Below are positions 1 through 33,542 of a stretch of 33,542 nt of DNA, piece after piece. The notes beneath the pieces were generated by a model. It was not told where the DNA came from and did no database searches. It was given only the letters and a program-made list of their open reading frames with translations. The position numbers were made by a program, and so were the translations under genes. Each line of letters begins with the position of its first letter. Within the stretch, counting starts at the first letter, position 1. Source of the stretch: a virus; IMG/VR virus record IMGVR_UViG_3300042876_001174, positions 1-33,542 of that record, one strand, 5' to 3'.

Positions 1-573
1 TCACCCCTTGTTGATAGTGGCGATTTCCGGGTCGGCCTGCATGCGGCCTCGGAACCAACTCGCGATGCCAAGGATGGGCGACACGACGGCGATGATACCG
101 GCGATCGCCGCCAGGATGCCAGGGAGTTGCGCCAGGCCCTCGGCGTGGCCGTAGAACAGCGCGGCGCCGTAGGCAACGAAGACTGTCAGCACGGACAGCA
201 GCACCGCCAACGCGACCGAAAAGCCGATGGCCGGTCGCCACCCATAGGTGGGCCAGTGCTCGGCGACCGCTTCGGCCTGCATCGTCTTGTTGATGTCGCC
301 GGCGTTCTGCGCTGCGGCGGCCAGCTCGGCCTTGGCCTGGTCGGTGGCGAGCTCCTGCAGGCGCCCCTGGCGGGTGGCCTCGATCTCGCGCAGCTTCACG
401 AGCGAGTCCGGGCTGGCCAGCGCCTGGCTCACTTCCTCGGGGTTGGCACCAGTGCCCAGCGCCGAGGCGATCATGCCGCCCACAGCCGCCCCGGCCGGGC
501 CGCCCAGAAGCGTGCCCAGCAGCGGGGCTGCTTTCCCTACGGTGGTCGCGATGTCTTTCCAGTCCATGCTCAT
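1..573 (-). CDS. Holin, three-transmembrane (GTA/3TM) family
   Basis: Small membrane protein of 190 residues predicted to permeabilise the inner membrane at lysis so that the endolysin next to it can reach peptidoglycan. The N-terminus is glycine/alanine rich (about residues 14-40). A charged helical stretch follows (55-105), then a W-P-T-Y-G-W-R-P motif near residue 110, which is typical of the phage 3TM holin family. After it come two clear hydrophobic segments (about 115-140 and 150-172), and the tail is R-G-R-M rich. The start overlaps the endolysin stop by 4 bases, so the two are translationally coupled. It is the last gene visible in the late unit. The family call rests on motif and context. 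Confidence 0.85.
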   Translation of the reverse strand: MSMDWKDIATTVGKAAPLLGTLLGGPAGAAVGGMIASALGTGANPEEVSQALASPDSLVKLREIEATRQGRLQELATDQAKAELAAAAQNAGDINKTMQAEAVAEHWPTYGWRPAIGFSVALAVLLSVLTVFVAYGAALFYGHAEGLAQLPGILAAIAGIIAVVSPILGIASWFRGRMQADPEIATINKG

Positions 574-1040
574 GCTGCCTTCAGGTTTTCAGCAATGCGC
601 TGCGCCCAGCCGCGGCCGAAGTGCACCCATTGCTCGGGGTTGTCGTTGAGGAAATCCAGGCGGTGGCCGTTGAAGCGGGCAAAGAGCCGCTCGGGGTCCA
701 TGTTTCGCACCGCCCACATCGTCATGGGGCCCAGCACACCGTCGTCGACAGATCCGGCCGCGCGCTGCAGGAATTGCACGGCGCGCGTGCACCCGCTGTT
801 CACAGCCGTGTCGAACAGGTCGAACTTCAGGGCGTCCGGCACAGACTCGCAGCCCCCCTTGTTCCAGTAGTCGCGCCGGTAGATCTGCTTGGCGCGCTCC
901 AGCGTCATGCCGGCGATGTCTTCCATTGGGTAGGCGCGCTTGCTGATGCCGAATTTGGTCTCGCCGCCCGGGTCGGCCGGGTCGTTGGCGTAGCCGCCCT
1001 CATACCCAATCAGGCGCTCGAATGCCGTGTCGAAGTCCAT
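570..1040 (-). CDS. Endolysin, glycoside hydrolase family 108 muramidase
   Basis: Cytoplasmic peptidoglycan hydrolase of 156 residues that degrades the cell wall once the holin opens the membrane. The N-terminal half has the GH108 signature: F-E-R-L-I-G-Y-E-G-G-Y-A-N-D-P-x-D-P-G-G-E-T-K-F-G-I-S (about residues 8-34), where the Glu of E-G-G-Y is the expected catalytic acid. The C-terminal half (about 70-150) contains N-S-G and D-G-V-L-G-P-M-T, resembling the peptidoglycan-binding domain usually paired with it. No signal peptide is visible, so export depends on the holin. Length is close to the family norm. It starts 4 bases after the sigma-factor gene stops. Confidence 0.92.
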   Translation of the reverse strand: MDFDTAFERLIGYEGGYANDPADPGGETKFGISKRAYPMEDIAGMTLERAKQIYRRDYWNKGGCESVPDALKFDLFDTAVNSGCTRAVQFLQRAAGSVDDGVLGPMTMWAVRNMDPERLFARFNGHRLDFLNDNPEQWVHFGRGWAQRIAENLKAA

Positions 1041-1043
1041 CGA

Positions 1044-1676
1044 TCACCCCACCAGAAGACGCGGCGTGACGCCGCAGACGATGTCGGGCGCGAACATCTC
1101 GCGCGCCGTGCTTTGGCCGTGCAGCGGCGCCTCATCGGGCGCCAGCACCTTGCGCAGCTCGGCGATCGCCTCGGCGTGCAGCTGGCTGATGCGTGAGGGG
1201 TCGACGCCCCACAGGCGCGCAATGTCGTCGCGCGTCTTGTCGCCCTCGTAGGACAGGCGCAGGACGTCCTGCAGGCGCCGCGGCAGGCCATCGATGGCCT
1301 CCACCACCAGGCGCGCCATCTGGCGCTTGATGGCAATCTCTTCAGGCCCCGGGGCAGCGTCGGCCACATGCATGGCCTGGCCGTCCTGTCCACCCAGCGG
1401 CTGCGCCGCGTGCGCGCGCTGCACCGCCGGGCTCGCCCGGCTGCGCGTTTCCACGCGGGCCAGGTCGACCATGGCATTGCGCGCTGCGGTGCCCGCCCGG
1501 GCGCGGATGCGGTCTTCCTCGAGGCTGCCAGACCGCAGCAGGACCGTATGAGCCGCCAGCATGCCGACCTGCACCAGGTCATCGGCCTGCAGGGCGCCGT
1601 GGCTGTTGTACGCCAGGCGCCTGGCCATCGAGCGGACGACCGGCTGCAGCGCCTCGAGGGACGCGCCCGTAGCCAT
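1044..1676 (-). CDS. Phage-encoded sigma-70 family RNA polymerase sigma factor
   Basis: A 210-residue protein with the two main sigma-70 regions. Region 2 is around residues 25-75 (A-D-D-L-V-Q-V-G-M-L-A, the polymerase-binding helix, then an R-N-A-M-V-D segment). Region 4 is around 130-178 (L-P-R-R-L-Q-D-V-L-R-L-S-Y, then the helix-turn-helix D-D-I-A-R-L-W-G-V-D-P-S-R-I-S-Q-L). The spacing and S-R-I-S-Q-L-H motif are most like FliA/WhiG-type factors without a distinct region 3. It lies between the XhlA-like gene and the endolysin with 1 and 3 bases of spacing, so it is made late. It may redirect host polymerase to a phage or host promoter. Its target is not evident from the sequence. Confidence 0.85.
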   Translation of the reverse strand: MATGASLEALQPVVRSMARRLAYNSHGALQADDLVQVGMLAAHTVLLRSGSLEEDRIRARAGTAARNAMVDLARVETRSRASPAVQRAHAAQPLGGQDGQAMHVADAAPGPEEIAIKRQMARLVVEAIDGLPRRLQDVLRLSYEGDKTRDDIARLWGVDPSRISQLHAEAIAELRKVLAPDEAPLHGQSTAREMFAPDIVCGVTPRLLVG

Positions 1677-1677
1677 G

Positions 1678-2067
1678 TCAGCCCCCCGGCGGCTTGCCGC
1701 CGTGCGTGGCCATGTAGAACGCCGTCCAGATCGCGCCGCCAGCCGCGGCCAGGCCGCCCAGCCACTTGGCGGCCCCGCCGAGCCAGCCCAACACCTTGAA
1801 GCCGTTGCGGCCCAGCTCCATCAGCTCGCGCACCTCGCGGGTGGTCGCCGTGTTGGCCTGCAACTCGAGCTCGAGGGCCTTCATCCGCTCGCTGCCCCGG
1901 TCGAGCCGGTCTTCGATTGCCTCGAAGCGACGGATGACATGCAGCGCATGCAAGTCCGCCTCACCCACGCCTCGGCGGCGGCGTTCGGGGCCGGAGTAGT
2001 CGTCCTCGCGTCCGTGCCGGCGTTCGCCGCCATCCCAGCGATGCGTGGGGAAGTCTCCAATGCTCAT
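1678..2067 (-). CDS. XhlA-like coiled-coil membrane protein of the lysis cassette
   Basis: A 129-residue protein. The N-terminus is strongly charged (E-R-R-H and P-E-R-R-R-R, residues 15-33). A helical, probably coiled-coil region follows (about 42-82, R-R-F-E-A-I-E-D-R-L-D-R), then one hydrophobic segment near the C-terminus (about 92-118) rich in glycine and alanine. This topology matches haemolysin XhlA-type and related phage lysis accessory proteins. The gene sits between the tail-tip protein and the sigma factor at the entrance to the lysis genes. It could support the holin or act at the inner membrane as a spanin-like helper. The exact role is not established from sequence. Confidence 0.6.
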   Translation of the reverse strand: MSIGDFPTHRWDGGERRHGREDDYSGPERRRRGVGEADLHALHVIRRFEAIEDRLDRGSERMKALELELQANTATTREVRELMELGRNGFKVLGWLGGAAKWLGGLAAAGGAIWTAFYMATHGGKPPGG

Positions 2068-2115
2068 GGGGTACTTGCTTTGGGGGTAGTTGTGCAGACG
2101 CCTGTATTGGCCTGG

Positions 2116-5100
2116 TTATGCGTCCTGTACCGCGTTCAGGCTCGCGCTGCCCGAGCCGATGACGTTGGTGCCGGCGGAGTCGGTCGCAAAGAGGAAGTTG
2201 ACCGTGGCGCTTTTGATGCCGATGGAGCCTGGCGCGTAGGTCAGGGACCACTGCCGCACCACGCTGAGCTGCTGCCAAGTGCCGAAAGTGCCCGTGACAT
2301 CAGCTGCGTTCGAACCCGAGGCGCTTGCGCGTACCCAGTAGCCGGATCCGACGCCCGTCGTATTGGGGGCGTACCAGTCGGCCGTCTGCACGGCGTCGTT
2401 TACCAAGTAGGTAACCCGCCCGTCGCTTTCGAGCGAGACCCGGGCGGTAGCGGTCTGCACGCCGTCGATCTCTATGTCGTGGCTGAAGATGCGGAAGCTT
2501 TCGATGAAGTTGGTGGTCCCAGCGGCTGACTTGCTCTTGCTGACGCTGAAACGCTTGGTCTGGGTGGGGTAGCCGCTCTTGGTCGCCGTGATGTCGATGT
2601 ACCCGGAGTCGACCGCCGTGGTCATGCCGGACACCGTCAAGAGGTTCTCGTCGGCACCACTGCCCAGCGTGGCCGTTATCCCCGCGCTGGCTGCCTTGGT
2701 GTAGGTCCAGTTGATGCTGTCGTCCGCCAGGCCGATGTAGACCCGCATCCGGCTCGTGGCGCCGGCGTAGCTCGTGACTGCGCCGGTGCTGTCGGCGGGG
2801 AGCGTGACGGCCTGGTTGTCCAGGTCGGACACCACGGAGAAAGCTCCATCGCGCAGGCGAACAACCGTCTCCTGGTCGCTGCGCCCGCCCAGCGTGGCCA
2901 CGACGGTGGCGTAGGCCGCCGCGCCGAACTGCGCCACGGTGAGCGTGCGCGCGTTGCCCGTGCCGCCCAGCGTGACGGTGCCGAGGCTGGTACCGGAGCT
3001 GTCATACCGGGTACAGACGAACGACGCAGTGCCGGAGAGGTTCTCGAGCACCGCCGTGAACGTGATGGTCTGGCTGGTGGGCGACGCGGCGTTGTCGCCG
3101 TCGAACGTGAAGGTCTGCGCTGTCACCTTGAGGGTGAGCAGCGGGGCATCAGCACCGTCGGCTCCAGCCCCGCCATCGGCGCCGGACTTGCTCTTGCTGA
3201 GTGCCACCCGCTTGACCTGCGTGGCGTATCCGCTGCGCGTGGCGGTGATGTCCACATAGCTGGCGTCGTTCGCATCGGCCAGCGCCGTGATCGTGAGAAC
3301 GTTACTGGCCAGCGTGGATGTCACGCCCGTGCCGTTCGTGCGCGTGAAGGTCCAGTTGGCCGTGTCGTCGGTAGTGCCCTTGAACACCGACATGCTGGAC
3401 ACCGCACCCGAATAGCTGGTGACGTGGCCCGCCGAGTTGGCGGGCAGCACGACGGCCTCGTTGCTCAGCAGCGAGACGATGGCATCGTTGCCCTCGCGGA
3501 TCTTGGCCACGGTGATCGTGTCGGTGAGGCCGTCCTGCGTCACCTGGATGGTGGCGGTGTCGGTGCTCATGCCCGAGTAGGCGAGCGAGCGCGAGCTGCC
3601 CGAGCCGGTCAGCGTGGCGGCGCCGGCGGTGACCGAGAATGTCGGCGAGCCAGTGAGGTTTTGGCCGTTGGCCGTGAAGGTGATCGACGACGGCGACGCG
3701 GTGCCAGCCTTGTTGACCTGGTACACCTGCGAGGTGGCCGTGATCTGCAGCAGCTTGGCATCGTTGCCCTTGGCCGCTTGCGGATAGAACGTCAGGTTGC
3801 TGACGCTGCCAAGCTCGTTGAAGCTGCTGTCCAGGTAGAGAAGCAGGCCCGCGCCAACGCCGGCGAGAGTACGTACCGCGCCACCGTTCTTGTAGTAGAC
3901 GACGCTATCACCGTTATAGATGATGGCAAACACGTCACCAGCCACGTAGCTCCCCACGCTTCCTCGATCGTTGTTGCTTTCGTAGACACGAAGATCGCCT
4001 GTACTGGTCAGGTAAAGCGCGTAATCCAGCGTGCTGAATCCGCTATCGGTAGCCGGATCGCTGTTGAGCGCGATCATGATTTTCTTGTCCGCCTGGTCAG
4101 CAACAAACGCCACGCCCGCACCGCCCGGGTAGGCCTGGTCACTGCGCACGGAGCCGTTCCACGTGCCGCTGCCGCTGATCTTGGTGGCCACGCCGCCGGC
4201 CCATGTCATATTGGCCGTGGCCGTCGCAGTGAAGGCACTTGCGCCATCAGCGCCGGCGCGGGCCTTGCCGATGCTCACGCGCTGGGTCTGCGTGGGGTAG
4301 CCGGTGCGCGTGGCCGTCACGTCGACATAAGCAGCGTCGACCGTGTTGGTCAGCGAGGTGATGGTCAGCGTGGTGCCACTGAGCGTGCTGCCCACTCCGC
4401 TCGAATTGGTGCGGCTGAGCGTCCAGCTGGCCACCTCGTTGACGCCGTTTCGCATCAGCGCAATGGTGCTGGCCGCGCCGGCAAAGCTGGTGACGTTGCC
4501 CGAGGTGTCGGCCGGCAGCACGATGGCGCGCGTGCCGAGCACCAGGTCGATTCCATCGAGCTGCGTGGCAGTGTTCACGTCGACTGTGTCTTGCACCCAC
4601 TCGCTGTAGGCAGGGATGCCGTTGCGGGCCCGCGCCTGGATCACGTAGCGCTTCTTGTCGACGGCGCCCAGCGTGATCGTTGCCGAGGTGTCGGCGCCGG
4701 CCACGCTCACCGGGCCCGACCAAGCCGCTTCGTCGATCGCGCGCCAGCGGATGTCGATGTGGCCGCCCTGCAGCACGTACTCCTGGCTGTGGGCCGTCCA
4801 GGCGCAGTCGACGCGCACCAGCACCGAGCCGTCGGGCAGACGCGTCGGTGCGCCGACGGACGCTGCGAAGCCCGCCACCTCGGCCACGTTCCACAAGTAG
4901 CTGAGGTCGGGCGGCACCGGCTGATCCACCGGCGTGAAGCGGTCAGGGTCGAGCGCCCAATCGGTCGAGCGGGTCTGCTGCAGGGTCAGCGGGTAGCGGC
5001 CGTTGAAGCGGTTGCCGCGCTTGACTACCTCCCAGGTGTAGGCGTCGAACACCTCATAGCCGTCAAGGTTCAGCGCCAGCGCATCGCCGAGGGCGATGTC

Positions 5101-7101
5101 TGCGCCGACGCCGGTCACCGTCAGCTCGCAGGTGGTGCGGGGCCGGCGTCGCTCTAGCTCGAGGCCCATGAGGTACTGCGCCTGGCGCGCGTCGGTGGTG
5201 GCGGCCAGGTCGAGCTCATCGTTCTCTTCGCCGCCGTCGAGGCCGATGTAGTAGTCATTCGCCACCGGGGTGACGCCCGTCTCCACGTAGCCGCGCGCCG
5301 CGTCCACGATGCGGCCGTTCATCACGTTGGGCGAGGTGTCGAAGGCGCTGGAATTCGGGTTGAACCGAATCGGCGAATCCTTGTCGATGTCCGCGTCGGT
5401 GAGCGTCAGCGTGGGTGCTCGGTGGGCGCCCGCGAAGATGCGGTATTTGCCGGCCGTGAAGGCGCGGTAGCCGGCCATGCCACCCAGGATCAGCGCCAGG
5501 TTGTCCAGCGGCGCAGCGTCGGTGCTGATGACGGCGTGGCACTCGTAGCGCTTCACGTCCTCATAGCCCGTTCCGTCGATCTTCTTGACGCTGATGGTCT
5601 CGTCGCAGATGTTGGCGGCGGTGATGACCGACGACCAGTCGAGCCAGTCGAAGGGAACGCCGCAGCCACCATCGCGCCGGGGCAGCGTCATCCACCAGGC
5701 CGCCAGGATGGCGTTGTTGCTCGTCCACCGGACCGGGTCCGTGCTGCGCCAGAGCTGGGGCAGACCAATGCGCACGGTGACATCGATGGCTGCACCGCTG
5801 GCGAAATTGAACCGCAGCATCAGGCCCATCTTGGCGGCCGAGGCACCGGCTGATGCGTCCGTGACCTGCACTGCTGCGTCACGCAGCGGGTAGCCTGTGA
5901 CTGTCGTCGTGAGAACCGTGCTGGCTTCGGTAGTGCCCGTCCCGCCGCTGTCGTAGCTCACAAGCGCCAGGTTTGCGCTGGTGAACTGGGCAACGCTGCC
6001 AGCGACGAACCGCACATGCGCCCGGCCATTCCAAGCTTGGCCGCTGGCCGCCGCCGGGCAGGCTGACGACTGCGGAAGCTTCACCGCAGCTTGGCCGCTG
6101 GCGCTTGTGGTCCCGTAGATGCGCAGATCGAAGTACGGCACGCCGTCTTCGCTGCCGCCGCCAACGATTTCGCGCGCCAGGCCGCTCGTGATTCCGGAGG
6201 CCGTGACATTCGTCGGCATCGTGCCGGGCGCGCCAGCAATAGAACCGGTCAGCGCATAGACAGGGTCGAGGTTGTAACGAGGGTCGTGCGCGATGACGCC
6301 GTCGATCAGTACGTTTTCGCTCGGCTTGCCTTGAGCGAAGATGTTCTCGTCCCAGTCACACAACGAGCGGAAGTAGGCGATGCCCTGCAGGCGGTGGTCG
6401 CTGGTCCACTTCGGCGTGACCAGGCCCGGCCAGGTCGTGGCGGCCTGCTGCCGGCCGCCCAGCACCCATTGCACCTGGTACGGCACCTCAGCTGTGACCC
6501 ACCAGTATCCACCACTGATGTAGCCCGTGACAGGCGCAGTTAGCCAAACGGTCGTTCCTGTGACGTGATCAACAACCAAGTCGACATACGCCTCACCAGA
6601 CTGGACAGATACCGCCACGTCTGCCGCTGAACGCGGAGGATGCTCAACGGTGAAGTGGTCCTCCCCGTTCAACGATGCAGAAATGGCTCGATAAAAGGCC
6701 TTGCGGTTGATGGACGAATACTGGCCAACAGTTGGCGCGCCGCTGGAGAAATCAGCCGCGTCGACATACGTGTCGCCCAACCACATGCCGGAGACACCCT
6801 TGATGGGCCCATCGCACACCAGCACGATCTCATCGAGTTTTTCCTTTTGCGTGCCGATGGTGTCCATGTAAGCCAGCGTGCCGCCCACGCGGGCACGGCC
6901 GAGCACGAAGCGGCGCGCACTGAGCGCCCCGCGCACCACTACGTTGCGATCTTGCAGGGCGGCGTTGTAGGCCTTGAGCGCACGCCTGCGTGCGTCGACT
7001 TCGGCCTCGTACCGGTTGATCTGGCCGCCGATGTACGAAAACACCGGGTTTCCAGTGACCGCCCCGAGGACCTGCACCAATGGGCCAACGACCTTGCCCA
7101 T
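2116..7101 (-). CDS. J: Tail-tip / host-specificity protein (J-like) with Ig-like repeats
   Basis: Very large (1661 residues) central tail-tip protein, expected to close the tail tube and carry receptor-binding parts. The first ~700 residues are the baseplate-hub-like part, including the early conserved segment L-D-E-I-V-L-V-C-D-G-P-I-K-G-V. A fibronectin-III-like region is near 720-845. The distal part has three related Ig-like units starting near residues 850, 1205 and 1420, each with V-L-P-A-D/N-S-x-G-x-V-T-S and a closing T-x-S-G-Y-x-T-Q-x-K-R motif. A separate concanavalin/SPRY-like domain (about 955-1107, with V-V-Y-Y-K-N-G) lies between units 1 and 2. A short G-A-D-G stretch is near 1300. 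It is the last tail gene, as in lambda. The distal repeats are the likely region of host-range variation. Confidence 0.93.
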   Translation of the reverse strand: MGKVVGPLVQVLGAVTGNPVFSYIGGQINRYEAEVDARRRALKAYNAALQDRNVVVRGALSARRFVLGRARVGGTLAYMDTIGTQKEKLDEIVLVCDGPIKGVSGMWLGDTYVDAADFSSGAPTVGQYSSINRKAFYRAISASLNGEDHFTVEHPPRSAADVAVSVQSGEAYVDLVVDHVTGTTVWLTAPVTGYISGGYWWVTAEVPYQVQWVLGGRQQAATTWPGLVTPKWTSDHRLQGIAYFRSLCDWDENIFAQGKPSENVLIDGVIAHDPRYNLDPVYALTGSIAGAPGTMPTNVTASGITSGLAREIVGGGSEDGVPYFDLRIYGTTSASGQAAVKLPQSSACPAAASGQAWNGRAHVRFVAGSVAQFTSANLALVSYDSGGTGTTEASTVLTTTVTGYPLRDAAVQVTDASAGASAAKMGLMLRFNFASGAAIDVTVRIGLPQLWRSTDPVRWTSNNAILAAWWMTLPRRDGGCGVPFDWLDWSSVITAANICDETISVKKIDGTGYEDVKRYECHAVISTDAAPLDNLALILGGMAGYRAFTAGKYRIFAGAHRAPTLTLTDADIDKDSPIRFNPNSSAFDTSPNVMNGRIVDAARGYVETGVTPVANDYYIGLDGGEENDELDLAATTDARQAQYLMGLELERRRPRTTCELTVTGVGADIALGDALALNLDGYEVFDAYTWEVVKRGNRFNGRYPLTLQQTRSTDWALDPDRFTPVDQPVPPDLSYLWNVAEVAGFAASVGAPTRLPDGSVLVRVDCAWTAHSQEYVLQGGHIDIRWRAIDEAAWSGPVSVAGADTSATITLGAVDKKRYVIQARARNGIPAYSEWVQDTVDVNTATQLDGIDLVLGTRAIVLPADTSGNVTSFAGAASTIALMRNGVNEVASWTLSRTNSSGVGSTLSGTTLTITSLTNTVDAAYVDVTATRTGYPTQTQRVSIGKARAGADGASAFTATATANMTWAGGVATKISGSGTWNGSVRSDQAYPGGAGVAFVADQADKKIMIALNSDPATDSGFSTLDYALYLTSTGDLRVYESNNDRGSVGSYVAGDVFAIIYNGDSVVYYKNGGAVRTLAGVGAGLLLYLDSSFNELGSVSNLTFYPQAAKGNDAKLLQITATSQVYQVNKAGTASPSSITFTANGQNLTGSPTFSVTAGAATLTGSGSSRSLAYSGMSTDTATIQVTQDGLTDTITVAKIREGNDAIVSLLSNEAVVLPANSAGHVTSYSGAVSSMSVFKGTTDDTANWTFTRTNGTGVTSTLASNVLTITALADANDASYVDITATRSGYATQVKRVALSKSKSGADGGAGADGADAPLLTLKVTAQTFTFDGDNAASPTSQTITFTAVLENLSGTASFVCTRYDSSGTSLGTVTLGGTGNARTLTVAQFGAAAYATVVATLGGRSDQETVVRLRDGAFSVVSDLDNQAVTLPADSTGAVTSYAGATSRMRVYIGLADDSINWTYTKAASAGITATLGSGADENLLTVSGMTTAVDSGYIDITATKSGYPTQTKRFSVSKSKSAAGTTNFIESFRIFSHDIEIDGVQTATARVSLESDGRVTYLVNDAVQTADWYAPNTTGVGSGYWVRASASGSNAADVTGTFGTWQQLSVVRQWSLTYAPGSIGIKSATVNFLFATDSAGTNVIGSGSASLNAVQDA
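2520..4560 (-). repeat. Three in-frame repeats coding for Ig-like units in the J-like protein
   Basis: Three related segments of about 300 bp (approximately 2520-2860, 3190-3500 and 4260-4560) encode the Ig-like units of the tail-tip protein. They share nucleotide as well as protein similarity, for example around the codons for V-L-P-A-D/N and S-G-Y-x-T-Q. The segment between copies 3190-3500 and 4260-4560 carries the unrelated lectin-like domain. Boundaries are approximate because they were judged by eye. Confidence 0.75.
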
Positions 7102-7104
7102 CTC

Positions 7105-7521
7105 TTAGACCCTCCAGACGACGGCAACGTCGTCCATGGGGTTGAAAGCCAGGCCCTGCTCGCCTGGGCCACACCACTCGCCATTGCCCACCACGATGCC
7201 TAGCATCTGGCGGTCGTCCTGCGCGTACCAGACGACGTCACCACGCTGCGCCAGCTTCGGTAGCTCGCGCGGCTCGCCAAGCATCGCCGTGGCCAGCGCG
7301 AGCACCGAGCCGTGATCCAGCAGCGCGCGGGCCGCGCCGAACTCGGTGTCATAGGTGCCGCGGAAGGCCGCAGCCAGGTCGACGCCAGTAAGCGCCTGTA
7401 CCGCATCGGCGGCGAAACAGCAGCAGTCGTTGGAGCCCCAGGCGAAGGGCACTAGACGGCGGCCCTCGATGAAGGCGGCCAGACGCTCGGGCCAGTCTGC
7501 AGGGCGGGTGAGCACAGGCAT
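7105..7521 (-). CDS. Tail-tip assembly protein, NlpC/P60-like (DUF6950 type)
   Basis: A 138-residue protein in the position of lambda K, just before J. It has a cysteine-containing motif W-G-S-N-D-C-C-C-F-A-A-D-A-V (about residues 28-41), the layout of the NlpC/P60 nucleophile region and of the DUF6950 family. Further on are R-G-D-V-V-W (about 93-98) and W-C-G-P-G (about 115). It may be a peptidoglycan hydrolase acting at infection or a tail-assembly factor that has lost catalysis; the catalytic His is not obvious. The ATG at 7521 was chosen because the open frame farther upstream is only the shadow of the next gene. That gene ends 2 bases before, and the J gene follows after 3 bases. Confidence 0.75.
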   Translation of the reverse strand: MPVLTRPADWPERLAAFIEGRRLVPFAWGSNDCCCFAADAVQALTGVDLAAAFRGTYDTEFGAARALLDHGSVLALATAMLGEPRELPKLAQRGDVVWYAQDDRQMLGIVVGNGEWCGPGEQGLAFNPMDDVAVVWRV

Positions 7522-7523
7522 GG

Positions 7524-8105
7524 TCAGTAGATCTCGTGCTTCTGGATTTCTTTGTTCGGCCAAACGATCACCGCGTCGGTCATCGCCTCGAGCAGGTCGC
7601 AGCCGAGGTCGCCGGTGTACTTGCGGTGCTGGTCGGCCGCCGTGTAGCGCTGCGAGCGCGGGCGCTGCAGCTCGGCCTCGTAGTGCTCGATGGATCCGGT
7701 GACGGTGGCGGTGCCGTCTTTCTCTTCGATGGTCATGGCGCTCATGCGACCGATCCACTCCACGCGCGGCGGGGCGACAAGCCGCCAGCCTTCATCGAGC
7801 CAGGCCTCGTAGATCTTGGCAATGCGGCCCTTGTAGGGCTCGCCGGCCGCCAGCGCGACAATGGCCATGTCCAGCCCAGACAGGGTGAACGACAATCCCT
7901 CGGTGGAGCCGCTGCTTTCCTGGCTGTCAGACAGCTGCAGCGCGTTGCCCGTGTACCAGGTGACCCCGTCGCTGGTCACGTCGATGCCGCCCAGCGCCAG
8001 GCGCAGCGGGCCGGAGTCGAACAGCACCTCGACCAACTGCACTACGATCGTCGTCGGCGCGGTAGCGGCATTGCGCTCGGTGGTGGTGAGACCGCGACCG
8101 CTCAT
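7524..8105 (-). CDS. Minor tail-tip protein (DUF2163/BR0599-like)
   Basis: A 193-residue protein in the position of lambda L. The beta-rich N-terminal part includes L-V-E-V-L-F-D-S-G-P-L-R-L-A and G-V-T-W-Y-T-G. The C-terminus has D-Q-H-R-K-Y-T-G-D-L-G-C-D-L-L-E-A-M-x-D and V-W-P-N-K, the pattern of the DUF2163/BR0599-type tail proteins of siphophages, where the Cys near residue 170 is conserved. It probably joins the distal tail ring to the hub made by the J-like protein. It overlaps the upstream gene by one base (TAATG) and is followed by the NlpC-like gene after 2 bases, so this is a tightly coupled tail-tip operon. The family assignment is from memory of motifs. Confidence 0.7.
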   Translation of the reverse strand: MSGRGLTTTERNAATAPTTIVVQLVEVLFDSGPLRLALGGIDVTSDGVTWYTGNALQLSDSQESSGSTEGLSFTLSGLDMAIVALAAGEPYKGRIAKIYEAWLDEGWRLVAPPRVEWIGRMSAMTIEEKDGTATVTGSIEHYEAELQRPRSQRYTAADQHRKYTGDLGCDLLEAMTDAVIVWPNKEIQKHEIY

Positions 8106-8707
8106 TACCAGGCCTCGATGAGTTCGATTCCGAAGCCGGGGTAACCCGACCCGTCATACGGGAAGAAGACCTCCGGCGAGGTCATCACGAAGTTGCTGAG
8201 TGGGCGATCCCAGATCACGGGCGTATCGACGCCGATCGCCGCGCGCAGTGGCGGCTCGACGGTGACCGTCATCTCGGACGCCACCGGCGTCACGTCGGCC
8301 ACGACCATCACGCGCTGGCCGGCCATGCTGATGAGGTCACCACGCAGCAGGCCGCCGTTGCACGCCTTGAGAGAAACAGCCGTATCGCCGATGCCGGCCG
8401 CTACTTTTACCAGCGGCGAGCCGGTCAGCGTCCCCAGCGGCGTGGGCTTGGCCGGGTTGAACATGGCGAGCCAGTTGGCCCCGCCGCGCAGCTTGGCGAT
8501 GAAGGCCTCGAGCTGCTGCCGATAGACCCGGTTGGCCTTGGTCTCTGGCGGCATCGCGATCGACGCCCGCCAGCGCCAGCCGGGCAACATGCGGGTGGTG
8601 ACGTTGCCTGCACGGGCGACGGTGATCTCCACATCGAACGCCAGCGCCTCGCTGAACTGCGCGGCATCGTGGGCGCGGCCACTGGTGGGCCAGGTGATGA
8701 TGCTCAT
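8105..8707 (-). CDS. Distal tail / minor tail protein (lambda M-like position)
   Basis: A 200-residue protein directly after the tape-measure gene and before the DUF2163-like gene, the place of the distal tail protein in lambda-like phages. The sequence is beta-rich: an N-terminal S-I-I-T-W-P segment, then G-W-R-W-R-A-S-I, then G-G-A-N-W-L-A-M-F-N (about 94-104), then a segment resembling a small beta barrel (V-K-V-A-A-G-I-G-D-T-A-V-S-L). It is probably a structural ring protein at the tail tip. No catalytic motif is visible. I recognise its position better than its family. Confidence 0.6.
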   Translation of the reverse strand: MSIITWPTSGRAHDAAQFSEALAFDVEITVARAGNVTTRMLPGWRWRASIAMPPETKANRVYRQQLEAFIAKLRGGANWLAMFNPAKPTPLGTLTGSPLVKVAAGIGDTAVSLKACNGGLLRGDLISMAGQRVMVVADVTPVASEMTVTVEPPLRAAIGVDTPVIWDRPLSNFVMTSPEVFFPYDGSGYPGFGIELIEAW

Positions 8708-8723
8708 GCGTCGGGGCCCTTTG

Positions 8724-11225
8724 TCATGCGCGCGCGGCGCGCCACAGCGGCCGGCCCGGGCGGGCGGCGCTTTCGAGCGTTTCGGCCGTCACCCGCTCGG
8801 CCAGTGCCTCGCCGTGCATCTGCAGCATCGCCGGCGTCACGCCGGCCTGGTAGATGTGCGTGTGCTTGTGGATGACCGGGCCCGTGCTGGCGCCTGCACT
8901 TTCGCCACTGGCGGTCACGTAGCCGCCGCCGCCGCGGTACATGCGCAGACGCTCCGGGCCGTTCTCGCCCACCCAGTAGTCCATGCCGGGCTTGACGGTG
9001 CCGCCACGAGCCCGGCCGCCGCCCAGGCCATAGTCGGCCAGGCCCATGTTCCCGCTGGTGGACCCGGAGCCGCTCGAATCACCCCCACTGCCGCTGAACA
9101 TGCCTTTGAAGAGGTCGGCGAAGCCGCCGCTGCCTCCGGTCATGCCGCTGACGAACTGGATGACCGCCTGGGCGGCTGACCCGAACACGCCCGAGACGGC
9201 GTCGAGCCCCTGCGCGAATTCATTGACCGAGCGCGTGCTGGCTGACGTGGCATCGGTCTGCTTGTCCAGGAAGCCGGCCAGACGGCCGAATTCGTCGGTC
9301 ACCAAGCCGCCGTTGTCTTTGGCGCCGCTGCCGCCGGAAAGGCCCAGCATGCCAAGCAGTGACTGCGCACCACTCGACACGTTGCCGCCCACGTTCTGCC
9401 TGAAGAAGCCGCGCCACAGCGTGTCGCTGAGGTTCCCCGCCAGGCCCTTCAGGTCAAGCTTGCCGGTGCGCATGAGCTTGACGAAGGCGTCTTCGCTGTC
9501 GTGCAGGATGCCGTCCATCGCCGTGTCATACGTGTCGCGCATGGTGCGCGTGGCGTCTTTCCAGCCATCGGTCATGCGCTGCCAGGCCGGCTTCAGTTGA
9601 TCGGCAAGCTGCGTCTGCTTGGCGACGATGAGCCGGTTCAGGGCGTCCTGGGCCGCACCAACGTCTGCGCCCTTTTCCTTCAGCACATCGATGCGCGACT
9701 GCATGACCTGGCGCTCGAGCTCGATCTGCGCCAGGCCGCGCGCCTTGTCATCCTCGATGAGGCTGATGTTGATCTGCGCCGCCTCTTCAACGTACTGCTG
9801 CCCCAGCTGCTGAGCCTGCTCATTGCGGCGGCGAAGCTGCTCGGCCTGCTGGGCCATGTTGGCTTCGGCCGCGCGGTTGGCTTCCTCGTAGCCCTTGGCC
9901 TCGATATCGGCCAGGCGAGGTGCGCGGTTGGCCAGCGTTTCGCGCAGTGACTCGCGATACAGCTCTTCCGGCGACTTTCCGGCCTTTGGCTTGGGGCCGT
10001 AAAGAACCGCTGCCCGGGTGAGCAAATCGATCCGCTCCTTCTCTGTGATGAGATTGGCAGCCGACGCGATTTGAATTTGTCGCAGATCCTTGGCGTACTG
10101 GGTGTTCCCGCCATGCAGGCGCTCCGTGAGCGTACTCAGCTCGCCAAGCTGGCGGGCACGCTCCGCATCCGACTCACGGCTTTTCGCGGTGTCGAAGTTA
10201 CGCAGTACGTCCCGGTTCGCCGTGTCCACCGACTGCTGGGCCCGGTCTTCACCCCCAAACAGCAATTTCGCGAGCCAGCCGCTTGTGGGGCTGTCCACCA
10301 TTTGACGGATCTGCTGCAGTTCGGACCGGGCCGCCTGCAACTTGTCCAGGTCGGTCGAGTCGCGCCCCCACGAGGCCAGCGCATCAATGAACTCGCTGGC
10401 CGCCTCTTTCGTCTCCCGCCATGCGATTTGCAGATAGCCCAGGTTGGCGCGCTGATCTCCCAGATGGGCGATCAATGCCTGCCCCGCAACCACCATCGCA
10501 CCTTGCTGGTCACCGACATCTTCCAGGCTCTTGATTTGCTCGAGCTGCGCATCCGAGACAAAGTGCCAGGCCTTGTTGTGCTCGACCGCCCAGGCCTGCA
10601 CGCCCGCAGACATCCCCGCAAAGTCGCGAATCACCGATTCGGAGGATTGCCCGGTCATGTCCTGCAGCTTCGCCGCCGCGACCGTGATGGTTTCCAGCGC
10701 TTTCGCCCCAAACTCACCGGTTGATACCAAACCCTGGGTCAAGTCCCGCGCGGTCCCGATGGTCACGTCACCGGCTCGCGCCGCGTTGCGCGTGAGAAGT
10801 TCGAAGCTATCGGCGGTCTGGCCTGCCGCGTTGCCGGTCAGGATCAGTGAATTGCGCAGAGCATTCGATTCTTCGAACCCCTTGAACAACATCGCCGCAA
10901 GTCCGGCCCCAGCGCCAACAGCCAGCGTCACCGGCGTGATCATCGTGGCCAGGGTCGCGCCGAGAGCGCGCGCCGCACCGCCCACGCCGCCAAACATGTC
11001 CTTGAGCTGACCGCCCTGCTGCATCAGCACGGTGAACGGGCTTTGGCCGCTGGTCAGCCCCACCGCGATGTCAGTGACCTGCATCGACACCTGGTTGAGC
11101 TGCTGCCGGGTGAAGTTGGACGCCTCCCCCACCTTTTTCAGGCTGCCGGCGGCCTTGTCGAAGGCCGCGCCGGACTGGGCTGTACCTTCTGCCGTCAGGC
11201 GAATGCGGATCTCTTGGTCGGCCAT
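8724..11225 (-). CDS. H: Tail length tape measure protein
   Basis: An 833-residue protein that sets tail length and is ejected with the DNA. The N-terminus (A-D-Q-E-I-R-I-R-L-T-A-E-G, then F-T-R-Q-Q-L-N-Q-V-S-M-Q-V-T-D-I-A-V-G-L) and Q-S-P-F-T-V-L-M-Q-Q-G-G-Q-L match the lambda gpH/TMP_2 family. Hydrophobic segments near residues 90-125 are candidate membrane-insertion regions. A long alpha-helical, coiled-coil middle (about 250-560) is rich in E, Q, R and A. The C-terminus is glycine/serine rich and carries a lambda tape-measure C-terminal motif (N-G-P-E-R-L near 750). It starts 4 bases after the stop of the GT frame. The length would correspond to a tail of roughly 120 nm if the usual 0.15 nm per residue rule holds. 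Confidence 0.93.
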   Translation of the reverse strand: MADQEIRIRLTAEGTAQSGAAFDKAAGSLKKVGEASNFTRQQLNQVSMQVTDIAVGLTSGQSPFTVLMQQGGQLKDMFGGVGGAARALGATLATMITPVTLAVGAGAGLAAMLFKGFEESNALRNSLILTGNAAGQTADSFELLTRNAARAGDVTIGTARDLTQGLVSTGEFGAKALETITVAAAKLQDMTGQSSESVIRDFAGMSAGVQAWAVEHNKAWHFVSDAQLEQIKSLEDVGDQQGAMVVAGQALIAHLGDQRANLGYLQIAWRETKEAASEFIDALASWGRDSTDLDKLQAARSELQQIRQMVDSPTSGWLAKLLFGGEDRAQQSVDTANRDVLRNFDTAKSRESDAERARQLGELSTLTERLHGGNTQYAKDLRQIQIASAANLITEKERIDLLTRAAVLYGPKPKAGKSPEELYRESLRETLANRAPRLADIEAKGYEEANRAAEANMAQQAEQLRRRNEQAQQLGQQYVEEAAQINISLIEDDKARGLAQIELERQVMQSRIDVLKEKGADVGAAQDALNRLIVAKQTQLADQLKPAWQRMTDGWKDATRTMRDTYDTAMDGILHDSEDAFVKLMRTGKLDLKGLAGNLSDTLWRGFFRQNVGGNVSSGAQSLLGMLGLSGGSGAKDNGGLVTDEFGRLAGFLDKQTDATSASTRSVNEFAQGLDAVSGVFGSAAQAVIQFVSGMTGGSGGFADLFKGMFSGSGGDSSGSGSTSGNMGLADYGLGGGRARGGTVKPGMDYWVGENGPERLRMYRGGGGYVTASGESAGASTGPVIHKHTHIYQAGVTPAMLQMHGEALAERVTAETLESAARPGRPLWRAARA

Positions 11226-11229
11226 CAGG

Positions 11230-11924
11230 TCACTTTCGGTTGAACCAGCCGAGCAGCTCGCTTTCCAGCACCGCGAGCTGCTGCATCGCGGCCACTTGCG
11301 CCCGTGGCTTGACCCGCATGCGGTCGAGCAGCGGGTAGATCACGGTGTAGTCCAGGCCGAGCAGCTTTCCGCTCGGCGCGAGGCGCCATTGCCACAGGCA
11401 CGCCGAGAACACCTGCACAGCCACCCAGTGCTGCGGCCATACAGGCGTCTGCACTGGAACGCTGGGCTCCAGGCGCGACACAAGATCCGCGTCGAGCACC
11501 AGGCCGAACGCAGCGGCCTGCTCGGTGATCGGGCCGCCGCACTGCTGCGCGCTGGCTTCGCGCTCGCTGCGTGTGAGCAGCGCCTGTGCGGCGGCAATCA
11601 GTTTTTTCGAGCGGCATCTCGGCGGGCTTGGTTGAACGCCTGGAACAGTGCCTTGGGGGCCGCTTCGTCGAGCTGGTCGAGCAGGCGCGCGATCGCGCGC
11701 TCACTGGGCTCGATCGGCGTTCCGTCGAAGTCGCCAACGCCGGACCAGGCCTTGATCATTTCGGCCAGCAGTTGCGCGTCGGTGGCGTTGGTGCGCAGCA
11801 AGGCGCGCAGCTCGCGCTCGCCGTAGTGGCGCCAGGTGATGCCGATGGCCAGCTCGGCGCCGGCCTTCGTGGTGAGAGTGACTTCGCCGCCATCGATGGC
11901 GGCCGGCGGCTCGATGAGGAACAT
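11230..11924 (-). CDS. GT: Tail assembly chaperone GT, made by programmed -1 frameshift
   Basis: The downstream frame (11601 down to 11230) has no independent start in good position but continues the G frame if ribosomes slip back one base at the heptamer A AAA AAC (11607-11601). The fusion would be 108 residues of G plus 123 residues beginning L-I-A-A-A-Q-A-L-L-T, 231 in all. The T part contains W-P-Q-H-W-V-A-V-Q-V-F and resembles the DUF1799 proteins found after G-like genes. In lambda, gpG and gpGT coat the tape measure and recruit tail tube protein. The reading-frame offset fits: first codon positions change by exactly one base in the -1 direction. The tape-measure gene follows at once. 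A GTG at 11499 could give a separate 89-residue product instead. Confidence 0.82.
11598..11924 (-). CDS. G: Tail assembly chaperone G
   Basis: A 108-residue zero-frame product of the chaperone pair. It begins M-F-L-I-E-P-P-A, has a small beta-rich start and then a mainly helical body (Y-G-E-R-E-L-R-A-L-L and A-I-A-R-L-L-D-Q-L). Its last codons are CGA AAA AAC TGA, so the stop follows the slippery heptamer immediately. It lies between the tail tube gene (ends 11939) and the tape-measure gene, the conserved position of this chaperone in long-tailed phages. The expected role is to keep the tape measure soluble and assist tube polymerisation. Identification rests on position, size and the frameshift site rather than on sequence family. 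Confidence 0.8.
   Translation of the reverse strand: MFLIEPPAAIDGGEVTLTTKAGAELAIGITWRHYGERELRALLRTNATDAQLLAEMIKAWSGVGDFDGTPIEPSERAIARLLDQLDEAAPKALFQAFNQARRDAARKN
11601..11607 (-). promoter_or_regulatory. Programmed -1 ribosomal frameshift site, A AAA AAC
   Basis: On the minus strand the zero-frame codons are CGA AAA AAC TGA, giving the canonical slippery heptamer A AAA AAC directly before the stop. A perfect 6-bp hairpin (CGCTGC/GCAGCG, 11565-11582, 6-base loop) begins about 19 bases downstream. That is farther than the usual 5-9 bases, so whether it stimulates slippage is uncertain. The -1 frame stays open to 11230. Confidence 0.82.
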
Positions 11925-11938
11925 GGGTGAGCGCGCCT

Positions 11939-12901
11939 TTAGAGCGTGATGATCGTGATGTCGTCGTTGCCCGAGTTGGGCACCAGGCGCAGGTCATAGC
12001 CGATGAGGCGGGCCTTTTCACGCTCGGCCTTTTTCGGGTTGATCAGCTGCACCTTGGGCATGTAGATCAGGATCTTGTTGCCCGCCGCCGTGCCGATCGT
12101 CAAGCCGATGGCCTGGGTGGTGTTGGCCTTCACGTTCCCCATGAAGGTCACCTCTTGCGCCGCGGTGAGGTCCAGCTCGAGGGAGCCGGTCATCGCGCGG
12201 TCGGTGATGTCGATGCGCTCGCTCGACAGCAAGGTGACGAACGAGGTGGCATTACCGAAGTCGGCTTCCAGGCCGGTGGATGGGTAGGTCGTGCCGCCGG
12301 AGAAGGCGCCGGCTGCGTAAGTGCAGCCGAAGGTGAGGTCGACCACGTTGGCCTTCGTCATCATCGGCGGCGTCTTCCAGGCCGTGTAGGTGGGCGTTGC
12401 GTTCGCCGTGGCGCTGATGCCGCCATCCAGGCCGACGAAGTCGAACATCAGCTTCGGGCGGTCGCCCACCTTGGCGCTGATCTTCACGTTGCCCATGGCG
12501 CCCAGGAGCTTGTGCAGCACGCCGTCGTCGTAGTAGTAGATCGAAAGGGTCTTGAGCGCGGTGCTGACCGGGCTGTATTCGACGCGCGCCGGCGTGCTGA
12601 GCAGCGCTTCGGCGCAGGCGCAGCCCAGCAGCAGATCGCCCCACTGCGGGGCCGTGGCGGCCGTGCCGGAGCCGGCCAGCTCGACGGTGAAGCTGAGCTT
12701 GATGCTGGCCGTGCCGACCAGCTGCTCGGATCCGCCGAAGTAGGGGCGAATGAAATCGCGGTCGACGTTGTTGGCGTCGAGCGGCGTGATGCTGAGGTCG
12801 GTGACCAGCACCGCATCGGCGGCGCCGGTGGGGGCGGCATCGGTGCCGGCCGTGGTCTCCACCTTGGCCAGGATGACGGCGTTTCGTGCGTAGCGGGGCA
12901 T
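11939..12901 (-). CDS. Major tail tube protein
   Basis: A 320-residue protein expected to form the stacked hexameric tail tube. It begins M-P-R-Y-A-R-N-A-V-I-L-A-K-V-E-T-T-A-G-T-D-A-A-P-T, a pattern common to phage tail tube proteins of the lambda V/Phage_tube class. It continues with an alternating beta-rich sequence to the C-terminal I-L-I-Y-M-P-K-V-Q-L. It has a good ribosome-binding site (AGGAG about 8 bases before the ATG). It is placed between the tail terminator-like gene and the G/GT chaperones, as expected. At this length it may include an Ig-like outer domain, but I cannot delimit one confidently. Confidence 0.85.
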   Translation of the reverse strand: MPRYARNAVILAKVETTAGTDAAPTGAADAVLVTDLSITPLDANNVDRDFIRPYFGGSEQLVGTASIKLSFTVELAGSGTAATAPQWGDLLLGCACAEALLSTPARVEYSPVSTALKTLSIYYYDDGVLHKLLGAMGNVKISAKVGDRPKLMFDFVGLDGGISATANATPTYTAWKTPPMMTKANVVDLTFGCTYAAGAFSGGTTYPSTGLEADFGNATSFVTLLSSERIDITDRAMTGSLELDLTAAQEVTFMGNVKANTTQAIGLTIGTAAGNKILIYMPKVQLINPKKAEREKARLIGYDLRLVPNSGNDDITIITL

Positions 12902-12916
12902 GGTGAGGCTCCTGGG

Positions 12917-13369
12917 TCAGGTAGGCAGCAAGGTGTCGCCCGTGCTGCGGTGGGTGATGCGATAAAAGGCGCTGAGAACGCCGAGGGTGGTGTCGGCGAT
13001 GTCGCCGGCCAGGGTGACGCGCAGCAGCTCCACGCTGCCGGCCACGCCGCCCAGCGTCTGGTCAGCGACCAGGCGGGCATGCGCGGCCGCAAACAGGGTG
13101 CTGGAGGGGCGTGTACCGTCGGTAGCCCTGGCGTCGCCGCGGGACATGCAGTCCACGCGTATGACGGTGCCCCAGTCGAGCGGCGCGCCGCTGAGAACAA
13201 GTTCGGACGGCACCGCACTGTCCATCCCGACCACGATGGCCTGGCTGTACTCCTGGGGGATGCCGTCGAAGGTGTCGGCTTCGAGCACGTGCCCGGCGGC
13301 GAGCGAAGGTGTTGCACGCAGGGCCGTCAGGAAGGCCTGCAGAACGGCATCGAAGGCGAGCGCGGCCAT
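12917..13369 (-). CDS. Tail terminator / head-tail joining protein
   Basis: A 150-residue protein directly before the tail tube gene. The N-terminal helix (A-F-D-A-V-L-Q-A-F-L-T-A-L) and the beta segments (I-V-V-G-M-D-S-A, V-I-R-V-D-C-M-S-R, V-E-L-L-R-V-T-L-A-G-D) resemble tail terminator or minor tail proteins such as lambda gpU. The expected role is to cap the tail and form the joining ring to the head. Its order with the FII-like gene upstream and tail tube downstream supports the call. No enzymatic motif is seen. Confidence 0.6.
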   Translation of the reverse strand: MAALAFDAVLQAFLTALRATPSLAAGHVLEADTFDGIPQEYSQAIVVGMDSAVPSELVLSGAPLDWGTVIRVDCMSRGDARATDGTRPSSTLFAAAHARLVADQTLGGVAGSVELLRVTLAGDIADTTLGVLSAFYRITHRSTGDTLLPT

Positions 13370-13372
13370 CGG

Positions 13373-13642
13373 TCAGGCCTTGCTGAGCCACAGGCGCGTG
13401 ATGCCCGTGCCATCGGGGTCGGCGCGCTCGACCAGGAACGAGCCCTGCGGGATGACGAGCGGCTGGCGAAAGACCGATGCCGGCACGCTGGCGCTGGGCA
13501 GCGTGCAGCTCGGCTGCTCGGTGTTGATACCGCTCACCAGCGTGCCGGGCGCGTCATAGATCACGCGCACCGGAACGCCGGAAAGCGCGCCCGCATCGCC
13601 GAAGTCGGCGAAGAAGGGCGAGAGGTCTTCCACCAGTTGCAT
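13373..13642 (-). CDS. Head-tail joining protein (FII-like)
   Basis: An 89-residue protein between the small DUF7210-like gene and the terminator. It starts with the helix L-V-E-D-L-S-P-F-F-A-D-F-G-D. A beta-rich part with V-P-V-R-V-I-Y-D and L-V-I-P-Q-G-S-F-L-V-E follows. The end resembles an oligonucleotide-binding-like or adaptor fold (D-G-T-G-I-T-R-L-W-L). Size, order and pattern fit the lambda gpFII attachment family, which joins tail to filled head. It begins 6 bases after the previous stop and ends 3 bases before the next start. The call is moderate and depends on synteny. Confidence 0.6.
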   Translation of the reverse strand: MQLVEDLSPFFADFGDAGALSGVPVRVIYDAPGTLVSGINTEQPSCTLPSASVPASVFRQPLVIPQGSFLVERADPDGTGITRLWLSKA

Positions 13643-13648
13643 GGCGGC

Positions 13649-13852
13649 TTACTTCTTGCCGGCCGCGGCCTTCTGGCCGGCGAATGCGGCCAGGTGCTCT
13701 TCGGTGGCCAGCGCAGCGCGGCCGGCACCGACCAGGTCGGTGGCCAGCTCGGGGGGCACGTTTTCGAGCATGTCACCGGGCGCGTAGTGCTCGCCCTCGT
13801 GCTTGAAGCCGTTCAGGGTCACGAGGGTGACGGGTTTGCCTTCTTTGTCCAT
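13649..13852 (-). CDS. Small DUF7210-like head protein
   Basis: A 67-residue protein after the capsid gene, with a good ribosome-binding site (GGAG about 8 bases before ATG). It reads T-L-V-T-L-N-G-F-K-H-E-G-E-H-Y-A-P-G-D, then P-P-E-L-A-T-D-L-V-G-A-G-R-A. This is the pattern of the DUF7210 proteins found beside head-completion genes in many phages. The C-terminus is lysine/alanine rich (G-Q-K-A-A-A-G-K-K). A role in head stabilisation or connector assembly is possible but unproven. Confidence 0.6.
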   Translation of the reverse strand: MDKEGKPVTLVTLNGFKHEGEHYAPGDMLENVPPELATDLVGAGRAALATEEHLAAFAGQKAAAGKK

Positions 13853-13878
13853 TTGGATCTCCGGGGTGTGAGGAAAGG

Positions 13879-13914
13879 GCCCGGGCGGCTGGCGGCTGCC
13901 AACGCAGCCCGGGC
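13879..13914 (-). terminator. Hairpin in the spacer after the capsid gene
   Basis: The spacer 13853-13954 between capsid and DUF7210-like genes, the longest non-coding gap in the structural operon, contains GCCCGGGC at 13879-13886 and again at 13907-13914. Together they form an 8-bp stem around a 20-base loop that itself holds a small TGGC/GCCA stem. No T-tract follows. It may be a partial terminator, attenuator or RNA-processing site that raises capsid over downstream expression. Confidence 0.35.
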
Positions 13915-13954
13915 AAAAGCCGGTGGGTCAGGCCGGCTGGGTGGCAACGTCGGA

Positions 13955-15961
13955 TTACGGCGTGAGCGCGTCGTCCATCACCGCGAACGCGCCCGGCTGG
14001 CGGCAGGCCCAGTCGAAGAACAGGTTCAGGATGATTCGCAGCTGGCCCTTGTCGGCCTGGGTGTACGGGTCGACCGTCACATCGAGGCCGCCGAAAAGGC
14101 CGAGCACGAACATCGACCAGTCGGCCGAGAACGCGACGGACGAGCAAACGCCGGAGCTCGTGCCCTTGGTCAGGTTGCTCGGCATGTTGTTGGTCACGCC
14201 GGCGCGATAGCCGTTGAGCGGCGTATCACCGTTGTCCCAGATGAAGGGCAGGTTGGCCGCCTTCTGCGTGTTCTTGCAGGTGTTCTTCGTCTTGGTGTTG
14301 AGCAGGTAGCCCGCGCGGGTGGTCATGCCCGCATTGGCGTTCGCGCACGCGGCCTCCAAGCCGGTGGCGTGCGACCAGACGAAGTTGGCGCCGTTGGTAC
14401 CGCCGACCACGGAGCCGATGCCCGACACGTTGCGGATGCCGCGCGGCTGGTTGCTCGAGCCCGAGCCGTTGATGCCCATGTTCTCGACCATCTGGGCCCC
14501 ACCGGTGACCAGATCGTCACGGATCATCGCTTCGACACCGAGCTCGCCCTGGATGATGGCTTGCTTGGACGGGTCGGTGTAGGCCGCGACGCGCTTGGGC
14601 GACAGCGTGGACACCGTGGTGCCAGGCTGGGTTTCCGACGCGGCGGCGATTTCAGACAGCATCGCCAGCGTGCCGGCGACGTTCTTGCGCGGGATGCTGA
14701 CGTTGCTGGTCAGGCCCGGCAGCACGGTGGCGCCGAGCTGGGCGAAGACGAGCGCCGGGCGCAGGATGTCGGTGAACATCGAGCCCATCACCTCGGTCTG
14801 GATCAGGTTGCCGGCTTCGGCCGCAGTGCCGGCGGTGAAGTCGCGCTGCTGGCCGGCGAAGATGTCGCTCGGGATGAAGATGCCTTCGGCCTCGCGGCCC
14901 ACTTGCTGCGCGATCGCCCGCGAGATCTCGTGCTCGAGGCCGGCGTCGATGCGCGTGCCGGGGATCTGCGACTGCAGCGCGCGCATGAAGCTGTAGCGCT
15001 TCTTTTCCCGGGAGGTCAGGCCCAGCGCGGCGCTGGTGGTCACGTCGGTCGCACCCGACTGCATGCGCTGCATGACCAGCTCGTTGAACTTCTCCGGGTC
15101 GGCGCCGTCGGCGATCGCGCGGGCCATGTCGTCCGGCTTGATGTACGCGGCGTAGGCCGTGGCCAGCAGGCCGATGGTGCGCACGTTGGCGCGGAATTGT
15201 TCGTCGCCCGTCTTCGGGGCTTCGGTGGTCGTCGTGGTCATATTGGAGGGCTCCGATTGACGGGGTTGCGGGGAAACGGTGGCGGGCGCGGTCGGGTTCA
15301 GGGAGGCCGAACGACCGACGCCCACGGTCATGTCGGCAGGGATGGAGACGAGGCTGCACTCGAGGGGCATCCAGTCGGTGACGCGGTAGGTCGACGTGTC
15401 GCCTTCTTTCTTCACCAGCTCGAGCTCGCGGATTTCGTAGCCGACGCTGACGTTGACGCGCACCGCATCGGCGGCGTCCTGCATCTCTTGCTCGGCCAGC
15501 TCGGACTTGCCAAAGCGCACGACCGCGCGGCCCTTGCTGCCCTGCAGCCAGGCCCGGGTGATGACGCCAATCTGCAGGCGGCTGTCGTGGTTGGACAGCA
15601 AGGGCGCGCGGCCGGAGGCCATCCACCCCATGTCCACCTCGTTGCCCTTGTGGCCGAGCACCTCGATGCCCCACCAGCGCTCATAGGGCTCCTCGCTCGA
15701 AAAACTGAGCTCGCATTCGCGGGTTTCGGTGTCGACGCCCTTGGCGCGCAGGCTGACGCTGACGAACTCGCACAGCGCCGGCGCTGCGCGCTCGGTGTCG
15801 GCGGCTTCGCCTTCGGCTGCCGGCGGCGCAGCGAGCACATCAGCCAGGCGCAGGCGCTGGCCGACCTCGAGGCCGCGCAGGGCGCTGAGCAAGGCCGAGC
15901 GGGCCGGCGCGTCAGCGCGGCTCCAGTAGCGCTGCGACAGCAGAGCTTGGGTCAGGTTCAT
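13955..15961 (-). CDS. Prohead protease fused to HK97-type major capsid protein
   Basis: A 668-residue fusion. The N-terminal ~220 residues carry a peptidase U35/S78-like protease: L-L-S-N-H-D (the probable catalytic His, about residue 125) and E-C-S-L-V-S-I-P-A-D (the probable catalytic Ser, about 200-210). A low-complexity linker (P-A-T-V-S-P-Q-P, then T-T-T-T-T-E-A-P-K-T, about 225-250) and a helical delta-like region lead into an HK97-fold major capsid protein (about 365-665). The capsid part includes P-G-L-T-S-N-V-S-I-P-R-K and G-S-G-S-S-N-Q-P-R-G-I. The protease is expected to cut itself and the scaffold region away during capsid maturation. It overlaps the portal stop (ATGA). A single-chain protease-capsid is known in other Proteobacterial phages. 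Confidence 0.92.
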   Translation of the reverse strand: MNLTQALLSQRYWSRADAPARSALLSALRGLEVGQRLRLADVLAAPPAAEGEAADTERAAPALCEFVSVSLRAKGVDTETRECELSFSSEEPYERWWGIEVLGHKGNEVDMGWMASGRAPLLSNHDSRLQIGVITRAWLQGSKGRAVVRFGKSELAEQEMQDAADAVRVNVSVGYEIRELELVKKEGDTSTYRVTDWMPLECSLVSIPADMTVGVGRSASLNPTAPATVSPQPRQSEPSNMTTTTTEAPKTGDEQFRANVRTIGLLATAYAAYIKPDDMARAIADGADPEKFNELVMQRMQSGATDVTTSAALGLTSREKKRYSFMRALQSQIPGTRIDAGLEHEISRAIAQQVGREAEGIFIPSDIFAGQQRDFTAGTAAEAGNLIQTEVMGSMFTDILRPALVFAQLGATVLPGLTSNVSIPRKNVAGTLAMLSEIAAASETQPGTTVSTLSPKRVAAYTDPSKQAIIQGELGVEAMIRDDLVTGGAQMVENMGINGSGSSNQPRGIRNVSGIGSVVGGTNGANFVWSHATGLEAACANANAGMTTRAGYLLNTKTKNTCKNTQKAANLPFIWDNGDTPLNGYRAGVTNNMPSNLTKGTSSGVCSSVAFSADWSMFVLGLFGGLDVTVDPYTQADKGQLRIILNLFFDWACRQPGAFAVMDDALTP

Positions 15962-17664
15962 GGGTTGGCTCCGTTGGTGGCCGCGGCGGCGGATTGCTTG
16001 GGTGCAGGCGCCTGGACAAGGGCGGGTTCGACGCCGGCCGCCGCACAGGCCGCGAGGTAGGCCTTGCGGTCTGCGATGACCTGGTCGATGTCGACGCCCT
16101 GCTCGTCAGCGACCATGCGCAGGCTGCGCAGGTCGTTCTGGATCGCAGTGGCGGCGGCCTCGATGTCGGCCTGGGGATCGACCCACGCCCAGCCGCGGGG
16201 CTGGAAGCTCGCCGCTTCCGAGAACTTGGCGAGCCGCTCGGGCGGCAGGGGCTTGCCGCTGGGCAGCGTGATGGCGCCCTTGAGCAGGGCGCAGGCGAGC
16301 CACTCGCGGAAGACCGGCAGCAGGAATGTGTCGATCAGCCAGCGCTGCTTTGTGCGCCACATGTCGCGCTCTTGCAGCTCGGCAATGCGCGCCGAGCTGT
16401 AGTTCACGCCGCTCATGTTGCCGGTCAGGTTGTGGTGGGCCACATCCAGGCCGGCGGCGATGTCGCGCTTGTAGCCGCTGGTGAACGGCTCGAAGTTCTG
16501 GTGCGGGTAGGCCGATTCCCAGCCCTTGAAATCGACGCCGGGAGGCAGCGCCTCGAGCATGCCGGGCTCGACTTCCGTGACGAGTTGGCCCGTCGCGTCT
16601 TTGTAGGCTTCGAAGTTCGGGGCCTCGCCGGACGGCGCTTCCTTGTCGGTGACGTAGAAGCCCATCTTCAACGCGCCGAACTGCGCTGCCACCAGGGCAT
16701 AGCCCTCGTATTTGTCGAGCCCATCGGCCCGCTTCAGGATGGCGTGCGTCCACGGGTAGCCGCGCAGTTGCTCGGGGCGCTCGACGATGAAGCCGTGGAA
16801 GATGTCGGCGGCCGGGACGCGCTCGACCTGGGGCTTTGGCGTCGCGCCCCAACCGCCGTCGGCCGGGTGCTGGCTGTACAGGTGATAGGCCTGCGGCATG
16901 CCGAGCGGGTTGATTTCCACACCCATGCGGATGGCGTTGCCAGGGTTCGGCGTGGCGGACGCTTGTACGCTGGCGTCGACCGGAAGCCGATCGACGTCCA
17001 GCACCTGCAGGGCGTAGCCGTAGGGCAGGCTGCGGTTGCGGATCCGGCGGTTGAGGAACTCGCCATCGCGCGCCGCGCAGGCCACGTTGTTCCACGCCAC
17101 GTCGAGCAGGCTCAGGCGGCCGGTCACATCGCATATGCCGCGCTGGGCCCAGCGCTCGAAATGGTCTTCGACCGCCTTGTTGGCGACGTCGTCGGGCGTG
17201 ACGCCATCCGTCATGGTGGCGCGGACCTGCAGGCGCGGCAGGCAGTGGCCAACGATGTTCACGCGGTTCATCGACAGGTAGCGCCTGCCGAGGTCGGTGT
17301 TGACCGTCCAGTTGCGGCTGCGCGACCGCATGGCGGCCAGCGCGCGCTCGAGGTCAGCGTTGATGCTGGTGTTGCCGGTCTTCCAGCCGGTGGTGAGGCG
17401 ATCGGTCTCGGCCGCTGCGAAGTAACGCTCGCCGCTGACGACTGGAAAGGCCCCCTGGGGCGCCACCGGCTTCTGGCCGGTGCGGCGCGGGTGGCTCGGC
17501 GCCAACACGCCACCGCGGCGTATGCCGTTGAGGGCGGCGCGCGTCTCGGAGATCACCTCTTGATGGAGCCGATCAGCCTGGCGGGCGGCCCGCCAGGCGG
17601 TGAGCAGCTTGCTGCCCTTGAACGGCAGTGAGCCCAGGTCGACGGCGTGCACGGTGTGGCTCAC
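15958..17664 (-). CDS. B: Portal protein, lambda B family
   Basis: A 568-residue protein forming the dodecameric ring through which DNA is packaged and ejected. The N-terminal motif W-K-T-G-N-T-S-I-N-A-D-L, then S-R-N-W-T-V-N-T-D-L-G-R-R-Y, and the central G-I-C-D-V-T-G and G-N-M-S-G-V-N-Y-S-S-A-R-I-A-E-L are hallmarks of the Phage_portal_2 (lambda gpB) family. The start is GTG at 17664, overlapping the gpW-like stop (GTGA) with a GAGG ribosome-binding site. The stop overlaps the capsid start. Length is close to the family norm. Confidence 0.95.
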   Translation of the reverse strand: MSHTVHAVDLGSLPFKGSKLLTAWRAARQADRLHQEVISETRAALNGIRRGGVLAPSHPRRTGQKPVAPQGAFPVVSGERYFAAAETDRLTTGWKTGNTSINADLERALAAMRSRSRNWTVNTDLGRRYLSMNRVNIVGHCLPRLQVRATMTDGVTPDDVANKAVEDHFERWAQRGICDVTGRLSLLDVAWNNVACAARDGEFLNRRIRNRSLPYGYALQVLDVDRLPVDASVQASATPNPGNAIRMGVEINPLGMPQAYHLYSQHPADGGWGATPKPQVERVPAADIFHGFIVERPEQLRGYPWTHAILKRADGLDKYEGYALVAAQFGALKMGFYVTDKEAPSGEAPNFEAYKDATGQLVTEVEPGMLEALPPGVDFKGWESAYPHQNFEPFTSGYKRDIAAGLDVAHHNLTGNMSGVNYSSARIAELQERDMWRTKQRWLIDTFLLPVFREWLACALLKGAITLPSGKPLPPERLAKFSEAASFQPRGWAWVDPQADIEAAATAIQNDLRSLRMVADEQGVDIDQVIADRKAYLAACAAAGVEPALVQAPAPKQSAAAATNGANP

Positions 17665-18215
17665 GGCATCCTCACGAAGATGCGGCGCACGGTGTTGCCG
17701 GGGCGGTCGGGCGTGATGCCGGCGGCCAGCTGCTCACGGGCAACATCAGATGCGAGCTTCTGCTCGAGGCGGACCAGCTCGGTGAGCGAATAGAACCGCA
17801 GCTCGCGGTCGTTGATGCGGTAGCTTTCGACGGCGTCGGTGGCCTTCCCACCGAGCTTGGCGCGCACGGCTGCCAGCGCGATCTCGGCCTGGCTGCGCAG
17901 GTCGATCGGGGTGGACACCGTGCCGAGGTTCGGGCGGATGGTGACCTGGCTGGACTCGCTGTCGATCGTGAAGCGGTCGGCACCCAGGGCGACGAACGCC
18001 GCGCTGGTGTAGTCGCCAGCCGCCCACGAGGCCGTGGCTGCCGCGTTCAGCGCGACGAGGTGATCGTCACCGCTGGCGCCGGCGGCAAAGGTGATGACTG
18101 CGCCAGCCGCACGCGGGATCAGGCGGTACGAAAGCACCCAGCCAGCGCTGGCCGGATAGTCGGACAGGCTGACGGTGAACTTGAGTGAATCACCCGCGGT
18201 GATCGATCGCTGCAT
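17661..18215 (-). CDS. gpW-like head-tail connector with an extra N-terminal beta domain
   Basis: A 184-residue protein immediately before the portal, where lambda has W. The C-terminal ~75 residues (R-S-Q-A-E-I-A-L-A-A-V-R-A-K-L-G-G-K, then S-Y-R-I-N-D-R-E-L-R-F-Y-S-L-T-E-L) match the gpW helix-hairpin-helix layout. The first ~100 residues (S-I-T-A-G-D-S-L-K-F-T-V-S-L-S-D-Y-P and S-Y-R-L-I-P) look like an Ig-like or beta-sandwich domain absent from lambda W. I chose ATG 18215; an in-frame TTG at 18224 would add three residues. gpW binds the portal to let the tail attach. The N-terminal domain may be surface exposed on the virion. Confidence 0.75.
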   Translation of the reverse strand: MQRSITAGDSLKFTVSLSDYPASAGWVLSYRLIPRAAGAVITFAAGASGDDHLVALNAAATASWAAGDYTSAAFVALGADRFTIDSESSQVTIRPNLGTVSTPIDLRSQAEIALAAVRAKLGGKATDAVESYRINDRELRFYSLTELVRLEQKLASDVAREQLAAGITPDRPGNTVRRIFVRMP

Positions 18216-18238
18216 GGCCGGCAATGTGGCCGGCCTGC

Positions 18239-18267
18239 CGCGACATTTACAGGCAGAAGATGTCGCG
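18239..18267. repeat. 29-bp palindromic repeat, copy 1
   Basis: CGCGACAT (18239-18246) and ATGTCGCG (18260-18267) form a perfect 8-bp inverted repeat around a 13-base loop, in the gap between the 73-residue ORF stop and the gpW-like gene. The whole 29 bp recurs at 21171-21199 with one base changed in the loop and in the same orientation. There is no T-tract, so it is not an ordinary intrinsic terminator. Confidence 0.9.
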
Positions 18268-18287
18268 TCTTCGGCCTCGAAAACCGA

Positions 18288-18509
18288 TCACCGGTAGGGG
18301 ATGACCTTTTCGCGCAGGGCCCCGGCGGCGATGGCCGCCTCTTCGGTGTCGAAGCGGGCCACACCATCGGGCTCCAGGTGTGGCTGCAGGGCGTCCCACA
18401 GGCCGGTGTCATGGTGCTCGAGGTCGGGGTCGACGGCGATGGCGCAGCCGGGTTCGTCGAGGCGGGTCATGAACCGGCTGGGCAGCAGGAGGATAGTTTC
18501 GGTTTTCAT
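18288..18509 (-). CDS. Small hypothetical protein
   Basis: A 73-residue protein starting at ATG 18509. It begins M-K-T-E-T-I-L-L-L-P-S-R and has an aspartate/glutamate-rich middle (D-P-D-L-E-H-H-D-T-G-L-W-D-A-L). No family is recognised and no membrane segment or signal is seen. It closes the three-gene cassette that starts with the LamG-like gene, 10 bases after the PhoD-like stop, and is followed by the palindromic repeat. It may be a small virion or assembly partner of the two larger proteins. Confidence 0.6.
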   Translation of the reverse strand: MKTETILLLPSRFMTRLDEPGCAIAVDPDLEHHDTGLWDALQPHLEPDGVARFDTEEAAIAAGALREKVIPYR

Positions 18510-18519
18510 GGCTGAGGCC

Positions 18520-19983
18520 TCACGGCATCGGGTAGACAGCGAACGTCGTCGGCGCAACGCTGTAGGTGACCTTGAGCCAGTCACCCGGGCCGAGCAGGAA
18601 CAGGCCCTTGACCTGGCCGGTATCGTCGAACGTGGTGTTGTCGCGGCTCACGGCTACCTGGCTCACCGTACCGCCGTTCACCACCACCTGCTGCGTCTTG
18701 CTGGTGGTGTTCTGGTAGGTGTAGGGGCTGGCCGTCACGCTGGGCGCGCTGCGAATGGGTGACGGCGTAGGCGACTGGCGCGGCGTGACGTTGCTGGTGA
18801 TCTTGGTGGGCACGCGCGAGCCGAATGGGACGACGGCGCTGAACAGCACATCGAGCGACCACGCGTCGCGGATGCCGAGCGTGACGGTGCTGGCGTCTGC
18901 ATCGACGTCGATGCTGCCGAACACGCACTGGTCGTTGCGATCGGAGAACCAGAGGTTTTCCTTGTACTGCGTGAGGTTGCCGATGCCTTGCCCGAAGGGG
19001 CATGCGCAGACGCTGAGGCAATCGTAGGGCTGGCCGTTGGCCTTGAGCGCCAGGCCGGCATGCGGCACGTGTTTGTCGCCGCACATCCAGATGACGGGCA
19101 GGTTCGCGGTGTCGATCGCGCTGAGCAGTGCGTCGCGATCGACGCTGTACGTCCAGGGGCCGTCGTTGTTGTCGAGGTTGAACAGGTCTTTCGTCGAGCT
19201 GATGATCACCATGCCGCAGCCCTTGGCAACAGCGTCTTTCGCGGTGTCGATGATCCACTGGCGCTGGGTAGCGCCCCAGAAGACTTTGGCCGCCGTGTCG
19301 GCATCCAGCATCGGGTTCTTGTAGCTGATGCTGTCGGTGAAGATGACGCGCACGCAGCTGCCGCCCAGCTCGCCATTGGGGCCGAAGTCGCGGTAGAAGT
19401 ACTGGACCGGGTAGTCACTCGCCGAGGCTGTGCCGACCATCGCCGAGGGGCGGTCGCCGTTCTTCGGGCCCAGGGGTGGGTTGTCGGCGTAGGCCCCGTA
19501 GATCGTCTGCATGCCCGCCAGGCCGCGCTGCCAGATGTCGAGCACCTGCGCCTGGGTGGTGATGTTGTGGATCTGGCCGTGAACGCCGTTCGGCCAGGTG
19601 ATGGCCGATTGGGTAACCGTGTGGTCGAAGTTGTTGTGCTTGCAGTCGTGGTCGTCGGCCTGCATGTACACGAGCAGTTTGCCGGCGTCCTTGGCGGCCC
19701 AGAAGTCCCGGTAGTTGCGCAGGCCCTCCCGGCCGTAGTGCAGCCGGAAACGGTCATAGGCGAGCTGCGCGGTGTGGGCATTGGCCGGCGCCCCAGAGGG
19801 CTGCGCGACGAAGTCCCAGAAGATGACTTCAACCAGGTTCTGGTTGAGGATGGTGTAGGCCGCGCCGTCGTTGTACACGTAGTCGCCGCTGAAGATGTGG
19901 GCGACCGGGTTGAGCTTCAGGACGTTCTGAATGGGCTGGTTGCCCAGCGGGGATTGGCAGGCGGAGTAGGTGATGGTGAACAT
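18520..19983 (-). CDS. PhoD-like metallophosphatase, probable virion-associated enzyme
   Basis: A 487-residue protein with the metal-binding motifs of PhoD-type phosphodiesterases in order: S-G-D-Y-V-Y-N (residues 32-38), A-D-D-H-D (109-113), F-T-D-S-I-S-Y-K-N (215-223), V-I-I-S-S (259-263) and C-G-D-K-H-V-P-H (301-308). The last ~75 residues (Y-T-Y-Q-N-T-T, V-V-V-N-G-G-T-V-S, L-G-P-G-D-W-L-K-V-T-Y) look like a separate small beta domain of the kind found on phage structural proteins. No signal peptide is visible, so action as part of the virion is more likely than secretion. Possible substrates are phosphodiesters of lipopolysaccharide or capsule, or extracellular DNA; this is inference. It lies between head genes, not in a metabolic operon. 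Confidence 0.8.
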   Translation of the reverse strand: MFTITYSACQSPLGNQPIQNVLKLNPVAHIFSGDYVYNDGAAYTILNQNLVEVIFWDFVAQPSGAPANAHTAQLAYDRFRLHYGREGLRNYRDFWAAKDAGKLLVYMQADDHDCKHNNFDHTVTQSAITWPNGVHGQIHNITTQAQVLDIWQRGLAGMQTIYGAYADNPPLGPKNGDRPSAMVGTASASDYPVQYFYRDFGPNGELGGSCVRVIFTDSISYKNPMLDADTAAKVFWGATQRQWIIDTAKDAVAKGCGMVIISSTKDLFNLDNNDGPWTYSVDRDALLSAIDTANLPVIWMCGDKHVPHAGLALKANGQPYDCLSVCACPFGQGIGNLTQYKENLWFSDRNDQCVFGSIDVDADASTVTLGIRDAWSLDVLFSAVVPFGSRVPTKITSNVTPRQSPTPSPIRSAPSVTASPYTYQNTTSKTQQVVVNGGTVSQVAVSRDNTTFDDTGQVKGLFLLGPGDWLKVTYSVAPTTFAVYPMP

Positions 19984-20001
19984 GCGGCGTAGCCCCTCGT
20001 G

Positions 20002-21123
20002 TCAGCGCGCCGAAGCCGGCAGCGCATAGATGTTGTTGCGCAGGTCGCGGCAGATGCGCATGCCCAGGCCTGCGTCATAGGCGTCGCGCTTCAGCCCCGT
20101 GGACAGCATGGCCATGTTGGGGCCCACGTAGCCGACGTAGGTGCTGGTGCTGGTGTCGCACCAGGCGCCGAGCATCAGCGGGCTCGTGGTGTCGGCCCCG
20201 ACCGATGCGGTGCCGTTTGGCACGAGCGCTGGCGTGTCGAGCCCCACGTTGGACTGCGCGTTGCCCCCATCAGTGCCGAGCGTGAGCATGTAGGCCCGCA
20301 GCTCGAGCAGGCCGCTGATGCCGGCGGCCGAGATCTCGAGCGCCCAGGCGGTGCGGGTGTTGTCGGCGTTCTGGCCACGCGCGCCGGTAACGCCCATGGT
20401 GGTGGTGACCGTGGAGCTTCCGCCCTTGGCTCGGGTGGCGAATTGCAGCTTGCCGCTGGTGCCCTTCAGGCCCACGGCCCAGCCGCCCTTGCCGGCGGCA
20501 TCAGCGTTCATTCCCCAGCTGAGCAGCCAGCAGTCAGCGGGCAGTGTGGCGGGGTGGGAGACGACACCGAAGACGGTGATCTGGTCACCGCGGGCGGCGA
20601 GCGTGGACAGGTCGCACGCGAATTTCGCCGAGGCGGTGAAGCCGCCCTGCAGGCCATCGGTGACGGGGATTCGGTTGTTGCTGCCGTTCAGGCTGATGCC
20701 CGGGCCCGCCTGGCCCCACCGCTGCCCGGAGCTGCCGCCATTGACCGAGCCGATCAGCTGGCCGCTGATGTCATAGACCTTGTTGCTGGTGTTTTCCTGC
20801 AGGGGAAAGAAGATCAGGACGCCACGCGCATCGGCATACGGCAGGGCCCCGAAAGGCCGGCCGGATGGATCGAGCGGTCGGCCGGACATGTCTGCCTGCA
20901 TGAACGGCAGCGGCGTGACGCCATCACGCACCAGGCTGCGCAGGCCGGGGTTGTAGGCCACGTCGCTCTGGGCGCCGACGATGGGTGTGATGCCAGAGAC
21001 GTCATAGGCGACACCCATGGCGACCAGGCCGGCGCCGAAGGTCGACGAAACGGCATAGGTGGTTCCCTTGAGGAGGACTGTGCCGTCTTCCCCTTTGCGG
21101 GACTCTCGCATCTTGATCTGCAT
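20002..21123 (-). CDS. LamG/concanavalin-like virion protein
   Basis: A 373-residue protein. A short N-terminal domain (G-T-V-L-L-K-G-T-T-Y-A-V-S-S-T-F-G-A-G-L-V) is like small domains that anchor phage decoration proteins. It is followed by a beta-rich region from about residue 95 (G-V-L-I-F-F-P-L-Q-E-N-T-S-N-K-V-Y-D-I-S-G) to 370. That region has the LamG/ConA lectin layout: F-T-A-S-A-K-F-A near 165-175, then L-E-L-R-A-Y and M-L-G-A-W-C-D, ending N-N-I-Y-A-L-P. The expected function is carbohydrate binding from the capsid or head-neck surface. It is adjacent to the PhoD-like gene, with a gap of 18 bases, and the pair may attach to and modify a surface glycan. The fold call is from pattern only. 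Confidence 0.65.
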   Translation of the reverse strand: MQIKMRESRKGEDGTVLLKGTTYAVSSTFGAGLVAMGVAYDVSGITPIVGAQSDVAYNPGLRSLVRDGVTPLPFMQADMSGRPLDPSGRPFGALPYADARGVLIFFPLQENTSNKVYDISGQLIGSVNGGSSGQRWGQAGPGISLNGSNNRIPVTDGLQGGFTASAKFACDLSTLAARGDQITVFGVVSHPATLPADCWLLSWGMNADAAGKGGWAVGLKGTSGKLQFATRAKGGSSTVTTTMGVTGARGQNADNTRTAWALEISAAGISGLLELRAYMLTLGTDGGNAQSNVGLDTPALVPNGTASVGADTTSPLMLGAWCDTSTSTYVGYVGPNMAMLSTGLKRDAYDAGLGMRICRDLRNNIYALPASAR

Positions 21124-21170
21124 GGTGCTGGGGCCTCAGTCGTCAGGTGGCGCGACTCTGGTGGGGCTGG

Positions 21171-21199
21171 CGCGACATTCACAGGCAGAAGATGTCGCG
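21171..21199. repeat. 29-bp palindromic repeat, copy 2
   Basis: The same CGCGACAT / ATGTCGCG stem (21171-21178 and 21192-21199) and 13-base loop as at 18239-18267, in the same orientation, with one difference (C for T at the second loop base). It sits 3 bases past the stop of the Mor-like gene and before the LamG-like gene. The two copies bracket the LamG-PhoD-small-ORF cassette exactly. Confidence 0.9.
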
Positions 21200-21202
21200 C
21201 TT

Positions 21203-21520
21203 TCAGGCGTTTTCCTTGACGCCAGCCAGCACGCGCTGCACCTGGCGCAGGGTGATGCCCTCGCGATCGGCAATGAGGCCCTTCGGCGTTCCTTCGGCGG
21301 CAGCAGCCCGGATTCGCTCATCGCGCATGGCCCGCTGGTCCTGGTCGGGGCGTTTGCGGACGTACAGCCGCACCGTTTCGCCGGGGTAGAGCTTGCACAG
21401 GATGCCCTCGATGACCGTGGGCAGTGTTTGCATCAGCGCGTTGTTGACCGCCCCCTGAATGGCTGGGTGGACGGCGGCCTCTTGGGCGAGTGCGCGCAGG
21501 ATGTTCAGCTTGGCGGTCAT
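21203..21520 (-). CDS. Mor-like DNA-binding protein
   Basis: A 105-residue protein. The first half is helical (I-L-R-A-L-A-Q-E-A-A, then P-T-V-I-E-G-I-L). A strand with G-E-T-V-R-L-Y-V-R-K follows, then a C-terminal helix-turn-helix (D-E-R-I-R-A-A-A-A-E-G, then G-L-I-A-D-R-E-G-I-T-L-R-Q-V-Q-R-V-L). The order dimerisation helices, G-E-T strand, HTH is that of the Mor/C activator family of phage Mu. It lies just after the large terminase and before the palindromic repeat. It could regulate the cassette or late genes, or be a structural homologue with another job. The family call is moderate. Confidence 0.6.
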   Translation of the reverse strand: MTAKLNILRALAQEAAVHPAIQGAVNNALMQTLPTVIEGILCKLYPGETVRLYVRKRPDQDQRAMRDERIRAAAAEGTPKGLIADREGITLRQVQRVLAGVKENA

Positions 21521-21535
21521 CAGTGGGACTCCGGG

Positions 21536-23635
21536 TCAGCGACGGCGCGGCTTGGCATAGGAGTGCCAGAAGCTCTTGGCCGGTTCAGGGGTGGGTGTCG
21601 TGGTGGGCGCGGCCGAGCGGCTGGCCAGTGCGGGCGCCTGCACTTCAGCGCCGAGCTGCGCGGCTCGCGCCTTTTCGGCTGCGGCTCTGAGCTCGGCCTC
21701 TCGGCGGTCCCAATCGGCTGCGGTGGCTCGGTGCAGCCGCAGCTCTGGGTGGTGCGCCGCGGCGAAGGCGTGCACCCAGGTGTCCAGAGGCTCGTTGCGT
21801 ACGCCGCGCTTGTGGTCGAAGCGGTTTCGGCTGGGGTTGAATGTCTCGCTGATCAGGCCCGGGAAATACATCTCGGGCAGCTCGGCGCTGAAGTGGCACA
21901 GGCGCTTGGGCGGCTCGATGGACTGCGTGGCCCGCCCCTCGGCGCGGGCCGCGGCCTCTTCGGCCTGCAGGGCCTGCAGGTGCTTGGCGTCGGCGTCGGC
22001 GTCCAGGCTGAGACGGCCGTACAGCCAGTGCTTGGCGTTGACGGTACCGATCTGGTGGATCTGGACGCCACGCTTGTCGACGCGGCCCTTCCAGTCGACA
22101 TCAGATGCCTTGCCTTTGCTGAGGATCTGCGCATTGGCGGGCACGGCGCCGAATGAGCACAGTGGGCGCCGAACTCCGCGCGACCGGGCGCTGCGGATGT
22201 AGGCCTTGACGGCCTCGGTGCGGTGGCCGGACATGTCCTGGCTCATGGCCTGGACGTAGAGCACGGCGCCGCTCGCGTGCAGGATGGGTGCGGTGAGCAG
22301 CGTCGTGAGCGCGTTGAAAACGTCGTCCTGAGCCGGGTCGCCGGGTAGCTCGACGTAGTCGATCACCCAGAAGGACATGCCTCGGCCCCAGCCGACCAGC
22401 TGCACGGCCAGGCGGCCGTCCTGCGTGTCCACGCCGCAGGTGATGACCAGCACGCCATCAGGCGCCGTGCGGAGGGCGTAGGTCTCGGCGCGGTCGGCAA
22501 TGGCGTTGTGCTTGACGCGCCGGGTGGTCTCGTCTTCCCACGGCTCGGCAAGCCGGTCGTTGACGAAGGTCTTGAGCTTGGCCGGGTCGTTCTGGGCATC
22601 GAGCCACATCTCGGCGAGATCTGCCCAGCGCGGTCCGAGGCCGAGCTGGTAGTACAGGCAGTTGATGTGATAGCCGCGAATTCGCCCGCCGGGGTTGGTG
22701 ACGCGCCACCGGCCGGCGGCGATCATTTCGGTCTTGTGGTGCTCTTCGATCTCGGCGCCGCACTCGTTGCAGACGTACCAGGCGCGGCGGCCGTGCTCAG
22801 GGTGGCGCCGAGGATCCCATTTGAGGCCGCCCCACTCGAGGTATTGCTCGTGGCCGCAGTGGGGGCATGGGACGAAGTAGCGGCGCTGGTCGCTGATCAG
22901 CCACTTGGCTTCAATGCGGCTCTGGCTCTTGATCTGGGGGCTGCTGATGTACAGCCGTTGATGGGTGCTCGGGAATGCGCTGGTGCGCCCGTCGAGCATG
23001 GCGGCCGGGTCGTCGCCCCCTGCGAAGTTGGCGGCGAACTCGTCGAATTCGTCGACGATCAGGGTACGCACGCTGGTTTGCTTGAGGCGGCTCGGGCTGC
23101 CCGCGTGCTCGATGAACAGCTGACCGCCGGCGAAGTCCTTGAACGTTCGGGTATTGGCTGCCTCGCGGCTTTGCACGCTGGTGAGCGTTTCCTTGACGGC
23201 GGGCGATTCGTCGAGCATGGGCTGCAGCTTTTGCTGCACCCACTTCGTCTGCGTGACTTCGCCGGGCAGGCAGACCATCAGCGGGCCCGGGTTCTGCGTC
23301 ATGCTGTAGCCGACGACGTTGAGCGCCACCTCGGTCTTCGCGAACTGGATGGGCCACATGAGCGCGCACTCGCGCACCGAGCTGCGGGTGCTGAAGCAGT
23401 CCATCGGCTCGCGGGTCGGCGGGTTGCGCGCAGTGGACCATTGGCCCGCCTCGGCGCTGCCCTTGCTGGACAGGCGCCGATGCTGGTCTGCCCAATCGCT
23501 GACCTTCAGCGCCTTGCGTGGGGCGAGCCCACGAGCCAGCTCGCCGAAGACAACCGGGCCGGCCGGCGGCGCACGGTACTGCGTCAGCTCCGGCGTGGTG
23601 AGGTCTTCGGGAAGACGGTCGCCCACGGTGCTCAA
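21536..23635 (-). CDS. A: Terminase large subunit, GpA family
   Basis: A 699-residue packaging motor and nuclease. The ATPase has the divergent Walker A region W-P-I-Q-F-A-K-T-E (about residues 94-102) and the Walker B-like L-I-V-D-E-F-D-E-F (about 186-194). A zinc-ribbon-like part (C-P-H-C-G-H near 255 and C-N-E-C near 290) precedes the nuclease domain, which begins with G-V-D-T-Q-D-G-R-L-A (about 398-407). All fit lambda gpA-type terminases. The start is TTG at 23635, overlapping the small-subunit stop and preceded by GAGG; a GTG at 23626 is an alternative. The last ~60 residues are alanine-rich and variable. A cos-type packaging mechanism is suggested by the family. Confidence 0.95.
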   Translation of the reverse strand: MSTVGDRLPEDLTTPELTQYRAPPAGPVVFGELARGLAPRKALKVSDWADQHRRLSSKGSAEAGQWSTARNPPTREPMDCFSTRSSVRECALMWPIQFAKTEVALNVVGYSMTQNPGPLMVCLPGEVTQTKWVQQKLQPMLDESPAVKETLTSVQSREAANTRTFKDFAGGQLFIEHAGSPSRLKQTSVRTLIVDEFDEFAANFAGGDDPAAMLDGRTSAFPSTHQRLYISSPQIKSQSRIEAKWLISDQRRYFVPCPHCGHEQYLEWGGLKWDPRRHPEHGRRAWYVCNECGAEIEEHHKTEMIAAGRWRVTNPGGRIRGYHINCLYYQLGLGPRWADLAEMWLDAQNDPAKLKTFVNDRLAEPWEDETTRRVKHNAIADRAETYALRTAPDGVLVITCGVDTQDGRLAVQLVGWGRGMSFWVIDYVELPGDPAQDDVFNALTTLLTAPILHASGAVLYVQAMSQDMSGHRTEAVKAYIRSARSRGVRRPLCSFGAVPANAQILSKGKASDVDWKGRVDKRGVQIHQIGTVNAKHWLYGRLSLDADADAKHLQALQAEEAAARAEGRATQSIEPPKRLCHFSAELPEMYFPGLISETFNPSRNRFDHKRGVRNEPLDTWVHAFAAAHHPELRLHRATAADWDRREAELRAAAEKARAAQLGAEVQAPALASRSAAPTTTPTPEPAKSFWHSYAKPRRR

Positions 23636-24159
23636 CCCTCGCCTTTGGCCAGCTCGGCCATCTTGCTGAGGCGGTGGCTCAGCTCGGTGAGTGCGGTCTC
23701 GATGTGCTCGGCCAGCAGTGCGCGGATGCGCGGCTCACTGTTGCCGAGCGCGGCGATCTGCGGCGCCAGGCGGTCCGGCAGAGCCTCGAGGTGCGATCGC
23801 AGGGTGACGGCGGCATCAGCCAGGGCACCGAGCACTTCCGGCGTGCTCAGGAGCTTGCCTATGCGCTTTTCGAGGTCGAGTCGGGCGTTTTCTGCGTCAT
23901 AGAACTCTTTGCGGTCGCGATCGACGCGGAATTGAGGCGGCACGGCGGGCGGGCTGGCTCTTTCAGCCGCCCGCGCCGTCTCCTGGATGAGCTGCAGGGA
24001 CTCAGCGACGAGAACGCGACCCTCCGGCGTCACCACGAGGCGGTTTTCGTCTTTGAGTTTGGTGACGTAGGACTTCGACCAGCCGTTTTGCCGGGCGAAC
24101 TCGGCTTTGGTCACGCAGTTGCCGCCATCGGCCGGCGCGGAGCTGCTGGGCTCGCTCAT
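23632..24159 (-). CDS. Terminase small subunit, Nu1-like (DUF1441 type)
   Basis: A 175-residue DNA-recognition subunit. Near the N-terminus is a winged helix-turn-helix: V-T-K-A-E-F-A-R-Q-N-G-W-S-K-S-Y-V-T-K-L (residues 17-36), then R-L-V-V-T-P-E-G-R-V-L. The rest is long and helical (about 80-170), as in DUF1441/Nu1 proteins, and mediates oligomerisation and contact with the large subunit. ATG 24159 overlaps the stop of the gpZ-like gene (ATGA); the open frame farther upstream is a shadow. The recognised packaging site would be expected nearby, possibly the repeat-rich stretch at 25018-25334. Confidence 0.85.
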   Translation of the reverse strand: MSEPSSSAPADGGNCVTKAEFARQNGWSKSYVTKLKDENRLVVTPEGRVLVAESLQLIQETARAAERASPPAVPPQFRVDRDRKEFYDAENARLDLEKRIGKLLSTPEVLGALADAAVTLRSHLEALPDRLAPQIAALGNSEPRIRALLAEHIETALTELSHRLSKMAELAKGEG

Positions 24160-24995
24160 GGCTGCCCCTTGAGCTTGTCGGCCAGGCGTTGCGCCTGCTC
24201 GTCGACAGCGCGAGCGAACTGCGGGCCCAGTTCGGCCTGCATTGCGGCGTCGGCGGTGCCGAAGAAATCGAAACGTGGGCTGTAGTTGGTGCCGCGGACG
24301 AACAGCAGGACCGGGACGAGCTTGCCGGTGCGCCCCAGGCCCCACTTGGCCCCGAAATCGCGCGCCTCGGCGAGGTAGATGCCCGGCTTGAGCCGCCCTT
24401 TGCCTTGCGGCAATGCCACGTACTGGCCGCCGGCGCGCCCGAACGCGCGGCGGCGCTTTGCCTTGACCTGACGCCGCAGGCGGTCTGTCTCGCCGCCTCG
24501 CAGGCGCGGGATGGATCGGTTGTGGCCCGCCGTCAGCTCAGCGCCAACCTGGCTGAGGATCTGGGCAATCTGGCCCCGGCTGACGTTGCCGTAGGCGTCC
24601 AGCTTCGCGCCAGCCGCCGGGACGGACTGCCAGCCCCTGGGCATGGCGCCGGACGCCTGCAGGGCAAGCTCGAAGCGCTTCACGTGGCGCGCGCCACCCC
24701 GCACTTCGGGGTTGAGGAATTTGATGGCAGGCGTGCCGGTGATGAATGGGTTGTCCGCAATGCCGACTTCCGCCTCGAGGCGGGTGGCCGTGGCCGTGCG
24801 GGCGTACAGGCCTTTCTCGGCGTAGGGCGTGACGCGGTCGAAGGCCTGCCGCATCTCCCATTGCGCGGCTTTCTTGCCGGCGCTGGCCGCACGGCTGAGC
24901 GCGGTGGCGGTGGCGGCAGCCAGGCGGCGCTCGCTGAAGCCGGCGAGCAGCTCAGTGGCGGCAGCGATGCCGGTGGTGTCGAGTTTGATGCGCAT
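24156..24995 (-). CDS. Minor tail protein Z-like
   Basis: A 279-residue, basic protein. It starts M-R-I-K-L-D-T-T-G-I-A-A-A-T-E-L-L and has A-T-A-L-S-R-A-A-S-A-G-K-K-A-A (about 31-45). The C-terminal half carries V-P-V-L-L-F-V-R-G-T-N-Y-S-P-R-F-D-F. This is the general pattern of prophage minor tail protein Z, needed in lambda for a fully functional tail/head joint. Here the gene precedes the terminase genes rather than lying between the head and tail genes. The order is unusual relative to lambda, so a role in packaging cannot be excluded. Confidence 0.65.
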   Translation of the reverse strand: MRIKLDTTGIAAATELLAGFSERRLAAATATALSRAASAGKKAAQWEMRQAFDRVTPYAEKGLYARTATATRLEAEVGIADNPFITGTPAIKFLNPEVRGGARHVKRFELALQASGAMPRGWQSVPAAGAKLDAYGNVSRGQIAQILSQVGAELTAGHNRSIPRLRGGETDRLRRQVKAKRRRAFGRAGGQYVALPQGKGRLKPGIYLAEARDFGAKWGLGRTGKLVPVLLFVRGTNYSPRFDFFGTADAAMQAELGPQFARAVDEQAQRLADKLKGQP

Positions 24996-25007
24996 GGATG
25001 GGGCCTT

Positions 25008-25367
25008 TCAGTTGGCCGTGCAGGCTGTGCAAGCTGTGCAGGCACTCGTGCAGGCAGTGTTTTCGTGGCTGCACTGATCTAACCCCTTGTCTCCATTACC
25101 TTTTTTGGAGTGTGTAGGGAGGTGATCGCGCACGCGTATGTGCGCGCAGGCGCCTGCACACGCGCCCGCCTGCACGCCCACGCGCCGCGCGCCTGCACAC
25201 GCGCTCACGAGAGGGGTGCCTGCACAGCCTGCACAGGGTGAAAAAAGCGTTGCGCAGCAAGCACTTACCGAGCTTTTCTGCCTGCACAGAGTGCATGCAC
25301 AAGTGCCTGCACAGGCTGCACAAAGTGCCTGCACAGACCCGTCGACGATGGCGTCAGAACTGCTCAT
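25008..25367 (-). CDS. Doubtful cysteine-rich ORF over the GTGCAGGC repeats
   Basis: An open frame of 119 residues whose ATG (25367) overlaps the primase stop by 14 bases and which ends 12 bases before the gpZ-like gene. The product would be extremely rich in Cys, Ala and Thr (A-C-A-G-T-C-A-C-T near the start, A-C-T-S-A-C-T-A-C-T-A-C near the end). This composition is forced by the octamer repeats, several of which recur at multiples of three bases. It could be a real small protein, but it is at least as likely that the DNA is a cis-acting site and the open frame is incidental. Confidence 0.3.
   Translation of the reverse strand: MSSSDAIVDGSVQALCAACAGTCACTLCRQKSSVSACCATLFSPCAGCAGTPLVSACAGARRVGVQAGACAGACAHIRVRDHLPTHSKKGNGDKGLDQCSHENTACTSACTACTACTAN
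25018..25334. repeat. Cluster of GTGCAGGC octamers (iteron-like)
   Basis: Eleven exact copies of one octamer lie in 317 bp. Three read GTGCAGGC on the plus strand (starting 25018, 25036, 25048). Eight read as the complement GCCTGCAC (starting 25152, 25168, 25191, 25218, 25227, 25280, 25305, 25327). Near-matches add to it. The two orientations are separated by the least GC-rich stretch of the area (about 25075-25125), which is followed by a 7-bp hairpin (25127-25146) and a 12-bp perfect palindrome (25146-25157). Candidate roles are replication origin or terminase-binding/cos region. Confidence 0.8.
25127..25146. other. Perfect 7-bp hairpin in the octamer region
   Basis: CGCGCAC (25127-25133) and GTGCGCG (25140-25146) pair around a 6-base loop. 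The last G also starts a 12-bp palindrome GCAGGCGCCTGC (25146-25157). The pair of dyads lies at the switch between the two octamer orientations, the layout often seen at origins and packaging sites. Confidence 0.6.
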
Positions 25368-27786
25368 CGTGGGCCTCCCGGCTTGGTTGGCGGCCGTCAG
25401 CGTCTTTGACTGGCCGCTTCCAACGCTCCATCGAGCTGGCGAAGTTGGCCAGGTGGTCGCTCAGCTCTTCCATGCCGCTATCGCGATCAGCGCCAGGCGG
25501 CCACATGACCGTGCTTTGGGCCTGCAGGGTGCGGCTGTAGTTCACCCAGTGGCGCACGCGCGCTTTACGCACGCCTGGCCGCTTGCTGAGGGCTCCCACG
25601 AAGGTCTTCTGCATGGCGGGCTTGGCGACGCCTTGCTTGCCGCACCAATGCCGATACGCGTCGTACAGGTCTTCGGTTCGGACAGCGCAGATTGGCAGCG
25701 GCAGCTCGTGGCGCAGCCACTCGTTCCAGAACTGCTCGCTGTTGTCCAGGCTGAGCTCGATGAGGTCAGCCTTGGCCTGCGTCATGGGGGGCAGCGTGCC
25801 TGGCCCAAAAGTGCCGAGATCGAGCTTCAGCAGGTGGTCATGCAGGGCCGCCACGCCACCGGCTTCGATCTCGGCCAGGATGGCGTGATACTGGGCCTCT
25901 TCGAGCTTCGGCGGGGTCCAGATGACGCAGTAGCGTCGGTCGTCTCGCTCGAGCACCATCGGCTGGGGCTCGTTCGATAGGAACGTGAGGTTGAGGTGGT
26001 TGCGCTCGAAATAGGCGCCCACGTTTTTCGGGTTGATGCGCAGCTCGGTCCCGGTGACCATGCCCTTGAGCTTGTTCTTGGTGTGATACAGCTCTTGCCT
26101 GGCCACAACTTCATCGGCCACGATGAACAGCTTGCGGCTGAAGCTTTCGTTGAACTTGTCTTCGATTGCTTCCTGGTCGATGACCCGCGCGTATTCACCG
26201 TAGATGCCCATGTAGGCTTCGAAGAACACGTTCTTGCCCGTGCCCTGTGGGCCGTGCATGACGAGCGCGGTTTTCATCTTTGCGCCCGGGTGCTGGATCG
26301 GGTAGGCCAGCCACCGAAGCACCCATGCCCAGAGCTCGCTGCTGCGTGGGTCGTCGCTGCATAGGTATTCACCCAGCTCGAGGAGCTTGCTGCAGTCTCC
26401 GGCGCGCGGCTCGGTGGGCCAGCCTCCCCACAGGTTGCACTTGACCTTTGCGTCACGCTCAGTGGGGTCGAAACCCACTTCCGACACGCGGACGATGCGC
26501 TTGTCGATCGACTCCATCCACTGCCGATGCAGCTGCCGTGAGCAGCACACGTTGCGCATCGAGCTGAGCGGAACGAGCTTGTGCTCGTTGGCGTCGAAAA
26601 CCGTCTCGGTCATCTCATAGACGAGGGCGAAGCGGGCCGACAACTGCGCGACGGTCGTCAGCACATACAGGTCGTCGCCCTCCCCCTCCCTGATGGTGGA
26701 GTTCGGCGCCGCGGAATCGCGTTCCGCCGCCCATGGCAATGCCGAAAGGTGGGCCTCGACCTGGCTGCGGACGACATGCAGACCTTGAGCCAGGTGCAGG
26801 TCGTTGAAATCGGTCGGCCCTTTGCGTTCGCGCGGACGCTCGGCCGCGAACCAGGGGATCATCCACGAGCCATCGACGGCCAGCGCGGCGGCCTGGGCTG
26901 CGATGACGCCCGCATTCCCGGCGCGGGACTCATGCCCGCAGTGGTCGCACGTCGACGCGGCGGTGCTGGTGAACTTCTTGCACGCCTGGCAGCGGCCGAG
27001 GTAGTCGTCATCGGCACAGACCAGCACCTTCACCCCGCGATAGCGGGCGGCCAGCGCCTTGGCCACGTGCAGCAGGTTGCCGGCATCGAACGCGACAGCA
27101 ACCGGCAGGTTGGTGGCCTGGTGCAAGCTGGCGCAGGTTGCGTAGCCTTCACCGACCAAAAGCACCTTCGAAGCGGCCGGGCTGCCGATCAGGAAGAAGT
27201 GGCCTTGCTTGACCAGGCCGGTGGGCCAGAAGTCTTTATCCCGCTCCAGGCGCCGCGCGCGCGGGTGCCCCTTCGGGTAGATGAGCTGCAGGCCGTGGAT
27301 CTGGCCATGCACGTCCAGCAGCGGTATCGCCATGGCGCCGCGCTCGCTGAAGCGCACGCCGAACGCCGCCACCTGCTTGCGCGTGAGGTAGTCGCAGGCG
27401 CCGTCTTCGCTCAAGCGCTCCCACATGGCCGTAGCGCGCCTGGCCGCCCTGTCACCCTCACCGCGGCGCCGTGCCTCTTCCCGCCGGCGGTCGTCAGCGA
27501 TACGGTCATTCAGCGCCTGGCGCTGGTCGCTCGTGAGGGTGACGCCCTTCAGCGAGATCTTCTGCGAGCCCGGGTCGTTGCCTCGCCAAACGCCGAAGCT
27601 CCCGACCAGCAGCGTCTGGCCTGCATCGGTCCGCAGCTCATGCAGCAGATACCAGCCACGCCGTTCTTTGTCGCCGTCGACGCGGCACCGCTGGCGCACG
27701 CCGATGTCCTTCGCCAGGATCCCCTCGACCAGCAGTCCAGACGCCTGCAACTGCGCGAGCACGTCTGCATAGTTAACCCAGTTCAC
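25354..27786 (-). CDS. Phage primase-helicase (Toprim plus SF3-type ATPase)
   Basis: An 810-residue replication protein. The Toprim fold is around residues 203-300: V-L-L-V-G-E-G-Y-A-T-C-A-S and V-L-V-C-A-D-D-D, which bind metal for primer synthesis. Directly after the D-D-D is a small zinc ribbon (C-Q-A-C then C-D-H-C-G-H, about 260-280). The helicase part has Walker A G-P-Q-G-T-G-K-N (about 511-518), Walker B L-F-I-V-A-D-E (about 553-559) and the arginine/sensor stretch F-L-S-N-E-P-Q-P-M-V-L-E-R-D-D-R-R (about 602-618). A classical N-terminal zinc finger is replaced by a different domain. The start is GTG, overlapping the preceding stop by one base. It probably opens and primes the phage origin, perhaps the repeats just after it. 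Confidence 0.9.
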   Translation of the reverse strand: MNWVNYADVLAQLQASGLLVEGILAKDIGVRQRCRVDGDKERRGWYLLHELRTDAGQTLLVGSFGVWRGNDPGSQKISLKGVTLTSDQRQALNDRIADDRRREEARRRGEGDRAARRATAMWERLSEDGACDYLTRKQVAAFGVRFSERGAMAIPLLDVHGQIHGLQLIYPKGHPRARRLERDKDFWPTGLVKQGHFFLIGSPAASKVLLVGEGYATCASLHQATNLPVAVAFDAGNLLHVAKALAARYRGVKVLVCADDDYLGRCQACKKFTSTAASTCDHCGHESRAGNAGVIAAQAAALAVDGSWMIPWFAAERPRERKGPTDFNDLHLAQGLHVVRSQVEAHLSALPWAAERDSAAPNSTIREGEGDDLYVLTTVAQLSARFALVYEMTETVFDANEHKLVPLSSMRNVCCSRQLHRQWMESIDKRIVRVSEVGFDPTERDAKVKCNLWGGWPTEPRAGDCSKLLELGEYLCSDDPRSSELWAWVLRWLAYPIQHPGAKMKTALVMHGPQGTGKNVFFEAYMGIYGEYARVIDQEAIEDKFNESFSRKLFIVADEVVARQELYHTKNKLKGMVTGTELRINPKNVGAYFERNHLNLTFLSNEPQPMVLERDDRRYCVIWTPPKLEEAQYHAILAEIEAGGVAALHDHLLKLDLGTFGPGTLPPMTQAKADLIELSLDNSEQFWNEWLRHELPLPICAVRTEDLYDAYRHWCGKQGVAKPAMQKTFVGALSKRPGVRKARVRHWVNYSRTLQAQSTVMWPPGADRDSGMEELSDHLANFASSMERWKRPVKDADGRQPSREAHDEQF

Positions 27787-28166
27787 TATGCCAAACCCCC
27801 ACTGTCTACAAACCGAACGGGGTCCGAATTACCCTCGTTGGCCGCTCCCAGGAAGGACCCTGAACCCGGCACCGAGTTGGTGCGTTCACCCGTGGCGCGC
27901 GCCACCTCGACCTCTGCGCCGCTCCCCTCCCATTCGGGGCGGTGGGGTTTGCCTTGTGCGCGGGCGGCCTGCCAATGGGCCTTGGCGTCGGCGCGTAGGC
28001 GGGCAACAGCATCGGCGCCACGCAGGGCGGCGAGCGGCTTGAGCCTGTCCCCGTCACCATCGAAGTAGCGATCGCGCTGGGCCTTGGTCGGTAGCGCTGC
28101 GATGAACCGGGCCTCGCACTGGTGGCGATAGGTCTCGGTGTAGGTGAAGCCACGCGGGTCGTTCAC
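27786..28166 (-). CDS. Small DUF7696-like protein
   Basis: A 126-residue protein that begins Y-T-E-T-Y-R-H-Q-C-E-A-R-F-I-A-A-L-P-T-K (about residues 9-28). This is a motif shared by small DUF7696-type phage proteins next to replication genes. The rest is charged and low in complexity toward the end. It starts with GTG behind a strong GGGGGTGAG ribosome-binding site and is directly followed by the primase start, so it is co-translated with it. Function unknown; an accessory role in replication is an inference from position. Confidence 0.65.
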   Translation of the reverse strand: MNDPRGFTYTETYRHQCEARFIAALPTKAQRDRYFDGDGDRLKPLAALRGADAVARLRADAKAHWQAARAQGKPHRPEWEGSGAEVEVARATGERTNSVPGSGSFLGAANEGNSDPVRFVDSGGLA

Positions 28167-28169
28167 TGC

Positions 28170-28592
28170 TCACCCCCGCGGCGCTTGCTGGGCCCAGTCA
28201 CGCATCAACTCGCCGCCGCCGAACCGCGTGGCGTCGACCTGGTAGCGAGGGTCGTGGTTCACCCCGGGGCACTGGGTGACCTTGACGCCAGCCGGAATGG
28301 TGACGACCCCGTCAGCTGGCAACCCGATCTTCGGAGCACGCACACCCGGCACCACCTGGCCCTGCGTCGCTCCCCAGGCTGGTGGCTTGTGCACACGAGC
28401 AGCCTTCGCGGCTGGAGGGGGTGTTACCAGTTGACGCGGGGCCTGCAAAACAGGCTCAGCGGCACCGCCCTGCTCACCCTTCGCCGGCGATTGCAAGTCA
28501 CTCACCTGCAGCCCGCCCTCATGCAAGAGCGCCTTGATCAGCGCCACGACCGCACGGCGCACAGCCGGCCGCTCAACAAGCGGCCGGTTCAC
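28170..28592 (-). CDS. Hypothetical protein of the early operon
   Basis: A 140-residue protein. It has a short helical N-terminus (V-R-R-A-V-V-A-L-I-K-A-L-L-H-E-G-G-L), a proline/alanine-rich linker (about 40-75) and a C-terminal part with I-P-A-G-V-K-V-T-Q-C-P-G and Y-Q-V-D-A-T-R-F-G-G-G-E-L-M-R. The start is GTG, overlapping the CII-like stop (GTGA). The family is not recognised. The C-terminal segment is the best conserved-looking part and may bind a partner through its single cysteine region. Confidence 0.6.
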   Translation of the reverse strand: MNRPLVERPAVRRAVVALIKALLHEGGLQVSDLQSPAKGEQGGAAEPVLQAPRQLVTPPPAAKAARVHKPPAWGATQGQVVPGVRAPKIGLPADGVVTIPAGVKVTQCPGVNHDPRYQVDATRFGGGELMRDWAQQAPRG

Positions 28593-28954
28593 GCGGCCCT
28601 CCGCATCGCGTCGAGTTCAGACAGCAGCATGTCGTCGGCCTGGTAGGCCAGCCACTGCGAAATGACCTTGTTGCCGAGCACACGCTCGACTGCAGCGACC
28701 TGAGCGGCCGGTAGCTCCCGCCGGCTTTCGTGCCGAGAGAAGTAATCCGACACATGGCTGGGGTACAGCTTGGCCTGGCGGGCCAGCTCGGCGCGGGTGA
28801 GGTTGCGCACATGGCGCAGCTTCCAGGCCAGCCGACAGGCGTGGCGGTAGCTCTTGAGCCCCTTGATCACCTGAGGCGGAACGACCCGCCTCTGCTGCTC
28901 CACCACGCCGCCTATGAGAGGCAGCTGGGGCTGTGCGTCATTGAAATAACTCAT
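28589..28954 (-). CDS. CII-like helix-turn-helix regulator
   Basis: A 121-residue protein. The HTH is near residues 50-75: L-T-R-A-E-L-A-R-Q-A-K-L-Y-P-S-H-V-S-D-Y-F. It is preceded by a basic helix (K-G-L-K-S-Y-R-H-A-C-R-L-A-W-K-L-R) and followed by a helical end with E-R-V-L-G-N-K-V-I-S-Q-W-L. Size, HTH position and place (after Cro, before the replication genes) match CII-type activators and related early regulators. The upstream DNA has two GGTAA-type copies (about 28957-28975) that could be its own or another regulator's site. Its target promoter is not identified here. Confidence 0.65.
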   Translation of the reverse strand: MSYFNDAQPQLPLIGGVVEQQRRVVPPQVIKGLKSYRHACRLAWKLRHVRNLTRAELARQAKLYPSHVSDYFSRHESRRELPAAQVAAVERVLGNKVISQWLAYQADDMLLSELDAMRRAA

Positions 28955-29095
28955 CGAATTACCTGTTGAGTTACCAGTTCGGGCGAGGCGCCAATGCAGG
29001 CATGAACAACTCGATCGTTAGGGCAGATGGGCGGGCGCGCTGCCTGCGGTACGCTGGTGACTTCCACACCAACCAACCACCCCAGAAGCGCGCCC

Positions 29096-29338
29096 ATGGA
29101 AACCGAGGACCAGGAAGTCCGGGAGTTCGAGGTCATCTTGCAGGTCGTCAAGGGGCTGGTGCTGGCAGTGACAGCCACGCTTGCACCCGATGCCAGGGCG
29201 CGACTCGCGACAGCTCTTTGCGGAGCCGCAGCCGTGCCCTCATTGCATCCCGTGGCGGCACAACAGCTCGCGAACCTGGCCGAAGCGGCGCTCTCGTTCG
29301 CTTCATCACTCCCAGGGGAATCAAGCCCGACTCACTGA
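29096..29338 (+). CDS. Possible small helical protein, opposite strand
   Basis: An 80-residue frame starting at ATG 29096 in the gap between the Cro-like and CII-like genes but on the other strand. It reads E-T-E-D-Q-E-V-R-E-F-E-V-I-L-Q-V-V-K-G-L, an acidic helical start, then A-P-D-A-R-A-R-L-A-T-A-L and V-A-A-Q-Q-L-A-N-L-A-E-A-A-L. The composition looks protein-like, but there is only a weak ribosome-binding site. No family is recognised. The gap (28955-29353) otherwise holds no convincing minus-strand gene. Confidence 0.45.
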   Translation: METEDQEVREFEVILQVVKGLVLAVTATLAPDARARLATALCGAAAVPSLHPVAAQQLANLAEAALSFASSLPGESSPTH

Positions 29339-29353
29339 GGCGGCAGGAGGCCA

Positions 29354-29602
29354 TCACGCTGCCTCCGCGTCGTCGGCCCGCTGAAGTGAGACAGCGGGTG
29401 CGGCGCTTGCCTCGGCGGGCTCCAACGCCTGCCAAAGCCGACGTACCGTCTCAAGCCGTGGATCGGGGGTTTCCCCGCTGCGGATCTTCCAAAGAGTCGT
29501 GAACGGGACGCCGCTGCTACGACAGATCACCCGGGTCTCGGAGTGACCAAGACCTTGCAGACGAGTACGCAGTTCTACCGCTGAGGGGATTTCGATGGCC
29601 AT
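29354..29602 (-). CDS. Cro-like repressor
   Basis: An 82-residue protein with an XRE-type HTH near residues 18-55 (E-T-R-V-I-C-R-S-S-G-V-P-F-T-T-L-W-K-I-R-S-G-E). The helix continues with L-E-T-V-R-R-L-W-Q-A-L, and the tail is alanine-rich. It is the first gene of the leftward early operon and diverges from the repressor gene across the operator cluster at 29613-29652, the position of Cro in lambda. The ATG at 29602 is used; no strong ribosome-binding site is seen. It probably lowers early transcription during lytic growth by binding the same operators. Confidence 0.75.
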   Translation of the reverse strand: MAIEIPSAVELRTRLQGLGHSETRVICRSSGVPFTTLWKIRSGETPDPRLETVRRLWQALEPAEASAAPAVSLQRADDAEAA

Positions 29603-29612
29603 GCACCAAAGC

Positions 29613-29675
29613 TTACCGCATTCGGCAACACGACAACTACCGCAAACGGCAATTATTTCCACCTACCGTCGGCGG
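29613..29675. promoter_or_regulatory. OR-like operator region: two clear sites and one weak
   Basis: Two copies of the palindrome TWACCG-N4-CGGYAA are at 29613-29628 and 29637-29652, centres 24 bp apart. A weaker third (TACCG-N4-CGG, about 29664-29677) touches the repressor start codon. They lie between the divergent Cro-like and repressor genes. On the minus strand the first site is followed by CGGTAAGCT, the same -10-like context as at the other operator cluster. The likely reading is control of the leftward early promoter and of the repressor's own promoter. Confidence 0.8.
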
Positions 29676-30089
29676 ATGGAATCGGAAAGCAAGAAGATCG
29701 TGAGGGAAAACGTGCTCGCTCTGCTTCGGCAGGCGGCCGGCGGGGAACTCCCCCCAAACGAGTCGGGCGTCACTCGACTCAAGAACCTTGGGCTGTCTCA
29801 CGGCAACGCCCAGCGAGCAATAGAGGACAGCTCAGACCTGCGGCTGGGTACGGTCGATCAACTTGCCAAGGCCTTCAACTTGAAGTCGTGGCAGATCCTG
29901 GTCCCCAGGCTCAATGTAGCGAGCCCTCCCGAGCTTGCACAAAGACCATGGGCCGGTCCGTTCAACTCCGAAACCATGGCCCGCCTACAAAGCCTGGACT
30001 CGGACGGCCTACGCAAAGCCGAGAACATGATCCGCGCGGCGCTTGATATGGATCCACTGCCGCGCCCAGGAAACCAAGAGGCCGCGTAG
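29676..30089 (+). CDS. CI-like prophage repressor without peptidase domain
   Basis: A 137-residue protein with an N-terminal HTH. The helices are I-V-R-E-N-V-L-A-L-L-R-Q-A (8-20), V-T-R-L-K-N-L-G-L-S-H-G-N-A-Q-R-A-I (32-49) and L-G-T-V-D-Q-L-A-K-A-F-N-L (57-69), the order of an XRE-type domain. The C-terminal half (85-137) has F-N-S-E-T-M-A-R-L-Q-S-L-D-S-D-G-L-R-K-A-E and no S24/LexA-type serine-lysine pair. It therefore cannot be inactivated by RecA-stimulated self-cleavage in the usual way. It faces the Cro-like gene across the operators. Start ATG 29676 was chosen because the longer frame would cover the operator region. Confidence 0.75.
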   Translation: MESESKKIVRENVLALLRQAAGGELPPNESGVTRLKNLGLSHGNAQRAIEDSSDLRLGTVDQLAKAFNLKSWQILVPRLNVASPPELAQRPWAGPFNSETMARLQSLDSDGLRKAENMIRAALDMDPLPRPGNQEAA

Positions 30090-30155
30090 TTCCCCCCGGC
30101 CGAATCTATCGACCAGACTTTGGGACCGCAAGACCCCCAAAAGAGGGAGGACCAG

Positions 30156-30185
30156 TGCGGTGCCGCGTAGAGTGCTGGCGCCGCA
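30156..30185. terminator. Hairpin between convergent genes
   Basis: TGCGGTGCC (30156-30164) pairs with GGCGCCGCA (30177-30185) over 9 bp with one G-T wobble and a 12-base loop. It sits in the gap between the repressor end (30089) and the oppositely directed lipoprotein end (30207). No clear T-tract follows on either side, so this is only a candidate two-way terminator. Confidence 0.35.
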
Positions 30186-30206
30186 GCTGGGGCCTGTTCT
30201 AACGTC

Positions 30207-30581
30207 TCAGTCGAGGACGCTATACCCGCGGCCGGCCAAACATCTGGCAATGATCCGCTCTTGGCTATCCATAGTCCCTCTAGCCGCCCCACCAGCTCCA
30301 GCGGCTGCACCAACCCCGACCAGATTGCCGCTGTACTTGTTCGACGCAGCCGCACCGAATGCGGCGCCTATCAACGCGCCCACCAGCACGGCCTGACGCT
30401 CGTCATAGCGCTGCTTGGCGTACTGTTGGCACTCAGCAACGTCACGGGTTAGCGCCTCCTGGTCCACATTCTTCGTATCCACCATCGGAACGTAGTCTGA
30501 ACCGCGGGTCGCGCACGCACTCAGCAGCATTGCGCCAAGACTCAGCACTACCGCCAGACGGGCGCCTGGTGCTTTTTCCAT
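30207..30581 (-). CDS. Glycine-zipper lipoprotein (moron candidate)
   Basis: A 124-residue secreted lipoprotein. The signal peptide (G-A-R-L-A-V-V-L-S-L-G-A-M-L-L-S-A-C) ends in the lipobox L-S-A-C, so Cys23 should be lipidated. A helical region with D-V-A-E-C-Q-Q-Y-A-K-Q-R-Y follows (47-59). Then comes a glycine-zipper-like segment (about 65-102: L-V-G-A-L-I-G-A-A-F-G-A-A and G-V-G-A-A-A-G-A-G-G-A-A). It has its own strong ribosome-binding site (GGGGAG) and sits between repressor and OL, on the opposite strand to both. It resembles a lysogenic-conversion gene that could alter the envelope or block superinfection, but that effect is inferred from place and signal only. Confidence 0.75.
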   Translation of the reverse strand: MEKAPGARLAVVLSLGAMLLSACATRGSDYVPMVDTKNVDQEALTRDVAECQQYAKQRYDERQAVLVGALIGAAFGAAASNKYSGNLVGVGAAAGAGGAARGTMDSQERIIARCLAGRGYSVLD

Positions 30582-30605
30582 TGTTTCTCTCCCCTTGTTT
30601 GATGC

Positions 30606-30623
30606 ACCAGCTAACGAGCTGGT
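30606..30623 (-). promoter_or_regulatory. Leader hairpin upstream of the lipoprotein gene
   Basis: ACCAGCT (30606-30612) and AGCTGGT (30617-30623) form a perfect 7-bp stem with a 4-base loop, 24 bases before the lipoprotein ATG and just before its ribosome-binding site. No T-tract follows. It may stabilise the mRNA or insulate the gene from other transcription. Confidence 0.45.
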
Positions 30624-30709
30624 CGGGGTGAATTCAGCCACACCTGGACCCCAGTTGCAACCGAGCGAAACAGCACAGAGCGCCTTCTTGCGCAAATTTT
30701 CGGCACGCT

Positions 30710-30772
30710 TTACCGAATTCGGTTGACACGTGGTTGCCGCTTTCGGTAAGCTGGCCCAGCCGTTTTCGGTAA
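30710..30772. promoter_or_regulatory. OL-like operator region: three sites
   Basis: Three copies of the same palindrome lie at 30710-30725 (core ACCGAATTCGGT, a perfect dyad), 30734-30749 and 30757-30772. Core centres are at about 30717.5, 30741.5 and 30764.5, so they are 24 and 23 bp apart. That is the operator spacing of lambda OL. They precede the rightward operon and lie 1.1 kb from the matching sites beside the repressor. Confidence 0.85.
30723..30752 (+). promoter_or_regulatory. PL-like promoter inside the operators
   Basis: A perfect -35 box TTGACA is at 30723-30728. An 18-bp spacer leads to TAAGCT (30747-30752), a weak -10 box overlapping the middle operator. Repressor bound at either neighbouring site would cover it. 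Transcription would run into the rightward operon beginning at 30813. Confidence 0.65.
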
Positions 30773-30812
30773 GCCCCTCGCCGAGGGTCGCCGAGCGGAT
30801 GGGAGACCCACA

Positions 30813-31133
30813 GTGCCCCACGTCATCCGAGCCGAGCACCTCAAGCTCGTCCTCGTCGCGCGCCGGATAGCGCGCCACAGCCCCACCGTCACCGATCGCT
30901 GGGCCGCCATGAGCTCGGGCCAGTGGTCCGTGCGCAGCTGCCGACCAGGCCGGGCGACTGGCGACTGCCAGCAGTACCCGCTGCAGCCGCTCATGCAGCC
31001 CATGTCACGCGGCGGAATTGCCCGTGTCATCGAGCGCACCCGCGCCTTCCACGGCCTGGCCGAGGTCAACCGCACTTGGCGCACCGGCCTGCGCGCCCTC
31101 AAGGCCGAAATCGCCGCAGGGGTGCTGCGATGA
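30813..31133 (+). CDS. First protein of the rightward operon, unknown
   Basis: A 106-residue basic protein. It starts with GTG at 30813 behind GGGAG. It reads I-R-A-E-H-L-K-L-V-L-V-A-R-R-I-A-R-H near the start and ends with helices R-G-G-I-A-R-V-I-E-R-T-R-A-F-H-G-L and W-R-T-G-L-R-A-L-K-A-E-I. No family is recognised; the charge suggests a nucleic acid or regulator contact. Being first after the PL-like promoter is the place of early regulators such as N in lambda, but no N-like arginine-rich motif stands out. It overlaps the next gene (ATGA). Confidence 0.6.
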   Translation: MPHVIRAEHLKLVLVARRIARHSPTVTDRWAAMSSGQWSVRSCRPGRATGDCQQYPLQPLMQPMSRGGIARVIERTRAFHGLAEVNRTWRTGLRALKAEIAAGVLR

Positions 31134-31498
31134 GCGCCGCCCAATGCCCCATCGCCCTGAAGAAGGGCGAGCGCTACGCCGGCGCCATCGTCAACGCAGA
31201 CGGCTCCATCGCGTACCACCTTGTGCTGCTCGCCAAGAGGCCGTCCAAACGTCTGGACTGGGCCGCCGCGAAGGCCTGGGCCGCCAAAGCCGGCGGCGAG
31301 CTGCCCACGCGCCGCGAACAGAGCCTGCTGGCCGCGAACGCGAAGGACGCGTTTGAGGCCAGCTGGTACTGGTCAAGCGAGGCTTACGAGGAAGACGGCG
31401 CCTACGCCTGGCTTCAGGGCTTCGGCAACGGCCTCCAGAGCAACGGCGACACGAGCTACGAGGCCCGTGTGCGTGCCGTCCGCCGAATCACTCCTTGA
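31130..31498 (+). CDS. DUF1566/C-type-lectin-like protein, candidate DGR target A
   Basis: A 122-residue protein. It has D-W-A-A-A-K-A-W-A (43-51), L-P-T-R-R-E-Q-S-L-L (58-67), W-Y-W-S-S-E (79-84), G-A-Y-A-W-L-Q-G-F-G-N-G-L-Q-S (90-104) and a closing Y-E-A-R-V-R-A-V-R-R (110-119). The order L-P-T-R...W-Y-W-S...R-V-R-A-V-R is that of DUF1566 and of lectin-fold targets of diversity-generating retroelements. The codons from about residue 95 to 107 are the variable part (see repeat at 31394). It overlaps the preceding gene (ATGA) and is short, without a signal peptide or tail-fibre part, so its display site is unclear. Confidence 0.75.
   Translation: MSAAQCPIALKKGERYAGAIVNADGSIAYHLVLLAKRPSKRLDWAAAKAWAAKAGGELPTRREQSLLAANAKDAFEASWYWSSEAYEEDGAYAWLQGFGNGLQSNGDTSYEARVRAVRRITP
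31394..31484 (+). repeat. Candidate variable repeat A
   Basis: The last part of the first DUF1566-like gene. It matches 33360-33450 over 91 bp at 80 positions. The left arm GACGGCGCCTACGCCTGG and the right arm starting ACGAGCTACGAGGCC are identical. All 11 differences fall in the 13 codons between, at first or second codon positions only. Each is explained by A-to-N change from an AAY- or GAC-type template codon. Confidence 0.8.
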
Positions 31499-31523
31499 AT
31501 CCTTTGATCCTTCAGGAGGGCCC

Positions 31524-31733
31524 ATGTTCATCGCCATGCCTCACCAGGCAACACCCTGCGCGCCGCGCCGCGTATTCAGCGTCGAGATCGAGCGCCCCGA
31601 CGGCTCACACGACGTGATGACCGTCGAGGGCGGCCTGGCCTTCGATCACGCCATCGACGCCATGGAGCGCGCCGGAGCGTGCGCCGTGGTGCGCGTGACC
31701 CAGATCCCCCAGCACGTGGGTGAGCCGTCATGA
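31524..31733 (+). CDS. Small hypothetical protein
   Basis: A 69-residue protein with a strong ribosome-binding site (AGGAGGG at 31514-31520). It reads R-V-F-S-V-E-I-E-R-P-D-G-S-H-D-V-M-T-V-E-G-G, a small beta pair, then the helix F-D-H-A-I-D-A-M-E-R-A-G-A and the strand C-A-V-V-R-V-T-Q-I. The beta-beta-alpha-beta layout resembles small phage early proteins of unknown role. It overlaps the following start (ATGA). No family is recognised. Confidence 0.6.
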   Translation: MFIAMPHQATPCAPRRVFSVEIERPDGSHDVMTVEGGLAFDHAIDAMERAGACAVVRVTQIPQHVGEPS

Positions 31734-32071
31734 CGGACGAACGCCTGCTGTCCGGCCATGTGCCCTTCTCCCTGGCCAATCTGCCGCAGTGCACCGGCCT
31801 CAGCTGCGGCCAGGGCGACCACCCCTGCACCGACAACTGCCCGAACGTCCCGCAGCGGGCCGCGCCGCCGGCGTGCGACATGAGCCCCAACGCCGGCACC
31901 TTCGACCCGACCATGTTGGCCGCGCCGGACGACTGGGAGCCCGCCACCTACGAGATCGGGTACGTGGACGGCTGGCGCGTCGGCGCGGGCCAGGCGCTGC
32001 TCATGGGCGTGGCGCTCGGCGCGGCGCTGGTGGGCGTGGCCATCCAGCTCGGCCTGGTGGTGGGGTTCTGA
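31730..32071 (+). CDS. Small cysteine-rich membrane protein
   Basis: A 113-residue protein. The N-terminal half has Cys at Q-C-T-G-L-S-C-G-Q-G-D-H-P-C-T-D-N-C-P (about 20-38) and A-C-D-M near 48, a possible metal-binding cluster. The C-terminal half has G-Y-V-D-G-W-R-V-G-A-G-Q, then a hydrophobic segment (A-L-L-M-G-V-A-L-G-A-A-L-V-G-V-A-I, about 88-110), one membrane helix. Translation is coupled to the preceding gene. Function unknown; a membrane-anchored early protein is the most that can be said. Confidence 0.6.
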   Translation: MTDERLLSGHVPFSLANLPQCTGLSCGQGDHPCTDNCPNVPQRAAPPACDMSPNAGTFDPTMLAAPDDWEPATYEIGYVDGWRVGAGQALLMGVALGAALVGVAIQLGLVVGF

Positions 32072-32073
32072 CC

Positions 32074-32319
32074 ATGCGCGCCCCCGCACATTGGGACGAA
32101 TACCCCGTCCGCGGCTGCGCCGTGTGCCAGTACGGGCGCGACGCCACCGGCGCGGCTACACGTCCCGGCGGCCGCGATGCTGAGACCTGCATTTGCCCCA
32201 GCGTCACCGGCCGCGAGATCGCCCAGGGCAAGCCGCTCACCGGCGTGCCCGCCCGCCTGGCGCGCGCAAACTTCGGCGCATGCGGCCCCGAGGCCCACCA
32301 CCTCACCTTCCCCGCGTGA
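32074..32319 (+). CDS. Small cysteine-containing phage protein
   Basis: An 81-residue protein. Cysteines lie at G-C-A-V-C-Q-Y (14-20) and C-I-C-P (39-42), and near the end at A-C-G-P-E-A-H-H-L (70-78). The C-x2-C, C-x-C and C...H-H pattern suggests one bound zinc. ATG at 32074 is 2 bases after the previous stop. It resembles small putative zinc-binding proteins seen in early operons of Burkholderiales phages; that comparison is from memory. Role unknown. Confidence 0.6.
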   Translation: MRAPAHWDEYPVRGCAVCQYGRDATGAATRPGGRDAETCICPSVTGREIAQGKPLTGVPARLARANFGACGPEAHHLTFPA

Positions 32320-32326
32320 GGCTACC

Positions 32327-32677
32327 ATGCCGCACATCGAGCCCACCCCAGGCCAGCTACAGGCTGCGTTCGCCCACGCGCGCAAGCCCCACTGGCCCGA
32401 TCGGCTCGACGATGCGCTGGCCCACCCGCTCTACGGGCGCCTCGTGCGAATGAACGCGATGGTGCTCGCCGAGGGGCGCGACCCCTTCGCCGCCCAGCGC
32501 ATCAACCACCGCCCCGTGGTCATCGCCCCGGAGCCGCCCCACCCAGCCGAGCCGCCAGCCCCGCGCATCGAGCGGCCACGCCGCCCCGCCAAGCCCCGGC
32601 GCGCCGCGCCGACCAAAGCTTTACCCCAGCTGCCACTGATCGACCGCAAGCGTGCGGCCGGCGGTGACGACAACTAA
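32327..32677 (+). CDS. Proline-rich hypothetical protein
   Basis: A 116-residue protein. The N-terminal half is helical (P-T-P-G-Q-L-Q-A-A-F-A-H-A-R-K, then R-L-D-D-A-L-A-H-P-L-Y-G-R-L-V). The C-terminal half is rich in proline, arginine and alanine (E-P-P-H-P-A-E-P-P-A-P-R, then R-P-R-R-P-A-K-P-R-R), probably disordered and basic, so binding of nucleic acid or acidic partners is possible. No family is recognised. It starts 8 bases after the previous stop with a weak GAGG. Confidence 0.6.
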   Translation: MPHIEPTPGQLQAAFAHARKPHWPDRLDDALAHPLYGRLVRMNAMVLAEGRDPFAAQRINHRPVVIAPEPPHPAEPPAPRIERPRRPAKPRRAAPTKALPQLPLIDRKRAAGGDDN

Positions 32678-32691
32678 CCCCAGGAGTCAGC

Positions 32692-33018
32692 ATGCCGATC
32701 CCACTCGACGCCAACCAGGCGCCGCTCCCCTCTGCGCCCTTCTACCTGCCGACCGACCCCGCGGCCGAAACCCAGATGGTCCACCTGGCCTTCGAGATCG
32801 CCAACCGCGCGGTCGTCGAAGACATCGAGAACTACGCCGTCAAAGAAGTCACCGACGGCCGCATCTACTGGGACACGCGCCCCATGACGGACCCGCGCGA
32901 GCACGCGCCCCAGTCCATCGACATGGCCACCCAGGCCATCCGCTACGCGCTCACCGCCGGCCTCGCCGCCGTGCACCCGCAGCGCCCCTACCTCATCACC
33001 CTCGTCGGCCGCGGTTAA
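32692..33018 (+). CDS. Hypothetical protein
   Basis: A 108-residue protein with a good ribosome-binding site (AGGAG at 32682-32686). It reads F-Y-L-P-T-D-P-A-A-E-T-Q-M-V-H-L-A-F-E-I-A-N-R-A-V, then E-N-Y-A-V-K-E-V-T-D-G-R-I-Y-W-D-T-R-P-M, then the helix A-T-Q-A-I-R-Y-A-L-T-A-G-L. Ordered composition suggests a folded globular protein. No known motif is recognised. It lies between the proline-rich gene and the second DUF1566-like gene. Confidence 0.6.
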   Translation: MPIPLDANQAPLPSAPFYLPTDPAAETQMVHLAFEIANRAVVEDIENYAVKEVTDGRIYWDTRPMTDPREHAPQSIDMATQAIRYALTAGLAAVHPQRPYLITLVGRG

Positions 33019-33062
33019 GCCGGCCAACCCCACCGCAGCCCTGCTGCATCAACGGAGGCTCC

Positions 33063-33542
33063 ATGCCTGAAACCACCGCAGCGCCGATCGCGCTTGACAC
33101 CCTGCCCCACATCGGCGAGCCGCTGCTCAGCGGCACCTACGCCGGCGTCATCTGCACCCCTTTCGGCGAGCGCAGCGCTGTCATCCTGCTCGCCGACAAG
33201 CCCGACCGCGACCTGAACTGGGCCGCCGCAAAAGCCTGGGCCGAAAGCCTCGGCGATGGCGCCCAACTCCCCAACCGCCAAGCCGGCGTGCTGCTGTTCA
33301 GCACGCTGCGCGACCGCTTCGACAAGTGCTGGCACTGGCTGGCCGACGCTCTCGAAGACGACGGCGCCTACGCCTGGAATCAGACCTTCAGCAGCGGCGG
33401 CCAGAGCCACGACGTCACGAGCTACGAGGCCCGTGTGCGTGCCGTCCGCCTGATTCCCCTCAGCGCTTGGTCCTTCAATCCCTTTTCTTCGGGAGATTTT
33501 ATGTCGACCACTGAACAAGCGGCCGTTCGCATTGGCGAGCTG
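33063..33542 (+). CDS. DUF1566/C-type-lectin-like protein, candidate DGR target B (runs off the window)
   Basis: Open from ATG 33063 (GGAGG at 33054-33058) to the window end, at least 160 residues. It is a paralogue of the 31130 product: N-W-A-A-A-K-A-W-A (about 61-69), L-P-N-R-Q-A (about 77-82), W-H-W-L-A-D (93-98), G-A-Y-A-W-N-Q-T-F-S-S-G-G-Q-S (about 102-116), and the identical ending T-S-Y-E-A-R-V-R-A-V-R. The frame does not stop after this as protein A does. It continues through S-F-N-P-F-S-S-G-D-F into M-S-T-T-E-Q at 33501, where a ribosome-binding site suggests the start of another gene in the same frame. It is either a longer fusion or an overlap whose stop lies outside the window. 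Confidence 0.72.
   Translation, partial: MPETTAAPIALDTLPHIGEPLLSGTYAGVICTPFGERSAVILLADKPDRDLNWAAAKAWAESLGDGAQLPNRQAGVLLFSTLRDRFDKCWHWLADALEDDGAYAWNQTFSSGGQSHDVTSYEARVRAVRLIPLSAWSFNPFSSGDFMSTTEQAAVRIGEL
33360..33450 (+). repeat. Candidate variable repeat B
   Basis: The matching 91 bp in the second DUF1566-like gene. Compared with 31394-31484 the 13 variable codons give N-Q-T-F-S-S-G-G-Q-S-H-D-V here against L-Q-G-F-G-N-G-L-Q-S-N-G-D there; eight residues differ. Third codon positions are all identical. It is followed by T/C-rich TCCTTCAATCC, resembling TTTGATCCTTC after repeat A. Confidence 0.8.
33491..33503 (+). promoter_or_regulatory. Ribosome-binding site and possible gene start inside the open frame
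   Basis: GGGAG at 33491-33495 lies 5 bases before ATG 33501, which begins M-S-T-T-E-Q-A-A-V-R-I-G-E-L up to the window end. The ATG is in frame with the DUF1566-like gene, so it may mark a separate downstream gene (for example a DGR accessory gene) or an internal restart. Confidence 0.4.

Follow-up and report, generated by a model that had tools for sequence, protein, structure and literature searches.

The analyzed DNA (hereafter, the window) is a complete IMG/VR record of exactly 33,542 bp (IMGVR_UViG_3300042876_001174). Close to its right end we identified two genes encoding C-type-lectin-like proteins and the first 42 bp of another target gene, all placed on the strand opposite to that of the structural genes. 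The 3' parts of the two longer genes contain a pair of similar 91-bp segments (variable repeats, VR1 and VR2), each of which is followed by a T-rich repeat (Table 1).

Table 1. Features identified at the right end of the window.
Feature	Coordinates	Strand	Basis or score
Target gene 1, encoding 122 aa with one C-type-lectin-like domain (Lcl_C)	31130..31498	+	profile match, predicted structure
Variable repeat VR1	31394..31484	+	12 mismatches to the TR (L003:749-839), all at A
Tandem 8-nt T-rich repeat after VR1 (ATCACTCC TTGAATCC TTTGATCC TT), candidate target-site mark	31487..31512	+	16.0 and 10.9 nats
Target gene 2, C-type-lectin-like, no stop before the record end	33063..33542	+	translation, ORF list; likewise in L002
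Variable repeat VR2	33360..33450	+	10 mismatches to the L003 TR, all at A
T-rich repeat after VR2 (CTTGGTCCTTCAATCCCT), candidate target-site mark	33466..33483	+	9.8 nats
First 42 bp of target gene 3 (MSTTEQAAVRIGEL...), truncated at the record end	33501..33542	+	sequence

Direct alignment of VR1 and VR2 revealed 11 mismatches, which affect 8 of the codons within a 13-codon stretch and fall exclusively at first or second codon positions. The variable stretch is bordered by arms of 18 and 35 nt, identical in both copies, and at 8 of the 11 mismatches one of the copies has A. The first-pass annotation had described this 91-bp pair, its identical arms and the A content of the differences; all coordinates, lengths and counts proved exact, and our recount of the A-containing positions gave the same result. 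It had also stated that third positions do differ elsewhere in the two genes, which was borne out by the numbers of differences at codon positions 1/2/3: 38/37/43 outside the VR versus 5/6/0 inside. A cleaner control than this paralogue pair is provided by the orthologues in L002, a contig of metagenome 3300042876. In this comparison, the two target genes differed at 12/6/24 and 11/8/20 positions outside the VR, and at 4/5/2 and 3/6/0 positions inside. The third-position bias outside the VR indicates that the targets are under purifying selection, i.e. that they are selected proteins.

Scanning for the shared 3' arm led to L003, a contig of 7.9 kb from the same metagenome, in which the following elements are arranged on a single strand: the terminal part of a third target gene, including its own repeat (VR3), Avd, the template (TR, positions 749–839), a reverse transcriptase (RT), a gene for an HTH protein, and an integrase. 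The template is thus placed between Avd and RT, outside all target genes; in this lineage, 13–64 nt separate the TR from the RT core. The Avd gene (L003:207–566) matched bAvd of Pfam (1.5e-11, above the cut-off), and the RT matched RVT_1 (2.5e-13); the RTs of related loci contain the catalytic motif YVDD. The variable part of the TR, AATCAGAACTTCAACAACGGCAACCAGAACAACAACGACACG, is A-rich and contains AAT CAG AAC TTC AAC AAC, the template predicted by the first-pass annotation. Compared with this TR, VR1 carries 12 and VR2 10 substitutions, all 22 of which are located at template A (26 A among 91 positions; chance probability of ~1e-12). An A-to-G change of the first TR base is common to all five VRs compared and may represent boundary divergence; the conservative counts, omitting this position, are 11 and 9. 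A search of the window with the L003 template revealed no match besides VR1 and VR2. Beyond the integrase of L003 there is a tRNA gene on the opposite strand (5151–5239) and then bacterial DNA, beginning with a SNF2-type gene; judging from this arrangement, the tRNA/integrase junction is likely to be a prophage attachment site.

The cassette is also present in (i) the IMG/VR contigs L001, L005 and L006, (ii) the isolated or sequenced phages Magia, QDWS, Cruim01, Haboob, SC_8_H2H8_2017 and LPPA56, and (iii) bacterial genome assemblies (56 loci, almost all from Betaproteobacteria and some from Pseudomonas). The last group was obtained by scanning with an RT alignment (57 matches, of which one, weak and unrelated, was left out); a scan of bacterial genome assemblies with a single RT sequence gave no match. 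VRs were detected in 62 of the 66 loci scanned: two in 44 loci, three in 17, and one in a single locus on a cut contig. Altogether, the 140 VRs of these 62 loci carry 1598 changes at template A and 16 elsewhere. Since the VR scan favours A by design, it was rerun with C, G or T free, which yielded 1, 0 and 0 pairs, respectively. Among pairs picked only by an exact 3' arm, 51% of A were changed, compared with 3% of C, 8% of G and 7% of T. Differences falling equally on third positions and on non-A template bases, named in the first-pass annotation as evidence against its reading, were not seen in the 62 loci. Four loci with this RT (L031, L046, L050 and L053) contained no VRs according to the scan, and L046 also had no detectable Avd; these are possibly cut contigs, or loci whose targets are rearranged or remote. 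In L001, a C4 antisense RNA (RF01695; 8121–8204) is located upstream of the two targets.

A diversity-generating retroelement (DGR) of this kind is already known. Burkholderia phage Magia (MT701587), published in 2021, was described as carrying a potential DGR, with targets in 'relatively short reading frames' (PMC7883833). As here, its Avd, RT-15 RNA (see below), TR and RT are arranged in this order with an integrase downstream, its targets are short lectin-fold proteins, and all VR changes are at A. A difference is that Magia has a third target 7 kb away, beside the repressor. Only genes 47 and 57 were named as targets in the published analysis (PMC7883833); we found that gene 46 (L007 8250–8340) also carries a VR, whose 11 changes are without exception at template A.

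The product of target gene 1 matched the Lcl_C family (E 3e-6, under the curated cut-off), which we take to be the former DUF1566. Its AlphaFold model (pLDDT 82, pTM 0.78) has the predicted fold of a C-type lectin, with a drop in pLDDT to 62–65 at residues 81–110, which include the variable loop. The nearest solved folds are the C-terminal domains of Bd2740 of Bdellovibrio (8oks; Z 11.4) and Lcl of Legionella pneumophila (8q4e; Z 10.2). In the latter two cases the lectin domain is part of a larger protein, whereas the phage targets consist of the domain alone. Throughout the family, targets are mostly of 110–210 aa (greater lengths result mostly from over-long upstream start choices), with one bare Lcl_C/DUF1566 domain and the VR near the C terminus; in most of them the 60-nt VR core ends 30–60 nt 5' of the stop codon. 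Target gene 2 has TGG at the site of the TGA stop of L001 (window 33466–33542; L002 10398–10474). With no stop before the record end, it continues in frame through the ATG (position 33501) of target gene 3. This read-through, present in both the window and L002 contigs, possibly gives rise to a double-lectin fusion with VR2 in an internal position. The probable counterpart of target gene 3 in L003 (L003:1–177) carries the third VR (L003:73–163).

Phage DGRs are mostly viewed as tail-fibre tropism switches, and the target of the BPP-1 element, the tail protein Mtd, is encoded beside structural genes. In contrast, the targets analyzed here belong to an operon on the integrase side. In Magia, the targets and the cassette occupy one strand together with recT-like, nuclease, ATPase and integrase genes, with one target near the repressor; the surroundings of the target genes in the other annotated relatives are similar. 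This gene order, and the annotation of relatives, suggests that the targets are located in an early operon. The first-pass annotation had proposed such non-tail, early-operon targets and considered the location unusual: the association with recombination genes and the integrase instead of tail genes was upheld, but the location is not unique, as it is shared by Magia. We are inclined to think, with some reserve, that the targets are variable binders acting outside the tail, i.e. non-tail binding proteins.

Alternatively, the same DGR may diversify parts of the virion, such as small adhesive tail tips, and so change the host range as in BPP-1; this concerns the function of the targets and not the identity of the DGR. 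The C-type lectin is the usual receptor-binding fold of DGR targets, which is in agreement with this proposal. Moreover, the viral targets of DGR clades 1, 4 and 6 have been annotated mostly as tail proteins (Roux et al. 2021, PMC8144416). Nevertheless, a role in the virion seems the less likely of the two, given that the target genes of Magia and other phages lie close to recT, nuclease and integrase genes, that most of the proteins are composed of one bare domain (~110–210 aa), and that a search of the window's tail fibre (1661 aa, 2116–7101) revealed no VR. If the targets do act outside the tail, a widespread lineage diversifying lectin-fold proteins of this type raises the question of what else a phage must recognize in many forms.

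The first-pass annotation had expected the DNA past position 33542 to contain an RT, a gene similar to Avd and a template rich in A. These are present in close relatives but not in the window's own record, in which we detected no RT, and no Avd or TR within the 33,542 bp. As the record stops 42 bp into the next target gene, the DGR machinery is placed outside the window. The final 127 bp of the window are identical to the final 127 bp of L002, which looks like two contigs ending at one assembly branch, and the window presumably derives from the same sample. L003 has no overlap with the window and may therefore represent a sister phage.

The absence of an RT from the record is also compatible with the VRs of this phage being relics of a lost or inactive DGR, fixed as they stand. 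In addition, VR1 of L002 has two non-A changes relative to the template, which shows that some copies have not been freshly overwritten. However, this explanation appears very improbable: (i) the record ends where relatives carry the cassette, at a distance of ~1.2 kb or less from the TR, (ii) the co-occurring L002 and L003 differ in VR sequence, with mostly clean arms, and (iii) nearly all comparable loci have kept the RT, Avd, TR and VRs, the exceptions being the four without detectable VRs. Ordinary duplication of a lectin gene, followed by conversion of the 3' ends and positive selection on loop residues, would explain why the target genes are paralogues and why the arms are identical, but its probability is negligible, since it is already refuted by the match to a template lying outside any target gene, from which all 22 differences are at A, and the same pattern, shown by no other base, recurs in 140 VRs of 62 loci.

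The A-only changes, the cassette in relatives and the same pattern in 62 loci identify a true DGR, as the first-pass annotation had claimed from the signature of the paired segments. We conclude that these segments are, almost certainly, variable repeats of a DGR of a temperate siphophage, which diversifies small C-type-lectin targets and whose cassette is located past the record end; how the mutations arise is close to certain. The phage itself, whose host is probably burkholderial, would carry the cassette, presumably in an active form.

The BPP-1 element requires a GC hairpin after the VR (7–10 bp, GRNA loop, 4–34 bp downstream; PMC3240598). A hairpin of this type was absent in 126 of 127 VR flanks, including both of those in the window, in a test that recovered BPP-1 itself as a positive control. 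DNA hairpins after the VRs of the window did not surpass those of shuffled sequences (z −0.07 and −0.34); VR3 of L003, alone among the VRs folded, has a downstream hairpin (z −3.4). In place of the BPP-1 hairpin, a motif search of the VR flanks revealed a tandem 8-nt T-rich unit, TTnAnTCCTTCAnTCnTT, which begins ~3–18 nt past the arm. In each of three splits with training on half of the loci, all of the held-out VR flanks (100%) and none of the TR flanks (0%) exceeded the 99th percentile of random windows (free of VR flanks) for this repeat; the VR flanks used for the motif are partly related by descent. When a model trained on other loci only was applied to the window, the repeats listed in Table 1 (two hits after VR1 and one after VR2) obtained the three best scores in 33.5 kb, followed by an unrelated site with 5.2 nats. 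Because of its position, its VR-only occurrence and the lack of a hairpin, the T-rich repeat is a candidate recipient mark; its conservation at VRs only is observed, and its likely function would be to distinguish recipients.

Each of the 22 RT-carrying loci that were tested contains Rfam RNA RT-15 (RF03018) between Avd and the TR, the RNA ending no more than a few bases away from where the TR begins. The RT frame extends open upstream across the TR in 59 of 62 loci. Mismatch frequencies at codon positions 1/2/3 were 0.158/0.151/0.156 in the RT-15 stretch and 0.147/0.110/0.379 in the RT core. A protein-coding extension of the RT was rejected, as the mismatches in the RT-15 stretch are equal at all codon positions, and this even divergence indicates conservation as RNA and not as protein. 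We observed no synonymous suppression in this lineage that would reveal a hidden RNA element in the RT start, and the Rfam Phage_DGR RNA gave no match at gathering score in the loci searched. In BPP-1, Phage_DGR is placed 3' of the TR (RNA 2750–2882, TR 2887–3020, minus strand), whereas in this lineage RT-15 is placed 5' of it.

The BPP-1 DGR combines a TR/VR pair, A-specific change, Avd plus RT, and a C-terminal VR in a C-type-lectin target, all of which are shared by the system analyzed here. In the proposed mechanism, an A-rich TR beyond the right end of the record would be transcribed jointly with the RT-15 RNA that immediately precedes it. RT and Avd would copy the template RNA, inserting random bases opposite A, and the cDNA would replace the 3' end of each target gene via the invariant 35-bp 3' arm. 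The tandem T-rich repeat after the VR, which the template does not have, probably marks the recipients. As a result, ~9–12 codons would be diversified in two or three small C-type-lectin proteins of an operon directed towards the integrase. Considering the roles that we infer for the T-rich repeat and RT-15, we tentatively suggest, at rather less than even confidence, that RT-15 DGRs form a separate mechanistic branch, defined by a 5' structured RNA, a direct-repeat mark and small lectin-fold binders outside the tail module, used intracellularly. In the literature searched we found no description of RT-15, of non-hairpin DGR marks, or of the combination of both elements with consistently small non-tail targets, and earlier publication is possible. 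How a recipient is told from the template without a hairpin could be approached by mutating the direct repeat that occurs only at VRs or the structured RNA 5' of the TR. The isolated phages Magia, Haboob, LPPA56, Cruim01 and QDWS allow this question, as well as that of recognition, to be tested.

An RNA of a different Rfam family, RT-14, was detected directly 5' of a related RT in Bacillus phage BalMu-1 (L073 7795–7938), which suggests that other RT-numbered RNA families may belong to DGR templates.
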